Below are positions 1 through 64,000 of a stretch of 64,000 nucleotides of DNA, piece after piece (position 1 is the stretch's first letter; each line of letters begins with the position of its first letter). The notes beneath the pieces were generated by a model. That model worked only from the letters and a program-made list of their open reading frames with translations, did no database searches and was not told where the DNA came from. The stretch spans positions 1,798,001 through 1,862,000 of the forward strand of contig NZ_CP013387.1 in the NCBI RefSeq assembly GCF_001523745.2, read 5' to 3'. The translations under genes and the position numbers were made by a program. This DNA comes from Burkholderia mayonis (GTDB lineage Bacteria > Pseudomonadota > Gammaproteobacteria > Burkholderiales > Burkholderiaceae).

Positions 1-1
1 G

Positions 2-1636
2 ACGCGCCTCACCGAGGATCCGGACGTCACCGTGCTGCTCCTCGAGGCGGGCGGCCCCGACTACCGGTTCGACTTCCGCACGCAGATGCCGGCGGCGCTC
101 GCGTACCCGCTGCAGGGCCGGCGCTACAACTGGGCATACGAAACCGATCCCGAGCCGCACATGGACCATCGCCGGATGGAGTGCGGACGCGGCAAGGGCC
201 TCGGCGGCTCGTCGCTGATCAACGGGATGTGCTACATCCGCGGCAACGCGCTCGACTACGACAACTGGTCGACCCACAAGGGCCTCGACGACTGGACGTA
301 CCTCGACTGCCTGCCGTACTTCAGGAAAGCCGAGACGCGCGACGTCGGCGCGAACGACTATCACGGCGGCGACGGCCCGGTGTCAGTGACGACGAGCAAG
401 CCCGGCGTGAATCCGCTCTTCGAAGCGATGGTCGAGGCCGGCGTGCAGGCCGGCTATCCGCGCACCGACGACCTCAACGGCTATCAGCAGGAAGGCTTCG
501 GGCCGATGGACCGCACGGTTACGCCGCGTGGCCGCCGTGCGTCGACCGCGCGCGGCTATCTCGACCAGGCGCGCCCGCGGCCGAATCTCGAGATCGTCAC
601 GCATGCGCTCGCCGATCGCATCCTGTTCTCCGGCAAGCGCGCGACAGGCGTCACGTTCCTGCACGGCAGCGAGCGCGTCACCGTGCATGCGCGCCGCGAA
701 GTGCTCGTCTGCAGCGGCGCGATCGCGTCGCCGCAACTGCTTCAACGCTCGGGCGTCGGCCCCGGCGAATGGCTGCGCGAACTCGACATTCCGGTCGTGC
801 TCGATCTGCCCGGCGTCGGCCGCAATCTGCAGGATCACCTGGAGATGTACATCCAGTACGAATGCAAGGAGCCCGTATCGCTGTATCCGGCGCTCAAGTA
901 TTGGAACCAGCCGAAGATCGGCCTCGAATGGATGATCAACGGCACAGGTCTCGGCGCGAGCAATCATTTCGAGGCGGGCGGATTCATCCGCACGCGCGAC
1001 GACGATCTCTGGCCGAACATTCAGTACCACTTCCTGCCCGTCGCGATCAATTACAACGGCTCGAACGCGATCGAGATGCACGGTTTCCAGGCACACGTCG
1101 GCTCGATGCGCTCGCCGAGCCGCGGTCGCGTGAAGCTGCGCTCGCGCGATCCAAATGCGCATCCGAGCATTCTGTTCAACTACATGTCGGAAGCGCTCGA
1201 CTGGCGCGAGTTCCGCGATGCGATCCGCGCGACGCGCGAGATCATGTGTCAGCCGGCGCTCGACCGCTATCGCGGCCGCGAGTTGAATCCGGGCGTCGAC
1301 CTGAAGAGCGATGACGATCTCGACACGTTCGTGCGCGCACGCGCGGAAACGGCGTTCCATCCGTCGTGCTCGTGCAAGATGGGCTTCGATAACATGGCCG
1401 TCGTCGACAACGAAGGGCGGGTGCACGGGCTCGAGGGACTGCGGGTCGTCGACGCGTCGATCATGCCGATCATCACGACCGGCAACCTGAACGCGCCGAC
1501 GATCATGATCGCCGAGAAGATCGCCGACAAGATCCGCAAGCGCAAGCCGCTCGAACGCTCGAACGCGCGGTACTACGTCGCGAATGGCGCGCCCGCGCGC
1601 GGCAACAAGCCCGCCGGAGCGCCCGCCACCGTATAA
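2..1636 (+). CDS. betA: Choline dehydrogenase (GMC oxidoreductase), 5' end cut by window edge
   Basis: Flavoprotein of the GMC family that oxidises choline to betaine aldehyde and on to glycine betaine. The reading frame is open to the window edge. The first visible residues ([17 protein letters not shown]) are the second strand of the FAD-binding Rossmann fold, so roughly 20 N-terminal residues with the GxGxxG motif lie outside. Visible family signatures are [15 protein letters not shown] near the N terminus, [16 protein letters not shown] in the middle, the active-site region [10 protein letters not shown], and the C-terminal [17 protein letters not shown]. The 544 visible residues fit the usual length of about 560. 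It belongs functionally with the choline transporter at 42-46 kb and the sarcosine oxidase operon at 16-22 kb. betB and betI are expected just left of the window (inference). No terminator was seen after the stop. Confidence 0.95.
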
Positions 1637-2846
1637 ACGTCGGCGGAAACCGCGCCGGCGGTCGTCGATGCCCGAGAGCATCCGATAAGACCGTCGGCGC
1701 GCCACACGCAGCTGGCCACGCGTTCTGCCGGCCGATGCAAGCGCGCTCGACGCGCGCAATTGATCTCGCAACCGGAACCGCACGCGTTCCGGGCAATCCC
1801 TCCATCCTCTGCAGAGATTCGGTGTCGACAACGACAACAAGAACGACGGCGCGCCACTCCGCGAACACTACGTGCACCACGTCGCGCAATTTCAGTCATC
1901 GCGAGCGAAATACACCAAAGGCCCTCGTGACACGGCGCTCTCAACCGCGTCAACCGCGGGCCGCCACTCGCGGCAAATCGATTGCGCACCACCCGTTCTG
2001 CGGACCGTTTGCTTTCGGCTCATCCCTTCAAGATCGCCAAACGACACGGGATGGCTCGTACTGCTGGCAAGAACAATGACGCACGCCTTCGTGCAGCGCA
2101 GCTACCGGATGATCGTCGTGAGCTCCACCGTGATCACCGAGCATCCCCCAAACTCCGTTCGAACCGCGATTCCACGCCCGCCCTCTCGCGCGCCGCGCTC
2201 GAATCCACCCATTTTTCGCTTGCCCCAATTATCGAACTCGGCATTTACGCATGCAATGCATTCGACGCAACATTGACGCAATGGGAAAGCAACCCAACGG
2301 AACATCAATTTCAGAAAACAAGCACCGCTCGAACCCACTCCGATAAAGCAAATGCAACGTCAGGCATCGAATCAATTAAATATTCCAATCACATCATTCT
2401 TAACCCGATTTTTTCGCAAAAAGATCGCACCCCGCTTATCGCAATATCGAAATCAAGATAAGGCACAAGCCCTAACCAACTGCACGCCAGGCCACGCGCC
2501 GCAACTCATGGCAAACATCTGCCCCAACTGCGCCATCGGAATTCGACCCCACCGAAACAAATGACCCGAACAAATTAACCATCATTGAAATTACATCTAT
2601 TTTAATTTCGACATATTCAACATGGAATTATTTTTATAAATCTCCGTAATTTTATTGTAAGATAAGCGCAAGGCACCTTACAGAAAGCCCAACAAGATGC
2701 CTCCCGCATTTAGGCGGACGAGCCGTTTTTCGATCTGGTTCCGACGGAATACACCCTCCCTCGGCCCGGTGACTCGACGGCGCCATGAAATGCCGTATCC
2801 GATCTCAGTTATTTAGGATCACTTTCCAACGTAATTCAGGACGATC
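1637..2846. other. Long non-coding stretch, AT-rich in its second half
   Basis: No credible gene. The open frames here lack family motifs, ribosome sites and Burkholderia-like codon use. The first 500 bases are ordinary GC-rich DNA. From about 2200 to 2690 the base composition drops sharply, with A/T-rich stretches between about 2560 and 2690 just before the giant BKACE gene. It probably holds that gene's promoter and perhaps a binding region for an H-NS-like silencer (inference). Confidence 0.5.
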
Positions 2847-5800
2847 ATGGTCAAGACCTTCTACATCACCGCAGCCCCCGTCGGCGCTGTCCCGAAGTTC
2901 CTCGATCCGCTGGAGCCGAAGTTCATCCCGGATGTCCTGCTCGGGCTGCTGCCCGCCGACATGCGCGAAGCGACGACCAACGCGCTCGCGGCAAACGGAT
3001 GGGAGGCCATACCCGCAGGCGGTATCGTGCGCGAATACGGCTTCGACGCACCGATCGACCTGGCCGGATATGACGGCGCACGCGAAGCGGCGTCCGTGCC
3101 GGATGCGCTGCGCCAGAGCGGCTGGGCGCCGAACGGCGCCGTATGGCACCGCACGTCGATTTCACATTCCCTCGCTCAACCGCCGCTGATCACGCGCACC
3201 ACGCTCGAACGCCTGTCGTCGATCGAGCTGGTCCGGCAGATCGTCCTGCAGCTCACGACATTCGGCTGGACCGCGACCGACGACGGGCATCTAACCTGGA
3301 CCCACGATCGAATCCACACTTATCTGTCGCCGGATTTCGTCGAGCGAATTCGCGCCGACAACGCGGCCGTGCTCGATTCGCTGTTCGAAAACGGCTGGCA
3401 GACGTGCGGCGCCGGCTATTGGCAACCGGGCAAGGCGCGTTCGCCTTATCTGCCGATCACGGCGGACGGCATCGTCGAGGCTTCGCGCGAAGCCCTCCGC
3501 GAAGGCGCGGCGGCAGTCCACTTGCACACGCGCGCAACCGACGATCAGGCGACACTCGCCATTCCCGGGCTGAACGCTCCGATCAGCATCGGCTCACAGC
3601 GCAACCACATCGTGCTCGAAGACTATGACCACATCATGCCCGCGCTGCTCGACCTGGAGCCGTCCGCGATCCTGAATCTGTCGACGAGCGCGCGCGGCGA
3701 CCGGCGCGCGTCGCAAAGCCCGCTGCGACGTGCGCACCTGAAGCGCTACGGCCATGCGCAGCTCGCGCCCGACGTTGCGTCGTTCAGCCCCGGCCCCGTC
3801 GTATTCCAGGCGGGCGGCGGCTACGATAACCCGAACGCGTTCCTCGCCGATCAGCTCGCCCATTTCGCGGACGTCGGCGTGCGGCCCGAGATCGAAGTGT
3901 TCAACCACACGATCGTCGAGAATTCGATCACGCTCTATCAATCACCGCTCGTCAAAGCCGGTGTGCCAGTGCTGTTCATGCTCGTCGCCGCGGTCGATCA
4001 GCACCATCGCGACCCCGTCAGCGGCGACACGAGCGACGACTCGCTGATCGACGTGCCCACGCGCAAGGCGATCGCGAAGCTGCTGCAAGCGGGCACCGAC
4101 GATGCGCACGAGAAGGCCGTCGAACTCGCCGCCACGCAACTGCGCCCGACCGTCGACAAACTGCGCGACAACTTCCCGTCGTGCAAGATTTCTCTGCTGC
4201 TGCCAGGTCCGTTCCAGGCGATGCTCGTCGACGTGGCGATCGCGCTCGACCTCGACGGCATCCGCGTCGGCCTCGAAGACGCGCTGAACGTGTTCGACAC
4301 GCGCGTGCCGGGCGGCGTGCGCAAGGCGTGCGGAACGGGTGATCAGGTTCGTTGGCTGCGGCTCGAGCTCGAGCGCCGCGGCATCGGCATCGTCGATGCC
4401 GAAACGCTGCGCGACGAGCTAGGCATGTCGCGTCCCGACGTCGCGCTGTTCCGGCAAGCGGAGGCGGCGCTCGCGCACTATCCGGCCGACGAGCGTCTCG
4501 TATCGGCGGACACGATCCTCGATGCGCTGCGGCCGATCGTCGACACGTATCGCAAGATCGAGGACCGGCTCGCGACCCACCTCGCGCGCCCGGCGTCGCT
4601 GCCGACCGATCCCGCCGCGCTCGCGGAGCACGTATTCACGGCCGCGCGCAGCTTCGGCGTTACGATTCGTTCGTTCGTCGAAGAACTCGATCGCTATGAA
4701 GACCACGAATATCTGGTCGCCCGCTACATCCAGATCCCGCAGGCGTTGAATTTCGCGCGTGAGCTGCTCGTGCCGCGCGGCCATTCGATCGATGCGTACG
4801 ACCGCGCGCTCGAAGACTATGCGCGCCCCGGCAAGACCGTGACGCGCGACAACGCGAGCTACAGCGTGCGCGTCGACCAGTTCAAGCCGCTGCCGCTGCG
4901 CTGCCTCGAATATCTGGTCGGGATTCCTTGCCGATACAACAGCGACTACAGCAACGTCGTCAATCTCGGCCTGCGCCAGAGCCCGCGCTACAGCGCGACG
5001 ATGGCGCTGCTCTATCACGCGCTGCGCGAGCTCACGCTCGAGTTGCGCGACCGCTCGAACGCGTCGCACAAGGCGTGCGGCCCTGTCTGGACCGTGCTCG
5101 AGACGTCGGCGGCAGCGGGCGAGCCGCCCGTACGCCGCGACATCGCGCCGGACGATCTGCCAGCCGCGATCGACAGCGCCGACTGGGTCGTGCTGCCCAG
5201 CACGCCGACCACGAACTATCCGCTCGGCCTCAAGCTGTCGAACGGAATGGCTCAGCTATTCCACGGCTTCGTCGCGCAGATCGCCGCCGATCCGACGCTG
5301 CGCCCGCCCAAGCAGGCGCCACGCGACACGCCGCTGCGCCTGCTCGCGATCACGCATTCGGGACGCCGCGACGACGGCGAAACAGTGATCGAAGCCAGCA
5401 TGCTGCACAACCGCTTCGCGCTGAACGCGGATCCGGCCGGCAGCTACTTCAGCCAGGAATCGCAGCTGATCTACGAGCGCCTGATGCTGCCGCGCCTCGT
5501 CGACAAGCCGGCCAAGCTCGCCTACACGGACCGGCAGCTCGTGCGCCGCGACGCGGCAGGATTCCCGCTGTATCTGGACGGCTCGCGCGCACGACGCATC
5601 AAGCCCGAGCAGATCGCACGGCTGCCGTTCCTCAAGTGCTTCGCGCACAGCTCCGGGATCGCGACCGCGCAGCAACTGGACGTGCAGGCGTGCCGCGACG
5701 GCGAGCGTCTCGGCCTCACGAGCGACGAACTCCGGACGTTCTTCGATCGTGCGCTCTTCGTGTCGTTCGGCTCCGCTGCGGACATCCACCTGGACTGGCT

Positions 5801-6224
5801 CGGCACGTCGGTCGTCGACGTGACCGCCTTCAACGACGTGCGCAGCCTCGCCGGCACCACGAGCCGTCATTACGTGATTCAGCCGGGCGAACATGCGGAC
5901 GTGCTGCAGCATTGCCTCGTGCACACGCAGCCCGCCGACTATCGCTACGATCACGCGACGCCGATCTGGCAGGAAGGCCAGCAGGGCAAGATCGTCGCAC
6001 GGCTAACGGGCGTGTTCCTGCTCGACGACCACGCGCGACTCGACGACGGCCACTCGATTCGCCGCTACCTGGCCGCGAGCCCGTTGTGGCTTCGTCAGTG
6101 GATCGCGCGATTCCACGACGCGCCCGCCGACACCGGCGCGCATGCGATCTTGGTCGAACTGCAGTCGTCGATGATCGACTACCGGGCGAGCGCGAATCAG
6201 ACGACGCGGCGAGCGCTCGCGTAA
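2847..6224 (+). CDS. Giant BKACE-type (DUF849) beta-keto acid cleavage protein with insertion and large C-terminal extension
   Basis: 1125 aa; ordinary BKACE enzymes (3-keto-5-aminohexanoate cleavage enzyme family) are about 270-310 aa. BKACEs are zinc-dependent TIM barrels that condense a beta-keto acid with acetyl-CoA, giving acetoacetate and a new CoA ester. The first barrel strand is FYITAAPVGAVPKF (residues 5-18). A segment of about 180 residues (20-200) follows, then the canonical barrel resumes: PITADGIVEA (203-212), the zinc motif HLH at 225-227, NLSTS, RPEIEVFN, and RVGLED at 473-478, which matches the R-x3-E-D of Kce (Arg226, Glu230, Asp231). The Glu at position 14 of Kce, thought to contact the substrate amine, is Val15 here, so the substrate is probably not an amino-keto acid. 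The insertion has four Gly-Trp motifs (51, 92, 140, 183). Residues from about 560 to 1125 match no family I recognise. The start is supported by AGGA at 2838-2841. The likely partner is the downstream MFS gene. Confidence 0.8.
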   Translation: MVKTFYITAAPVGAVPKFLDPLEPKFIPDVLLGLLPADMREATTNALAANGWEAIPAGGIVREYGFDAPIDLAGYDGAREAASVPDALRQSGWAPNGAVWHRTSISHSLAQPPLITRTTLERLSSIELVRQIVLQLTTFGWTATDDGHLTWTHDRIHTYLSPDFVERIRADNAAVLDSLFENGWQTCGAGYWQPGKARSPYLPITADGIVEASREALREGAAAVHLHTRATDDQATLAIPGLNAPISIGSQRNHIVLEDYDHIMPALLDLEPSAILNLSTSARGDRRASQSPLRRAHLKRYGHAQLAPDVASFSPGPVVFQAGGGYDNPNAFLADQLAHFADVGVRPEIEVFNHTIVENSITLYQSPLVKAGVPVLFMLVAAVDQHHRDPVSGDTSDDSLIDVPTRKAIAKLLQAGTDDAHEKAVELAATQLRPTVDKLRDNFPSCKISLLLPGPFQAMLVDVAIALDLDGIRVGLEDALNVFDTRVPGGVRKACGTGDQVRWLRLELERRGIGIVDAETLRDELGMSRPDVALFRQAEAALAHYPADERLVSADTILDALRPIVDTYRKIEDRLATHLARPASLPTDPAALAEHVFTAARSFGVTIRSFVEELDRYEDHEYLVARYIQIPQALNFARELLVPRGHSIDAYDRALEDYARPGKTVTRDNASYSVRVDQFKPLPLRCLEYLVGIPCRYNSDYSNVVNLGLRQSPRYSATMALLYHALRELTLELRDRSNASHKACGPVWTVLETSAAAGEPPVRRDIAPDDLPAAIDSADWVVLPSTPTTNYPLGLKLSNGMAQLFHGFVAQIAADPTLRPPKQAPRDTPLRLLAITHSGRRDDGETVIEASMLHNRFALNADPAGSYFSQESQLIYERLMLPRLVDKPAKLAYTDRQLVRRDAAGFPLYLDGSRARRIKPEQIARLPFLKCFAHSSGIATAQQLDVQACRDGERLGLTSDELRTFFDRALFVSFGSAADIHLDWLGTSVVDVTAFNDVRSLAGTTSRHYVIQPGEHADVLQHCLVHTQPADYRYDHATPIWQEGQQGKIVARLTGVFLLDDHARLDDGHSIRRYLAASPLWLRQWIARFHDAPADTGAHAILVELQSSMIDYRASANQTTRRALA

Positions 6225-6272
6225 GCGGGTCGGCGTGTCGGCTCCGAGCGCGCCGACATGCCGGTTCCCGCT
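6224..6272 (+). terminator. Imperfect hairpin directly after the giant BKACE gene
   Basis: Arm 6224-6242 (AGCGGGTCGGCGTGTCGGC) pairs with 6252-6272 across a 9-nt loop. There is a 2-nt bulge and two positions that would be G-U pairs in RNA. It begins at the last base of the stop codon. No U-tract follows, so it may be a stabilising or weak termination hairpin. Confidence 0.4.
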
Positions 6273-6606
6273 GACGCAAGGCGATGTCCGATCTCATCGT
6301 TGCGGGACGAACGCAATTGCCAGCGAGGCGCGACGACGTCCGAATGACGAAGCGCGACGGCGACGATCCGCCTCGCGCATCGAACGGGTGCGCGACGGGC
6401 GTCGCGCCCCATCTGCAACGCCCGTCACCCTGGTTTCTTCGCTACCACGCCGCATCGGCAGGCGCGCATGGGCGCCCTGCCAATGGCGCACCCGTTCCAG
6501 CCGCATGCCGCTTTCCTTCTATGGCGGCGAATAATGGTCAAGTCTACTGAAGGAGCCGCACGCGCCGCGCATCCCGCGCCGGGCCGCCTTCCGACCAGAG
6601 ACCGCC
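6273..6606. other. Non-coding spacer before MFS gene
   Basis: GC-rich, no gene with family motifs. Short overlapping frames here are shadows. It may hold a separate promoter for the transporter. Confidence 0.4.
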
Positions 6607-8043
6607 ATGCCAGCCGCCCCCGCCGCCCCTTCGAACGCCGCGCGCGCCAGCGCCGCCGCCCGCCTCGAACGATTGCCGTTTTCCGGCTATCACAAGCTCA
6701 TCTTCGTGATCATCGCGATCGCGTTCTTCTTCGATTCGGTCGACCTCGGCACGATGACCTTCGTGCTCGGCTCGATCAAGAGGGAGTTCGGCCTGTCGAC
6801 CGCGACAGCCGGCCTCGCCGCCAGTGCGAGCTTCTTCGGGATGGTGCTCGGCGCCGCAGTCGCGGGCCTCCTCGCCGACCGGTTCGGCCGGCGCCCCGTG
6901 CTCCAGTGGAGCATGGTGTTGTGGGGCGCGGCGTCGTACCTGTGCTCGACCGCACAGAGCGTCGACGCACTGATCGTCTACCGCGTGCTGCTCGGCATCG
7001 GCATGGGGATGGAGTTTCCGGTCGCGCAGACGCTGCTATCCGAGTTCGTCCCCGCCGCGAAGCGCGGCCGTTTGATCGCGCTGATGGACGGCTTCTGGCC
7101 GCTCGGCTTCATCACCGCCGGGATCGTTTCGTACTTCGTATTGCCGCTGTTCGGCTGGCGCACCGTGCTTGCGCTGCTCGCGCTTCCCGCCGTGTTCGTG
7201 CTCGTCGTGCGCCGACTCGTGCCGGAATCGCCGCGCTGGCTCGAGCATCACGGCCGGTTCGCCGAGGCCGAGCGCGTGCTCGCGCACGTCGAGACGAAAG
7301 TGATGCAGTCCGCGCGCGTCTCGAGCCTGCCGGCGCCATCGCGACTCGCGGAGCCCGTCGCCGTGCGCGGCCGAGGCGCATTCCGCGAAATCTGGAGCGC
7401 CGCTTACCGTCGCCGCACGACGATGGTATGGCTGCTGTGGTTCTTCGCGCTGCTCGGATTCTACGGCCTCACGTCGTGGCTCGGCGCACTGCTGCAGCAA
7501 GCCGGCTTCGCCGTCACGCAATCGGTGTTCTATACGGTGCTGATCTCGCTCGGCGGCATCCCCGGCTTCTTGTGCGCCGCTTGGCTCGTCGAGTGCTGGG
7601 GACGCAAGCCGACGTGCATCGCTTCGCTCGTCGGCGGAGGCGCGATGGCTTACGCATACGGCCAAAGCGCGCTGTTCGGCGGCAGCGTGACGCTGCTCGT
7701 CTGCACAGGGCTTGCAATGCAGTTCTTCCTGTTCGGGATGTGGGCGGTGCTCTATACGTACACGCCGGAGCTGTACGGCACGGGCGCGCGCGCGACGGGC
7801 TCGGGTTTCGCATCGGCAATCGGGCGGGTCGGCTCGCTGATCGGCCCGTATGCGATCGGCGTCGTGCTGCCGATCTTCGGGCAAGGCGGCGTATTCACGC
7901 TCGGTGCGCTGTCGTTCGTCGTCGCTGCGCTTACGGTCGGCGTGCTGGGTATCGAGACGAAAGGCATGGCGCTCGAGGCGCTCGCATCGCCGGATGACGC
8001 GAGCGACACCGCGCGTGATCCCGCCGGCGCGGCTGCAAACTGA
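6607..8043 (+). CDS. MFS transporter, sugar/aromatic-acid porter type
   Basis: 478-aa integral membrane protein with about 12 predicted hydrophobic segments, a proton-driven symporter by family. The first inter-helix loop carries the MFS motif A (GLLADRFGRRPVL). After helix 6 comes the PESPRWL motif and a charged central loop typical of sugar porter / aromatic acid:H+ symporter members. The hydrophilic N-terminal 30 residues are Ala/Arg rich. It lies 382 bp after the giant BKACE gene on the same strand, so it probably imports the substrate of that enzyme (inference from context only). No strong ribosome site precedes the ATG; GACCAGAGA about 8 bases upstream is the only purine-rich stretch. 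Confidence 0.88.
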   Translation: MPAAPAAPSNAARASAAARLERLPFSGYHKLIFVIIAIAFFFDSVDLGTMTFVLGSIKREFGLSTATAGLAASASFFGMVLGAAVAGLLADRFGRRPVLQWSMVLWGAASYLCSTAQSVDALIVYRVLLGIGMGMEFPVAQTLLSEFVPAAKRGRLIALMDGFWPLGFITAGIVSYFVLPLFGWRTVLALLALPAVFVLVVRRLVPESPRWLEHHGRFAEAERVLAHVETKVMQSARVSSLPAPSRLAEPVAVRGRGAFREIWSAAYRRRTTMVWLLWFFALLGFYGLTSWLGALLQQAGFAVTQSVFYTVLISLGGIPGFLCAAWLVECWGRKPTCIASLVGGGAMAYAYGQSALFGGSVTLLVCTGLAMQFFLFGMWAVLYTYTPELYGTGARATGSGFASAIGRVGSLIGPYAIGVVLPIFGQGGVFTLGALSFVVAALTVGVLGIETKGMALEALASPDDASDTARDPAGAAAN

Positions 8044-8109
8044 TCGGCGGCCGCAGTCGCGGCGAACGGCACGAACGTGGCCGCAGACCGCTACGACGTG
8101 GCGCGCTCC

Positions 8110-8370
8110 GACCCGGTTCCATGCACGTATCGCTTCCGATATTCGGCCGGCGCGACGCCCACGTGCTAGGCGAATGCGCGTCGCAGCGAGATTCGGTTCG
8201 CAGCGACACCCGCCAGCAACACGGACGGCGGAGCGCTACGCTTCGGCGTTCAGCCGGACCGCGGCTCATGGGATACGTCTCAATCTCGCGTTCCGTCGGC
8301 AGATGCTCGGCAAGATCGCGCGGGAGGCGCGCTAGCAGCGCCGCGTCCATTCGCCCCGGCAATCGCGACT
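8110..8370 (-). pseudogene. Remnant of a GlxA/AraC-family transcriptional regulator C terminus
   Basis: Read on the minus strand, one frame between about 8205 and 8115 gives NRISLRRAFA, a TAG stop, then HVGVAPAEYRKRY. This is the second helix-turn-helix end of AraC/GlxA regulators, where the stop replaces the usual Arg (consensus RRAFxRxxGVxPxxYRxRF). Upstream, in another frame, LLARLPRDLAEHLPTE resembles the start of the same DNA-binding domain. The sensory half and the first helix-turn-helix are not recognisable. At least one in-frame stop and one frame change mean it cannot be functional. It is probably an old decayed paralogue of the two intact GlxA-type regulators in this window. Confidence 0.45.
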
Positions 8371-8500
8371 CGACTCTCGCTCATTGCACGGCGAGCCGGC
8401 TGCCGTCGGAAAACGTCGGCATGCCAACTTGCATGACCGACGTGCACGGCGCGCTTCGCTTGACATGCGCCTGCCATGCGTCGTTCGTTCGCGGCTTTCG

Positions 8501-8989
8501 TCAGTCGGGCGCGCGCTCGTGCGCCCAGTTCCCTTCGACGCCGATCTCGGTCTTGACCGAGTTCGCAAGATAGCACGCCTCGTGTGCCGCGTGATGCAGC
8601 CCGTCGACGTCCTCGCGCGTGGGTCCGCGTTCGCCGCCGAACGTCACGTGCGGCTTCAGCACGACGCGCGTCATCACTTCCTTGCCCTCGGCGTTCTTTT
8701 CCATCGTGCCTTCAGCCACGTCGCGATAGCCCGTCACCACGAACTTCTTCTGCGCGGCGAGCGACAGGAACCACAGCATGTGGCAGCTCGACAATGCCGC
8801 GACGAACGCCTCTTCCGGATCGATCGCCGCCGGATCGGAAAACGGCACGCGCACCACATGCGGCGAACTCGACGCCGGCACGCGGACACCGCCGTCGAAG
8901 CGCCACTCGTGCTTCCTGCTGTAGCGATTGTCCGTGAACGCCTCGCCTTCCTGCTTCTGCCACGCCACTTCGGCCGTATAGGTCGACAT
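8501..8989 (-). CDS. OsmC/Ohr-family protein
   Basis: 162 aa, the usual size for OsmC-type peroxide-stress proteins, which use two cysteines to reduce organic hydroperoxides in the cytoplasm. The two expected cysteines are Cys69 (in AALSSCHMLWFL) and Cys139 (in HEACYLANSV). The C-terminal TEIGVEG strand fits the family. The start is fixed by a strong AAGGAG ribosome site 5 bases before the ATG. It is followed on the other side by the 2-hydroxyacid dehydrogenase on the same strand, about 36 bp upstream of it, so the two may be cotranscribed. Whether it is OsmC, Ohr or a YhfA-like member cannot be decided by eye. Confidence 0.88.
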   Translation of the reverse strand: MSTYTAEVAWQKQEGEAFTDNRYSRKHEWRFDGGVRVPASSSPHVVRVPFSDPAAIDPEEAFVAALSSCHMLWFLSLAAQKKFVVTGYRDVAEGTMEKNAEGKEVMTRVVLKPHVTFGGERGPTREDVDGLHHAAHEACYLANSVKTEIGVEGNWAHERAPD

Positions 8990-9025
8990 CGCTTCTCCTT
9001 CAGTCAGCGTTGGGATTCCTGTTCG

Positions 9026-9958
9026 TCAGATCGGCGTCAGCACCGGCTGCCCCGCGAAGTGACGCGCCGCGTTGTCGAGGAACTGCCGCACCGAACGGTC
9101 GAGCGCCTCCGGCGACCAGCCGCCCAAGTGCGGCGTCAGCACGACGTTGTCGAGACCGATCAGCGCGCTCGGCGGCTCAGGCTCGCCTTCATAGACGTCG
9201 AGCCCTGCGCCGGCAATGCGGCCCGCACGCAGTGCGTCGGCAAGCGCCGCCGTGTCGACGACGCTGCCGCGCGACACGTTGACGAGAAAACCGTGCTCAC
9301 CGAGCGCACCGAGAATGCGCGCGTCGATCAGATGCTGCGTCGCCGCGCCGCCCGGCGTCGCGATGACGAGAAAATCCGCCCAGCGCGCGAGCGCTTCGAG
9401 GTCGGCGAAATAGCGGTACGCGACGCCTTCTCGCGGCGTGCGGTTGTGATAACCGATCTCGAGGTCGAAGCCCGCCGCGCGGCGCGCGACTTTCTGGCCG
9501 ATGTTGCCGAGGCCGACGATCCCGAGCTTCTTGCCGGAAACGTTCGGCTGCATCGGCAGCGCGTCGCGCCACACGCCCGCACGGCATGCCGCATCGAGCT
9601 TCACGACGCCGCGCACCGCCGCGAGCAGCAGCGCGAACGCGTGATCGGCGACGCAGTCGTCGTTGGTGCCGGCGCCGTTGACGACGACGATCCCGCGCGA
9701 GCGCGCGCCGGCAACCGCGACGTTCTCATAGCCGGCGCCGAGCGCGCCGACGAACTCGAGGTTCGGCAGGCGTGCAATCTCGTCGGCGAGCAGACCGGTA
9801 GTGCCGTTCGTCAGCACGGCGCGCACGGCGGCGCCGCGTTCCGTCATCGCGTGGCGGCGCTCGCCGGGGTCGGGCGCGTAGATGACGTCGAATACGTCGG
9901 CAAGTTGCGCGTACGCATGATCGCGCAGCGGGATCAGCACGAGAAGCTGGGGCTTCAT
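9026..9958 (-). CDS. D-isomer-specific 2-hydroxyacid dehydrogenase (glyoxylate/hydroxypyruvate reductase-like)
   Basis: 310 aa. NAD(P)H-dependent reductase of 2-keto acids such as glyoxylate or hydroxypyruvate. The nucleotide-binding motif is KLGIVGLGNIGQKVA. The catalytic triad regions are VNVSRGSVVDTAAL (Arg), GLDVYEGEP (Glu) and TPHLGGWS (His). The open frame runs about 157 codons further upstream, but MKPQLLVLIPLRDHAY matches the normal N terminus of the family, so the ATG at 9958 is chosen; no good ribosome site confirms it. It sits upstream of the OsmC gene on the minus strand and is divergent from the HAD gene. The exact substrate is not determinable here. Confidence 0.88.
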   Translation of the reverse strand: MKPQLLVLIPLRDHAYAQLADVFDVIYAPDPGERRHAMTERGAAVRAVLTNGTTGLLADEIARLPNLEFVGALGAGYENVAVAGARSRGIVVVNGAGTNDDCVADHAFALLLAAVRGVVKLDAACRAGVWRDALPMQPNVSGKKLGIVGLGNIGQKVARRAAGFDLEIGYHNRTPREGVAYRYFADLEALARWADFLVIATPGGAATQHLIDARILGALGEHGFLVNVSRGSVVDTAALADALRAGRIAGAGLDVYEGEPEPPSALIGLDNVVLTPHLGGWSPEALDRSVRQFLDNAARHFAGQPVLTPI

Positions 9959-10465
9959 GGCGGGCTTCGGCGGAGGGACAGTTGACGTAAGTGTAACAAT
10001 GGAACGCGCGATGCCGGCAGGAAGCCCTGTTCGGAGAGAGGGCTCGGCGGGATCGGATGAATGCGCCGGCGGCGCACAGCGTGGCGCAGCTTGGCACGAC
10101 GCCGTCGTCGGACACGCGGCAGCGGGAACCGCATCTTTCAGCAGCCGAATTCGCCCTCGCCCCGCCCGAATCTCGCGATTCGGCACATTTCCCCAGTCGA
10201 GCTCCGCAATTCGGCATACGCTGCGGTCCGCCCCGGTCAATTCAGCATCGCTGCGACGCGGTCTGCGCTTAAGCTGATCGCACGCCGAACGATGTCCGGC
10301 GCGACACGCGGCCGGCCCCCCGGCAGCGCGCGCGAATCCGCGACGCTTGACGCTGGCCGCACTGCCGCCGTCGTCATCGGCATCGAATGCCGGCGCGTCG
10401 ACATTCATCATGTCGGCCGGCCGAATCACGCGTCACATCGCCCAACCCATCGAGCCCGACCCACC
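9959..10465. other. Intergenic region between divergent genes
   Basis: About 500 bp between the 2-hydroxyacid dehydrogenase (minus) and the HAD gene (plus). No gene is supported. It presumably carries both promoters; I see no clear operator or hairpin. Confidence 0.4.
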
Positions 10466-11164
10466 ATGAGCCTCACCCGATTCAAAGTTCTGACCTTCGA
10501 CGTCGTCGGCACGTTGATCGACTTCGAGCGCGGCATGCTCGACTACGTTCACGACGCCGCGCCCGACGCGCGAATCACCGACGAGGATTTCCTGCGTGCC
10601 TACCGCATCGCCCGCAAGGACGCGAACGCGACCTGGTATCCCGACGACCTCGTCCGATGCTGGCATGCGGTCGCGCCCGCGCTCGGCCTGCCCGACGACG
10701 ATGCGATCGCCCGAGGTTTTCGCGACTCGGTCGCGCGCTGGCCCGCCTTCGACGATTCGGTCGATGCGCTGAAGCGCCTGCGCAAGCATTTCAAGCTGGT
10801 GACGATGACGAATGCGCAGCAGTGGGCGCTCGAGCATTTCTCCGCGACGCTCGATCACCCGTTCGACCTCGAACTGAGCTGCGACGACGCGCTATGCGAA
10901 AAACCCGATCCGCGCTACTTCGCGTATGCGCGCGGCCGTTTCGAAGGCGCGTGGGGCTACCGGCAGGAAGACAACCTGCACGTCGCGCAGAGCCAGTATC
11001 ACGACATCGGCGTATCGATGGGGCTCGGCATCGCGACTTGCTGGATCGAGCGCCGCCATGCGCAGCAAGGCTCGGGCGGCACGATCGAATCCGAGATCTC
11101 CCGCCCCGACCATCACTTCCGTTCGCTTGCGGAACTCGCGGACGCGGTCGACGCCGGCCGTTGA
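10466..11164 (+). CDS. HAD-superfamily hydrolase, haloacid dehalogenase type II-like
   Basis: 232 aa. The N-terminal nucleophile motif LTFDVVGTLID is the D-x-x-G-T form seen in L-2-haloacid dehalogenases rather than the DxDxT of phosphatases. TMTNAQQWAL holds the motif-II Thr/Asn, and CEKPDPRYF holds the motif-III Lys. The region QSQYHDIGVSMGLGIATCWIER is the motif-IV area. The open frame extends upstream, but MSLTRFKVLTFD fits a normal family start. The small cupin gene follows 65 bp downstream on the same strand. The physiological substrate is unknown and need not be a haloacid. Confidence 0.85.
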   Translation: MSLTRFKVLTFDVVGTLIDFERGMLDYVHDAAPDARITDEDFLRAYRIARKDANATWYPDDLVRCWHAVAPALGLPDDDAIARGFRDSVARWPAFDDSVDALKRLRKHFKLVTMTNAQQWALEHFSATLDHPFDLELSCDDALCEKPDPRYFAYARGRFEGAWGYRQEDNLHVAQSQYHDIGVSMGLGIATCWIERRHAQQGSGGTIESEISRPDHHFRSLAELADAVDAGR

Positions 11165-11229
11165 CCGGCGCGCCGCGCGCAGCGTTCCTTTCAATGTCCA
11201 ATCAGCACGAACAGTACGGAACAAGTCCG

Positions 11230-11580
11230 ATGTCCATCACCGTCATTTCTCAATCCGTCGACGCCGCCGGCCTCGAGGACGCCGGCGCGGTCGCCCGCCC
11301 GCTCGGCGCGACCGTCGTGCATACCCGCTGTCTCGACGTTCCGCTCGAAGGCGCGGGAGACAACCAGGCCGGGCTGTGGGAATGCTCGCCGGGCCGCTTC
11401 GAGCGGCAACTCGCGAACGCCGAGGTGATGCACATCCTGTCGGGCGCGTGCACGTTCACGCCTGCGGGCGGCGAGCCGGTCGAGATCCGCGCGGGCGACA
11501 CGCTGTTCTTCCCCGCCGATACCGTCGGCGTATGGCAAATACGCGAGACGCTGCGCAAGGTCTACGTCGTGATGGCGTGA
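11230..11580 (+). CDS. Small cupin-domain protein (DUF861/cupin_3 type)
   Basis: 116 aa single-domain beta-barrel. HILSGACTFTPAGGEPVEIRAGDTLFFPADTVGVW is the conserved second half of the cupin_3 fold: Gly-rich turn, then xGDxxFFPxxxxGxW. GLWECSPGRFE is typical of the DUF861 group. These proteins act as small oxygen- or metal-dependent enzymes or as sensors; no specific reaction can be assigned. An upstream in-frame ATG at 11194 exists, but it has no ribosome site. CGGAA about 9 bases before 11230 favours the shorter form. Probably cotranscribed with the HAD gene. Confidence 0.8.
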   Translation: MSITVISQSVDAAGLEDAGAVARPLGATVVHTRCLDVPLEGAGDNQAGLWECSPGRFERQLANAEVMHILSGACTFTPAGGEPVEIRAGDTLFFPADTVGVWQIRETLRKVYVVMA

Positions 11581-11608
11581 CCGCCTCGGTCCACGGGCGG
11601 CCGCTGCG

Positions 11609-11869
11609 TCACGCGTCCTCGGGCGGATGCGCTTCGAGCCACGCGACGATTTGCTGCTCGGCTTGCAGCGGCGTCACGGTTTCGCCCACCGCGAGCACTT
11701 CATATTTGTAAGGATCGGAGCCGTCGAAGTTGTCCGGCTCCGGCTGCGAAATCGTCCAGCGCCAGTCGATCCGGTCGGCGATCGGCGACGGCGCACCTTC
11801 GATGCTGCAACGGCATCCATCGATTTCCGCGACAAACCCGGTGGCGGTCGGTTCAAAACTCGCAAACAC
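11609..11869 (-). CDS. Small conserved hypothetical protein
   Basis: 86 aa with a GTG start at 11869, chosen because GGGAG sits 5 bases upstream. A longer TTG-started form to 11896 lacks a ribosome site. The product is acidic and Trp-containing (RIDWRWTISQPEPDNFDG, VAWLEAHPPEDA) with no signal peptide or membrane segment. I do not recognise a family. It is convergent with the cupin gene, with 28 bp between the stops. Confidence 0.6.
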   Translation of the reverse strand: MFASFEPTATGFVAEIDGCRCSIEGAPSPIADRIDWRWTISQPEPDNFDGSDPYKYEVLAVGETVTPLQAEQQIVAWLEAHPPEDA

Positions 11870-11970
11870 GGCGACTCCCGTCGATGTACGCCGCAACGCG
11901 GCAGGGTGGCGAGTATCTCACGACCGCGCCACCCGCTCCGCCGCGCCAGGCCCGTTACACATTGTCACGC

Positions 11971-11984
11971 ATCGTTGCAACGAT
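11971..11984. promoter_or_regulatory. 14-bp perfect palindrome ATCGTTGCAACGAT
   Basis: Self-complementary over all 14 bases with core GTTGCAAC. It lies about 160 bp upstream of the DUF3761-type gene. A second palindrome with the same core is centred exactly 105 bp away. Candidate operator; the regulator is unknown. Confidence 0.4.
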
Positions 11985-12040
11985 ACGAGGCTATCCGCGA
12001 TTCGCTGGTCAACCGGTTGCGCGGCCCGGGAGTTATTGAC

Positions 12041-12070
12041 AGTACTGACGCATGCTTCCGCGTCAGTACT
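12041..12070. promoter_or_regulatory. Perfect 11-bp inverted repeat between the two palindromes
   Basis: AGTACTGACGC at 12041-12051 is exactly repeated in reverse complement at 12060-12070 around an 8-nt loop. It may be another operator, or an RNA hairpin in the leader of the gene at 12145. Confidence 0.45.
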
Positions 12071-12075
12071 TCACG

Positions 12076-12089
12076 CGTGTTGCAACACG
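12076..12089. promoter_or_regulatory. 14-bp perfect palindrome CGTGTTGCAACACG
   Basis: Second GTTGCAAC-core palindrome, 56 bp upstream of the ATG at 12145. The centre-to-centre distance to the first is 105 bp, close to ten helical turns. Confidence 0.4.
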
Positions 12090-12144
12090 AGCGCGCAAGG
12101 TCACGCAAGCGCATATGCGCCAACCCGGATAATCAGGAGTTGAA

Positions 12145-12600
12145 ATGAAAAAGACCGCCATTCTCTCGGCACTCGCCGCCGGCTTGTGCATCTCGATCAG
12201 CAGTTTTGCACAAGCGCCGGCAAGCGCGCCCGCCGGCACGACCGGTCTTTGCAAAGACGGCTCGTTCTATTCCGGCGCATCGAAGAAAGGAGCATGCTCG
12301 GGCCACAAGGGCTTGAAGACCTGGTACGGCGCATCGAAGGCCGCAGCAGCGAGCGGCACGCCGATGGCTGCCGCGCCCGTCGCGGCGGCATCGGGCGCGC
12401 TTGCCCCGTCGGGTATGGCGGCAGCGAAAAGTTCGGCACCGGCCGGCGCTCCGGGCCAAGTGTGGGCAAATACCGGCACGAAGGTCTATCACTGCCCGAG
12501 CGACAAGCAATACGGCAAGACCAAGCAAGGAGCATACATGTCGGAATCCGAAGCGAAGGCGAAGGGCTTCCGCCCGTCGCACGGCAGGACCTGCTCGTAA
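12145..12600 (+). CDS. Exported DUF3761-type protein
   Basis: 151 aa with a clear Sec signal peptide (MKKTAILSALAAGLCISISSFAQA, cleavage after about residue 24), so it acts in the periplasm or outside. The mature N terminus has the DUF3761-like cysteine motif LCKDGSFYSGASKKGACSGH followed by GLKTWYG. An Ala/Ser/Pro linker joins it to a C-terminal piece with two further cysteines (VYHCPSDKQYGKTKQGAYMS ... HGRTCS). AGGAG before the ATG supports the start. Function is unknown; the four conserved cysteines suggest disulfides or metal binding. The upstream region has two matched palindromes and an inverted repeat, unusual for such a small gene. Confidence 0.8.
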   Translation: MKKTAILSALAAGLCISISSFAQAPASAPAGTTGLCKDGSFYSGASKKGACSGHKGLKTWYGASKAAAASGTPMAAAPVAAASGALAPSGMAAAKSSAPAGAPGQVWANTGTKVYHCPSDKQYGKTKQGAYMSESEAKAKGFRPSHGRTCS

Positions 12601-12625
12601 CGTCGCGCGGCATCATCGCGCGACG
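12601..12625 (+). terminator. Perfect 9-bp hairpin right after the DUF3761-type gene
   Basis: CGTCGCGCG at 12601-12609 pairs with CGCGCGACG at 12617-12625 over a 7-nt loop, starting at the first base after the TAA. No U-run follows, so termination would be non-canonical. Confidence 0.45.
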
Positions 12626-12836
12626 AAATCCGGGGTGGCCTCATGCGCCCGCCCGGGCGTCAGCGGAAGCCTTTCCGCGAGCGCCCGGCGCGCGGCGTCG
12701 GATTCGACGCATTGTAAATCGGCGCAGAACGCGCAAGTCGATGTGCGTCGCCACGCAACATCGCAATGCGAACCGTATCGCATTCTGCCGGTTCGCTCGC
12801 CCGCGCGTCGCGCACCCTTGCGCGACGCGTCGATAC

Positions 12837-13052
12837 TCAGCCGCACGTATCGATCCAGTTGCGCGCCCAGCAGCTCGAGTAGTGAACCGCCTCTTCCTCG
12901 GTGGAAAAATAGTCGAGCCCATAGAAGCGATAAAGCGCCTCTTCAGCGTGTGCCGGCGATTTTTCGAGCAACAGGTTGGATGAAAAATAGCCGTCGGACA
13001 GACGGTGCGCGAAAGATTGAACCGCGTAACCGCGGTAAGTCATAGAAGTCAT
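12837..13052 (-). CDS. 71-aa conserved small protein, paralogue of the one at 48133
   Basis: Short soluble protein: YRGYAVQSFAHRLSDGYFSS near the N terminus and VHYSSCWARNWIDTCG at the C terminus. It aligns along its whole length with the 71-aa product at 48133-48348 (YKGYEV / FAANL / DYFSTEEEA vs DFFFDEEHA / WARNWIDTC vs WGRIWVDAHC). That alignment supports the ATG at 13052; ATGs at 13058 and 13043 are alternatives, and no ribosome site decides between them. The pattern of Tyr/Phe/Trp and a C-terminal Trp-Ile/Val-Asp suggests a compact beta fold. Function is unknown. It lies beside the cold-shock gene on the same strand. Confidence 0.65.
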   Translation of the reverse strand: MTSMTYRGYAVQSFAHRLSDGYFSSNLLLEKSPAHAEEALYRFYGLDYFSTEEEAVHYSSCWARNWIDTCG

Positions 13053-13177
13053 TTGCATTGTAATTTTAGTAGTCGAACGTGAATTCCGCCGATCTCTGGC
13101 GGCACGATTTCGTTCGCGGGACGGTGCGGACGCAGGCAAGTGGGCGAGCGTCGCCTTGGGAGGGGAGATCGATGCGC

Positions 13178-13200
13178 GGCCGGTTTCATGAAATCCGGCC
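13178..13200 (-). terminator. Inverted repeat downstream of the cold-shock gene
   Basis: GGCCGGTTTC and GAAATCCGGCC form a stem with a one-base bulge around a 2-nt AT loop. It lies 43 bp past the stop of the minus-strand cold-shock gene. There is no U-tract, so confidence is low. Confidence 0.3.
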
Positions 13201-13242
13201 CATAGCCCCAATGCGCGTTTGCGGCATCGGGCGTATAAAGCG

Positions 13243-13452
13243 TTACAGCTTACAGCCCTTGATGTTGGCTGCCTGAAGGCCCTTCGGGCCTCGCTTCGTC
13301 TGGAAGCTCACCTTCTGATTCTCGGCCAGCGTCTTGAACCCTTCGCCCCTGATTTCGGAGAAGTGCGCGAACAGGTCGTCGCCCCCCGAATCCGGCGAAA
13401 TGAAGCCAAAGCCCTTGCTGTCGTTGAACCACTTGACGGTACCGGTATCCAT
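13243..13452 (-). CDS. cspA: Cold-shock domain protein
   Basis: 69 aa, standard CspA size. A single-stranded nucleic acid binding OB fold that melts RNA structure. RNP1 is KGFGFI (residues 13-18), preceded by [12 protein letters not shown]2 is DLFAHF. The end ([17 protein letters not shown]) is typical of the family. The ATG at 13452 has AGGGA 5 bases upstream. It is divergent from the S21 gene about 650 bp away, so two RNA/translation genes face outward from this interval. Burkholderia carries several csp paralogues, and which one this is cannot be told from the sequence alone. Confidence 0.95.
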
Positions 13453-14108
13453 AAGAATCCCTAAAAAAGTTGATACGCTCCTGCCCCGCCGCAGGTATGG
13501 GGAAGCATCAAGGAGCGAGGGGACAACGAATTCCGCGCGAGTGGCGGCAAAGTGATGAACAGCAATCGGACTTCTTGAGGGCTTCTGCCGCGGCCATACG
13601 CGGCACGAAGCACTCGGTCAAGCCATTTCTGAAAATAATCGGAACGCGCGCTTTCGATGCATCCCCGCGCCGCTCGCTAACGCGTGGTGCTCGCATCGAG
13701 CGCATCATGTGCATCGCCGCGCGATTCGGCCCGTCGCCAAAAATGAATCGTGCTTCACGTTGATTCACGTGTATAGTGGCACCGTCGTATCTTCGGGCTT
13801 CCGTGCTCCAGATGCGCCACAACTGACTGCATCGCGTGCGTTCGGCTTCGAGGCCATCGCGCGCCCGCGGTCGCCGCGTCGCTCCGCGACGCGTGCCAAT
13901 GCACACGCTGCACTCGACATGCAGCAACCCGTGTCGGCCGACATTTCCGCCACGCTGCGTTCCACGCGTCAACCAGCCGACGTTCGCCGACGGAAGGAAG
14001 CAAGCGCATCCGTCGTCGCCCTCCCCAAGGCCTACGCGCTACTGGCGAGCCGCGAATGCGCGTGATCGCGCCGACGCCCCATCGCCCAGGCCCCAACCAA
14101 GGACCAAT
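13453..14108. other. Intergenic region between cspA and rpsU-like gene
   Basis: About 650 bp without a credible gene. Its open frames are arginine/alanine-rich shadows. It should hold the cspA promoter and long 5' leader, and the S21 gene promoter. Confidence 0.4.
14099..14103 (+). promoter_or_regulatory. Ribosome binding site deciding the TTG start of the S21 gene
   Basis: AAGGA with a 5-base spacing to TTG at 14109. No ATG or GTG in the correct position exists, so this site fixes the start. Confidence 0.7.
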
Positions 14109-14321
14109 TTGACCACGATCATCCTCAATCCAAACGAACCGGTAGAAGTCGCACTGCGGCGCTTCCGTCGCACGATCGAAAGAACCGGCCTGATCAAGGA
14201 GCTTCGCGCGCGGACGAGCTATGAGAAGCCCACCACCGAGCGCAAGCGGAAGAAGGCTTCCGCCGTCGCGAGACTGCGCAAGCAAATTCGCCGATCGATG
14301 CCGCCGAAGAAGATGTATTGA
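14109..14321 (+). CDS. rpsU: 30S ribosomal protein S21 paralogue, TTG start
   Basis: 70 aa. With TTG read as Met it begins [19 protein letters not shown], then [37 protein letters not shown], ending RSMPPKKMY. This is the full S21 pattern: N-terminal Asn-Glu-Pro-x-Glu-x-Ala-Leu-Arg-Arg-Phe, then a long basic helix. S21 binds the 30S platform near the anti-Shine-Dalgarno region and affects initiation. No ATG lies near the true start. The gene is monocistronic and not next to dnaG/rpoD as the classic rpsU is, so it is probably an accessory copy. It lies across from a cold-shock gene. Confidence 0.93.
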
Positions 14322-15298
14322 ACATCGGCGTCCGGGCCAGGCCGGCGCGGGCGCGCCGCCAGGCGCGTCACGCTCGAAGAGCGTCCATTTCGCGCGCGGG
14401 CCGGGCTACCGACGTCACCGCGACGCCACCTCGCAACGGCCTCGGCCCTCGGCGATGTCGTTCGCATACATGCGATCTCGTCACGCCACTCATGCGTTGT
14501 TCGATACGACGGTTCGATCGCCGCTGGCGATGCCGCATCATTACTGCAACGGACGGGCGGCGCGGAATGACTTCCGCCACGCTCCGCACGCGCTCAGGCG
14601 CTCAGGCGCTCAGGCGCTCAGGCGCTCAGGCGCTCAGATGGTCGATGAACAAACTGTCGACCGCTCATTCACCACTCATCGGCCACGCACGACGGCGCGC
14701 ATCCATCGCATGCCGCATTCGACGTGCACGCGCAATGCGCGTCCGCCGTCCTCGATGCTCGACGCATGCACATGTCGGCGCCGCTGCCCAATATCGGCCA
14801 AAGCCATGCGCTGACATCGGCATTGGCCATTAGCCTCGCTCGCATCATCCCGCCGCACAACCGCGTGAATGCCGTCAATTCCGAGCGGCGCCACTCATCA
14901 TGCGTCTCCGCATTCCGACGACGCCGTCCTGTGGTCAGTCGAATCTACTCGCACGGGCGGCCATTCGAGGAGATCGTGCCCGGATCGGGCTCGAACAGGA
15001 CCGCGCGCGACTGTTGCAAATAATCGGTCGACATTTCCGCCAGAGAGCGGATCATGGTTGAATCGTATAGGGTGCGCATCCACCCCTGCGCATCATGAAC
15101 GCTTCGGCGCGGCAATCCGGATTGCCCAAGCGGCACCGACACCGCGCTCACCCGATCCAAGCCTTCGAGCTGACCGGTGAGTCCCCCTTTACGATAGACG
15201 GCGATGCGCAGCGCATCAGCCGCAGACGACGTTGCGTTCACGCCCAGCCGCTCGAACGACCGACTCAAAGAGGGCCGAGCGATGTCTCGGCAGTTGTG
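14322..15298. other. Long non-coding stretch containing an octanucleotide repeat
   Basis: Nearly 1 kb without a supported gene; open frames here are interrupted by, or depend on, the 8-bp repeat at 14590-14637. Composition is more mixed than the flanking genes. Confidence 0.45.
14590..14637. repeat. 6 perfect tandem copies of GCGCTCAG (8 bp)
   Basis: 48 bp of exact 8-bp units in non-coding DNA. The unit length is not a multiple of three, so it is unlikely to be translated. Likely variable between strains, as other short repeats of the B. pseudomallei group are. Confidence 0.95.
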
Positions 15299-15508
15299 AT
15301 GAATCGAGATGACGTACTGAATCTGGTGTACCAGAATGAAATCGTTCAGGCCGACAGCAAGCGCCTGAACGAAACCGACATCAACCTGGAATGCAATCAG
15401 CGCGAATTTCTGATGTTCGCTGCGCTTCGCGAGCTGTTGCGTGCGAACGGGTACTCGGAATTCGAGGCGGACGAGATGGCGAGCGATGTAATGTACCAAC
15501 TCAGATGA
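15299..15508 (+). CDS. Small hypothetical protein (69 aa)
   Basis: MNRDDVLNLVYQNEIVQADS at the N terminus, then NQREFLMFAALRELLRANGY and FEADEMASDVMYQL at the C terminus. It is acidic, helical and rich in non-repetitive residues, unlike the Arg-rich shadow frames around it. No ribosome site is obvious before the ATG at 15299; a GTG directly before it is an alternative. No family recognised. Its size and helical character would fit a small regulatory or structural protein. Confidence 0.5.
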   Translation: MNRDDVLNLVYQNEIVQADSKRLNETDINLECNQREFLMFAALRELLRANGYSEFEADEMASDVMYQLR

Positions 15509-15688
15509 CCGCATGCGCGTTCCCCGGAACCCACGACTCGCGCGCCATGTGCCGACGCGATCGACATTGTGCTCGAAACCGCTTCCGGGATCGAGGCCAA
15601 TTGAAAACCACGCCGCGTCAAGCCGGCGATCCCGAACCGGATCGCCGGCCGGGCGCCTCCGACAAACGCCGACAACCCGACCGCCATC

Positions 15689-15859
15689 ATGAAGAATCGA
15701 CTCGATAAAACGTTCGGACGTACGCCCAGCCGCTTCGAAACGTTGCAACAAGATCGCTTGCGCACGCTGAAACTTGCAGACGAAGCACGCGCGCTGCAAC
15801 GGGACAAAGAGTATCGCCTGATCGATCCATCGGCGGAAAAATGGCGCTACAAGCCGTGA
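15689..15859 (+). CDS. Small charged hypothetical protein (56 aa)
   Basis: MKNRLDKTFGRTPSRFETLQ at the start, LRTLKLADEARALQRDKEYR in the middle, ending DPSAEKWRYKP. It is strongly charged and probably all-helical; the amino-acid balance looks coding rather than random. No ribosome site is visible before the ATG. It lies just before the convergent folB-like gene. No family recognised. Confidence 0.45.
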   Translation: MKNRLDKTFGRTPSRFETLQQDRLRTLKLADEARALQRDKEYRLIDPSAEKWRYKP

Positions 15860-15927
15860 GCCGCGCGTTCCTTCAAACGGGATATCCGTCGGATGCCTGA
15901 AGAAATTCCAGCTTGCGAGACAATGCG

Positions 15928-16386
15928 TCAAGCCGCCCGCACTCCGTGGTGTCGCGCGACCGTGCCGCTCCACGTCAGATAATCCGCCCGCGTCCAATCC
16001 AGCTCGACGCCCACCCGCTTCGTTCCCGGTCGAATCTTCGGCTTGTGCGCGGCGATCGTCAGCGTCTCCAGCGCCGGCCATTCCCGAAACGACAGCACCG
16101 CAATTTCCGCGACGAGGGTTTCCAACAGCCTCGTATGCGGCTTCGCCGCGAGGTACGCCGCGATTTTCGCGCAGTATCCGTCGTAATCGATCCAGCCGCC
16201 TTCCTCGCTCGGCGCGCATCGATAGCCGAGCCGCGCATCGATCACGATCGGCTGCGGCGCGTCATGCTCGTGCGGATGAATGCCGATGCGCGCCGGCACC
16301 TCCAATCCGTCGACGAAAATGCTCCAGCCGCGCCCGCTCAGGCGCGGCGCATCGAGCGAGACGAACGGCTCGTCGACGGGCTTCAT
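15928..16386 (-). CDS. Dihydroneopterin aldolase-like protein (FolB family) in the sarcosine oxidase operon
   Basis: 152 aa. FolB cleaves 7,8-dihydroneopterin to hydroxymethyl-dihydropterin in folate synthesis. Family features: IFVDGLEVPARIGIHPHE (the first strand and active-site Glu region), IDARLGYRC, then HTRLLETLVAEIA, the helix before the final strands, and ETLTIAAHKPKI with the conserved Lys-Pro. There is an N-terminal extension of about 20 residues. Its ATG shares one base with the soxG stop (TGATG), so it is translationally coupled as the last gene of the operon. Sarcosine oxidase transfers a one-carbon unit to tetrahydrofolate, so a folate-related partner makes sense. Whether it is the main FolB or a specialised paralogue is unknown. 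Confidence 0.85.
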   Translation of the reverse strand: MKPVDEPFVSLDAPRLSGRGWSIFVDGLEVPARIGIHPHEHDAPQPIVIDARLGYRCAPSEEGGWIDYDGYCAKIAAYLAAKPHTRLLETLVAEIAVLSFREWPALETLTIAAHKPKIRPGTKRVGVELDWTRADYLTWSGTVARHHGVRAA

Positions 16387-17021
16387 CAGACGAGCGGCGC
16401 CGCCGCGTCGAGCATGATGCGGCTGAAGTAATCGGCGAAGCTGCGGCGCACGACGATGTCGAACGTATCGCCGCCCATCGGCACGAGCGCGATCGACGCC
16501 TTGAAGTAATGACTCTGCGCACACTGTCCGACGCCGAACATGCGCGGATGCAGATCGAGCGGGCAGCCGCGCGCGAGCACGTCGCGCGCGCGTTCGCCGC
16601 TCACTTCGACGACCGTGTAGCCGCTGCCGACGTCGACGGCCGCCGCATACATCCCCTGCACCGCCTCCGCAAGCTTCGCTTCGAGCGCGCCCGCCGCGAC
16701 CGCGCCGTTCGAGCGCACGAGCCATTCGTCGGGGCCGAGCCACAGCACGTCGTAGTCCGCGCTGCGCGCGACCGTATTCGGCTTCATGGGCGGCCGGCAG
16801 CCGACCACCTGCTCGAATGCGCGCACGAACGCGGGATCGTTCGGCTCGCCGCGCACGTTCACGAGATCGAGGAACGGCCGCTCGCGGAACCGGAATTTCT
16901 TCGATGCGCGCGCGTCGTGCGCCTTCAACGCGTCGCCCGCGCCGACGAGCGGCGATTCGAGCCGTGCGCCGTCCTGCGCGCGCGCCGCCACCGAAGCTTC
17001 ATTTCTCGTTTCATTCCACAT
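16386..17021 (-). CDS. soxG: Sarcosine oxidase gamma subunit
   Basis: 211 aa, normal for SoxG, the small subunit of heterotetrameric sarcosine oxidase, related to the aminomethyltransferase fold. Visible features: LGPDEWLV, VVEVSGERARDVLARGCPLD and the C-terminal RRSFADYFSRIML, all typical of SoxG. Its start overlaps the end of soxA by 11 bases, and its stop overlaps the folB-like ATG. The gene order B-D-A-G is the standard one. The product assembles with SoxA, SoxB and SoxD in the cytoplasm. Confidence 0.93.
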   Translation of the reverse strand: MWNETRNEASVAARAQDGARLESPLVGAGDALKAHDARASKKFRFRERPFLDLVNVRGEPNDPAFVRAFEQVVGCRPPMKPNTVARSADYDVLWLGPDEWLVRSNGAVAAGALEAKLAEAVQGMYAAAVDVGSGYTVVEVSGERARDVLARGCPLDLHPRMFGVGQCAQSHYFKASIALVPMGGDTFDIVVRRSFADYFSRIMLDAAAPLV

Positions 17022-20019
17022 GCTGACGTACCCCTTCGGTGTCGTAGAAAACCGGGCTCGAAATCGTCGCGACCACGCGCCGGCCGTTTGCGAGCGAGAT
17101 CCCGACGCGCTCGCCCATCCGGGTCAATCCGCCTTTCACGACCGCGAGTGCGATCGAGCGTTTCAGGATCGGGCTGTAATAGCTCGACGTCACGTGGCCG
17201 AGCATCGCGGTCGTGCCGTCCGTGCACGCGGCCGCATCGGCCTCGACGATCTGGCCGCCTTCGGGCAGCACGTATTGCGCGTCTTCGGTCAGCAAGCCGA
17301 CGAACTGCTTGCGCCCGCTCTTCGCGGTATCGGCGCGCGTGAGCGACCGGCGGCCTAGGAAGTCCTTCGACTTCGCGACGAGCCCGCCCATCCCGAGATC
17401 GAACGGCGTGATCGATCCGTCGGTGTCCTGACCGACGATGATGTAGCCTTTCTCCGCGCGCAGTACGTGCATCGTCTCGGTACCGTACGGCGTGATGTCG
17501 AACTCCGCGCCCGCCTCCATCAGCGCTTCCCATACCGCGCGGCCCGCGTTCGCCGGCACGTTCACTTCATACGCGAGCTCGCCCGAGAAGCTGATCCGCA
17601 TCACGCGCGCCTTCACGCCCGCGACCGTTCCGTCGCGATAGCTCATGAACGGGAACGCGTCGTTCGCGAAGTCGATGTCCTTGCATACCTTCTGCACGAC
17701 CTTGCGGCTCTTCGGGCCGACCACCGCGAACGTCGCCCAGTGATCGGTGACGGACGCAAGGCGCACCTTCATGTCGGGCCACTCGGTCTGCAGCCAGCGC
17801 TCGAGCCACGTCAGCACGCGCGCGGCGCCGCCCGTCGTCGTCGTCATCATGAAGTGCTGGTCGCCGAGGCGCACGGTCACGCCATCGTCGAACACCATCC
17901 CGTTCTCGTCGAGCATCAGCCCATAGCGGCATTTGCCGACTTCGAGCTTGCTCCACGGATTCGTGTAGACCCAGTTCAGCAGCTTCACCGCGTCCGGGCC
18001 CTGGATGTCGATCTTGCCGAGCGTCGACGCATCGAGCATGCCGACGGCGCTGCGCACCGCGAGGCACTCGCGCGCAACGGCAGCGTGCAGGTCCTCGCCC
18101 TTCTTCGGGAAATACCACGGCCGCTTCCAGTTGCCGACGTCCTCGAACATCGCGCCGTGCTCGACGTGCCATTCGTGGACGCAGGTCTTGCGGACCGGAT
18201 CGAGAAAGTCGCCGAGCTCGCGGCCCGCGAACGCGCCGAACGATACGGGCGTGTAGTTCGGGCGGAACGTCGTCGTGCCCGTCTCGGGAATCGTCTTGCC
18301 GAGCGCCTGCGCGAGGATCGCCATCCCGTTGATGTTGCCGAGCTTGCCCTGGTCGGTGCCGAACCCCATCGCCGTATAGCGCTTCACGTGCTCGACCGAT
18401 TCGAAGCCCTCGCGCGCGGCGAGCAGGATGTCGGCCGCGCCGACGTCGTTCTGGAAATCGACAAACTGCTTCGGACCGCGAACCGCCGCGTCGGCGCCGC
18501 TCGCGAGCCACAACGGCAGCAACGCGTCCTCGACCGCCTCGGCGACCTTCGGCACCGGCGGCCGTTCGGCCGCGTGGCCCGACGACTTCGCGGCGGCGAC
18601 GCCCGCGTCGACGGCGAGCCGCAGCGCGCGCGACAGCTCGAACTCGCCGACCGCCGCGCCGACGCTCGCTTCCGGCTGCACCGGCTTGCCCGGCACGAAA
18701 CACACCTTGTCGTCGTTCCAGTGCGCCTTGCCGCCCGATTGCGCGAACAGATGCAGCACCGGGCTGAAGCCGCCCGACATCGCGACGAGATCGCACGGCA
18801 GCGTCGCGATCTTGCCGCCCGTCTTGCCATTTGCATACGACGCGACGTCGATCGATGCGACGCGCAGCTTGCCCGTCGCGGCCGACACGACCGCGCCGCT
18901 CATCACCGCGATGCCGTTGCGCTTCGCGACCGCGGGCAACGCGCCGCGCGTCGACGCGCGCGCGTCGACGACCGTCACCTTTGCGCCGCAAGCCTTCAGA
19001 TCGAGCGCGCATTGATAGCCGCGATCGTTGTTCGTCGCGACGACCGTGACGCGCCCCGGCAGCACGCCATAGCGATGGATGTAGGTTGACACGGCCGACG
19101 CGGTCATCACGCCGGGCAGGTCGTTGTTGCCGAATACGAGCGGACGCTCGTGCGCGCCTGTCGCGAGGATCACGCGCTTCGCGCGGACCTTCCACATCAG
19201 CTCGCGCGTGCCCTTGCGCATCGATACCGGAAGATGGTCGGTCAGCCGCTGCACGACGGTCACGAGATTGTGATCCTGATAGCCGAATGCGGTGCTGCGC
19301 GTGAGAATCTTCACGTCGGGCAGCTTCGCGAGCTCGGCTTCGATCTTCTCGACCCATTGCAGCGCGGGCTTGCCGTCGATCTCTGCGCGGCACGCGAGCA
19401 GGCTGCCGCCGAGTTCGCGCTGATCGTCGACGAGGGTCACGCGCGCGCCGTTCACGGCCGCCGCATGCGCGGCCGCGAGCCCCGTCGGGCCGCCGCCGAC
19501 GACGAGCACGTCGCAGTGCGCGTAGCACTTGTCGTAGCGGTCGGCGTCGAGCGTGTCGGGCGCCTTGCCGAGGCCTGCCGCGTCACGAATCTTCTCTTCG
19601 TATGTCGGCCACATCTTGCGCGGCCACATGAACGTCTTGTAGTAGAAGCCCGCCGGCAGGAAGCGTGAGAACTTCTGCATGACGGCCATCCGGTCGCGCT
19701 CGAGCGACGGCTGCGCGTTCACGCTCGTCGCGACGAGTCCCTGATACAGCTCGATCTCCGTCGCGCGCGCGTTCGGCACCGTGTACGCGCCGGTTTCGAG
19801 CTGCACGACGGCGTTCGGCTCGTCGACGCCCGCCGTCACGATCCCGCGTGGCCGGTGATACTTGAAGCTGCGCGCGACGAAGTGCACGCCGTTCGCGAGC
19901 AGCGCGGACGCCAGCGTGTCGCCCTGGAAGCCCTGATACGTGCGGCCGTTGAACGTGAAGGTCAGCGGCTGTGCGCGGTTGATGCGCCCGCCTGCGCCGA
20001 GTCGGTCTTTCTGGCTCAT
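17011..20019 (-). CDS. soxA: Sarcosine oxidase alpha subunit
   Basis: 1002 aa, the usual SoxA length. It catalyses, with the other subunits, oxidation of sarcosine to glycine, H2O2 and 5,10-methylene-tetrahydrofolate. Order of domains: N-terminal ferredoxin-like part (GRTYQGFQGDTLASALLANG), FAD/NAD-binding region (DVLVVGGGPTGLAAAHAAA, about residue 165), a central disulfide-reductase-like part, and a C-terminal aminomethyltransferase (GcvT-like) folate-binding half. The ATG at 20019 overlaps the soxD stop by 4 bp (ATGA). The longer upstream frame is only read-through of soxD DNA. Confidence 0.96.
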   Translation of the reverse strand: MSQKDRLGAGGRINRAQPLTFTFNGRTYQGFQGDTLASALLANGVHFVARSFKYHRPRGIVTAGVDEPNAVVQLETGAYTVPNARATEIELYQGLVATSVNAQPSLERDRMAVMQKFSRFLPAGFYYKTFMWPRKMWPTYEEKIRDAAGLGKAPDTLDADRYDKCYAHCDVLVVGGGPTGLAAAHAAAVNGARVTLVDDQRELGGSLLACRAEIDGKPALQWVEKIEAELAKLPDVKILTRSTAFGYQDHNLVTVVQRLTDHLPVSMRKGTRELMWKVRAKRVILATGAHERPLVFGNNDLPGVMTASAVSTYIHRYGVLPGRVTVVATNNDRGYQCALDLKACGAKVTVVDARASTRGALPAVAKRNGIAVMSGAVVSAATGKLRVASIDVASYANGKTGGKIATLPCDLVAMSGGFSPVLHLFAQSGGKAHWNDDKVCFVPGKPVQPEASVGAAVGEFELSRALRLAVDAGVAAAKSSGHAAERPPVPKVAEAVEDALLPLWLASGADAAVRGPKQFVDFQNDVGAADILLAAREGFESVEHVKRYTAMGFGTDQGKLGNINGMAILAQALGKTIPETGTTTFRPNYTPVSFGAFAGRELGDFLDPVRKTCVHEWHVEHGAMFEDVGNWKRPWYFPKKGEDLHAAVARECLAVRSAVGMLDASTLGKIDIQGPDAVKLLNWVYTNPWSKLEVGKCRYGLMLDENGMVFDDGVTVRLGDQHFMMTTTTGGAARVLTWLERWLQTEWPDMKVRLASVTDHWATFAVVGPKSRKVVQKVCKDIDFANDAFPFMSYRDGTVAGVKARVMRISFSGELAYEVNVPANAGRAVWEALMEAGAEFDITPYGTETMHVLRAEKGYIIVGQDTDGSITPFDLGMGGLVAKSKDFLGRRSLTRADTAKSGRKQFVGLLTEDAQYVLPEGGQIVEADAAACTDGTTAMLGHVTSSYYSPILKRSIALAVVKGGLTRMGERVGISLANGRRVVATISSPVFYDTEGVRQHVE

Positions 20020-20324
20020 TTGCTCGTGTCCTCTGCTGCGGTGGCGGCCGGCTTGCCGTCGGCGGCACCGCCGAACGTGTCGTAGCCCTGGATTTCGTAA
20101 GTGACGGTATCGCGCTGCGCCATGAACCAGCGGCGGCAGCCCTGCGTGTGCAGCCATTGCTCGCGATGCGCGCCGCGCGGGTTCTTGCGCATGAACAGGT
20201 AATCGCCCCATTCGCGGTCGGACAGCGTGTCCGTATCGAGCGGGCGCGCGATGTCGGCTTCGCCGCCGCAGCTGAATTCGGATTCGGCGCGCGGACCGCA
20301 CCACGGACATTCGATCAGCAACAT
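20016..20324 (-). CDS. soxD: Sarcosine oxidase delta subunit
   Basis: 102 aa. SoxD binds zinc and holds the complex together. Zinc ligands expected from the family are visible: Cys6 and Cys9 (IECPWCG), His59 and Cys63 (HTQGCRRWF). EWGDYLFMRKNPRG is the family hallmark. AGGAGA 7 bases before the ATG is a strong ribosome site. It follows soxB after about 180 bp filled by three tandem hairpin repeats, the only large gap in this otherwise overlapping operon. Confidence 0.95.
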   Translation of the reverse strand: MLLIECPWCGPRAESEFSCGGEADIARPLDTDTLSDREWGDYLFMRKNPRGAHREQWLHTQGCRRWFMAQRDTVTYEIQGYDTFGGAADGKPAATAAEDTSK

Positions 20325-20340
20325 GTTCGTTCTCCTCTGT

Positions 20341-20480
20341 CGACCAGAGTTAGCGCTTTAGCGCTTACTCTGGTCCCATGCTTCGCGGTCGACCAGAGTT
20401 AGCGCTTTAGCGCTTACTCTGGTCCCATGCTTCGCGGTCGACCAGCGTTAGCGCGTTAGCGCTTTACTCTGGTCCCATGC
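20341..20480. repeat. Three tandem 49-bp repeats, each an imperfect hairpin, between soxB and soxD
   Basis: Units begin at 20341, 20390 and 20439. Each contains GACCAGAGTTAGCGCT and AGCGCTTACTCTGGTC, which pair over 16 positions with a single T-T mismatch around a 2-nt turn. The first two units are identical. The third has CAGCG for CAGAG and one extra T. They sit in the operon mRNA between soxB and soxD and could stabilise or separate transcript segments. Confidence 0.93.
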
Positions 20481-20502
20481 ACGTCAGTGCGTGGTGGTTC
20501 GG

Positions 20503-21747
20503 TCAGTGCGCGACGGCGGCCGCGCCGTGCTCGTCGATCAGATGACCGCTGTAGAAGCGCTCGAGCGCGAACGGCGCATTGAGCGGATGCGGCTCGTCGC
20601 GCGCGATCGTGTGCGCGAACACCCAGCCCGAGCCCGGCGTCGCCTTGAAACCGCCCGTGCCCCAGCCGCAGTTGAAATACAGGCCCTTCACGTCAGTCTT
20701 GCTGATGATCGGGCACGCGTCCGGCGACACGTCGACGATCCCGCCCCACTGCCGGTTCATCCGCACGCGCGAGAACACCGGGAACATCTCGACGATCGCC
20801 TCGAGCGTGCCTTCGATGATCTGGAAGCTGCCGCGCTGGCCGAAGCCCGTGTACTGGTCGATGCCCGCGCCGATCACGAGATCGCCCTTGTCGGACTGGC
20901 TGATGTACGCGTGCACCGCGTTCGACATCACGACCGTGTTGACGACGGGCTTGATCGGCTCCGACACGAGCGCCTGCAGCGGATGGCTTTCGAGCGGCAA
21001 CCGCACGCCCGCCATGTCGGCGAGCGTCGTCGTGTTGCCCGCGGCGGCGACCGCGACCTTCTTCGCCTTGATGAAGCCCTTCACCGTGTCGACGCCGACC
21101 ACCGCCCCGCCTTCGCGGCGAATGCCCGTCACCTGGCAGTTCTGGATGATGTCCACGCCCGCGCGGTCCGCGCCGCGCGCGAAGCCCCAGGCCACCGCAT
21201 CGTGGCGCGCGACGCCGCCGCGCCGCTGAATCGACGCGCCCAGCACCGGGTAGCGGCTGTTCAGGTTGATCGTCGGCTCGATCTCCTTGATCTGCGCAGG
21301 CGTCAGGAACTCGGCGTCGACGCCGTTCAGGCGGTTCGCGTTCACGCGCCGCTCGGTGTCGCGCACGTCCTGCAGCGTATGCGCAAGGTTCATCACGCCG
21401 CGCTGGCTGAACATCACGTTGTAGTTCAGGTCCTGAGACAGGCCTTCCCACAGCTTCATCGCCTTTTCGTAGAGCGCGGCGGATTCGTCCCACAGGTAGT
21501 TCGAGCGGACGATCGTCGTGTTGCGCGCGGTGTTGCCGCCGCCGATCCAGCCCTTCTCGAGGATCGCGACGTTGGTGATCCCGTGCTCCTTCGCGAGGTA
21601 ATACGCGGTCGCGAGGCCGTGTCCGCCGCCGCCGACGATCACGACGTCGTACTCGCGCTTCGGCTCCGGGCTCTTCCACTGCTTTTCCCAGTTCTCGTGA
21701 TACGACAGGCCGTTGCGGAACAGGCTGAATATCGAGTAGCGGCTCAT
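20503..21747 (-). CDS. soxB: Sarcosine oxidase beta subunit
   Basis: 414 aa. FAD-containing subunit where sarcosine is oxidised. It has the dinucleotide motif [18 protein letters not shown] (residues 35-52) and the [13 protein letters not shown] segment, whose histidine (His182 here) corresponds to the residue that carries covalent FMN in characterised enzymes. [17 protein letters not shown] is the C-terminal flavin-binding signature. GAAGGG precedes the ATG. It starts only 16 bp after the sdaA stop, so sdaA and soxB are probably cotranscribed. Confidence 0.96.
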
Positions 21748-21763
21748 GTTGATGGACCCTTCG

Positions 21764-23149
21764 TTAGCATTCGATGACGTTCACGGCAAGGCCGCCGCGC
21801 GACGTTTCCTTGTATTTCGTCTTCATGTCGGCGCCCGTTTCGCGCATCGTCTTGATGACGGAATCGAGCGACACGTAGTGCTGGCCGTCGCCCTTCAACG
21901 CGATCCGCGACGCGTTGAGCGCCTTGATCGCGCCCATCGCGTTGCGCTCGATGCACGGAATCTGCACGAGGCCGCCGACGGGATCGCACGTCATCCCGAG
22001 GTTGTGCTCCATGCCGATCTCGGCTGCGTTCTCGACCTGGCCGGGCGTGCCGCCCATCACCGCCGCGAGCGCGGCCGCGGCCATCGAGCACGCGACGCCG
22101 ACCTCGCCCTGACAGCCGACTTCCGCGCCGGAGATCGACGCGGTTTCCTTGTAGATGATCCCGATCGCGGCGGCCGTCAGCAGGAAATCGACGATCCCCT
22201 GCTCGTTCGAGCCGGGCACGAACTTCACGTAGTAATGGAGGATGGCCGGAATCACGCCCGCCGCGCCGTTCGTCGGCGCGGTGACGACGCGCCCGCCCGC
22301 CGCGTTCTCCTCATTGACCGCCATCGCGTACAGGTTCACCCAGTCGAGCATCGACAGCGGATCGCGCAGCGACTCCTCCGAGCGGTTACGCAACCGCGCA
22401 TTGAGCTCGGCCGCGCGGCGCTTCACGCGCATCGGGCCCGGCAGCTCGCCGTCGACCTTGCAGCCGCGCTCGACGCAGGCGGCCATCGTCCGCCAGATCG
22501 CGAGCAGGCCCGCGCGCACCTCTTCGGCCGGGCGCAGCGCGCATTCGTTGCGGAACGTGAGCCCGGCGATCGACAGGCCGCTGTCGCGGCACGCACGCAT
22601 CAGGTCGTCGCCGGTGCGGAACGGATGCGGCACCTCGGCCGCCGCGCGCACGCCGTTCACGCGATCGCCATCGCGATTGACGACGAAGCCGCCGCCGACC
22701 GAGTAATACTCCTTCTCGACGAGCAACTGGCCGTGCTCGTCGAACGCCTGGAAGCGCATCCCGTTTGGATGGACGATGCTCGTGCCCCCCATCAGCTTCC
22801 GGTAGAAGCCAAGATCGTCCTTCTCGTCAAAGCGGATGCCGCGCTTGCCGAGCACCGAAAGCGACTTCTCGGCGCGGATCGCCTTCAGCCGGGGTTCGAT
22901 CAGATCCGGATCGATCAGATCCGGCAGATGGCCTTCGAGACCGAGCAGCACCGCCTTGTCGGTGCCGTGGCCCTTGCCCGTCGCGCCGAGCGAGCCGTAC
23001 AGCTCGACCCGCACGCGGCGCACGAAGCCGAGCAGGTTCGCATCCTCGACATGCGACGCGAACCGGCGCGCGGCGATCATCGGCCCCACCGTGTGCGAGC
23101 TCGACGGCCCGATGCCGATCTTGAACAGATCGAAAACGCTGACGTTCAT
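21764..23149 (-). CDS. sdaA: L-serine ammonia-lyase (serine dehydratase), iron-sulfur type
   Basis: 461 aa single-chain enzyme converting L-serine to pyruvate and ammonia with a [4Fe-4S] cluster. The N terminus [20 protein letters not shown] is diagnostic. [11 protein letters not shown] lies in the alpha domain. Cluster cysteines are in [11 protein letters not shown] and [19 protein letters not shown]. The open frame continues upstream, but this start matches the family and has AAGGGC before it. Its place ahead of soxBDAG completes a sarcosine -> glycine -> serine -> pyruvate route. The promoter is in the 286-bp gap shared with the divergent regulator. Confidence 0.95.
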
Positions 23150-23435
23150 CTGGCTGCCCTTGCGTAGCGAAGCTTGGTTGACATTGGACGTCAGTACATC
23201 AAAGCGTAAAATCCGCCGATAGAACAAAAACGGCATTGGCGTGGGACGCCGCCGCCAACCGCCGCGCGCGACGGGCGCTTCATGCGTTTCGGCGATGATT
23301 CGCGGCGAAAAAACACAAGTCCCGCGCAGCCCGATCGGCGACGCTCGCAGTACAGACTGCGCGGCGGCCGGCCTTCGGGCGCCCCGCAGACTGGAGACAC
23401 GCCGGGCCGAGCCCGGCCAACCGACGATTGCAGCC
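23150..23435. promoter_or_regulatory. Divergent promoter region of the sda-sox operon and the GlxA-type regulator
   Basis: 286 bp between divergent starts. It includes a short A-rich element near 23200-23235 on the sdaA side. A GbdR/SouR site is expected here by analogy with Pseudomonas, but I could not identify it by eye. Confidence 0.4.
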
Positions 23436-24638
23436 ATGACCGCCGACGTATCCGCTTCCCCCCTCGCCGCCGATTCCTCGCAGCCGCGCCTGCGCTTCGG
23501 AATCGTGCTGCTGCCGAACTTCACGCTGACCGCGTTCTCGGGGTTCGCCGACATGCTGCGGCTGTCCGCCGACGACGGCGACTACAGCAAGCCGGTGCGC
23601 TGCTCGTGGACCGTGATCGGCGACACGCTCGCGCCCGTGCGCGCGAGCTGCGGAATCCAGGTGACGCCGTGGCGGACGTTCGACGATGCCGATGCCGACG
23701 CGTTCGACTACGTCGTCGTCGTGGGCGGGCTGCTGCATTCGGGGCCGCAAGCGGGGCCGGAGACGCTGCAGTTCGTCCGCCGCGCGGCAGCGGCGGGCGC
23801 GAACCTCGTCGGGATCTGCACAGGCGCGTTCGCGCTGATGCGCGCGGGCGTGCTCGACGGGCACCGCGTCTGCGTCAGCTGGTTCCATTATTGGGACTTC
23901 ATCGAACGCTTTCCGAGTGTCGATCCGGATCTCCTGATCGCCGATCGCCTGTTCGTGATCGACCGGCGGCGGATCACCTGCTCGGGCGGGCGCGCGTCGA
24001 TCGACGTCGCCGCGGCGATCCTGTTGCGCCACTTCGATCACGCGACCGTGCAGAAGGCGCTGCGGATCCTGCTCGTCGGCGAGATGCAGAAAGGCAACGC
24101 GCCGCAGCCGCATCCGCCCGGCCTGGAGCCGGCGACGCATCCGAAGGTCAAGCGCGCGATTCTGCTGATGGAACAGCACGTCGGGCGCGCGCTGCCGCTC
24201 GACGAGCTCGCGTGCAAGCTCGATCTGTCGACGCGCCAGCTCGAGCGGCTCTTCAAGGCGGAGACGGGCAAGAGCCCGCAGGCGTTCGCGAAGCAGGTGC
24301 GGCTGCGCACCGCCGCGTGGCTGCTGACGAGCTCGGACCGGACCGTCGCCGACATCGCGTCGAGCTGCGGGTTCGCCGATGCGTCGCACCTCGGGCGCGA
24401 ATTCCGCAAGCAGTTCGGCGCGCCGCCCGCGGCATACCGGGAGAAAGGCGGCGCGGGCGGCGACGGGGACGCGTCGGCAATGGCGTGCGCGCTCGACAAT
24501 GTGGATGCGGACGTCGATGCGGGTACGGATTCGGATTCGGATTCGGGTGCGGGTGCGGGTGCCGATGCGGATGCCGATGCGGGTGCCGATGCGGATGCCG
24601 ATGCGGATACGCGTCGGGACGGCGTGGGCGCCGCCTGA
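23436..24638 (+). CDS. GlxA-family transcriptional regulator (DJ-1/PfpI + AraC), GbdR/SouR-like
   Basis: 400 aa. The N-terminal half is a class-I amidotransferase-like sensor ([39 protein letters not shown]). The C-terminal half is an AraC DNA-binding domain ([40 protein letters not shown]). In Pseudomonas, relatives GbdR and SouR activate betaine and sarcosine catabolic genes. Its position opposite sdaA-soxBDAG points to the same job. After the HTH there is an extra tail of about 60 residues rich in Asp, Ala, Gly and Ser, encoded by hexanucleotide repeats and absent from normal family members. The ATG at 23436 fits the family; no strong ribosome site is seen. Confidence 0.9.
24501..24612 (+). 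repeat. Hexanucleotide repeat coding for the Asp/Ala/Gly tail of the GlxA-type regulator
   Basis: Degenerate 6-bp units of the GGATGC / GGTGCC / GGATTC kind run through the last part of the gene. They encode Asp-Ala, Gly-Ala and Asp-Ser dipeptides. Copy number can change without shifting the frame. Confidence 0.85.
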
Positions 24639-24726
24639 GCGCGCGGCGGTCAGCGGCGCCGTCGTGCGGCGCCGAGCGCCCGGCAAGCACCGCCGCGCGC
24701 AGGCGCGTCAGTTCCCCGCACGCCGC

Positions 24727-24978
24727 TCAATGCGCGTCGACGAACGCCCTGAGCCGCGCATCCCGAATTTCCAGCATGTCGAAGAACCCGAGCGCACGCA
24801 GCGACGGCAGCGCGTCGAGCATGTCGCGCTCGGCCTCCGCGCGCGCTTCCGTCGATGCGCGCGCGTCGGTCCAGACGCGCGCGTTGGCAAGGAACGCTGC
24901 AACGGTCCCTTTGCGAGCCGACACGCCGCCGATTTCGATCCGGTCGACGTGATCGGGAAGGATTGCTTCTGCTTTCAT
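24727..24978 (-). CDS. Small conserved hypothetical protein (83 aa)
   Basis: MKAEAILPDHVDRIEIGGVS begins a beta-like segment; two helices follow (GTVAAFLANARVWTD; ARAEAERDMLDALPSL RALGFFDMLEI). It is soluble with no signal peptide. The open frame extends upstream to 25212, but the ATG at 24978 gives a natural N terminus; no clear ribosome site. The family is not recognised. It is convergent with the GlxA-type regulator gene. Confidence 0.6.
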   Translation of the reverse strand: MKAEAILPDHVDRIEIGGVSARKGTVAAFLANARVWTDARASTEARAEAERDMLDALPSLRALGFFDMLEIRDARLRAFVDAH

Positions 24979-25362
24979 CGTGAACGCCAGAGGGGTGGTG
25001 AAGAAGCCCACTGTAGATCGTCCTGTGTGGCGCAACTGCGGTATAAAGGCCAATCGATACGGTTTCCACGCCATGCGTTCGTCGACGCCTCCTGTTCCGC
25101 CCCTTGTGCGGCCCCTTGTGCCGCCGCGCTCAGCCAATCGGCCGACGGTCCGATGCTGCACGCTGCCCAGCTTCGCAGCGGCGACGTGCGCGTCACGCGC
25201 CGGCACTGGCACGCGTCATAGGGCCGGTCGATCGCAATTGCAAGTGCGAGGCAAATGCGCGTGCAGGCAAGTGCGGGTGCACGGCTTCGGCCCACCGGTC
25301 GCCCTGCTCTCGTTCGAGCGAGGAAACCAGCGGATAGATTCGCACGGCCGCTCGACCGGACG
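24979..25362. other. Intergenic region, nothing identified
   Basis: 384 bp between two minus-strand genes with only shadow frames. It likely contains the promoter of the 83-aa protein gene. Confidence 0.4.
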
Positions 25363-26178
25363 TCAGTCGCCGCCCGGCCCCACCGCCGATTTTCGCAACG
25401 CGCCCGGCGGCGCCCCATGAATGCGCTTGAACACGCGCGTAAGGTGCGCCTGATCCGCAAAACCCGTTGCGGCCGCGACTTCCGCGAGCGACATGCCGTC
25501 CCTCATCAGGGCCTTTGCCTTCGCGACGCGCCAATTGCGCAGCCACGCGTCGGGCGGCAGCCCATAGCGCCGCGCGAACTGCTTGCTCAACGTGGTCCGA
25601 TGCATGCCCCAGCGTCGGGCGAGTGCATCCACGTCGGCTTTCGGCAGATCCTGGCGGCTCATCGACGCCTGCAACTCGGCGCACGCGTCGGCATCGGCCG
25701 CGACGGGCGTCGGTGCGCATTCGGCCACACCGTGCGCCATCAGCAGATCGAACAGCGCGGCGGACAGATCGGCCTTGCGCTCGGCATCCGTGAGTCTGTC
25801 GCGCGTCAGCACGGCCGCCCATCGACGGCATGACGACGCGTCGGAAATCACGACGTCGGCAAACCGCACGGGGCCCCCGCAAGACACCGCCGCGTGAGCG
25901 TCGAACCAATTCGTCTGGATGTACGCCATGCCGTACACGAGCAGACCGTCGGACGTTCCGCCGGTATGCACGGCGCGCGGCGGGATGACGACGAGGTCGC
26001 CCTGCCGGGCGACGTGGCGGACGCCTCGGCAGACGAACGTGCAATGCCCTTCCGCGATCGCGCCGACCGACCAGACGTCGTGAAAATGCGGCTCGAAATG
26101 GTAATCCTCGAGCGCGGCGGCCATGACTTCGCCCGGCAGTTCCGTTCCGCAATACCAGGTGAAACTCGAAATTCTCAC
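25363..26178 (-). CDS. AraC-family transcriptional regulator with cupin sensor
   Basis: 271 aa. The N-terminal cupin-like ligand domain (HFEPHFHDVWSVGAIAEGH; GDLVVIPPRAVHTGG) is followed by two helix-turn-helices (LARRWGMHRTTLSKQFARRY; LAEVAAATGFADQAHLTRVF) and ends GAPPGALRKS. The GTG at 26178 is chosen because GGGGAG lies 5 bases upstream; the GTG at 26184 overlaps that site. It lies just after the PRODH gene on the same strand (21 bp gap) and probably controls the decarboxylase-like/PRODH pair (inference). Confidence 0.9.
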   Translation of the reverse strand: MRISSFTWYCGTELPGEVMAAALEDYHFEPHFHDVWSVGAIAEGHCTFVCRGVRHVARQGDLVVIPPRAVHTGGTSDGLLVYGMAYIQTNWFDAHAAVSCGGPVRFADVVISDASSCRRWAAVLTRDRLTDAERKADLSAALFDLLMAHGVAECAPTPVAADADACAELQASMSRQDLPKADVDALARRWGMHRTTLSKQFARRYGLPPDAWLRNWRVAKAKALMRDGMSLAEVAAATGFADQAHLTRVFKRIHGAPPGALRKSAVGPGGD

Positions 26179-26183
26179 GACCA

Positions 26184-26189
26184 CTCCCC
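26184..26189 (-). promoter_or_regulatory. Ribosome binding site deciding the GTG start of the AraC gene
   Basis: GGGGAG on the minus strand with a 5-base spacing to GTG at 26178. The more upstream GTG at 26184 lies within it. Confidence 0.55.
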
Positions 26190-26199
26190 ACCAAGCCGG

Positions 26200-27168
26200 T
26201 TAATCGATGCCGTAGCCGCCGTCGGCAAGCGAGCGGACCAGCAGCCACGCATTGCGCGGATTCTCGCCGACCCGGCGAACCGCGTAGGGCCACCAATCGT
26301 TTCCGAACGGCAAATAGACACGCACCTGGTAGCCCATCCGGCGTAGTTTAAGCTGCCAGTCGGTTCGCACGCCGTACAGCATCTCGAACTCGAATTGTTC
26401 CGGCGCCCAGCCACCGCGCGCCGCGCATTCGATGATCCGCGACGCGAGCCTGTCGTCGTGCGTGCCGAAAATCGGATAGAACCCGGCGTCGCGCGCGTCG
26501 CGCGACAGCATCAGGCGCGCCGCGTTGTCATAGCCCCGGTCGATGGCCTCGCTCCCTCGATGATCGTGCGACGCGGACTCGGGGAACGCGCCCTTCACGA
26601 GCCGTACCGCCGTGGGCTGCCTGACGAGGCGCGTCAAATCGTCGTACGTGCGCAGGCGGCGTCCCTGCAGTGTGACGGCGACTGGTAGGCCGTCCGCGCA
26701 CAGCAACCGATGGAGTTCGCAGGTCCGGTCGAGGATCGACAGATCCTCCATGTCGAGCATGACCAGATTTCTGCCGCCGGGCCGCGCCGCATGCCGCGCG
26801 GCGCGCCGCGCGATCCGTCGCGCGTTCGCGGCGCCGTACGCATCGCTTTCCATGAAGCCGATCGCGGTCGGATCGATCGATACGTGCACGTCGAGCCCCG
26901 CGCTTGCGAGCGCATCGATCGCGGCGAGCGCCTCGCTCACGTTGATCTCGATCGCCGAGCGCTCGACCACGTATTCGCCCAGGTAAAACAGCGACGCACG
27001 GATGCCGTGCCGGTCGAACAGGCGCGCGGCCGTCGCGACCGCCGCGTCGGCATTCGCGCCGCCGACGAAACGCGTCGCGAGCGCGCTCCGCGCGGCGGCG
27101 GCGCGCATGATGCGCGAGACGACCGCGTTGCGCGCGAGCGAGATCATCGCATTTTGCAGCCGGCTCAT
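26200..27168 (-). CDS. Proline dehydrogenase family protein (monofunctional PRODH-like)
   Basis: 322 aa, size of single-domain PRODH, an FAD enzyme oxidising proline or a similar cyclic amine to the imine. Barrel motifs include LVKGAFPES (Lys contacting FAD), GTHDDRLASRIIE, QFEFEMLYGVR and the substrate-binding end RVYLPFGNDWWPYAVRRVGENPRN, the usual Arg-Arg-x-x-Glu-x-x-x-Asn. No DNA-binding or aldehyde dehydrogenase part is present, unlike PutA. Its ATG overlaps the stop of the decarboxylase-like gene by 4 bp (ATGA), so the two are translationally coupled. The long open frame continuing upstream is the shadow of that gene. The true substrate may not be proline given the neighbour. Confidence 0.88.
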   Translation of the reverse strand: MSRLQNAMISLARNAVVSRIMRAAAARSALATRFVGGANADAAVATAARLFDRHGIRASLFYLGEYVVERSAIEINVSEALAAIDALASAGLDVHVSIDPTAIGFMESDAYGAANARRIARRAARHAARPGGRNLVMLDMEDLSILDRTCELHRLLCADGLPVAVTLQGRRLRTYDDLTRLVRQPTAVRLVKGAFPESASHDHRGSEAIDRGYDNAARLMLSRDARDAGFYPIFGTHDDRLASRIIECAARGGWAPEQFEFEMLYGVRTDWQLKLRRMGYQVRVYLPFGNDWWPYAVRRVGENPRNAWLLVRSLADGGYGID

Positions 27169-27980
27169 CGCGCCGGCCTCGTGTAGTCGTCGGCCACGTG
27201 AACGTCGTCCACGGTCAGCGAGACCGTCATGCGAAAGCCCCGTCCGACGGTCAAGGGCCGGAAAGCGGCAAGCTCGAGGCCGGGATGATCGAAGAAGGTC
27301 AGCGACGCGTCGCCCACCATCGGATTTTCGATCGACACGTTGCGGGCGCGCAATCGCGCGAGTTCGTGAACGGAAGGCTGATCGTGCCGGCCGGCGCTCA
27401 GGCGCGGGAAGTGGCGCACGTTGAAGGTCGACGCGAAACCCGGATCGGGCAGCCGGTGGCTTTGCCCCTGCAGCGTGATCCGCGCGTCCGCGACGCGACG
27501 ATCGCGAAACGTGAGCGTCGCGCCGAAACGCCCGCCCGCAGACAGGGCCGGCGACGCCGGCGAGCGCGCGCCGTAGCTGCGCGTCATCCCTGTGCGCCCG
27601 AATTGCTTGGGCCAGCCCTGAATCAGGCCACGCATCATCGCGAGATCCTGATCGACCCAGATGTACGGACAGTACGACACGCACTCGCCGTCACGCTCGC
27701 AAGCCATCAACAGGATGGTTTCCTTGTACTGACTCACGACCGGGTCGAGGTATTCGAAACCTTCGTCGGTGGCGAACTGCCAGTCGCAAAAATAGATCGC
27801 GCAACGGCCGGCGCGCTCGCCGCTCGCGGGCGCGAGGCCGTCGGGCAGGTAGGCCGCGACGGCCTCGGCGTCCGCCTCGAATTCGATCGCGAGACATTCG
27901 CCCGCATAGTGCCAAGGCGGCCGAGGCGCAAGGGACGAGCGTCCGGCCGGTGTCAGGGGGGTGGAATAACCTTGCAGCAT
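27165..27980 (-). CDS. Acetoacetate decarboxylase-superfamily protein
   Basis: 271 aa, one domain of the ADC fold. RGLIQGWPKQFGRT contains the lysine expected to form the Schiff base with a keto substrate. IYFCDWQFA, QYKETILLMACERDGE and CPYIWVDQD are family regions. Relatives include acetoacetate decarboxylase and the MppR-type aldolase-dehydratase of enduracididine synthesis, so it acts on a keto acid, but not necessarily by decarboxylation. AAGGAGG before the ATG is very strong. First gene of a coupled pair with PRODH; its upstream region carries the 20-copy heptanucleotide repeat beginning 64 bp before the start. Confidence 0.82.
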   Translation of the reverse strand: MLQGYSTPLTPAGRSSLAPRPPWHYAGECLAIEFEADAEAVAAYLPDGLAPASGERAGRCAIYFCDWQFATDEGFEYLDPVVSQYKETILLMACERDGECVSYCPYIWVDQDLAMMRGLIQGWPKQFGRTGMTRSYGARSPASPALSAGGRFGATLTFRDRRVADARITLQGQSHRLPDPGFASTFNVRHFPRLSAGRHDQPSVHELARLRARNVSIENPMVGDASLTFFDHPGLELAAFRPLTVGRGFRMTVSLTVDDVHVADDYTRPAR

Positions 27981-28043
27981 AGCGCCTCCTTGGGATGAGG
28001 CCCCCAGTATCGGAAGCGGCGCGCGGTGCGTCTTGAATGCCAG

Positions 28044-28206
28044 TGACGCCTGACGCCTGACGCCTGGCGTTTGGCGTTTGGCGTTTGGCGTTTGGCGTTT
28101 GGCGTTTGGCGTTTGGCGTTTGGCGTTTGGCGTTTGGCGTTTGGCGTTTGGCGTTTGGCGTTTGGCGTTTGGCGTTTGGCGTTTGGCGTTTGGCGTTTGG
28201 CGTTTG
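28044..28206. repeat. Compound heptanucleotide VNTR: 3 TGACGCC then 20 TGGCGTT units
   Basis: 28044-28064 has three TGACGCC copies. 28065-28204 has twenty uninterrupted TGGCGTT copies in the same phase, with two more matching bases to 28206. It lies in the upstream region of the decarboxylase-like/PRODH operon, 64 bp from the ATG. A perfect array this long is prone to slipped-strand change. Confidence 0.97.
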
Positions 28207-28378
28207 GCTTGACGTCGATCGCCACGACGCGTCGGCGCGGCGGGCGAATTGAAGCGTCCTGCGGCGTTCGGAAGCGACGGATGCGTGTCGAGACATTCAG
28301 GCTCGCCGGCCGTCTCGCCGCCGGACCGCGGCGAGACGGATCATCGCGCGCGGCGGCCCTCGCCGCGCCCTTCGCCGC

Positions 28379-29083
28379 TTACGACTCGCGCGTGAACTTG
28401 TCGGCGTCGATGCCCAGTTCGGCGGCCATGTGCTCGACGAACGCCCTGAGACGGGCCAGCTCCGCCGCCAATTGCTTCTGCTCGGCTTTCAGCGCTTCGA
28501 ACTCCGACGGCGGAACCGCATCGTCGTGAGCGCCGCGCTCGGGCACCTCATCCGGAATCACGTCGCCGCACAACAGATGCATCCACCGGCTTTCCCGCTC
28601 GCCCGGCGCGCGGTGCAGCTTCACCACGAGCCGCGGCGTGCGCGCCGCGAGTTCGTCCAGGAACGCCTCGACCGACGAGATGTCGGCGAAGCCATGCAAG
28701 CGCGCGCTGTTCAGGCGCAGCTCCGCGCCCGTCTGCGGGCCGCGCAACAGCAGCATCGTCAGCAACGCGGCCGCCTGGCTCGGAATGCCGAGCACGCGAT
28801 TCATGTTGTGCTCGAAGCGCGGCACGCGGCTGCTGCTTCCTTCCGACGCCAGACTGAGACGCTTCAAGCCGTCGATGGCCGTGAGCACCTCGGCTTCCGT
28901 GACGCTCATCACCGGCGATCGAGCGGTTTTCTGGTTGCATCCGGCCGTCAATGCATTGAGCGACAACGGATACGTGTCCGGAACCGTGTGCTGCTTCTCG
29001 ATCAATACGCCGAGCACGCGCGCCTCGAGGGGCGTCAGCGCGCGAATGGCCGGGCGTTGGAAAGCGTCGGGAGTGGAGTTCAT
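28379..29083 (-). CDS. yceH: YceH/DUF480 family protein
   Basis: 234 aa. Double winged-helix protein conserved in proteobacteria; function not established. Family pattern: TPLEARVLGVLIEKQHTVPD near the N terminus, YPLSLNALTAGCNQKTARSP, then LLLRGPQTGAELRLNSARLH in the second winged helix. The C terminus has a coiled-coil-like segment (LKAEQKQLAAELARLRAFVE). MNSTPDAFQRP at 29083 is the natural start, although the frame is open further upstream. A GC-rich 170-bp stretch separates it from the VNTR. Confidence 0.88.
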   Translation of the reverse strand: MNSTPDAFQRPAIRALTPLEARVLGVLIEKQHTVPDTYPLSLNALTAGCNQKTARSPVMSVTEAEVLTAIDGLKRLSLASEGSSSRVPRFEHNMNRVLGIPSQAAALLTMLLLRGPQTGAELRLNSARLHGFADISSVEAFLDELAARTPRLVVKLHRAPGERESRWMHLLCGDVIPDEVPERGAHDDAVPPSEFEALKAEQKQLAAELARLRAFVEHMAAELGIDADKFTRES

Positions 29084-29453
29084 AGGTGACGTCGCTACGT
29101 GCTGCTCTTGTGTTGAAATCGGCTCGTGAACCAGCCGGAAAACCGGCGGGCGAATCAAATGATAGCCGGGCTCGGCGCAACGGATAATACCGCGTGCGGT
29201 CGACGCAAGCGGGCGGCGCCCTTCGGCGAACGCGTCGACCAGATGCGCGGCTTCTCCGGCCGCGAAGCAGCGGCGCAGCGACTGCACGCACGCATCGATT
29301 GGCACATCGGGATGGAATAAGAAAGAGGCGCTGTTCGTTTATGCCGAGCGACCATGCGCGCGGCGTTTCGCCGCAGGCAGTCGTTGCTCCCGTCAATTGC
29401 GCTGTCAGGCAATCGGGATGATCTCTCCACGTCTCGAAAAATGGAGTCACGCC
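29084..29453. other. Divergent intergenic region
   Basis: 370 bp between the YceH gene (minus) and the beta-propeller gene (plus). No supported gene; both promoters are expected here. Confidence 0.4.
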
Positions 29454-30626
29454 ATGAAAGCTCTGCGTCATGTTTCCTCCCCCGACCCGCCCTCCCGCAT
29501 CGCAGGCCCGCCGACGTTCGCGCGCGCGTATCGCGCCGTCGCACGCGGCCTGCGCAATGCCGCATGCGGGGCCGGCATCGTCGCGCTATCGTCCGCTCTC
29601 GCATGGGCGGGCGGCAACGAAACGATTCTCCCGCCGTCTTCGATGACGACATCGACCGTCCCCGCGAACGGCGACGTCAATCCATACGGCATCGCCTTCG
29701 TGCCGAGCGGCGTGCCGTCGTGGAGCACGCTGAAGCCGGGCGACGTCGTCGTCTCGAACTTCAACAACAAATCGAATCTGCAAGGCACCGGCACGACGAT
29801 CGTGAAACTCGTTCCCAACGCCGATCCGGTGACCTTCTTCCAGGGCAGCAACCTGGGCCTCACTACCGCGCTCGCGGTGGTGAGGAGCGGCTTCGTGCTC
29901 GTCGGCAACCTGCCGACGACGGACGGCTCGACGATCGCGTCAACCGGCTCGCTCCTCGTCATCAATCCGCAAGGCAGGCTCATCAAGGCGCTGACGAATC
30001 CCACGCTGCTGGACGGGCCGTGGGATCTCGCGGTGATCGACCGGGGGCAACGGATCACCGCGTTCGTGTCGAACGTGCTGAACGCCACGGTGACGCGGCT
30101 CGACATGACGATCGGCGACAACGGCGTCATGGTGATGCCGAGCTCGCTCGTCATCGCGTCGGGTTATCTGCATCGAACCGATCCCGCGGCGCTCGTCGTC
30201 GGCCCGACGGGCTTGGCATACGATTCGACCCGCGACGTGCTGTACATCGCGTCGACGGGCGACAACGCGGTGTTCGCGATTCACGGCGCCGCGTCGACGA
30301 CGCGCAACAACGGCGTCGGACGGATGATCTATTTCGACAACGTGCATTTGCACGGACCGCTCGCACTGGCGCTCGCGCCGAACGGCCATCTGGTCGTATC
30401 GAACGGCGATGCCGTCAATCCCGATCCGAATCAACCGAGCGAAATCGTCGAGTTCACGCCGGAGGGACGATTCATCGCACAGATGCAGGTCGATTCGGTG
30501 CCGGGGGCTGCGTTCGGTCTCGCGTTCGGCATGAGCAGCAGCGGGCAGCCACAGTTCGCGGCGGTCGACGACAACACGAATACGGCAACCGTCTGGGCGT
30601 TGCGCAGCAAAGACAAGGGCGACTGA
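29454..30626 (+). CDS. Exported beta-propeller (NHL/YVTN-like) protein
   Basis: 390 aa. A long basic N terminus and hydrophobic stretch (NAACGAGIVALSSALAWAGG, about residues 35-54) form a signal peptide, so it is periplasmic or secreted. The remainder shows propeller-like blades: NPYGIAFVPSGVPSWSTLKP, GDVVVSNFNN, GPTGLAYDSTRDVLYIASTG, GPLALALAPNGHLVVSNGD and EIVEFTPEGRFIAQMQVD. The TGL.YD...LYIAST and G.L.LAPNGHLVV patterns are those of NHL blades. GGAG 7 bases before the ATG supports the start. It lies alone between convergent and divergent neighbours. Role is unknown; such propellers bind partners or act as lactonases. Confidence 0.75.
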   Translation: MKALRHVSSPDPPSRIAGPPTFARAYRAVARGLRNAACGAGIVALSSALAWAGGNETILPPSSMTTSTVPANGDVNPYGIAFVPSGVPSWSTLKPGDVVVSNFNNKSNLQGTGTTIVKLVPNADPVTFFQGSNLGLTTALAVVRSGFVLVGNLPTTDGSTIASTGSLLVINPQGRLIKALTNPTLLDGPWDLAVIDRGQRITAFVSNVLNATVTRLDMTIGDNGVMVMPSSLVIASGYLHRTDPAALVVGPTGLAYDSTRDVLYIASTGDNAVFAIHGAASTTRNNGVGRMIYFDNVHLHGPLALALAPNGHLVVSNGDAVNPDPNQPSEIVEFTPEGRFIAQMQVDSVPGAAFGLAFGMSSSGQPQFAAVDDNTNTATVWALRSKDKGD

Positions 30627-30893
30627 AGGTCCGGTCGCAGCGGGCCGCCGGTAGCAAGGTTTCGTGCCGGCGGACAGCGACCGGCCACTCAAGCGGATCG
30701 CGCTGGTTGAAAGCCACGGTGAGGTATCGATGCACGCGATCGCGTGTCGCGCCATCGCGACCGAATCGGCGGCATCGGATTGCGGGAGAAACAGCGATGC
30801 GGGATTCGCGATGGCTCGCGCCGGCCAGTCGGGAATGGGCGGATTATCAACGTAGGAAGCGTGCCGGCCGAGGCGCGGCCTTTTCGGCATCGC

Positions 30894-31613
30894 TCATCGA
30901 TCCAGTTCGGCGTAGTGCCGGAATATCCCTTCTTCGTTGAACGGAATGCGCCGATCGGACGCCAGATAGCGCGCGATCGGCGCATGCTCCGCCACCCTGC
31001 GGTGCAGTTCGATCAGCCCGGCGTGCTTTCGTTCGATGCGGGCCATCGCGTTCGGGAACGCGTAGCGCAGGCCCTCGATCAACTGGAATATCGACAGATC
31101 CGCGTAGGTCAGATCGCTGCCGGCCATGTAACCGCTCTTGTGCGGGTTGTGGGCGAGCACCTTGCCGAAATAGCCGAGGAACTTGGGCAGGCGATGCTCG
31201 ATGAAATCCTCCGCCCGCATCGCCGCTGCCGCCTTTTGATCCTCGTAATACAGGCCGCTCGCGATCGGATGATGGGTGTCGTGGATCTCGACGACGAAAT
31301 CGGACACCGTCAACTGCAACTGGTGCACCCACTGCCGCCCGGCCTCGTCCCGCGGCGCGAGGCGATGCCGGGCGCCGAGGAACAACAGGATGTTGGCGGT
31401 CTGTCCGACGATCTGGTCGCCGGCCTTGAGAAACGGCGGCGCAAACGGCAGGCATTCAGCCGATGTGCTCTCCATCAGGCGCATCATCGCCGACACACCT
31501 CGCGACGATTCGCGCGCCACATCCACGTATTCGGCTTCGGCCGCTTCGAGCGCCAGCCGCACGAATTCGCCGCGGCCCTGGATTTCTGGCCAGTAGTAAA
31601 GCTCGTAGCGCAT
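30894..31613 (-). CDS. Glutathione S-transferase family protein
   Basis: 239 aa cytosolic GST. The N-terminal thioredoxin-like half begins YELYYWPEIQGRGEFVRLAL, a sigma/mu-like active-site pattern with catalytic Tyr. QTANILLFLG is the glutathione-binding turn. The helical half has DLTYADLSIFQLIEGL, the conserved N-capping Asp motif. The ATG at 31613 follows GGAGGG 4 bases upstream; longer starts are possible. Convergent with the beta-propeller gene, with a 267-bp gap in which I see nothing. Confidence 0.88.
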   Translation of the reverse strand: MRYELYYWPEIQGRGEFVRLALEAAEAEYVDVARESSRGVSAMMRLMESTSAECLPFAPPFLKAGDQIVGQTANILLFLGARHRLAPRDEAGRQWVHQLQLTVSDFVVEIHDTHHPIASGLYYEDQKAAAAMRAEDFIEHRLPKFLGYFGKVLAHNPHKSGYMAGSDLTYADLSIFQLIEGLRYAFPNAMARIERKHAGLIELHRRVAEHAPIARYLASDRRIPFNEEGIFRHYAELDR

Positions 31614-31837
31614 GCTGCCCTCCATGAGGCATTTTTCCATTTTACGCGTGGGGTCAGCGCCCGGATTCGCCCCGAAAGCGACATCCCGCTCGCCTTGAAC
31701 ACGGAAACTCTGACACCCCCGCGGTCATATGTTCGAGAACCCGGAGAGCAGTCATTCGTCATTCATGCGGCAAAGGCACACGAACACCCGTCAAGTCCGA
31801 AAACCAGCCCATTGCCGCGCGATGCCCTCCTGACATT

Positions 31838-32308
31838 TCACACCGCCCCACCACCCTCCAACTCGACATACCCCTCCACTTCCCCCGCCACAAAAAGCCG
31901 CTTCCCGACCCGCGGATAATCACAGACATCATGCTCCAACCGCTGCCCGGCGGCGATGAACACAAGCGGCACGTCCCCCGAATTCTTCAGCACATGCGCG
32001 GGCCCGCATCGTGCAAATCCCAGAAAATCCCCCGGCCCGACCGGATACACCCGTTCATCGATCGTCGCCTCCCCATATCCGGACAAGACGTACACGCACT
32101 CCTCTTCGTAAAGATGCCGGTGATACTCGGACGATTCATGCCCCGGCATGATCGTGATGATGAGAAACCCGAACTGCGTGATTCCGGTCTTGTCGCTCAA
32201 CGGCTTCTTCAAACGGACCGCGTTTTCGTTCAGCGAATGAACTGAGCGCACCGCATCCATTGCATCGATATCGGCCGCTTTCAGCAATTCCGGAGGGTTG
32301 TTCGACAT
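31838..32308 (-). CDS. Cupin-domain protein
   Basis: 156 aa. Double-stranded beta-helix with metal-binding pattern HESSEYHRHLYEEECVYVLS (His-x-His ... Glu) and the second motif PGDFLGFARCGPAHVLKN. ATIDERVYPVGPGD links them. Small cupins of this type include enzymes and storage/sensor proteins; the reaction is unknown. It is on the same strand as the GST (about 225 bp away) and the HAD gene. The ribosome site is weak (GAGAT). Confidence 0.8.
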   Translation of the reverse strand: MSNNPPELLKAADIDAMDAVRSVHSLNENAVRLKKPLSDKTGITQFGFLIITIMPGHESSEYHRHLYEEECVYVLSGYGEATIDERVYPVGPGDFLGFARCGPAHVLKNSGDVPLVFIAAGQRLEHDVCDYPRVGKRLFVAGEVEGYVELEGGGAV

Positions 32309-32485
32309 GATTTATCTCGCTCGAATGGGGATAAGATTGATCTGAATGAAACAATTGCGCTCGACAAGCCGCGCCATAAAACGCAAACCAACGCAAGCCG
32401 ACGCAACTCAACGCAGCGCAAGCACACGCACAAACGCCGCCCAGGGCCACGCAAGCACGCGCGCCCGCCGACCACCACCGCACAT

Positions 32486-33100
32486 CTAAACCAGTTGCCG
32501 CTTCTCCAGCTCTTCCGCCAGCGCATCCGTACTCACGAACTTGCATCCCAGCAGCCCCGCGTTCACCGCGCCTTCGACGTTGGCATCGGCGTCATCGATG
32601 AAGAGCGTCTCGTCCGCCGACGCGCCGAGCCACCCGACGCATCCCAGATAAGCCCGCGCATCCGGCTTCGCCGCGCCGAACGTCGCCGACGGATAGACGT
32701 CCGCCCCGAAGACCCGCGCGACAGGAGGATTCAGATAATCGATGTAATCGGTGACGAGCCGGCAGTTGTTCGTCAACACCGCAATCCGGCTGCGTTGCGC
32801 GACCCGCTCGGCAAGCGCGATCGCATCCAGGTTTGGCGTGATCGACGCCCTGCGCGCGATCAGCCAATCGTCGCGGCTCACCGGCGCGCCGAGCAGTCCG
32901 CCCAGCTCGGTCAAATATTGGTCGACGCCGATGAGCCCCGCGTCGGCGCGCGCCTCGAGGCCCGAGCCCCAGATCGCGTGGCGCACCACGTCGGGTGGCC
33001 GCCCCGTCAGGTCGGCAAGGCGCACGGTGCGCGCGGCGCGATCGTAGATCGACAGCACGCCCTCCATATCGAACAGGACCAGCTTGATCGGCTGCGTCAT
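32486..33100 (-). CDS. HAD-superfamily hydrolase with DxE instead of DxD motif
   Basis: 204 aa. The first HAD motif reads VLFDMEGVL: nucleophile Asp is present, but the general acid/base Asp two residues later is Glu. Motif II is IAVLTNN, motif III AAKPDARAYLG (Lys), motif IV ETLFIDDADANVEGA. The cap is a small helical insertion between motifs I and II. The DxE change may slow or redirect phosphatase activity. Divergent from the GntR regulator of the threonate cluster, with a 189-bp gap. Confidence 0.85.
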   Translation of the reverse strand: MTQPIKLVLFDMEGVLSIYDRAARTVRLADLTGRPPDVVRHAIWGSGLEARADAGLIGVDQYLTELGGLLGAPVSRDDWLIARRASITPNLDAIALAERVAQRSRIAVLTNNCRLVTDYIDYLNPPVARVFGADVYPSATFGAAKPDARAYLGCVGWLGASADETLFIDDADANVEGAVNAGLLGCKFVSTDALAEELEKRQLV

Positions 33101-33252
33101 GCGGTCGGCCTCCCGTAGAGCGCCCGGAAGCGCCGATCCGCCAGCGGGCGGCGGGTTCCGGACGGCGGACAGTCTCTATTCTGCTAGCCCGGCGCCGTTT
33201 CGCCAAAACCCGCTTCCCGAGGGTTATCCCGAATGCTCACCCAAAATCAAAG

Positions 33253-33279
33253 TTGTATGATGACCACATCACCTTACAA
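33253..33279. promoter_or_regulatory. Imperfect dyad before the GntR gene, candidate autoregulatory operator
   Basis: TTGTATGATG at 33253-33262 is mirrored by CATCA (33267-33271) and TACAA (33275-33279) with a 3-base offset. It lies 10 bp before the chosen GntR start. TTGTA...TACAA dyads are common operators of FadR-type GntR proteins. Confidence 0.4.
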
Positions 33280-33289
33280 AATAAGCGCG

Positions 33290-33994
33290 ATGTTCGAGAA
33301 AATCCCGACCCGGGCGATGAGCGACACGGTCGCCCAGCAGCTTCTGAAGCAGATCGAGATCGGCAGCTTCGCCGGCACCGGCAAGCTGCCGACCGAAGCC
33401 GTGCTCGCGCAGGAGTTCGGCGTGAGCCGCACCGTGATCCGCGAGGCGATCTCGCGTCTCAAGAACGAAGGCGTCGTCGAGCCGCGTCAGGGCAGCGGCG
33501 TCTACATCGCGCAGCACGCGGCGATCCGGCCGCTGCGAATCGATTATGCGGAGGCCGTCGAAGCGACTTCGCTGCCGCATCTGCTCGCGGTGCGCCGCGC
33601 GATCGAGGCCGAAGTCGCCGCCGAAGCCGCGCTCTGCCGCACCGACGAGGACATGGAAGACATCGACGCCGCACTCGCGAAGATCGACGACGCGGTCGCC
33701 GAAGGCCGCGATGGCGTCGCGGAGGACGTCGCGTTCCATCGGACGATCGCGAGCGTCACGGGCAATCCGTACTTCCTGAAGACCCTCAGCTTCCTGAACC
33801 AGTATCTCGAGGCGGGCGTCACGGTCACGCGTCGCAACGAGGCGACCCGCGAGGACTTCTCGCGGCAGGTGCGCGAGGAGCACGCGGCGATCGCCGACGC
33901 GATCCGCGCGCGCGATCCGTCTGCGGCCCGCAACGCGGCCCGCGCGCACATGTACAACGCGGCCCGCCGTCTCGCGGAAGCCGGCATTTGCTGA
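33290..33994 (+). CDS. GntR-family (FadR/FCD) regulator of the threonate/erythronate cluster
   Basis: 234 aa from ATG 33290. N-terminal winged helix (KLPTEAVLAQEFGVSRTVIR; NEGVVEPRQGSGVYI) and C-terminal FCD ligand domain with metal-type residues (EDVAFHRTIASVTGNPYFL; EEHAAIADAIRARDP). Upstream ATGs at 33233, 33257 and 33260 are possible, but they overlap the dyad that looks like its operator, and the length fits best with 33290. It lies 70 bp before ltnD on the same strand and presumably represses the cluster until a sugar acid or pathway intermediate binds. Confidence 0.88.
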   Translation: MFEKIPTRAMSDTVAQQLLKQIEIGSFAGTGKLPTEAVLAQEFGVSRTVIREAISRLKNEGVVEPRQGSGVYIAQHAAIRPLRIDYAEAVEATSLPHLLAVRRAIEAEVAAEAALCRTDEDMEDIDAALAKIDDAVAEGRDGVAEDVAFHRTIASVTGNPYFLKTLSFLNQYLEAGVTVTRRNEATREDFSRQVREEHAAIADAIRARDPSAARNAARAHMYNAARRLAEAGIC

Positions 33995-34064
33995 TCCGCG
34001 GTCCGCGAACGGCCGCACGCCGCGCGAGGATCGCATCCCGAACGAATCGAGAAGAAGGTTGACC

Positions 34065-34955
34065 ATGTCACGGAATGTTGGAGTCATCGGACTGGGCGCG
34101 ATGGGCCTGGGCGTCGCCCGTTCGCTGTTGCGCGCGGGCTTTCGCGTGCATGCGTGCGACGTGCGCGAGAACGTGCTCGCCGCGTTCGCCGCCGAAGGCG
34201 GCGCGCGCTGTGCGACGCCCGCCGAGCTCGGCGCGCGGTGCGATGTCGTGATCACGCTCGTCGTCAACGCGGAGCAGACGGACGCGGTGCTGTTCGGCGA
34301 GCACGGCGCGGTGACCGCGATGAAGCCCGGCGGCGTCGTGATCTCGAGCGCGACGGTCGCGCCGGAGTTCGCCGTGCAGCTCGGCGCGCGGCTCGCGGCG
34401 GCCGGCATGCTGATGCTCGACGCGCCCGTGTCGGGCGGCGCGGCGCGCGCGGCGTCGGGCGAGATGACGATGATGACGTCGGGCCCCGCCGCCGCGTACG
34501 AAGCGTGCGACGACGTGCTAGCCGCGATCGCGGGCAAGGTCTACCGGCTCGGCGACGCGCACGGCGCGGGCGCGAAGGTGAAGATCATCAATCAGTTGCT
34601 CGCGGGCGTGCACATCGCGGCGGCGGCCGAGGCGATGGCGCTCGGCCTGCGCGAAGGCGTCGATCCCGACGCGCTCTACGACGTGATCACGCACAGCGCC
34701 GGCAACTCGTGGATGTTCGAGAACCGCGTGCCGCACATCCTGAACGGCGACTACACGCCGCTGTCGGCGGTCGACATCTTCGTGAAGGATCTCGGCCTCG
34801 TGCTCGACACCGCGCGCCGCAGCAAATTCCCGCTGCCGCTTTCCGCGGCCGCGCACCAGATGTTCATGAGCGCGTCGAGCGCGGGTCATGGCGGCGAGGA
34901 CGACTCGGCCGTCATCAAGACCTTCCCCGGCATCACGCTGCCGGCGCACCGCTGA
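34065..34955 (+). CDS. ltnD: L-threonate dehydrogenase
   Basis: 296 aa beta-hydroxyacid dehydrogenase. Oxidises L-threonate to 2-oxo-tetronate with NAD. The Rossmann motif is VGVIGLGAMGLGVARSLL; the catalytic region is LMLDAPVSGGAARAASGEM and AKVKIINQLLAGVHIAA, with the essential Lys in VKIINQ. The end GEDDSAVIKTF is the LtnD-type C terminus. The sequence GAAGAAGG before the ATG at 34065 supports the start over a TTG 6 bases earlier. Assignment to L-threonate rests on the adjacent otnK/otnC/otnI, a known combination. Confidence 0.93.
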   Translation: MSRNVGVIGLGAMGLGVARSLLRAGFRVHACDVRENVLAAFAAEGGARCATPAELGARCDVVITLVVNAEQTDAVLFGEHGAVTAMKPGGVVISSATVAPEFAVQLGARLAAAGMLMLDAPVSGGAARAASGEMTMMTSGPAAAYEACDDVLAAIAGKVYRLGDAHGAGAKVKIINQLLAGVHIAAAAEAMALGLREGVDPDALYDVITHSAGNSWMFENRVPHILNGDYTPLSAVDIFVKDLGLVLDTARRSKFPLPLSAAAHQMFMSASSAGHGGEDDSAVIKTFPGITLPAHR

Positions 34956-34977
34956 TTCTCCGGAGGCCTCTGTCGCC

Positions 34978-36297
34978 ATGAACACCGATCAAGTCTCTCG
35001 TCCCCTGCTCGGCTGCATCGCCGACGATTTCACCGGCGCCACCGATCTCGCGAACATGCTCGTCAAGAACGGCATGCGCACCGTGCAGACGATCGGCGTG
35101 CCGGCTGCCGGCGCGTCGGTCGAAGCCGATGCGATCGTCGTCGCGCTGAAGTCGCGCACGATCCCCGCCGCCGACGCGGTCGCGCAATCGCTCGCCGCGC
35201 TCGAATGGCTGCACGCGCAGGGCTGCCGCCAGTTCTTCTTCAAATACTGCTCGACGTTCGATTCGACCGACGCGGGCAACATCGGCCCCGTCGCCGATGC
35301 GCTGCTCGACGCGCTCGGCGGCGAAGACGCGTTCACGATCGCGTGCCCCGCGTTTCCCGAGAACGGCCGCACCGTCTATCGCGGCCACCTGTTCGTCGGC
35401 GATGCGCCGCTCAACGAATCGGGCATGGAAAACCATCCGCTCACGCCGATGAAGGACGCGAACCTCGTGCGCGTGCTGCAGCGGCAGACGCCGTCGAAGG
35501 TCGGCCTGATCCGCTACGACGTGATCGCGCTCGGCACGTCCGCCGTGCGCGAGACGATCGACACGCTGCGCCGCGAAGGCGTGCGGTTTGCGATCGCCGA
35601 CGCGCTGACCGACCACGATCTGTACGTGCTCGGCGAAGCGTGCGCGGACCTGCCCCTCATCACGGGCGGCTCGGGCGTCGCGCTCGGCCTGCCGTCGAAC
35701 TTCCGGCTCGGCGAGCTGCTGCCCGAGCGCGGCGACGCGGCCGCGCTGCCGAAGATCGGCGGCGCGTCGGCGGTGCTCGCCGGCAGCGCGTCGAAGGCGA
35801 CCAACGCGCAAGTCGCCGCATGGCGCGTCGAGCGCCCCGCGTTCCGGATCGATCCGCTCGCGGCCGCGCGCGGCGAGCCCGTCGTCGAGCAGGCGCTCGC
35901 GTTCGCACGCGCGCATCTGCCGCAGCCGGTGCTGATCTACGCGACCGCCGCGCCTGACGAAGTGAAGCAGGTGCAGCAGGCGCTCGGCGTCGAGGCCGCC
36001 GGCCATCTCGTCGAAACGACGCTCGCCGCGATCGCGCGCGGGCTGCGCGCACTCGGCGTGCGCAAGTTCGTCGTCGCGGGCGGCGAGACGTCCGGCGCGG
36101 TCGTGCAGGCGCTCGACGTGAAGGCGCTGCGGATCGGCGCGCAGATCGACCCCGGCGTGCCCGCCACCGCCACGACCGGAGGAAGCTCCCGCGGGACGCT
36201 CGGCGCCGAGCCGCTCGGTCTCGCGCTCAAATCCGGCAACTTCGGCGCGACCGATTTCTTCGACAAGGCGCTGCGCGCGCTGGAGGGCGCGGCATGA
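34978..36297 (+). CDS. otnK: 3-oxo-tetronate 4-kinase (DUF1537 family)
   Basis: 439 aa. ATP-dependent kinase of four-carbon acid sugars. The N-terminal substrate domain begins [20 protein letters not shown], the hallmark of the family. [17 protein letters not shown] and [18 protein letters not shown] are further conserved regions. The C-terminal ATP part has [23 protein letters not shown] and [15 protein letters not shown], ending with LKSGNFG. GGAGG stands 11 bases before the ATG. The stop overlaps the next ATG by 4 bp, coupling it to otnC. Confidence 0.95.
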
Positions 36298-36935
36298 GCA
36301 CCGCCGAAGCGAAGCTGCGCGACGAGATCTGCGAGATCGGTGCGAGCCTCCATGCGCGCGGCCATGCGGCCGGCAGCGCGGGCAACATCAGCGCGAAGCT
36401 CGACGACGGCTGGCTGATCACGCCGACCGACGCGTGCCTCGGCCGGCTCGACCCGGCCGGCATCGCGAAGGTCGACCTGAACGGCAACGCTGTGTCCGGC
36501 GGCAAGCCGTCGAAGACGCTCGCGCTGCATCGCGGCATCTACGCGCGCAACGCCGACGCGCGCGGGATCGTCCACACGCATTCGACGCACCTCGTCGCCC
36601 TCACGCTCGCGGGCGTCTGGAGCGAAGCCGACGTGCTGCCGCCGATCACGCCGTACTACGTGATGAAGGTCGGCCACGTTCCGCTCATCCGCTATCGCCG
36701 TCCGGGCGATCCCGCCGTCGCCGCCGAGGTCGCGGCGCTCGCCGATCGCGTGCGCGGCGTGCTGCTCGAACGGCTCGGCCCGGTCGTCTGGGGCCCGTCG
36801 GTCGCGCACGCGTCGTACGCGCTCGAAGAGCTCGAGGAGACCGCGCGCCTGTGGCTGATGACGAATCCCAAACCCGAGCCGCTCGACGACGCCGCGCTGA
36901 ACGAGCTGCGCGATGCGTTCGGCGCGCGCTGGTAA
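36294..36935 (+). CDS. otnC: 3-oxo-tetronate 4-phosphate decarboxylase (class II aldolase family)
   Basis: 213 aa. Zinc-dependent class II aldolase/adducin fold converting 3-oxo-tetronate 4-phosphate to dihydroxyacetone phosphate and CO2. [20 protein letters not shown] and [11 protein letters not shown] are the phosphate-binding region; [15 protein letters not shown] carries the zinc histidines; [13 protein letters not shown] is also typical. The start overlaps the otnK stop (ATGA), so the two are translated together. Confidence 0.94.
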
Positions 36936-37037
36936 CGCAGTCCCGCCCGCCGTGTGCGCGGGCCAACCCGCCAGCACACAACGAAACGCACCGGCCGCGC
37001 GCGCGGCCGGCGTCGATAACTCATGGAGACACCGGAA

Positions 37038-38360
37038 ATGATTCCCAGCCCAGCAGCCGCGGCACGGCCGCTCGACACGGCCGGACAGGCCGAGCTCGAC
37101 CTGACCTACAAGAAAGTGTTCTGGCGCATCGTGCCGTTCCTGATGCTCTGCTACGTGGTCGCGTATCTCGACCGCGTCAACGTCGGGTTCGCGAAGCTGC
37201 AGATGTCGCAGGATCTCGCGTTCAGCGAAACCGTGTTCGGCCTCGGCGCGGGGATCTTCTTCCTCGGCTACTTCCTGTTCGAGCTGCCGAGCAACATGCT
37301 GATGCACCGGATCGGCGCACGCATCTGGATCGCGCGGATCATGATCACGTGGGGCCTGCTGTCCGCGCTCTTCGCGTTCGTGAAGACGCCGACGCAGTTC
37401 TACGCACTGCGCTTTTTGCTCGGCCTCGCGGAAGCGGGCTTCTATCCGGGCGTGATCCTGTATCTCACGTACTGGTTCCCGACGCACCGCCGCGCGAAGA
37501 TCATCGCGGTGTTCATGTCGGCGATTCCGGTGTCGGGCATCTTCGGCAATCCGCTGTCCGGCTGGATCATGGAACGGTTTCACGGCGGCGTCGGCTTCCA
37601 CGGCTGGCAATGGATGTTCGTGATCGAGGCGGTGCCCGCGATCGCGATCGGCATCGCGACGATCCTCTATCTCGACAACAGCATCCGCGGCGCGAAGTGG
37701 CTGACCGAGCGCGAGAAGAAGCTGCTGATCGACGAGATCGAAGCGCAGCCGCACGAGCGCAACAAGCACGCGCACTCGCTTTCGACGGTGCTGCGCGATC
37801 CGCGGATGTGGTGGATGTCGCTGATCTACTTCACGTTCGTCACCGGCCAGTACGGACTCACGTTCTGGATGCCGACGCTCGTCAAGTCGACGGGCATCAC
37901 CGACACGCTGCAGATCGGCCTCCTGAGCGCGATCCCGTTCGCGGTGGCCATCGTCGTGATGAACCTGTTCGGCCACAGCGCCGACAAGCGCCGCGAGCGC
38001 CGCTGGCACCTGATCGTGCCCGCGCTGATGGGCACCGTCGGCTTCGCGGTCGCCGCGTCGTACTCGCACAATACCGCCGTGTCGATCCTGTTCCTGTCGA
38101 TCGCCGCCGGCGGCGTGCTGACCTGCGCCCCGCTCTTCTGGTCGCTGCCGACTGCGTTCCTCGCGGGCAGCGGCGCCGCGGCCGGCATCGCGATCATCAA
38201 TTCGATCGGCAACCTCGCCGGCTTCGCGAGCCCCTATCTGATCGGCTATCTGAAGGACGCGACGAGCAGCACCGCATCGGGCATGTACGTGCTCGCCGCG
38301 ATGCTCGTGATCGGCTCGATCGCCGTGTGGCTCACGCCGGCGAAGCTCGTCAACCGATAA
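37038..38360 (+). CDS. MFS transporter, anion:cation symporter (tartrate/threonate-type)
   Basis: 440 aa with 12 hydrophobic segments. The ACS-family signature is [20 protein letters not shown] in the first helix, followed by [19 protein letters not shown] and [20 protein letters not shown]. It probably imports L-threonate or D-erythronate by context. ATG 37038 is chosen because GGAG lies 8 bases before it; the ATG at 37023 overlaps that ribosome site. The 102-bp gap after otnC contains nothing obvious. Confidence 0.92.
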
Positions 38361-38440
38361 TCGATCGTCGGCGGGGCGGCGCACGCGTTGCGATACGCCG
38401 CCCCGCCGCCCACTCAACCTCCGGACCTGGAACCGACGCC

Positions 38441-39217
38441 ATGCCACGCTTCGCCGCCAACCTCACGATGATGTATAACGAGCACGCGTTCCTCGATCGC
38501 TTCGCCGCTGCGGCACGCGACGGCTTCAAGGCGGTCGAGTACCTGTTCCCGTACGATTTCCCCGCCGCCGAGCTGAAAGCGCGCCTCGACGCGCACGGCC
38601 TCGTGCAGGCGCTCTTCAACGCGCCGCCCGGCGACTGGGCGGCGGGCGAGCGCGGAACCGCGTCGCTGCCGGGCCGCGAGGACGCGTTCAGGCGCGCAAT
38701 CGACACCGCGCTCGACTACGCGCGCGTGATCGGCAACGACAAGATCCACGTGATGGCGGGCCTGATCGCGCCGACGCAGGATCGCGCGAAGCATCGCGAC
38801 ACGTATCTGCGCAACCTCGCGCACGCAGCCGACGCGGCGCGCGCGGAGAACGTCACGATCGTCATCGAGCCGATCAATCCGCGCGACATGCCGGGCTTCT
38901 TCCTGAACCGCCAGGGCGACGCGCAGGCGATCTGCCGCGAGGTCGGCGCGCCGAACCTGAAGGTCCAGTTCGACTGCTATCACTGCCAGATCGTCGAAGG
39001 TGATCTCGCAACGAAGCTCAAGCGCGACATCGCGGGCATCGGCCACATCCAGATCGCCGGCGTGCCGGAGCGCCACGAGCCGGACATCGGCGAAATCAAC
39101 TATCCGTATCTGTTCGAGCTGATCGACGCGCTCGGCTACGACGGCTGGATCGGCTGCGAGTATCGGCCGAAGGCCGGCACGTCCGAGGGCCTCGGCTGGC
39201 TCGCGCCCTACCTGTAA
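38441..39217 (+). CDS. otnI: 2-oxo-tetronate isomerase (hydroxypyruvate isomerase family)
   Basis: 258 aa TIM barrel. Interconverts 2-oxo- and 3-oxo-tetronate. Family features: [20 protein letters not shown] at the N terminus, [29 protein letters not shown] (metal-binding Glu), [10 protein letters not shown] (metal Asp), and [19 protein letters not shown] at the end. Its place between the transporter and denD agrees with the described L-threonate/D-erythronate pathway. Confidence 0.94.
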
Positions 39218-39244
39218 TCCCGCATTCTCACGAGGCACACTTCG

Positions 39245-40216
39245 ATGAAAGTTCTGATCACTGGCGGCGCCGGCTTCCTCGGCCAGCGTCTCGCGAAACA
39301 GCTGCTCGCGCGCGGCGAGCTGGCCGGCCCGAACGGCGCGCCGGAACGGATCGACGCGCTCGTGCTGCTCGACGTCGTCAAGGGCAACGACTTCGGCGAT
39401 CCGCGCGTGACGACGATCGTCGGCGACATCGCCGAACGCGTCGTGCTCGACAGCGCGATCGACGCGCACACGCACGCGATCTTCCATCTCGCCGCGATCG
39501 TCAGCGGCCAGGCGGAAGCCGACTTCGATCTCGGGATGCGGATCAATCTCGATGCGTCGCGCCTGCTGCTCGACGTGTGCCGCGCGCGCGGACACCGGCC
39601 GCGCGTCGTGTTCACGAGCTCGGTCGCGGTCTACGGCGGCGCGCTGCCCGACGTCGTGCTGGACGACACGGCGCTCGATCCGCAGTCGTCATACGGCGTG
39701 CAGAAGGCGATCGCCGAGTTGCTGCTGTCCGACTACGCGCGGCGCGGCTTCGTCGACGGCCGCGTGCTGCGGCTGCCGACGATCAGCGTGCGGCCGGGCC
39801 GGCCGAACGCAGCGGCTTCGTCGTTCGCGAGCGGGATCATCCGCGAGCCGCTGAACGGCGAGGAAGCCGTATGCCCGGTGCCGGGCGACACGCGGCTCTG
39901 GCTGCTGTCGCCGCGCCGCGCGATCGAGGCGCTCGTCGCCGGCTGCGAGCTGGACGGCGCGAAGCTCGGCAACCGGCGCGTGATCAATCTGCCGGGGATC
40001 TCGGTGACGGTCGACGAAATGATCGACGCGCTGCGCGAAGTCGCCGGCGCCGACGCGGTGAAGCGGATCCGCCGCGCCGAGGACGAGCGCGTCGTCAAGA
40101 TCGTCGGAAGCTGGCCGGGACGGTGGGACACGTCGCGCGCCGAGGCGCTCGGCCTGAAGGGCGATGCGAGTTTCGTCGACGTGATCCGCAGCTACATCGA
40201 CGACGATCGGCGTTGA
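39245..40216 (+). CDS. denD: D-erythronate dehydrogenase (extended SDR)
   Basis: 323 aa. NAD-dependent, oxidises D-erythronate at C2 to the 2-oxo acid used by OtnI. The nucleotide motif is KVLITGGAGFLGQRLAKQLL. The catalytic Ser-Tyr-Lys is VFTSSVAVYGG followed by SSYGVQKAIAELL. LRLPTISVRPGRPNAAASSF is conserved in DenD-type proteins. The start is 27 bp after otnI. With ltnD at the other end, the cluster can oxidise two stereoisomeric acids. Confidence 0.92.
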   Translation: MKVLITGGAGFLGQRLAKQLLARGELAGPNGAPERIDALVLLDVVKGNDFGDPRVTTIVGDIAERVVLDSAIDAHTHAIFHLAAIVSGQAEADFDLGMRINLDASRLLLDVCRARGHRPRVVFTSSVAVYGGALPDVVLDDTALDPQSSYGVQKAIAELLLSDYARRGFVDGRVLRLPTISVRPGRPNAAASSFASGIIREPLNGEEAVCPVPGDTRLWLLSPRRAIEALVAGCELDGAKLGNRRVINLPGISVTVDEMIDALREVAGADAVKRIRRAEDERVVKIVGSWPGRWDTSRAEALGLKGDASFVDVIRSYIDDDRR

Positions 40217-40222
40217 GTCCTG

Positions 40223-40256
40223 CGCCCGCCCGTCCGAGTCGTGCCGCGGGCGGGCG
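40223..40256 (+). terminator. 9-bp GC hairpin after denD
   Basis: CGCCCGCCC at 40223-40231 pairs with GGGCGGGCG at 40248-40256 over a 16-nt loop, 6 bases after the stop. No U-tract. Probable end of the threonate/erythronate operon. Confidence 0.45.
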
Positions 40257-40875
40257 TATCGAATCGGTTCCAATCGCGCGCCCTCGTCCGGCATGAGCGA
40301 TGCGGCGGCGGGCGATCCTCGCGCAGCGCGCCGATGACGCTCGCCGACGACGCTTTCCATGTCGCATGTCGCGCACGACCCGCCGGCATCGGCGCTTTCG
40401 CGGTCAGCCCGCCGACACCTTGCTCGGCCCGTCCCTCACCGCCGCGCTCACATCCGGCCCGTTCGACTCATCCCGAACCGAACCGGCCGGGATCGACGCT
40501 CGGCGCTCCCCGCCTTTACGGGACGTTGAATTACGCCGCACCGCGCTGCGCTGCATTGCGCTGCGTCACGTCACTTCATGCCACGACGCGCCCGCGCCCG
40601 CGCCCGCGCCCGCGAGCTTACGTTTCACCCATCGCTCGCTTTCATGCGACAAACGCACGCACCCGGCGTTACGCTTCGAAGGCCAATGCGACAGCGGCGC
40701 ACGGCCCACCCGCCGCGCCGCGTCAAGCCCCGCGCCTGCGACACCGCCAGCATCCGCGCAGCAAGCCGCGTTTCGGACTATCGTTATAAGAATCCGGTCC
40801 TTGATTTCGCGCCGGTGTGCCACCGGACGACCGGACGAGCCGCGCGCGACGCGCCGGCTCGACGAACGCTAGGAT
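40257..40875. other. Intergenic region with short GC repeats
   Basis: About 620 bp without a supported gene. It contains the GCGCCC repeat at 40588-40614 and CTGCG-like short repeats around 40545-40570. Confidence 0.4.
40588..40614. repeat. 4.5 tandem copies of GCGCCC (6 bp)
   Basis: 27 bp of perfect 6-bp units in non-coding DNA, about 260 bp upstream of the hydroxylase gene. Confidence 0.9.
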
Positions 40876-41568
40876 ATGGCTGCCATCTACGATTTCAGCG
40901 CGCGCAAGCTGCGCGACCTCTACGATCGACGGCTCCGCTGCGGCGCGGTGCTGGACACGGCCGCGCTGTTTCCGGACGCCGCGCGCTTCACGGCCGCGTG
41001 GCACGCGATCCGCGACGAGGCGCTCGCGGCGGCGCGCGACCTGAGCCGGATTCCGCGCTTCCACGAAATCATGCGCGAGCAGGCGGCGATCTCCGCGAAC
41101 GACGCGCGCGACTGGCGGATGTTCATCATGCAGGCATACGGCGTGCGCTTCCCGCAGAACCTGGGGCGCTGCCCAACGCTCGCGTCGATTGTCGCGGCGT
41201 CGCCCGACGTGCTGTCCGCATCGTTTTCGTTTCTCGCGCCGGGCAAGCACATCCCGCCGCATCGCGGTCCGTTTCGCGGCATCCTGCGCGGCTATCTGGT
41301 GCTGTCGATGCCGACACGCGCGGACGGCGCGCCCGCCGCCGTCCTGAAGATCGACGGCCGTGACTACCGGCTCCACGACGGCCAGTTCCTGCTATGGGAC
41401 GACACGTTCGAGCACGAGGTCTGGAACGAGAGCGACGCAGTGCGGATCGTGCTGCTGCTCGACATCCGCCGCCGCGACCTGCCGCCCGCGCTCGCGCTGC
41501 TGTCGGGCGCGCTGATCCGGCTCGTGCGCGTCGCGATCCGGTTGCGCGGCGGCGCGATTCCGGTCTAG
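40876..41568 (+). CDS. Aspartyl/asparaginyl beta-hydroxylase family protein (LpxO-like)
   Basis: 230 aa. Fe(II)/2-oxoglutarate dioxygenase fold. The metal and cosubstrate motif is seen in FLAPGKHIPPHRGPFRGILR (His) and WDDTFEHEVWNESDAVRIVL (second His and conserved Asn-Glu), followed by the Arg that binds 2-oxoglutarate in the VRIVLLLDIRR area. The C-terminal segment (LLSGALIRLVRVAIRL) is hydrophobic, as in membrane-associated LpxO that hydroxylates lipid A acyl chains. The N terminus is hydrophilic. The substrate is not proven by sequence. It stands alone. Confidence 0.85.
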   Translation: MAAIYDFSARKLRDLYDRRLRCGAVLDTAALFPDAARFTAAWHAIRDEALAAARDLSRIPRFHEIMREQAAISANDARDWRMFIMQAYGVRFPQNLGRCPTLASIVAASPDVLSASFSFLAPGKHIPPHRGPFRGILRGYLVLSMPTRADGAPAAVLKIDGRDYRLHDGQFLLWDDTFEHEVWNESDAVRIVLLLDIRRRDLPPALALLSGALIRLVRVAIRLRGGAIPV

Positions 41569-41969
41569 CTCGCTCGCGCGCCGGGTCGAATGCACGCCGT
41601 TCGCCGCTACGGAATCGCAACGAGAATCCCGCCGGACAACTGCCTGAAGCACCCGTGACGCATCTTGCCGCGCCGATGCGTAAATATCGCGCATACCGCA
41701 CGTGCGATGAAGATGAATGGAATGGCGCCCAACGCATCGGTTTGCAGCGCCCCGTTACCGCGTATACCGGCGCATGCGGGCGCATCCAAGAAAAACGTTC
41801 AGTTTTCTGCTTTCCCCCCCGCGAACAGGGAGCGGGCGCGCGATTGGCGCCGACGGGAGGGATCGACCGGCGAAACGAACGACAGCCCGCTCGACGGCCG
41901 GCTCGATGAAAAACCCGGCCGACGAGCGCGCGCCGCGCGGGCCGCACGCCTGCGCAGCGCCTGCCGCGC
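41569..41969. other. Intergenic region, nothing identified
   Basis: 400 bp between convergent genes (hydroxylase plus, choX minus). It includes an 8-base C homopolymer near 41814. No gene or clear terminator was found. Confidence 0.4.
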
Positions 41970-42920
41970 TTACTGAATGCCAAGATAATGCCTGACGGCC
42001 GGCAGGCCCGGCTTGCCGTCGAACGTCGTCACGCCGGCGAGCCACTTGTCGAGCGCCTGCGGATTCGCCTTCAGCCACTCGCTCGCCGCCTTGTTCGGAT
42101 CTTCCTTGTTCATGATCGGCAGCATCACGTGGTTCTCGATCGACGTCGTGAACTGCAGGTTCGACACGAACTTCGCGACGTTCGGGCAGCGCGCCGCATA
42201 ATCGGGCGGCGTCGCGGTCAGCACCTTCGCTTCGCCGTAGTTCGGGCCGAACACGTCGTCGCCGCCGCTCAGGTAATCGATCTTCATCTGCACGTTCATC
42301 GGATGCGGCTCCCAGCCGAGGAACACGATCCACTGCTTGTCGCGGATCGCGCGGTTCACCTCGACCAGCATCCCCGCCTCGCTCGACTCGACGAGCTTGA
42401 ACTTGCCAAGGCCGAACTGGTTGCCGTCGATCATCTTCTTGATGAGCGCGTTGCCGTCGTTGCCGGGCTCGATCCCGTAGACCTTGCCGTTCAGCTTGTC
42501 CGCGAACTTCTGGATGTCGGCGAACGACTTCAGGCCGCCCTGGTACACGTAATCCGGCACCGCGAGCGTGTACTTCGCGCCCGTCAGGTTCGGCGCCGCC
42601 AGCACCTTGATCGTGCCCGCCTTCGTGAACGGCGCGATCATCGGATCCATCGTCGGCGACCAGTAGCCGAGGAACACGTCGATCTGCTTGCTCTTGATCC
42701 CGGCGAACGTGATCGGCACCGACGCGATCGTCTTCGTCGGCGTGTAGCCGAGTCCGGCGAGCATCGTGGACGCGAGCCCCGTCGTCGCGGCGATGTCGGT
42801 CCAGCCGACGTCCGCAAAGCGCACTGCCTTGCAGGTCGACGGATCGCCCGCCCAGGCGCTCGCGAGTGGCGCAGCCGCAATGGCGAGCCCGCAGGCCGCC
42901 GCGATCAGATTTCGCTTCAT
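41970..42920 (-). CDS. choX: Choline ABC transporter substrate-binding protein
   Basis: 316 aa periplasmic binding protein. Signal peptide MKRNLIAAACGLAIAAAPLA SAWA, cleaved before Gly25. The mature protein has DVGWTDIAATTGLASTML and IDVFLGYWSPTMDPMIAPF, the aromatic/Asp segments that make the choline box in ChoX, and VFLGWEPHPMN. Binds choline (and weakly acetylcholine) and hands it to ChoW/ChoV. GGAGAAG precedes the ATG. Gene order on the minus strand is choV-choW-regulator-choX, with the regulator inserted between choW and choX. Confidence 0.93.
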   Translation of the reverse strand: MKRNLIAAACGLAIAAAPLASAWAGDPSTCKAVRFADVGWTDIAATTGLASTMLAGLGYTPTKTIASVPITFAGIKSKQIDVFLGYWSPTMDPMIAPFTKAGTIKVLAAPNLTGAKYTLAVPDYVYQGGLKSFADIQKFADKLNGKVYGIEPGNDGNALIKKMIDGNQFGLGKFKLVESSEAGMLVEVNRAIRDKQWIVFLGWEPHPMNVQMKIDYLSGGDDVFGPNYGEAKVLTATPPDYAARCPNVAKFVSNLQFTTSIENHVMLPIMNKEDPNKAASEWLKANPQALDKWLAGVTTFDGKPGLPAVRHYLGIQ

Positions 42921-43020
42921 CGTGCTTCTCCTCATCAACAAAGATGTCGTCAACATGGGATCGAATCGTTGCTTGAACGCGCGCCGCGATCCCGGCGGCC
43001 ACGCGTTTCGTTCGATGCGC

Positions 43021-44019
43021 TCAGCGCACCGGCACGCGCCGCTCGTGGCTCGGCGCATGGCCGAACTGCGCGCGGTACGCCTTGCTGAAATGGCACGGCG
43101 AATGAAAGCCGCAGATCGTCGTCACGCGCGCGATCGACGCGTCGGTCGTGCGCAGCAGATCGCGCGCGCGTTTCAGGCGCAGCGTCAGGTAGTAATGCGT
43201 CGGCGACACGTTCAGATAGACCTTGAACATGCGCTGCAGATGCCGCTGCGACAGCCGCACGAGCCGCGCGAGCTCCTCGAGCGACAGCGGCTCTTCGATG
43301 TTCGCCTCCATCAGCCGCACGACCTCGATCAGCTCCGCGCGCGAGAAGCCGACGCGCGCGTCGACCGGAATCGGCTGTGGATCGGTCGCGCCGCGAATGC
43401 GTTCGAGAATGAACTGCTCGGATACCTGCGCGGCGAGCGGCGGCCCGAGCCGCGCGCCGACGAGGTTCAGCATCAGGTCGAGCGGCGCGGTGCCGCCCGT
43501 GCAGGTCAGCCGGTCGCGGTCGACGACGAACAGCTCGTCGGCGAAGCGCACTTGCGGAAACTCCGCGTGCAGCGCCGACAGGTTCTCCCAGTGCACCGCG
43601 CACCGGTAGCCGTCGAGCAGGCCGCACGCCATCAGCGCGTATGCGCCCGTGCAGATGCCGCCGAGCGGCACGTCGCGCGCGGCGAGCGCCGCGAGCGCGT
43701 CGCGCACCGGGGCGTCGACCGCCTCGCGAATCCGGATCCCGCCGCAGACAATCACCACGTCGGGCGGATCGTCGACGTCGAGCCTCTGCGTCGGCCGCAC
43801 CGCGATCCCGTTGCTCGCGCGCACGGGCGCGCCGTCGAGCGAGAAGATCGACCAGCGGTAGTGCTCGGCGCGCGCGACGTAGTTCGCCATGCGCAGCACC
43901 TCGACCGCGCTCGTGAACGCGATCATCGAAAAATGCGGCAACGTCAGGAACCCGAAATGCGCGACCGGGGAAACCGGCTCGGCGCGGGCGGCGGGTGCGG
44001 CAGCGGCGGCGGACGTCAC
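43021..44019 (-). CDS. GlxA-family transcriptional regulator (GbdR/CdhR-like)
   Basis: 332 aa, GTG start with GGAG 8 bases upstream (an ATG two bases earlier is out of frame). N-terminal DJ-1/PfpI-like sensor: FGFLTLPHFSMIAFTSAVEV, VGGICTGAYA-type segment (LGGICTGAYALMACGLLDGY). C-terminal AraC domain: LARLVRLSQRHLQRMFKVYL and TTICGFHSPCHFSKAYRAQF, ending FGHAPSHERR. This is the classical GbdR-type layout without the repeat tail of the homologue at 23436. It sits inside the choline transporter cluster on the same strand and likely activates it in response to glycine betaine or a derivative. Confidence 0.9.
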   Translation of the reverse strand: MTSAAAAAPAARAEPVSPVAHFGFLTLPHFSMIAFTSAVEVLRMANYVARAEHYRWSIFSLDGAPVRASNGIAVRPTQRLDVDDPPDVVIVCGGIRIREAVDAPVRDALAALAARDVPLGGICTGAYALMACGLLDGYRCAVHWENLSALHAEFPQVRFADELFVVDRDRLTCTGGTAPLDLMLNLVGARLGPPLAAQVSEQFILERIRGATDPQPIPVDARVGFSRAELIEVVRLMEANIEEPLSLEELARLVRLSQRHLQRMFKVYLNVSPTHYYLTLRLKRARDLLRTTDASIARVTTICGFHSPCHFSKAYRAQFGHAPSHERRVPVR

Positions 44020-44122
44020 ATCGTTCTCCGGCGAACGGGTTGCACGAAGCCGCTCCGGCGGCGGAACGCCCGTCGGAGACGACTCGATTGATCGATTGGC
44101 GAAACGAAGGAAGGGGAAAGCG

Positions 44123-45025
44123 TCAGGCCTGCGCGACCGACGAGCGCGAGCGCGGACCGAACAACTGCCTGAAGCCGGAGAAGAGCGGCGCTTTCACGGC
44201 GCCCGGCGCGCGGCCGAAGCTTTCGGTGATGCGGTCGAGGATGATCGCGAGCAGCACGACCGACAGGCCGCTTTCGAAGCCGAGGCCGATGTCGAGACGC
44301 TGGATGCTCGCGAGCACGTCGTTGCCGAGGCCGCCCGCGCCGACCATCGACGCGATGATCACCATCGACAGCGCCATCATGATCGTCTGGTTCACGCCCT
44401 GCATGATCGACGGCAGCGCGTTCGGGAACTGCACCTTGTAGAGCAGCTGCCACGGCGTGCAGCCGAACGCCTGGCCCGCTTCGACGATCTCGCGGTTCAC
44501 GTGGCGGATGCCGAGGCTCGTCAGGCGCACCGCGGGCGGCATCGCGAAGATCACCGTCGACAGGATGCCCGGCACGCGGCCGAGGCCGAACAGCATCGCG
44601 GCCGGAATCAGGTAGACGAACGCGGGCATCGTCTGCATCAGGTCGAGGATCGGACGCACGATCGCCGCGACCCACTTGCTCTTCGCAGCCCAGATGCCGA
44701 GCGGAATGCCGAGCACGAGGCTCACGATCGTCGACGACAGCGTGAGCCCGAGCGTGACGATCATCTGATCCCAGAAGCCCGTCGCGAAGATCAGGAACAG
44801 CGCAAGCGCGGTGAAGATCGCGAAGCGCCAGCCGACGCGCCAGAGCCCGACGCCGATGAAGAGCGCCATCATCGCCCACATCGGCACGGCCTGCAGCCCG
44901 TGCTCGACGAGCGCGGCGAGTCCTTCGATCGCGCGGCCGATCGCATCGAACGTCTTCGCATCGTGGTCGAGCAGATAGTGAACCGACTGGTCGACCCAGC
45001 TACCGAGCGAAATGAGTTCAGACAT
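44123..45025 (-). CDS. choW: Choline ABC transporter permease
   Basis: 300 aa inner-membrane protein of the ProW/OpuAB type. About six membrane segments, beginning near residue 45 (VPMWAMMALFIGVGLWRVGW). The EAA loop that contacts the ATPase is EAGQAFGCTPWQLLYKVQFP NALPSIMQGVNQ. The start overlaps the end of choV by 8 bases. Works with ChoV and ChoX in choline uptake. Confidence 0.94.
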   Translation of the reverse strand: MSELISLGSWVDQSVHYLLDHDAKTFDAIGRAIEGLAALVEHGLQAVPMWAMMALFIGVGLWRVGWRFAIFTALALFLIFATGFWDQMIVTLGLTLSSTIVSLVLGIPLGIWAAKSKWVAAIVRPILDLMQTMPAFVYLIPAAMLFGLGRVPGILSTVIFAMPPAVRLTSLGIRHVNREIVEAGQAFGCTPWQLLYKVQFPNALPSIMQGVNQTIMMALSMVIIASMVGAGGLGNDVLASIQRLDIGLGFESGLSVVLLAIILDRITESFGRAPGAVKAPLFSGFRQLFGPRSRSSVAQA

Positions 45026-46187
45026 GGGAACCTCGCGAACGCGTAATGGCTTTCAGAAGCACGGCCCGATCGACCGAGCCGCAATAACAGCCGTCGTCGT
45101 CGACGACGGGCAGCGCATGCGGATGCGCGACGACGCGCTCGACGACGTGGTCGAGCGTCGCATCGCGCCGGATGCTCTCGACCTGGCGGACGTTCGGCGT
45201 CGCGCTGTTCAACGCGTCGCGCGTGACGAAGCCGCGAATCTTGCGCGCCTCGTCGAGCACGAATGCGTACTCGGCACTGCCGTTCAGCGACGCGGCGACG
45301 TTCGTCGCGTCGAGCTTCGACACGAGCGGCACGGCGCCCGTCAGCATCAGGTCGCCCGCCGTCAGATAGCGGCTCGTGTCGATGCCTTCGAAGAACGCGC
45401 GCACGTAATCGTCGGCGGGGTTCGCGATGATCTCCTGCGGCGTGCCGACCTGCACGAGCCGGCCGCCTTCCATGATCGCGATCCGGCTGCCGATGCGCAG
45501 CGCCTCTTCGAGATCGTGCGACACGAACATGATCGTGCGGCGCTGCTCCTTCTGCAGTTGCAGCAGCACGTTCTGCATTTCCTTGCGCTTCAGCGGATCG
45601 AGCGCGGAGAACGCCTCGTCCATGATCATCAGCGACGGGTTGACGGCGAGCGCGCGCGCGAGGCCGACGCGCTGCTGCATGCCGCCCGACAGCTCGGCGG
45701 GCAGCTTGTGCGCGAACTGCGCGAGGCCGACCTGCTCGAGCACGTCCATCGCGCGCCGCTCGCGGTCCTTGCGGCTCATGCCGCCGACCTCGAGGCCGAA
45801 CGCGGCGTTCGACAGCACCGAGCGCTGCGGCATCAGCGCGAACGACTGGAACACCATGCTCATGTCCGTGCGGCGCAGCGCGGTCAGCTCGGAACGGCGC
45901 ACCGCGGCGACGTCGCGCCCGTCGATCAGCACTTTGCCGGCGCTCGGCTCGACGAGCCGGTTGACGAGCCGGATGAGCGTCGACTTGCCGGAGCCGGACA
46001 GGCCCATCAGCACGAAAATCTCGCCCTCCCGCACGTCGAACGATACGTTGTGCACGCCGACCACCTGGCCCGTGCGCGCGAACACGTCGTCCTTCGTCGC
46101 GCCCGCGGCGAGCATGTCCAGCGCTTGCCGCGGATTGCTTCCAAACACCTTGCACAGACCTTCGACTACGACCTTCGGGGCATCCAT
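45018..46187 (-). CDS. choV: Choline ABC transporter ATP-binding protein
   Basis: 389 aa. ProV/OpuAA-type ATPase with the long insertion before Walker A (LAAGATKDDVFARTGQVVGV). Walker A is GLSGSGKST, signature LSGGMQQRVGLARAL, Walker B SLMIMDEAFSALDP, switch His in MFVSHDLEEA. C-terminal tandem CBS-like modules (FVTRDALN; HALPVVDDDGCYCGSVDR) are typical of osmoregulated members. MDAPKVVVEG at 46187, with GGAGA before it, is preferred to the longer frame at 46226. Confidence 0.95.
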   Translation of the reverse strand: MDAPKVVVEGLCKVFGSNPRQALDMLAAGATKDDVFARTGQVVGVHNVSFDVREGEIFVLMGLSGSGKSTLIRLVNRLVEPSAGKVLIDGRDVAAVRRSELTALRRTDMSMVFQSFALMPQRSVLSNAAFGLEVGGMSRKDRERRAMDVLEQVGLAQFAHKLPAELSGGMQQRVGLARALAVNPSLMIMDEAFSALDPLKRKEMQNVLLQLQKEQRRTIMFVSHDLEEALRIGSRIAIMEGGRLVQVGTPQEIIANPADDYVRAFFEGIDTSRYLTAGDLMLTGAVPLVSKLDATNVAASLNGSAEYAFVLDEARKIRGFVTRDALNSATPNVRQVESIRRDATLDHVVERVVAHPHALPVVDDDGCYCGSVDRAVLLKAITRSRGSHV

Positions 46188-46272
46188 TGCAACGTCTCCT
46201 CGTGTAGCGGGGAAATACGCCGTCACAGCGTGCCTACATGGTTGCTAGAAAAAACCCCGTGCAGCCGACGAA

Positions 46273-46824
46273 TTACGACAAACGCTTGCGCAAATACGAC
46301 ACGCTCGGCGCACCGCAACAATGGTGCGGCGCACCGAGCGCGCGACGCCGCCGCGCCGTCGCTCCCGGCCCGCGCGCGCCGACTCGCGCGGCCACCGCGT
46401 TGCCGACGACTTTCGGCGGCGAAAACAGCGCCTGATAGTCGACATAGAGGGGGTTGCCGTCGAGTTTTACGCCGTTCGCGTAAATCGGCACGATCGACTC
46501 GAGCTTGATGCCCGTCGCGCCGGGCACGGGCGTGATCGGCACGCTGGGCCGCGGCAGCAGGCCGAAGGAGTTCGCGCGCCCGGTGATCTTGAGCTGACGC
46601 GACGAGTAGTAGCTCACTTTGACGTCGGCGAGACGCGCCCCCGGATACGCGAGGATGTAGCGATTGAACAGCGTTTCCAGCACGTCGAACGACACCATGA
46701 TCTCGCCGTTGGCGATATACAGATCGAAATCGTCGAGTCTGTCGAAATCGACCACCGCGTGTGCACGCTTCGATTCGAGCCAGCCGTCGAGTTCCAGCAC
46801 GTGAAATCCGAGATCCCCGCTCAT
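46273..46824 (-). CDS. Hypothetical protein, possibly truncated at its 3' end
   Basis: 183 aa from ATG 46824; starts at 46905 or 46971 are possible but would include a terminator-like hairpin in the coding DNA. The well-ordered part is LGFHVLELDGWLESKRAHAV, DLYIANGEIMVSFDVLETLF, NRYILAYPGARLADVKVSYY and KLDGNPLYVDYQALFSPP. The last 35 residues turn Arg/Ala/His-rich and look like read-through in a wrong frame, suggesting a frameshift or a deleted C terminus. No family recognised. It ends 85 bp before choV. Confidence 0.5.
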   Translation of the reverse strand: MSGDLGFHVLELDGWLESKRAHAVVDFDRLDDFDLYIANGEIMVSFDVLETLFNRYILAYPGARLADVKVSYYSSRQLKITGRANSFGLLPRPSVPITPVPGATGIKLESIVPIYANGVKLDGNPLYVDYQALFSPPKVVGNAVAARVGARGPGATARRRRALGAPHHCCGAPSVSYLRKRLS

Positions 46825-46845
46825 TCCGCGCGCTCGCGCAGCCAC

Positions 46846-46880
46846 AAAAAAAGCCCCGCCGACATTCCAACCGGCGGGGC
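46846..46880 (-). terminator. Canonical rho-independent terminator in the leader of the 46273-46824 gene
   Basis: On the minus strand, GCCCCGCC and GGCGGGGC (8-bp GC stem, 46873-46880 and 46853-46860) enclose a 12-nt loop. Seven T residues follow at 46852-46846. No minus-strand gene lies upstream for it to end, and the next minus-strand gene begins only 22 bases further on, so it looks like an attenuator. Confidence 0.75.
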
Positions 46881-47099
46881 CAACCCATGTCAGAGAAGTT
46901 CTCATGGAGGAGACGGAAGCGATCATATCGACCCGCCCACCGCATCCCAACCAAGCATTTCTGCTATCCAATTGCGCCGCGCGCGACGCCGTTCAACCGT
47001 CCGCCGGGCATATCGATAGAACGAAAAGTCGTTTCCCGGACGCCGATTGGATCGCTACCATGCAACTTTCCGCCTGCTGAAATCAGGCTCCGCATCCTC

Positions 47100-47105
47100 A
47101 AGGAG
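47100..47105 (+). promoter_or_regulatory. Ribosome binding site deciding the TTG start of the FMN reductase gene
   Basis: AAGGAG with a 6-base spacing to TTG at 47112; the open frame extends far upstream but has no such site. Confidence 0.65.
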
Positions 47106-47111
47106 CGCACT

Positions 47112-47762
47112 TTGACCGCATTCGATCAACATCGCCGACCGTTCATCGTCGGCATCGGCGGCACGACCCGCGCGGCTTCGTCGACCGAGCGCGCGCTCGG
47201 CTTCGCGCTGCGCGGCGCGCAAGCCGCGGGCGCCCGCACGCGCTTGTTCGACGGCCCGTTCCTGCATACGCTGCCGCACTACGCACCCGAGCGGCGCGCG
47301 CTCACCGATGCGCAGCGCGAGCTGATCGACGCGGTGCGCGCGGCCGACGCGATCATCATCGCAACGCCCGGCTACCACGGCGGCGTGTCCGGCCTCGTGA
47401 AAAACGCGCTCGACACGCTCGAGGAGCTGCGCGCCGACGAGCGGCCCTATCTCGACGGACGCGCGGTCGGCTGCATCGTCACCGCATACGGCTGGCAAGC
47501 AGCGGGCACCGTGCTGACGTCGCTGCGCGCGATCGTCCACGCGCTGCGCGGCTGGCCGACACCGTTCGGCGCCGCGGTCAACACGCTCGAAACGCGCTTC
47601 GAAACGATCGACAGTTGTTCCGACACGAAGGTCGCGGCGCAACTCGAGACTGTCGGCGCGCAGGCCGCCGAGTTTGCGCTCGCGTTCGCGTCGCACCGCG
47701 CGGCGACTCGCGTCGCAAACGGCGGCGCGCCCGCATCGGTGCTGGAAGTCGCGGCAAGCTGA
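47112..47762 (+). CDS. NADPH-dependent FMN reductase family protein
   Basis: 216 aa, TTG start. Flavodoxin-like fold that reduces FMN with NAD(P)H or uses FMN to reduce quinones or azo compounds. The FMN phosphate loop is FIVGIGGTTRAASSTERAL near the N terminus. IIIATPGYHGGVSGLVKNAL DTLE is the second hallmark (the TPxYxxxxxxxLKNxxD pattern). It could feed FMNH2 to a two-component monooxygenase, but none is next to it. Divergent from the hypothetical gene with the attenuator-like leader. Confidence 0.9.
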   Translation: MTAFDQHRRPFIVGIGGTTRAASSTERALGFALRGAQAAGARTRLFDGPFLHTLPHYAPERRALTDAQRELIDAVRAADAIIIATPGYHGGVSGLVKNALDTLEELRADERPYLDGRAVGCIVTAYGWQAAGTVLTSLRAIVHALRGWPTPFGAAVNTLETRFETIDSCSDTKVAAQLETVGAQAAEFALAFASHRAATRVANGGAPASVLEVAAS

Positions 47763-48132
47763 ACGCACACGCGCGGCGCGCGCTTCGCTCCGATCGGCGC
47801 CCCGTCGCCCTGCCCGCGATCACCGAGATCATTCACTCGCGCTCCCCCATTTCAAGCCGCCCGATCGGCGAACGACGGCCGCCCTTCGCTCGACTGGCGC
47901 GTCTCTTCGTCGCAGCGCGCGGCCATCGCATCACCCGGCATCGACGGACGCCACGTCGATCGTTGACGCGTCCGGCGACGCGCAACGGCCCTCGCCGCCG
48001 CGCATATCGCCTCGACATGCGCGGTCATGACCATTCGCGTGCGCCGGATGATTTGCTTACGCATAAAGATTGGTTCACGCGCACGCGTCGATTGCTTACG
48101 CTGCACGCTCGTTCCATCTCTTCGCGATAGCC
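47763..48132. other. Intergenic region, nothing identified
   Basis: 370 bp of GC-rich DNA before the small-protein gene; open frames here are Arg/Pro-rich shadows. Confidence 0.4.
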
Positions 48133-48348
48133 ATGAACCATTCGATCCGCTACAAGGGCTACGAGGTCGCGCCCGCGGCGGCGCGCTTGCCGAACGGCCT
48201 GTTCGCCGCGAACCTCACGATCGAGAAGGCCGGCCCGGCGCCCGCCCACGCCTACTCGTTCGACGCAATCGATTTCTTTTTCGACGAAGAGCACGCGCTC
48301 GCGTATGCGTTCCGCTGGGGACGCATCTGGGTCGACGCTCACTGTTGA
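48133..48348 (+). CDS. 71-aa conserved small protein, paralogue of the one at 12837-13052
   Basis: MNHSIRYKGYEVAPAAARLP at the N terminus, SFDAIDFFFDEEHALAYAFR in the middle, WGRIWVDAHC at the C terminus. It shares length and the spaced positions Tyr-x-Gly-Tyr, Phe-x-x-Asn-Leu, Asp-Phe/Tyr-Phe, Glu-Glu-x-Ala and Trp-x-Arg-x-Trp with the first copy. The end Trp-Val-Asp-x-x-Cys is common to both. No signal peptide. Function unknown. Confidence 0.75.
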   Translation: MNHSIRYKGYEVAPAAARLPNGLFAANLTIEKAGPAPAHAYSFDAIDFFFDEEHALAYAFRWGRIWVDAHC

Positions 48349-48487
48349 GCGCGCCGCCGGCATCGGCCGGCGCTTCCGTCGCCTCCGCCCCACGCCAGCG
48401 GCGCTTCCGGCATCGGCCGCCAAAATACGTGATTCATCGAGCTATGTGAAAATCGGCAGCTCCTGACATCACGACACCAATCAAGCC

Positions 48488-49387
48488 ATGTCTGACACGC
48501 TGCGACGAGAGCAAGCGGCGGATCACGCTATGCGCAACTGGGTCCATGAGAGTCGCGGCCCAGTGCAAATCGGTTCCGACACGCACAAGCAGATGTTCTG
48601 CCGAATGCTGCTCGACACCCACAACCCATACAAGCCGGCCGTCATCGACTGGCCTCCCCTCGAATCCGAAGCGCTTCGGCGCCTGACGTCGCTGCCCATC
48701 TGGGACATCGCCGTGCAGACTGAAAGTCGCGCATCGATCCGCGTAGCAACGTTCGCATCGACGGTGCGCGACCCGCTGCTGCGCGAAGCGCTCGACATGG
48801 ACGCCGCCGAGGAGGCGCGCCACAAGGTCGTGCTGTCGAAGCTCGTGGGCGCATACGGAATCCGGCTCGCGCCGGAGCCCGCCTATCCGGCGCCGAGCGA
48901 CGCCGAATGGGCATGGATGGTCACGGGCTTCAGCGAATGCATCGACAGCTTCTTCGCGTTCGGTCTGTTCCGCTCCGCGCAGCGCTCCGGCTATTTTCCG
49001 GAGGAACTCGTCGAGACGTTCGAGCCGGTGATCCAGGAAGAAGGCCGCCACATCCTGTTCTTCGTGAACTGGTTCGCCTGGTACCGGCGCAACCTGCCGT
49101 GGTGGCGACGGCCGTGGTTCTTCGCGCGCGTCGCGGCGGTGTGGGCGTTCCTGATCTGGGAACGAATCGGCATCGCGCGCGGGATCGACACCGACGGCGT
49201 CGCGCGCGACGCGAACTTTCCGGCCAACACCGCGGCGACGGTCGGCGATGCGCTCGATCCGCGCGATCTGATCGAGCTTTGCCTTTCCGAGAACGATCGT
49301 CGAATGGCCGGCTACGACAAACGGCTGCTGCGACCGACGATCGTGCCGCGGCTCGCGCGGTTCGCGCTGCGCTTCATCAAGAAGTGA
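48488..49387 (+). CDS. Ferritin-like di-iron domain protein
   Basis: 299 aa. Two Glu-Glu-x-x-His motifs in a helical protein, DAAEEARHKVVLSKLVGAYG (about residue 103) and VIQEEGRHILFFVNW (about residue 185), are the metal ligands of a ferritin-like four-helix bundle. A Trp/Arg-rich segment (WYRRNLPWWRRPWFFARVAA VWAFL) follows and might touch the membrane. Possible roles are an oxygenase or a metal/oxidative-stress protein; the substrate is unknown. No good ribosome site is seen before the ATG at 48488. Confidence 0.72.
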   Translation: MSDTLRREQAADHAMRNWVHESRGPVQIGSDTHKQMFCRMLLDTHNPYKPAVIDWPPLESEALRRLTSLPIWDIAVQTESRASIRVATFASTVRDPLLREALDMDAAEEARHKVVLSKLVGAYGIRLAPEPAYPAPSDAEWAWMVTGFSECIDSFFAFGLFRSAQRSGYFPEELVETFEPVIQEEGRHILFFVNWFAWYRRNLPWWRRPWFFARVAAVWAFLIWERIGIARGIDTDGVARDANFPANTAATVGDALDPRDLIELCLSENDRRMAGYDKRLLRPTIVPRLARFALRFIKK

Positions 49388-50503
49388 CGGTCCGCCTCGG
49401 CGCAGGGCGTCGTCGCGGCTCGCCGCATCAAGACGGGCAAGCGCGCGACGATGCCAGCGGCGAACCGCCCGCCGCCGTCCGATGCAATGCGCCATCCCTT
49501 TACGACTGCTTCGAGATACACCGCGCGCATGCCGCAGCGCATGATCGAACTTCCGTATGAGCGCCCGTCGCACGCCGCAGTTGACGATGGTCGCAAAGCA
49601 CTGCATTACGGCCGCCTGACGCCTAGCTAAAAAAGAGGCGCCCCCCAACCCTGGATCAGCAAAAAATACCTTTCGTGCCAGCCGCTCTGACTCTGCACGT
49701 CTGCGCCGTCGTGCAACGTCGGGCACATTTTCGTGCGCGTCTGGAAGGATTCGGCCGCATTCCCAGCGCGCGGATCGCCAATCCGTCAACCTGATAGACA
49801 TTTGAAAGCGTATGACAAAGCGTTCCTGACCGGTAACGATTCCCTGCCATCCACCAGCAATGCGTAAATGTGCGAAAGAGATTTGGAAGTCTCTCCAAAT
49901 TTGTTCCACATTTTGCACATGACGCGAGCAATTGATCGCGTGTCGCCTGATAAACCACCGGCGTCCGCCGGGCGCGGCACCGCACGATCCGGCGCATTGG
50001 CGAAGAGACATGCGCCATCGACTTTCCGGACACAAAGCCTGATTAAAACCAAATGCATTTCATCGAAATAAAAATTTTATTAATCAGTTAATCAATCGCA
50101 AAACAAACAAGCAGGATATCAATCGACAGATTCATTACAAACAGAAAGGCAAATATACGCGCAAACGTTTTCCGATGAATCAGCGTCTCTTTATGCTTGC
50201 CCGGGCAACTTCATCCAAGCCACCAATTCCGCCCTCCCCTTGCCACACGGCGCGCTACCAGCGCCGTCAAATTTTCACCCATTCATTCGTATTACGTTTC
50301 GAATTAACATAAATTAACCAACCTCATAACATCCTCATCAAACTCTTTTTAAACATTATGCATTCTTATTTTGCAATTCTTTTAAGTTAAAAAAACATCA
50401 ATCAAATAGACTCCGCACACCAAATTTAAAAGCGCGAGCACGGACTCCCTGGTCAGACAAATAACTCTGCCGTGTTGCGCCAGTCCCCGGAGGCCTTTTT
50501 CGT
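49388..50503. other. Long non-coding region before the adhesin gene, AT-rich from about 50040
   Basis: 1.1 kb without a supported gene. From about 50040 to 50430 the DNA is strongly A/T rich (for example the T- and A-runs near 50345-50400), in sharp contrast to the neighbours. This is expected to hold the adhesin promoter and perhaps H-NS-type binding. GGAGG at 50489-50493 is the adhesin ribosome site. Confidence 0.5.
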
Positions 50504-53500
50504 ATGAACCGCTCGTACCGCTCAATCTGGAATGAAGCCCTTGGCGCGTGGGTCGCCGCTTCGGAAATCTCGTCTGCCCGCGGCAAGCCGAACAAGTCGG
50601 CCGTCGCGAAAGCGGTCGTCGCCGCCGCACTGCTTACCGGCGGCAGCATCGACGTCGCGCAGGCGCAATACGCAGTGGGCGGATCGTCGACGTTCAGTTG
50701 CACCGGGGCAGTCTGCGCGACAGGCACCCAGTCGATCGCGATCGGCGGGGGCGCTGGCAGCACGACCACCGCATCGGGCTCGACCGCGATCGCGATCGGC
50801 GCGAATGCGACAGCGTCGGGCAACTACTCGCAGGCATTCGGCCAGGCGTCGACCGCGAGCGGCAGCAGCGCGATCGGCATCGGCTCGGGCTCGAAGGCGC
50901 TCAACACCGGCGCGACCGCGGTCGGCAACGACGCGACGGCGTCCGGCACGAGCGCCATCGCGATCGGCGGCGGCAACAGCAGCGGCACGGGTGGCTCGGC
51001 GGCACTCGGAAACAACTCGATTGCGATCGGCCGATTCGCGAACACGACGGCGGCGGCGACGGGCGGCATCGCGATGGGCACGAGCTCGACGGTTTCGACG
51101 ATCAACGGCATCGCGATCGGTAACGGCGCGCTCGCGACCAACACGACGTCGAATCCGGCGCTCGCGATCGGCAATCTGGCGTCGGCCACGAACACCAATG
51201 CATCGGCGCTCGGCAACGGCGCGCTTGCGAGCGGCTCGGCAGCCTCGGCGCTCGGCACGCAGGCGGTCGCGACGGGCAGCAACTCGGTCGCGGCGGGCGC
51301 CGGCGCGACGGCGGCCGGCACCGGCTCGGTCGCGATCGGCAACAACAGCTCGGCTGCGTACGCGAACAGCGTCGCAATCGGCGCCGGCAGCGTGACCGGC
51401 ACGGCTGCGCCCACCGGCACCGGCTACCTGACGGGCAGTGCGGCGCCGCTGTCCGAAGTGTCGGTCGGCAGCTCGACCGCCCTTCGCCGCATCACGAACG
51501 TCGCCGATGGCTCCGCACCGCAGGACGCAGTGACGGTCTCCCAGTTGAGCACTGGCATGAGCACGACGGCGAGCAGCATCGCGAGCCTGTCGACGTCGGC
51601 GTCGACAGGCGTCAACTCGTTGTCCACGGGCCTGTCCACGACCAACAGCACCGTTGCGTCGCTGTCGACCTCGACCTCGACGGGCCTGAGTTCAGCCAAC
51701 AGCTCGATCGCCTCGCTCTCGACCTCGTCGTCCACCGGCATCAGCTCGTTGTCCACTGGCCTCTCGACGACCAACAGCAATCTCGCGTCGCTGTCCACGT
51801 CGACCTCGACCGGCATCGGTTCGCTGTCCACCGGCCTGTCGACGACCAACAGCAATCTCGCGTCGCTGTCGACCTCGACTTCGACCGGCATCGGTTCGTT
51901 GTCCACCGGCCTCTCGACCACCAACAGCAACGTCGCTTCGCTTTCCAGCGGCCTCAGCACTACCAACAGCTCGCTGACCTCGCTGTCGACCTCCACGTCG
52001 TCCGGCATCAGCACCGCGCAGAGCGGCGTCAACTCGTTGTCCACGGGCCTGTCCACGACCAACAGCACCGTCGCGTCGCTGTCGACCTCGACCTCGACGG
52101 GCCTGAGTTCAGCCAACAGCTCGATCGCCTCGCTCTCGACCTCGTCGTCCACCGGCATCAGCTCGTTGTCCACTGGCCTCTCGACGACCAACAGCTCGGT
52201 CGCTTCGCTTTCAACTTCGACGTCGACGGGCCTGAGCCTGGCGAATAGCTCGATCGCGTCGCTGTCCACATCGACCTCGACCGGCATCGGCTCGCTGTCC
52301 ACCGGCCTGTCGACGACCAACAGCAATCTCGCGTCGCTGTCCACGTCGACCTCGACCGGCATCGGTTCGTTGTCCACCGGCCTCTCGACCACCAACAGCA
52401 ACGTCGCTTCGCTTTCCAGCGGCCTCAGCACTACCAACAGCTCGCTGACCTCGCTGTCGACCTCCACGTCGTCCGGCATCGGCTCGCTGTCGACCAGCCT
52501 CTCGACCGTCACGACGACGACCAACAACCTCGGCAGCAGCACCGCCGCGGCGCTTGGCGGCGGCGCGACGTACAATCCGGCGACCGGCACGATCTCCGCT
52601 CCCTCGTACACGACGTACAACGCGAACGGCACGACGACGACCAACAACAGCGTCGGCGCCGCAATCGACAACATCAACGCGAACGGCATCAAATACTTTC
52701 ACGCGAATTCGACGGGCCCCGACAGCATCGCGACCGGCACCGACGCCGTCGCAATCGGTATGGGCGCGACGGCCGCGACGGCGAACTCAGTCGCGCTCGG
52801 CGCGAATTCGGTCACGGCCGCGGCCAATCCCACCAGCAGCGCGACGGTCGGCTCGACCACGCTCGCCGCGTTCGCGGGCAGCGCGCCCGTGGGCGTCGTG
52901 AGCGTCGGCGCGTCGGGCGCTGAACGCCAGATCACGAACGTCGCCGCCGGCCAGGTCACGGCCACCAGCACCGATGCGATCAACGGCAGCCAGCTCTACT
53001 CGGTCGCGTCAAAGCTCGACTCGGCTTCGAGCTCGATCGCGTCGCTCTCGACTTCCTCGTCCACCGGCATCAGCTCGTTGTCCACTGGCTTGTCCACGAC
53101 CGATAGCAATCTCGCGTCGCTCTCGACCTCCTCGTCCACCGGCATCGGTTCGTTGTCCACTGGCCTCTCGACCACCAACAGCAACGTCGCTTCGCTTTCC
53201 AGCGGCCTCAGCACCACCAACAGCTCGCTGATCTCGCTGTCGACCTCCACGTCGTCCGGCATCAGCACCGCGCAGAGCGGCGTCAACTCGTTGTCCACGG
53301 GCCTGTCCACGACCAACAGCACCGTTGCGTCGCTGTCCACGTCGACTTCGACCAGCTTGTCGTCGGCCAACAGCTCCATCGCTTCTCTGTCGACCTCGAC
53401 TTCGACCGGCATCGGCTCGCTGTCTACCGGCCTCAGCACGACCGATAGCAATCTCGCTTCGCTTTCGACCTCCTCGTCCACCGGCATCGGTTCGTTGTCC

Positions 53501-55828
53501 ACTGGCCTGAGCACGGCCAACAGCTCGCTGACCTCGCTGTCGACCTCCACGTCGTCCGGCATCAGCACCGCGCAGAGCGGCGTCAACTCGTTGTCCACGG
53601 GCCTGTCCACGACCAACAGCACCGTCGCGTCGCTGTCGACCTCGACGTCGACGAGCCTGAGCTCGGCCAACAGCTCGATCGCCTCGCTCTCGACCTCGTC
53701 GTCCACCGGCATCAGCTCGTTGTCCACTGGCCTCTCGACGACCAACAGCTCGGTCGCTTCGCTTTCGACTTCGACGTCGACGGGCCTGAGCCTGGCGAAT
53801 AGCTCGATCGCGTCGCTGTCCACATCGACCTCGACCGGCATCGGTTCGTTGTCCACTGGCCTCTCGACCACCAACAGCTCGGTCGCCTCACTTTCAACCT
53901 CGACCTCCACGGGCCTGAGTTCAGCCAACAGCTCGATCGCCTCGCTCTCGACCTCGTCGTCCACCGGCATCAGCTCGTTGTCCACTGGCCTCTCGACGAC
54001 CAACAGCTCGGTCGCTTCGCTTTCGACTTCGACGTCGACGGGCCTGAGCCTGGCGAATAGCTCGATCGCGTCGCTGTCCACATCGACCTCGACCGGCATC
54101 GGCTCGCTGTCCACCGGTCTCTCGTCCACCAACAGTTCGGTCGCCTCGCTGTCGACCTCGACGTCGACGAGCCTGAGCTCGGCCAACAGCTCGATTGCCT
54201 CGCTCTCGACGTCGACCTCGACCGGCATCGGCTCGCTGTCCACCGGCCTGTCGACGACCAACAGCAATCTCGCGTCGCTGTCCACGTCGACCTCGACCGG
54301 CATCGGCTCGCTGTCCACCGGCCTGTCGACGACCAACAGCAATCTCGCGTCGCTGTCCACGTCGACCTCGACCGGCATCGGCTCGTTGTCCACCGGCCTG
54401 TCGACGACCAACAGCAATCTCGCGTCGCTGTCCACATCGACCTCGACCGGCATCGGCTCGTTGTCGACGAGCATCAGCTCGATCACGTCGAACACGAATA
54501 ATCTCGGCAACAGTACCGCGGCGGCGCTCGGCGGCGGCGCGACGTACGATCCGGCGACCGGCACGATCTCCGCGCCCTCGTACACGACATACAACGCCGA
54601 CGGCACGACGACCAGCAACAACAACGTCGGCTCCGCGATCGACAACATCAACGCGAAGGGCACCAAGTACTTCCACGCGAACTCGACCGATCCGGACAGC
54701 CAGGCGACGGGCGCCAACAGCATCGCGATCGGCCCGAACGCGATCGCGAACATCGACGATTCGGTCGCGATCGGCAACGGCGCGACGACGGCGGCGGCCG
54801 TATCCGTCACGTCGGCGACCGTCGGCGGCCTGACGTTCGGCGGCTTCGCGGGCAGCGCCCCGGTTGGCGTGTTCAGCGTCGGCGCGCCGGGGGCGGAGCG
54901 CCAGGTCACGAACGTTGCCGCCGGCCGCATCTCCGCAGCCAGCACCGACGCCGTCAACGGCAGCCAGCTCTATGCGACCAACAGCAACGTCGCGTCGCTG
55001 TCGACCAGCCTGAACACGACGAACAGCAACGTCGCGTCGCTGTCCACGTCGACTTCGACCGCCGTCGGTTCGCTGTCCACCGGCCTGTCGACGACCAACA
55101 GCAATCTCGCGTCGCTGTCCACGTCGACCTCGACCGGCATCGGTTCGTTGTCCACCGGCCTGTCGACGACCAACACCACCGTCGCGTCGCTGTCGACGAG
55201 CGTGACCAACCTCAACACGCAGGTGTCGTCGCTGTCGACGACGCTCGTCAACAGCACGAACAACGTGATCCGCTCGTTGCCGGCGAGCACGGGCGTCGCC
55301 GCCGACATGAGCGCGCCGACCGCCGCCGCGCCGTCCGTCACGGCCGGCTCGAACTCGGTCGCAATCGGCGCGAACTCGAACGACGGCGGCCGCTCGAACG
55401 TCGTCTCGGTCGGCAGTTCGACGCAGCAGCGGCAGATCACGAACGTCGCCGCCGGCACGGAAGGCACCGACGCGGTCAACGTCAACCAGTTGAATGCGCT
55501 GTCCACTTCTATGTCACAATCGCTGACGGGTCAGCAATCCCAGATCAACACTCTGGGCACGCAGCTGAACCAGACTCAGCAAGCGCTGCAGCAGACCGAC
55601 ACGATGGCCCGTCAGGGCATCGCGGCCGCCACCGCGCTGACGATGCTGCCGCAGGTCGAACCCGGCAAGACGATCAACGTCGCCGTCGGCGTCGCCCGCT
55701 TCGCAGGTCAGTCGGGGATGGCGTTCGGCGCGAGCGCGCATGTGACAACCAACGGCATTCTCAAGCTGGGCATCGGCGTGTCGGGGCAGAACAAGACCTT
55801 CGGTGCAGGATATGGATATAGCTGGTGA
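50504..55828 (+). CDS. Trimeric autotransporter adhesin (YadA-like, type Vc secretion)
   Basis: 1774 aa. Extended signal peptide MNRSYRSIWNEALGAWVAAS ... (ESPR, cleavage near residue 55 after AQA). Head 1 (about 65-310) has YadA-type repeats such as GSTAIAIGANATASGN. A neck follows (SVGSSTALRRITNVADGSA, about 318-350). Stalk 1 consists of 25-residue repeats (SLSTSTSTGIGSLSTGLSTT ...). A second module (about 680-836) has GGGATYNPATGTISAPSY, the HANS motif (KYFHANSTGPDS), a short head and a neck. Stalk 2 follows, a near-copy of the module at about 1340-1495, stalk 3, then the last neck (ITNVAAGTEGTDAVNVNQL). The C-terminal anchor (about 1700-1774, four beta strands, ending FGAGYGYSW) inserts as a trimer in the outer membrane. 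The stalks are extremely Ser/Thr rich. The stop overlaps the GTG of the next gene. It should mediate adhesion to host cells, matrix or other bacteria. Confidence 0.96.
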   Translation: MNRSYRSIWNEALGAWVAASEISSARGKPNKSAVAKAVVAAALLTGGSIDVAQAQYAVGGSSTFSCTGAVCATGTQSIAIGGGAGSTTTASGSTAIAIGANATASGNYSQAFGQASTASGSSAIGIGSGSKALNTGATAVGNDATASGTSAIAIGGGNSSGTGGSAALGNNSIAIGRFANTTAAATGGIAMGTSSTVSTINGIAIGNGALATNTTSNPALAIGNLASATNTNASALGNGALASGSAASALGTQAVATGSNSVAAGAGATAAGTGSVAIGNNSSAAYANSVAIGAGSVTGTAAPTGTGYLTGSAAPLSEVSVGSSTALRRITNVADGSAPQDAVTVSQLSTGMSTTASSIASLSTSASTGVNSLSTGLSTTNSTVASLSTSTSTGLSSANSSIASLSTSSSTGISSLSTGLSTTNSNLASLSTSTSTGIGSLSTGLSTTNSNLASLSTSTSTGIGSLSTGLSTTNSNVASLSSGLSTTNSSLTSLSTSTSSGISTAQSGVNSLSTGLSTTNSTVASLSTSTSTGLSSANSSIASLSTSSSTGISSLSTGLSTTNSSVASLSTSTSTGLSLANSSIASLSTSTSTGIGSLSTGLSTTNSNLASLSTSTSTGIGSLSTGLSTTNSNVASLSSGLSTTNSSLTSLSTSTSSGIGSLSTSLSTVTTTTNNLGSSTAAALGGGATYNPATGTISAPSYTTYNANGTTTTNNSVGAAIDNINANGIKYFHANSTGPDSIATGTDAVAIGMGATAATANSVALGANSVTAAANPTSSATVGSTTLAAFAGSAPVGVVSVGASGAERQITNVAAGQVTATSTDAINGSQLYSVASKLDSASSSIASLSTSSSTGISSLSTGLSTTDSNLASLSTSSSTGIGSLSTGLSTTNSNVASLSSGLSTTNSSLISLSTSTSSGISTAQSGVNSLSTGLSTTNSTVASLSTSTSTSLSSANSSIASLSTSTSTGIGSLSTGLSTTDSNLASLSTSSSTGIGSLSTGLSTANSSLTSLSTSTSSGISTAQSGVNSLSTGLSTTNSTVASLSTSTSTSLSSANSSIASLSTSSSTGISSLSTGLSTTNSSVASLSTSTSTGLSLANSSIASLSTSTSTGIGSLSTGLSTTNSSVASLSTSTSTGLSSANSSIASLSTSSSTGISSLSTGLSTTNSSVASLSTSTSTGLSLANSSIASLSTSTSTGIGSLSTGLSSTNSSVASLSTSTSTSLSSANSSIASLSTSTSTGIGSLSTGLSTTNSNLASLSTSTSTGIGSLSTGLSTTNSNLASLSTSTSTGIGSLSTGLSTTNSNLASLSTSTSTGIGSLSTSISSITSNTNNLGNSTAAALGGGATYDPATGTISAPSYTTYNADGTTTSNNNVGSAIDNINAKGTKYFHANSTDPDSQATGANSIAIGPNAIANIDDSVAIGNGATTAAAVSVTSATVGGLTFGGFAGSAPVGVFSVGAPGAERQVTNVAAGRISAASTDAVNGSQLYATNSNVASLSTSLNTTNSNVASLSTSTSTAVGSLSTGLSTTNSNLASLSTSTSTGIGSLSTGLSTTNTTVASLSTSVTNLNTQVSSLSTTLVNSTNNVIRSLPASTGVAADMSAPTAAAPSVTAGSNSVAIGANSNDGGRSNVVSVGSSTQQRQITNVAAGTEGTDAVNVNQLNALSTSMSQSLTGQQSQINTLGTQLNQTQQALQQTDTMARQGIAAATALTMLPQVEPGKTINVAVGVARFAGQSGMAFGASAHVTTNGILKLGIGVSGQNKTFGAGYGYSW
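51590..54480 (+). repeat. 75-bp tandem repeats coding the Ser/Thr-rich adhesin stalks
   Basis: Units code for the 25-residue pattern SLSTSTSTGIGSLSTGLSTT + NSNLA, with variants (LSSANSSIA, LSLANSSIA, ISTAQSGVN). Four nearly identical units lie at about 54150-54450. Larger blocks are also duplicated, for example around 51600-52490 and 53280-54130. The array is interrupted by the second head module at about 52545-53010. Prone to recombination and to assembly collapse. Confidence 0.92.
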
Positions 55829-56979
55829 TCGATTCCGTCCGATCTTCGTCAACCGGGCCGCATGACGCGCCCGGCAAACGCCTCGCCGTCGGCATCTCGC
55901 TCTTCGCCCGCGACGGCCAGGCGATCTGGGAAAACGGCATTCATCAGAACATTGCGTTCCTGGCGATGATGCTCAAGCAGTCGGACCGGGTCGGCCCGGT
56001 CTACTTCCTGAACGGCGGCGACGCGAAAGCGTTGCCCGCCGGCCTCGATCTCGCCGGCCTCGACGTGCCGCTCGTGCAGCCGCGCGACGTGTCGCACGCG
56101 CTCGACGTCGTGATCGAGATGGGCGCGCAGCTGCCCGTCGACTGGCTCAAGTACATGAAGGCGCTCGGCAAGAAGCTCGTCGCCTGCTTCGTCGGCCACA
56201 CGTACAGCGGGCTCTGCGAGACGCCGATGTTCAATCGGCCGTCGGGCCACATCTTCAACGGCGGGCCGTTCGACGAAGTATGGATCTTGCCGAAATCCGA
56301 GAAGATCGACGCGCCGCTCTTGCGCACGCTCACGCGTGCGCCGGTGCACGTCGTCCCGCACATCTGGTCGCCGTACTTCATCGAGCGCCGCGCGCGCCAG
56401 CTCGACGCCGAGGGACTGCGCTTCGGCTACGAGCCGGGCCGCGCGAAGTGGCGGCTGTCGATCCTCGAGCCGAACATCTCGGTCGTGAAGACCTGCCACT
56501 ACCCGATGCTCGCCGCCGACGAATTCCACCGCGCGCAGCCCGATGCGGTCGAGCATCTGTTCGTCGTCAACTCGCTGCACATGAAGGAACATCCGACATT
56601 CGTCCATTTCGCGAACAGTCTCGATCTCGTCCGCCAGCACAAGGCGACCTTCGAGCCGCGCATCGATCTGCCGTCGTTCCTCGCGCAGCACGGCGACGCG
56701 GTGATCTCGCACCAGTGGGAAAACGCGCAGAACTATCTGTACTACGACGTGCTGTACGGCGGCTATCCGCTCGTGCACAATTCGCCGCTCCTCGGCGACG
56801 CAGGCTACCGCTACCCGGAATTCGATTCCGCGGCGGGCGGCCGCGCGCTGCTGCACGCATGGCGGCATCACGATACGCATCTCGACGACTACCGCCGTAA
56901 AGCCGATGCGCTCCTGCACGGCGTGTCGATCGACAACCGCGACAACCTCGACGCGTACGTCGCGCGTCTGGCCGCCTGA
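55825..56979 (+). CDS. DUF2827-type protein 1, glycosyltransferase-like, translationally coupled to the adhesin
   Basis: 384 aa, GTG start overlapping the adhesin TGA by 4 bases (GTGA). No signal peptide, so cytoplasmic. Rossmann-like start LAVGISLFARDGQAIWENGI (about residues 20-40). A C-terminal half similar to GT-B glycosyltransferases: RLSILEPNISVVKTCHYPML, SHQWENAQNYLYYDVLYGGY and PLVHNSPLLGDAGYRYPEFD. The two other family members lie next door. I recognise the set as DUF2827-like from memory; the enzyme activity is an inference from the GT-B-like pattern and the Ser/Thr-rich neighbour. Confidence 0.75.
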   Translation: MIDSVRSSSTGPHDAPGKRLAVGISLFARDGQAIWENGIHQNIAFLAMMLKQSDRVGPVYFLNGGDAKALPAGLDLAGLDVPLVQPRDVSHALDVVIEMGAQLPVDWLKYMKALGKKLVACFVGHTYSGLCETPMFNRPSGHIFNGGPFDEVWILPKSEKIDAPLLRTLTRAPVHVVPHIWSPYFIERRARQLDAEGLRFGYEPGRAKWRLSILEPNISVVKTCHYPMLAADEFHRAQPDAVEHLFVVNSLHMKEHPTFVHFANSLDLVRQHKATFEPRIDLPSFLAQHGDAVISHQWENAQNYLYYDVLYGGYPLVHNSPLLGDAGYRYPEFDSAAGGRALLHAWRHHDTHLDDYRRKADALLHGVSIDNRDNLDAYVARLAA

Positions 56980-57001
56980 GCCTTTTCCCCGGAGAGAATG
57001 C

Positions 57002-58150
57002 ATGTCCGAAACCACCGCCCGTGACGTGCCGAACGGCGGCAGGCGTCTCGTCGTCGGCGTGTCGCTGTTCGTACGCGGCGCCGGCCAGTCGCTGTGGGAG
57101 AACGGCATCTTCCAGAACTGCCTGCTGCTCGTGCTGCTGCTGCGCCAGTCGCCGCTCGTCGCCGAAGCGGTGATGATCAACGGCGGCGCGAACGACGCCG
57201 ATCCGCAGTTGATGCTCGGCGAATGGAACGTGCCGCTCCTCTCGATGGACGACGCGATGACGCGCTGCGACGTGGTGATCGAGATGAGCGCGCAGTTCAA
57301 CGCCGGCTGGATCGCCGCGTATCAGCAGCGCGGCGGCAAGGTCGTGACGATGCGCGTCGGCAACGACTACGTGATCGACATCGAGCGCGCGATCTTCGAC
57401 AAGCCGTCCGGCTTCCAATTTTCGGGCGCGCGCTACGACGGCGTCTGGACGATTCCCGAATTCGAGCACTCGTGCGGACACTACCTCGAATCGGGGCTGC
57501 GCAGCCCGGTGACGATCGTGCCGCACATCTGGCATCCGCTGTTGTTCGACAAGGCGCGCGCGACGCTCGGCCCGGGTCTCGAATTCGGCTACAAGCCGGG
57601 CAAGCCGCGCTGGCGCGTCGCGATGTTCGAGCCGAACATCTGCATGGTGAAGACGAGCATCGTGCCGATGCTCGTCGCCGAAGAGGCGTATCGCGCCGAG
57701 CCGGGCTTCGTCGAATTCGTGCGCGTGTGCAACACGATGCACATGAAGGAGCACACGACGTTCGTCCACTTCGCGCGCAGCCTCGACATCGTCAACCACG
57801 GGCTGACGACGTTCGAAGGGCGTTTCGCGGTCTACGAATTCATGGCGGCGCACGGCGACGTGGTCGTGTCGCATACGTGGGAGAACGCGCAGAACTATCT
57901 GTACTACGAGTTGCTGTACGGCGACTATCCGCTCGTCCACAACTCGCCGTACGTCGGCAAGGCCGGCTATTTCTATTCGGCTTTCGATTGCCAGGAAGGC
58001 GGCCGGCAGTTGCTGAAGGCGTTCCGCGAGCACGACGCGAACCTCGATGCGTATCGCGAGCAGTCGCGGCAGCTTCTGGATTCGGTCAGCATCTATAACC
58101 CGGATAACGTCGCCGCGTATACGGACGCGATCGCCGCGCTGTATCGGTAA
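57002..58150 (+). CDS. DUF2827-type protein 2, glycosyltransferase-like
   Basis: 382 aa, paralogue of the preceding protein over its whole length (VVGVSLFVRGAGQSLWENGI; MFEPNICMVKTSIVPMLVAE; SHTWENAQNYLYYELLYGDY; PLVHNSPYVGKAGYFYSAFD). GGAGAG 5 bases before the ATG fixes the start. It begins 22 bp after the first copy stops, so it is in the same transcript as the adhesin. The two copies differ in the substrate-proximal middle part, suggesting different donors or acceptors (inference). Confidence 0.8.
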   Translation: MSETTARDVPNGGRRLVVGVSLFVRGAGQSLWENGIFQNCLLLVLLLRQSPLVAEAVMINGGANDADPQLMLGEWNVPLLSMDDAMTRCDVVIEMSAQFNAGWIAAYQQRGGKVVTMRVGNDYVIDIERAIFDKPSGFQFSGARYDGVWTIPEFEHSCGHYLESGLRSPVTIVPHIWHPLLFDKARATLGPGLEFGYKPGKPRWRVAMFEPNICMVKTSIVPMLVAEEAYRAEPGFVEFVRVCNTMHMKEHTTFVHFARSLDIVNHGLTTFEGRFAVYEFMAAHGDVVVSHTWENAQNYLYYELLYGDYPLVHNSPYVGKAGYFYSAFDCQEGGRQLLKAFREHDANLDAYREQSRQLLDSVSIYNPDNVAAYTDAIAALYR

Positions 58151-58361
58151 GCCGGCAGCGCGCCTCAAGTTTCCGCTCGTCTCCCCGAACGTCGCTTGAA
58201 CAAGCGCGTAGCGTCAATGCGTGGTCGGGCAACAATAGGCCGCGCCGAAAAAAGATCCGGCGTGAACCACCGTGATCGATGCGCCCGACGCGAAGACCAA
58301 GGCGAAGGCGAAGACGCCGCGATCCCGGCCGCGCCCGCACCTGCCGCCGCTCGCGCGACGT

Positions 58362-59507
58362 TCAGCGCCCGCAGTCATTGACGAGATTCGCGAGCAGCGT
58401 GTCGTATTCGGCGACGAGCGCCGGGTTCTTCGACGTATAGCGGCGCAACAGGCTGCGCTGCCGCGCCGCGTAGCCCTCCCAGTCGTCGTCGTGCTCGCGC
58501 AGCACGCGCATCAGCGTTTCCGTTCCCGCCTGCACGTCGTTGTCCGGATAGTAGTAGCCGATGTCCGGCACGAGGTGTGCGTTGTGGACGAGCGGGTAGC
58601 CCTGCCAGCAGACGTCGAAGTAGAAATAGTTGAGCGGGTTCTCCCACTGGTGCGACACGACGACGTCCGTGTATTCGGCGAGGAACGCCGGCGTGTCGAA
58701 GCGGCCGACGAAGCTCGCCTTGCTCGCGCGGACGACCTCCAGATAGTTCATCAGCATCACGAATTCCGGACTGTCGTGCGCGAGACGCTCGGCGTTCGTC
58801 ACGTGCGTGAACGCGATCGCGTCCGGATCGCGCCGATACGCTTCGTCGATGATCAGCATCGGATACACGCAGAACTTGACGACGTCGTGGTTCGGCTCCA
58901 TCACGGTGAGCCGCTTCGCCCGCTTGCCGCTCGGCCGATACTCGCCGTGCTCGTGCATCAGCCGTGTACGCTCGGTCAGGAACATCGGGTCCCAGACGAA
59001 CGGCACGACGCGTCCCGGGCAGCGACGCAACGACTGCATGAACGGCAGCGACGACGGCGCGATCTGCGGAATCGCCCAGATCTCGTCGTAGCCGCGATTG
59101 ATGAAAAGCGTATCCCACATCCGGCGGCCGAACAGGATCGACTGCGTCACGTGGATGTACTCGAAGCCGCAGCAGTAGCTGACGAGCTTCACGCCGCGCG
59201 CCTTCAGGTATGCAGTCTGCTCGCCGTCGATCTGGCCGCCGAGCTCGATCAGCACGTCGAGCGAATCCTTCATCTCGGTGAACGAGCGCGTATCGAAGAT
59301 CCGGCAGTCCCACGGCAGCGCATCGGTGATCGGCACGTCGGTCGTATTGACGATCGTCACGCGGTAGCCGCGCGACGATTTCATCAGCAGCTTCGCGAGA
59401 AACAGCGCGTTCTGCTTGATGCCGTTGATCCAAAGGCTCTCGTTCGGCTCGCGCAGGCCGATCGTGATACCGATGCGCAAGCCGTTCAAATCGACAGGGG
59501 AGGTCAT
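58362..59507 (-). CDS. DUF2827-type protein 3, glycosyltransferase-like, opposite strand
   Basis: 381 aa, more diverged third paralogue: RIGITIGLREPNESLWINGI at the N terminus, RLTVMEPNHDVVKFCVYPML, SHQWENPLNYFYFDVCWQGY and PLVHNAHLVPDIGYYYPDND. The same conserved Glu-Pro-Asn, His-Gln/Thr-Trp-Glu-Asn and Pro-Leu-Val-His-Asn positions are kept. The start ATG at 59507 is preceded by no clear ribosome site; an upstream in-frame extension to 59582 is possible. Convergent with copy 2, with a 211-bp gap; separately transcribed. Confidence 0.78.
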   Translation of the reverse strand: MTSPVDLNGLRIGITIGLREPNESLWINGIKQNALFLAKLLMKSSRGYRVTIVNTTDVPITDALPWDCRIFDTRSFTEMKDSLDVLIELGGQIDGEQTAYLKARGVKLVSYCCGFEYIHVTQSILFGRRMWDTLFINRGYDEIWAIPQIAPSSLPFMQSLRRCPGRVVPFVWDPMFLTERTRLMHEHGEYRPSGKRAKRLTVMEPNHDVVKFCVYPMLIIDEAYRRDPDAIAFTHVTNAERLAHDSPEFVMLMNYLEVVRASKASFVGRFDTPAFLAEYTDVVVSHQWENPLNYFYFDVCWQGYPLVHNAHLVPDIGYYYPDNDVQAGTETLMRVLREHDDDWEGYAARQRSLLRRYTSKNPALVAEYDTLLANLVNDCGR

Positions 59508-59647
59508 CACATGCTGGAGGGAAGGGAAGTTCGCAGTGTAGCGCACCGCCCGTTGCGTATTCCGCGCTACCGCCCGCACCACTATACGAGTCTAGCGGAC
59601 ATCATATGACCGGACTGTCAGATATCGTCAACGTACGCACCGCCGCG

Positions 59648-61654
59648 TCAACCTTGCCCCATGACGAGTAGCTGCGCGCCGTCCGCAACCTGGTCGCCCA
59701 CCGCGTACAGCACCTCGCTGACGACGCCTGCGGCCGGCGCGCCGATCGTGTGCTCCATCTTCATCGCCTCCATCACGATGAGCGGATCGCCCTGCTCGAC
59801 CTTCTGCCCCGGCTCGACGAGCACCGCGATCACCTTGCCCGGCATCGGCGCGGTGAGCCGGCCTTCTCCTTCCGTCGAATCGGCCGCGTGCGCGAGCAGG
59901 TTGCGCCATTCGAACGCGCGTGCGACGCCCTGGCAGAACACGTGGAACGTGTCGCCGTCGACATGAACGCGCCCGCTCGCCCGCACGCCGCCCAGCGTCA
60001 CGTCGAAATCGAGCGGGCCCGCGCCGCGCGTCCACGCGAATGGCTTCGCGACGCCGCCGACCTCGAGCGACTCGATCCCGCCCTTGTCCACGTAGTGCGA
60101 TTCGAGTGTCGCATCGTCATCGAGCGTGCGCCATTCGATCGTCCGGCGGTAGCCGGCGTTCAGCCGCCAGTTCGGCAGCGCGCCCCACGGCGACGCCGCG
60201 CCGCCCGCCCCTGCCCCCGCCCGTTCGCGCTCGCGTGCGAAAAGCGCCGCGCACGCGAAACCGAGCGCCGCCGCGGGCGCCGGCTGCGGCGCAAATAGCG
60301 CATCGCGGTGGCGCTCGATCAGGCCGGTGTCGAGATCCGCGTCGGCGAACGGCCGGCTGGCGACGATCCGCTGCAGGAACGCCGCATTCGTATGCAGGCC
60401 GACGACCTCGCATTCGCGCAGCGCGCGAGAGAGCGTCGCGAGCGCCTGCGCGCGCGTGTCGCCATGGACGATCAGCTTCGCGATCATCGGATCGTAGAAC
60501 GGCGTGATCGCATCGCCTTCGCGCACGCCGCTGTCGATCCGCACGGCCGCGCCGACGGCGAACTCGACGCCCGCCGGCAATCGCAGATGTTTCAGACGCC
60601 CGGTAGACGGCAGGAAGCCGCGCGCCGGATTCTCCGCGTACAGGCGCGCCTCGATCGCGTGCCCGCGAACCCGCAAGTCCGGCTGCCCGAGCGGCAGCGG
60701 CTCGCCCGCCGCGACGCGCAGTTGCCATTCGACGAGATCGAGCCCCGTGACCATCTCCGTCACCGGATGTTCGACCTGCAACCGCGTGTTCATCTCCATG
60801 AAGTAGAACGTGTCGCCCGTCATGATGAATTCGACGGTGCCCGCGCCGACGTAGCGGACCGCGCGCGCGGCCGCGACGGCCGCCTCGCCCATCGCCTGCC
60901 GGACCTCGTCCGCGAGCCCCGGCGCGGGCGCTTCCTCCAGCACCTTCTGGTGGCGGCGCTGCACCGAGCAGTCGCGGTCGAACAGGAAAACCGCGTTGCC
61001 GTGCCGGTCGCCGAATACCTGCACTTCGACGTGGCGCGGGCGCTGCAGGTATTTCTCGATCAGCACGCGGTCGTTGCCGAAGCTCGCGGCGGCCTCGCGC
61101 TGGCACGAAGCGAGCGCCGCCGCGAAATCGGCCGCGCGCTCGACGACCCGCATCCCCTTGCCGCCGCCGCCCGCGCTCGCTTTCAGCAGCACCGGATAGC
61201 CAATGCGATCGGCTTCGCGCTGCAGCAGCGCGAGATCCTGGTCGTCGCCGTGATAACCGGGCACGAGCGGCACCGCGGCCGCATGCATCAGCGCCTTCGC
61301 GGCGGCCTTCGAGCCCATCGCGGCGATCGCCTCGACGGGCGGCCCGACGAACACGATACCCGCCTCCTCGCACGCGCGTGCGAAATCCTCGTTCTCCGAC
61401 AGGAAGCCGTAGCCCGGATGGATCGCTTGCGCGCCCGTCGCGCGCGCGGCGTCGATGATGCGCTCGATCCGCAGATAACTGTCGGCGGCCGCCGCGCCGC
61501 CGATGTGCACGGCCTCGTCGCACGCGGCGACGTGCTTCGCATGCGCGTCGGCGTCCGAATAGACCGCGACGCTCGCGATGCCGAGGCGTTTGCAGGTCGC
61601 GGCGACCCGGCAGGCGATTTCGCCGCGATTGGCGATCAGGATCTTGTCGAACAT
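59648..61654 (-). CDS. liuD: Methylcrotonyl-CoA carboxylase, biotin-containing alpha subunit
   Basis: 668 aa. ATP-dependent biotin carboxylase plus biotin carrier. Start MFDKILIANRGEIACRVAAT. ATP-grasp motif KASAGGGGKGMRVV, EKYLQRPRHVEVQVFGD, and FMEMNTRLQVEHPVTE (catalytic Glu/Asn/Arg region). The C-terminal biotinyl domain has VMEAMKMEHT with biotin on Lys632. It pairs with the beta subunit encoded at 62581 on to carboxylate 3-methylcrotonyl-CoA in leucine breakdown. Last gene of the visible liu operon; about 120 bp after liuC. The intervening DNA has short GCCGTGAC-type repeats. Confidence 0.94.
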   Translation of the reverse strand: MFDKILIANRGEIACRVAATCKRLGIASVAVYSDADAHAKHVAACDEAVHIGGAAAADSYLRIERIIDAARATGAQAIHPGYGFLSENEDFARACEEAGIVFVGPPVEAIAAMGSKAAAKALMHAAAVPLVPGYHGDDQDLALLQREADRIGYPVLLKASAGGGGKGMRVVERAADFAAALASCQREAAASFGNDRVLIEKYLQRPRHVEVQVFGDRHGNAVFLFDRDCSVQRRHQKVLEEAPAPGLADEVRQAMGEAAVAAARAVRYVGAGTVEFIMTGDTFYFMEMNTRLQVEHPVTEMVTGLDLVEWQLRVAAGEPLPLGQPDLRVRGHAIEARLYAENPARGFLPSTGRLKHLRLPAGVEFAVGAAVRIDSGVREGDAITPFYDPMIAKLIVHGDTRAQALATLSRALRECEVVGLHTNAAFLQRIVASRPFADADLDTGLIERHRDALFAPQPAPAAALGFACAALFARERERAGAGAGGAASPWGALPNWRLNAGYRRTIEWRTLDDDATLESHYVDKGGIESLEVGGVAKPFAWTRGAGPLDFDVTLGGVRASGRVHVDGDTFHVFCQGVARAFEWRNLLAHAADSTEGEGRLTAPMPGKVIAVLVEPGQKVEQGDPLIVMEAMKMEHTIGAPAAGVVSEVLYAVGDQVADGAQLLVMGQG

Positions 61655-61775
61655 GGTGGGTCGGGAAACGGGGATGTCGGTAACGAATTCGGTCAGTGCA
61701 CGAGCCGCGCAGCGGCGCCCGGCACGGCCGCCGTGACGCCGTGACGCCGCGACGCGCCCGGCGGCTCATGCCGCG

Positions 61776-62561
61776 TCACGCGCGCCACGCCGGCGGGCGC
61801 TTCTCGAGGAACGACGCGACGCCTTCGCGCGCCTCGGCGCCGGCGCGCGTCCGTGCGATCCAGCCGGCGGTCTGTTCGATCAGCGCGGCGTCGAGCGTGC
61901 GGCCCGCGACGTCGCGCACGAGCGCCTTGCACGCGCGCACGGCCTGCGGGCCGTTCGCGCACAAGGTCTCGGCGAGCCTGGAAACGGTCGCGTCGAGCGC
62001 ATCGGCAGGCACGCACTCGTGGACGAAGCCGAGCTGCGCGGCCTTCGCGCAGTCGAACACTTCGGCCGTCGCGAAATAGCGGCGCGCGGCGCGCTCGCCC
62101 ATCGCGCGCACGACGTATGGCGCGATCGTCGCGGGAATCAGCCCGAGACGCGCTTCCGACAGGCAGAATTTCACGTCCTCGGCCGCGACCGCGATGTCGC
62201 ACGCGGCGACGAGCCCGACGCCGCCCGCGTACGCGTCGCCGTGCACGCGCGCGATCACGGGCTTCGCGCAGCGGTGGATCGCCTCGAGCATCCGCGCGAG
62301 CCGGCGCGCGTCGGCGCGGTTCTCGTCGTCCGAGAAGCCCGCCATCTTTTTCATCCAGTTCAGGTCCGCGCCCGCGCAGAACGCCGGGCCGCGCGCGGCG
62401 AGCACGACCGCGCGCAGCGCCGGATTCGCGTCGATGCGGTCGAACGCGGTCGTCAGCTCGGCGATCATCGTCTCGTTGAACGCATTGCGCACGTCGGGAC
62501 GCGCGAGCATGACGGTCGCGACGCGGCCGTCGTCGGTCACTTCGATCGTTTCATGGCGCAT
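61776..62561 (-). CDS. liuC: Methylglutaconyl-CoA hydratase (enoyl-CoA hydratase family)
   Basis: 261 aa crotonase fold. Hydrates 3-methylglutaconyl-CoA to HMG-CoA. Oxyanion-hole segments: AFCAGADLNWMKKMAGFSDD and HGDAYAGGVGLVAACDIAVA. KFCLSEARLGLIPATIAPYV contains the catalytic Glu. The order B-C-D with the carboxylase subunits on both sides is that of the liu operon, which supports this assignment over a general enoyl-CoA hydratase. The start is 19 bp after the liuB stop. Confidence 0.93.
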   Translation of the reverse strand: MRHETIEVTDDGRVATVMLARPDVRNAFNETMIAELTTAFDRIDANPALRAVVLAARGPAFCAGADLNWMKKMAGFSDDENRADARRLARMLEAIHRCAKPVIARVHGDAYAGGVGLVAACDIAVAAEDVKFCLSEARLGLIPATIAPYVVRAMGERAARRYFATAEVFDCAKAAQLGFVHECVPADALDATVSRLAETLCANGPQAVRACKALVRDVAGRTLDAALIEQTAGWIARTRAGAEAREGVASFLEKRPPAWRA

Positions 62562-62580
62562 CGTCGGCTCCTCAGCTCCG

Positions 62581-64000
62581 TCACATCCGGAACACGCCGA
62601 ACCGCGTGTCCTCGATCGGCGCGTTCATCGCGGCGGCAAGGCCCAAGCCGAGCACGTCGCGCGTCTGCGCGGGGTCGATCACGCCGTCGTCCCACAGGCG
62701 CGCGCTCGCGTAGTACGGATGGCCCTGGCGCTCGTACTGGTCGCGGATCGGCTGCTTGAACGCCTCTTCGTCTTGCGCCGACCACTCGCCGCCCTTCGCC
62801 TCGATCCCATCGCGGCGCACGGTCGCGAGCACCGAGGCCGCCTGCTCGCCGCCCATCACCGAGATGCGCGCGTTCGGCCACATCCACAGGAAGCGCGGGC
62901 CGAACGCGCGCCCGCACATCCCGTAGTTGCCCGCGCCGAACGAGCCGCCGATGATCACCGTGAACTTCGGCACCTTCGCGGTCGACACGGCCGTCACCAT
63001 CTTCGCGCCGTGACGCGCGATGCCTTCGTTCTCGTACTTGCGGCCGACCATGAAGCCGGTGATGTTCTGCAGGAACACGAGCGGGATCTTGCGCTGGCAG
63101 CACAGCTCGATGAAATGCGCGCCCTTCGTCGCCGATTCGGAGAACAGAATGCCGTTGTTCGCGACGATGCCGACCGGGTGTCCCCAGATGTGCGCGAAGC
63201 CCGTGACGAGCGTCGTGCCGTAGCGCGCCTTGAATTCGTCGAATGCGGAATCGTCGACGATCCGCGCGATCACCTCGCGCACGTCGAACGGCTTCCTCGT
63301 ATCGACGGGAATCACGCCGTACAGGCTTTTCGCGTCATGGCGCGGCGGCAGCGGCTCGCGAAGCGCGAGCGGCGCCGCGCCGCGCGCGCCGAGATGGCCG
63401 ACGATCGTGCGCGCGATCGACAACGCATGCGCGTCGTTCTGCGCGAGGTGATCGGCCACGCCGGACAGGCGCGTGTGCACGTCGCCGCCGCCGAGATCCT
63501 CGGCGCTCACTTCCTCGCCGGTGGCCGCCTTCACGAGCGGCGGCCCGCCGAGAAAGATCGTCCCCTGGTTCTTGACGATGATCGATTCGTCGCTCATCGC
63601 GGGCACGTACGCGCCGCCCGCGGTGCACGAGCCCATCACGACCGCGATCTGCTCGATGCCCGCCGCCGACAGGTTCGCCTGATTGAAGAAGATTCGGCCG
63701 AAATGATCGCGGTCAGGAAACACGTCGTCCTGATTCGGCAGGTTCGCGCCGCCCGAATCGACGAGGTACACGCACGGCAACCGGTTCTCGGCCGCGATCT
63801 CCTGCGCGCGCACGTGCTTCTTCACGGTCATCGGATAGTAGGTGCCGCCCTTGACGGTCGCGTCGTTGCAGACGATCACGCACTCGCGGCCCGCGATCCG
63901 GCCGATGCCGGTGATGATGCCCGCGCCCGGCGCGTCGTCGTTGTACATCCCGTACGCGGCGAGCTGCGACAGCTCGAGGAACGGCGCGCCCGGATCGAGC
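62581..64000 (-). CDS. liuB: Methylcrotonyl-CoA carboxylase beta subunit, 5' end beyond window
   Basis: At least 472 residues; the frame stays open to the window edge ([20 protein letters not shown]), so the start is outside. Carboxyltransferase of the acyl-CoA carboxylase beta family: [60 protein letters not shown], and the C-terminal [32 protein letters not shown]. It forms the core with the biotin subunit LiuD. liuA and liuR would be expected further right (inference). Confidence 0.95.

What the first reader, a model, noticed from the sequence alone, without database searches (positions are those of the whole stretch)
50504..59507. Adhesin with Ser/Thr-rich stalks coupled to three DUF2827 paralogues: possible dedicated adhesin-modification system
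The adhesin stop overlaps the GTG of the first DUF2827-type gene (GTGA). A second copy follows 22 bp later, and a diverged third copy faces them. All three are cytoplasmic, about 380 aa, with GT-B-like C-terminal motifs (His-x-Trp-Glu-Asn-x-x-Asn-Tyr and Pro-Leu-Val-His-Asn). The adhesin stalk is an almost continuous Ser/Thr array, a natural O-glycosylation acceptor. Known analogues are the HMW1C-HMW1 pair and the heptosyltransferases next to AIDA-I-type autotransporters. I know of no established role of DUF2827 in this setting.
Basis: partly seen in the sequence, partly recalled or inferred. Interest (0 to 1): 0.78.

Follow-up and report, generated by a model that had tools for sequence, protein, structure and literature searches.

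The report
Glycosyltransferase family partnered with serine-rich adhesins
Next to a long bacterial surface adhesin rich in serine and threonine sit three copies of an uncharacterised protein that is predicted to be a sugar-attaching enzyme, and relatives of these enzymes accompany such adhesins in many related bacteria, which suggests a dedicated system that coats the adhesin with sugars.

The parts
50504..55828 (+). trimeric autotransporter adhesin, 1774 aa, 42% Ser+Thr
   Evidence: Pfam ESPR, YadA_head, YadA_stalk, YadA_anchor; composition
50504..50641 (+). extended signal peptide region (ESPR, aa 1-46)
   Evidence: PF13018 E 2.7e-14
51524..52573 (+). first Ser/Thr array of the stalk (about aa 341-690), SLST-type repeats; proposed acceptor
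   Evidence: S+T 0.44-0.60 per 100 aa; acceptor role inferred
53021..54523 (+). second Ser/Thr array of the stalk (about aa 840-1340); proposed acceptor
   Evidence: S+T 0.37-0.60 per 100 aa; acceptor role inferred
54971..55273 (+). third, short Ser/Thr array (about aa 1490-1590)
   Evidence: S+T about 0.50
55649..55825 (+). YadA-type outer-membrane anchor (aa 1716-1774)
   Evidence: PF03895
55825..56979 (+). DUF2827 copy 1 (beta type), predicted GT-B glycosyltransferase; start overlaps the adhesin stop
   Evidence: PF10933 E 1.4e-164; model and fold comparison
57002..58150 (+). DUF2827 copy 2 (alpha type), predicted glycosyltransferase by homology to copy 1, 22 bp after it
   Evidence: PF10933 E 5.8e-158; clade alpha in tree
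58362..59507 (-). DUF2827 copy 3 (gamma type), predicted glycosyltransferase by homology to copy 1, facing the other two
   Evidence: PF10933 E 1.2e-149; clade gamma, support 100/100

Best explanation
DUF2827 proteins are a family of cytoplasmic GT-B glycosyltransferases dedicated to Ser/Thr-rich trimeric autotransporter adhesins. They would act before export: using a nucleotide-sugar they O-glycosylate many Ser/Thr residues of the repeat stalk. Two paralogues that almost always occur together (beta then alpha, here directly behind the adhesin gene) would start and extend, or jointly transfer, short glycans; the gamma paralogue, and in other species delta and an FkbM methyltransferase, would extend or cap them. 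The sugar coat would stiffen, protect or make functional a stalk that is otherwise an almost bare Ser/Thr coiled coil. Supported here by computation: fold (of copy 1), gene linkage, bias to Ser/Thr-rich adhesins, conserved paralogue set. Inferred: catalysis, donor, O-linkage, acceptor sites, co-transcription and division of labour.
Against: No glycan has been seen. 7 of 33 clusters have neither a TAA frame within 5 kb nor a TAA start in about 20 kb; 13 of 79 named loci show no TAA anchor, ESPR-like start or Ser/Thr-rich frame in the flanks held, and in the Collimonas ones no sugar gene was seen beside DUF2827 either (three proteins run in Pfam for L077). One DUF2827+ genome (G161) has no TAA anchor at all. 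Two linked TAA frames are not Ser/Thr-rich overall (G154 0.22; the 423-aa frame in G191 0.23). Genomes are related, so P values overstate independence. A shared fold shows no function. Profile comparison with GT41 gave E 0.0072 at best, but 1 of 25 decoys reached 0.0075.
Confidence: 0.72

Rival explanations
1. DUF2827 proteins are glycosyltransferases of a general cell-surface glycan (LPS, capsule or exopolysaccharide), and the adhesin is a neighbour for regulatory reasons or because both act in attachment.
For: The TAA-less locus L084 lies among glycan genes, and L134 shows frames that look the same by their ends (not run in Pfam); Collimonas loci have no TAA. GT-B fold fits many acceptors.
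Against: Linkage to TAAs and the bias to Ser/Thr-rich ones would be unexplained. The neighbours tested at the window are a biotin carboxylase, an enoyl-CoA hydratase, an FMN reductase, an ABC ATPase and one protein without a Pfam family, none a sugar gene. Genomes G056, G467, G160 and G277, which have clusters without adjacent TAA, still have Ser/Thr-rich TAA frames elsewhere (in G277 this is part of a TAA broken by transposon genes).
Confidence: 0.15
2. DUF2827 proteins are GT-B-fold pseudo-enzymes that act as cytoplasmic chaperones or export-pacing factors for long repetitive TAAs.
For: HMW1C has been suggested to act also as a chaperone (PMC8151025, passages). One canonical GT4 position is altered: Asn300 in 230 of 240 where the first Glu of EX7E would be by register (motif recalled).
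Against: Polar and charged positions are invariant in all paralogues (D94, E98, R171, K222, R279, H296; D/E at 308), which a pure scaffold does not obviously need; glycan genes are co-located in several lineages.
Confidence: 0.1
3. The association is a by-product: DUF2827 and TAA genes travel together on the same islands without functional interaction.
For: Related genomes and a patchy distribution (86 of 299 family genomes; 6 of 398 in the phylum sample, own genome and kin included). In G267 the TAA is interrupted while three DUF2827 frames stay open.
Against: Beta-alpha order kept from Burkholderia to a Verrucomicrobiota contig; two different TAA loci in this one genome; TAAs with different repeats (SLST, NSTASG, SSATKAD) all with DUF2827.
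Confidence: 0.03

Closest known systems
HMW1C/NGT with HMW1 (GT41 recalled; type Vb; also modifies trimeric autotransporters)
   Same: cytoplasmic, co-transcribed or orphan glycosyltransferase for a type V adhesin (PMC8151025, passages)
   Different: NGT transfers to Asn in N-x-S/T; DUF2827 shows no profile match to another Pfam or NCBIfam family; 384 aa; the stalk is mainly a Ser/Thr array, though it holds 44 N-x-S/T sequons
BAHT heptosyltransferases (Aah, TibC) with AIDA-I/TibA/Ag43
   Same: dedicated cytoplasmic O-glycosylation of Ser/Thr in an autotransporter, gene co-transcribed with the target or elsewhere (PMC8151025, passages)
   Different: BAHT are known on beta-helix passengers; no NCBIfam match for DUF2827; here several paralogues per adhesin and a coiled-coil trimeric stalk
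Serine-rich repeat adhesins of Gram-positives with GtfA/GtfB and extenders (recalled); SdgA/SdgB with Sdr adhesins
   Different: Gram-positive; SRRP use an accessory Sec system (recalled); no detectable sequence relation of DUF2827
EmaA of Aggregatibacter (trimeric autotransporter, O-PS/WaaL dependent)
   Same: trimeric autotransporter reported as glycosylated (PMC10892112, passages)
   Different: uses the O-antigen pathway and ligase, not a dedicated linked transferase
BCAM2418 of B. cenocepacia
   Same: SLST-repeat TAA for which O-glycosylation was proposed from composition (PMC7142374, passages)
   Different: the passages seen propose no enzyme for it

Membership tests
Trimeric autotransporter adhesin (type Vc) | ESPR/signal, YadA head and stalk, C-terminal YadA anchor | tested here: met
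   PF13018, PF05658, PF05662, PF03895 all above cut-off
DUF2827 (PF10933) | full-length profile match above cut-off | tested here: met
   three copies; for two more in this genome
GT-B glycosyltransferases | two Rossmann-like domains with donor cleft between them | tested here: met
GT4 (retaining) family | EX7E motif and Arg/Lys pair of the donor site | tested here: inconclusive
   by register (motif recalled) the second acid is D/E308 in 240 of 240 and Lys222 is kept, but Asn300 stands at the first Glu in 230 of 240; no residue-level structural alignment was available
HMW1C-like NGT (GT41) | sequence-profile match to the family | tested here: not met
   only DUF2827 in Pfam and nothing in NCBIfam up to E 10 for the three copies; no GT family among the Pfam matches of the 56 members of A2; that the libraries hold the NGT models is recalled
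HMW1C-like NGT (GT41) | GT41-type fold | tested here: inconclusive
   not among the 50 listed entries; profile comparison weak, one decoy about as good
BAHT autotransporter heptosyltransferases | sequence-profile match to the family | tested here: not met
   nothing in NCBIfam up to E 10; that the library holds the BAHT model is recalled
Dedicated adhesin glycosylation system | enzyme gene linked to its adhesin gene | tested here: met
Dedicated adhesin glycosylation system | glycan on the adhesin that depends on the enzyme | not testable with these tools
   needs mass spectrometry of wild type and deletion
Gram-positive SRRP glycosylation (GtfA/GtfB, accessory Sec) | accessory Sec translocase | not tested
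   not searched for

The most novel reading that the evidence does not exclude
DUF2827 is the core of an undescribed Gram-negative counterpart of the serine-rich-repeat adhesin glycosylation pathways: an ancient assembly line of two to four paralogous GT-B enzymes (beta, alpha, often gamma, sometimes delta, with an FkbM methyltransferase as cap in some species) that builds O-glycans directly on Ser/Thr repeats of trimeric autotransporters in the cytoplasm, giving a mucin-like adhesin stalk across Burkholderiales.
Probability: 0.42. Interest if true: 0.88.

Novelty: new variant of a known kind. Interest (0 to 1): 0.78.

Why it matters
A 2021 review names two mechanisms of cytoplasmic glycosylation for type V proteins, NGT and BAHT (PMC8151025, passages). 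A third class, with DUF2827 found in 86 of 299 sampled genomes of this family, would assign a function to DUF2827, help explain how such extreme Ser/Thr stalks work, and mean that Burkholderia adhesins studied as bare recombinant proteins may lack a native glycan. It predicts an easily tested phenotype and offers new peptide O-glycosyltransferases.

Tried and rejected
Sequence links to known GT families: Pfam and NCBIfam up to E 10 gave only DUF2827 for the copies; the 56 members of A2 gave besides it only scattered weak matches of one or two members to non-GT families. PDB sequence searches gave nothing for copy 1 and only V-ATPase subunit G at E about 3 for the alignment. Profile-profile comparison with seeds from 60 GT loci (53 gathered at least two sequences): best E 0.0072 to GT41, best reversed control 0.17, but a decoy of 25 reached 0.0075, so treated as inconclusive. 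GT41 entries are absent from the 50 rows listed; this excludes nothing.

Idea 'the SLST motif is the acceptor signal' rejected as too narrow: linked TAAs with NSTASG and SSATKAD repeats also occur. Idea 'every DUF2827 is beside a TAA' rejected: Collimonas, Hydromonas-type and Caballeronia pairs such as L113 are not. Idea 'the two genes decay together' not upheld: G277 has both damaged, but G267 has an interrupted TAA with open DUF2827 frames. Promoter and terminator scan near chance level, not used. Literature: DUF2827 found in one paper only, a database list that puts it under 'Uronic acid pathway'; only that passage was seen.

Full report
What is there. The window is part of the 2.75-Mb contig of a 6.59-Mb genome held as two contigs. 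The best-scoring DUF2827 relative in the protein database is named Burkholderia pseudomallei and is 94% identical to copy 1, so the host is taken to be a member of that species group; the species itself is not known to me. The adhesin gene 50504-55828 encodes 1774 aa with ESPR, YadA head, stalk and anchor and 745 Ser+Thr residues (42%); the stalk repeats are of the type SLSTGLSTTNSNLASLSTSTSTGIG, with 50-60% Ser+Thr over hundreds of residues. Its stop codon overlaps the GTG of DUF2827 copy 1; copy 2 starts 22 bp after copy 1; copy 3 faces them. Neighbouring genes tested are a biotin carboxylase, an enoyl-CoA hydratase, an FMN reductase, an ABC ATPase and a protein without a Pfam family.

Same genome, second case. 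A family search finds five DUF2827 copies. The two outside the window, at 119-121 kb of the same contig, lie 307 bp behind another TAA frame of 1252 aa. The genome has five YadA anchors, so 2 of 5 TAAs and 5 of 5 DUF2827 copies are in such a pair. The second TAA has other repeats (NSTASGDNSTASGT...).

Is the linkage real? (a) Named loci: of 302 confirmed places the best 80 gave 79 loci, a sample biased to relatives of Burkholderia. A TAA anchor is present in 59 (in L100 only a remnant), and five Caballeronia loci without an anchor (L092, L097, L099, L103, L106) contain the ESPR start and Ser/Thr-rich body of a TAA cut by the locus end: 64 of 79. Two loci (L050, L065) begin at the contig edge about 1 kb or less before the first DUF2827 gene. 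Thirteen show no anchor, ESPR-like start or Ser/Thr-rich frame in the flanks held: L039, six Collimonas (L077-L080, L082, L086), three Hydromonas-type (L083-L085), two Verrucomicrobiota MAG contigs (L093, L111) and L113; some of these flanks are short. These 20 cover 7 of the 10 genera. Of the 13 others, six lie beside a TAA start, alone or with pieces: an ESPR stub (L133), a short Ser/Thr-rich frame with ESPR (L135), TAAs interrupted by other genes that look like transposons by eye (L140, L141), a TAA with runs of N (L144) and a 2635-aa Ser/Thr-rich frame cut by the locus end (L145); seven show none (L134, L136-L139, L142, L143).

Is it the Ser/Thr-rich kind? For 107 of the 109 TAA frames I fetched the DNA (two frames under 150 aa dropped); 103 have 400 aa or more (four dropped). 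Twenty linked frames have median S+T 0.416 and densest 200-aa window 0.653; 83 unlinked ones 0.213 and 0.280 (Mann-Whitney P 6e-7 and 8e-8). Frames of broken or distant-anchor TAAs near DUF2827 were counted as unlinked, which works against the result; some Ser/Thr-rich TAAs are unlinked but, by the design of the sample, all lie in DUF2827-positive genomes. Linked frames that are not Ser/Thr-rich overall are in G154 (0.22) and G191 (0.23). Across 299 genomes of the family (assumed to be the same sample in both searches, as the handles agree), DUF2827 occurs in 86 (four of these only by weak matches, E 3e-28 to 6e-4) and a 281-aa piece of this stalk matches in 74 at E 1e-10; 71 have both, 15 only DUF2827, 3 only the stalk, 210 neither (Fisher 1e-49); outside the own genus 33, 14, 3 and 208 (4e-27). 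Genomes are related, so these P values are not to be taken at face value.

Paralogues. A maximum-likelihood tree of 58 proteins shows deep clades: gamma (copy 3; 13 rows, 100/100), alpha (copy 2; 19 rows without the long delta row, 100/96), beta (copy 1; 16 rows, 96/94) and a second beta-like clade in Caballeronia, Paraburkholderia and Variovorax and the second locus of this genome (9 rows, 100/99); each crosses families, and alpha and beta reach Verrucomicrobiota. A beta gene followed by alpha within 2.5 kb occurs in 76 of 79 loci, gamma in 58 and delta in 27. Such a pair suggests that both are needed. The family is rare outside the order: of 398 phylum-wide genomes 6 have it, 5 of them in the own order; of 369 class-wide genomes only the own one passes the cut-off.

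Glycan context. The B. cenocepacia locus L062 holds, beside the TAA and four DUF2827 genes, an OmpA-family gene, an FkbM methyltransferase and an EAL protein. The TAA-less Hydromonas locus L084 holds a GT34-type and a GT7C/GT2-type transferase and methyltransferases around its DUF2827 genes, and the Spartobacteria locus L111 a GT4 and a sulfotransferase. In the Collimonas locus L077 three neighbours tested gave MORN repeats, a penicillin-binding protein and no family, so no sugar gene. Genomes G056, G467, G160 and G277, which have clusters without an adjacent TAA, have Ser/Thr-rich TAA frames elsewhere (that of G277 is part of the interrupted TAA), as with orphan NGT genes in other bacteria (PMC8151025, passages).

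What is known. For B. pseudomallei, bbfA is predicted to be in an operon with bpss1442 and bpss1443, called hypothetical without homology (PMC3818227, passages); bpss1442 is 1158 bp and among the genes found in a screen for macrophage-induced promoters (PMC7047822, passages). That these are DUF2827 is my inference from position and length. The SLST repeats of BCAM2418 were suggested to be O-glycosylated from composition (PMC7142374, passages). A review describes NGT and BAHT as the two mechanisms identified for cytoplasmic glycosylation of type V proteins (PMC8151025, passages). In the listings and the passages I opened I saw no paper that links DUF2827 to adhesins or glycosylation; subscription journals are mostly not held.

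Verdict. Observation confirmed. The reading as a dedicated adhesin-modification system is well supported by fold, linkage, acceptor bias and conserved enzyme set; the chemistry remains to be shown. In kind it is like the known adhesin glycosylation pairs, but with a new enzyme family, several paralogues per adhesin and a trimeric coiled-coil stalk.

Noticed in passing
L006 5988-12337 (G000:C2:115-121 kb): Second TAA with a beta-like and an alpha-type DUF2827 gene behind it in the same genome; the beta-like copy is very diverged (end branch 1.19).
   Followed up: partly
G000:C2:128233-129249: A weak GT41-type match in an 800-aa frame lies about 7 kb beyond the second DUF2827 pair.
   Followed up: no
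L140, L141: TAAs beside DUF2827 are interrupted by other frames that look like transposon genes by eye; in G277 the DUF2827 copy is damaged too, in G267 it is not.
   Followed up: no
L100 11131-11550: One open frame starts as an alpha DUF2827 and ends as a TAA anchor, consistent with a deletion that removed the rest of both genes.
   Followed up: no
L062 13938-15932: FkbM methyltransferase with a TPR region between the third and fourth DUF2827 genes; a frame with a similar start stands at the same place in L049.
   Followed up: partly
L093, L111: DUF2827 in two Verrucomicrobiota MAG contigs, one (L111) with the beta-alpha pair near GT4 and sulfotransferase genes.
   Followed up: partly
G021, G022, G042: Weak, diverged DUF2827 matches (E 3e-28, 4e-18, 6e-4) in small genomes of the family that could bridge to other GT families.
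   Followed up: no
L157 (G647): A linked TAA with a long Ala/Ser/Thr repeat SSATKADSSASAASSSASAAA and no SLST motif, with a single DUF2827 gene, outside the own order.
   Followed up: partly
L039: DUF2827 genes with no TAA in the 2.1 kb held before them, although the preceding frames resemble those upstream of the window's adhesin by their ends; adhesin loss or an assembly gap.
   Followed up: no
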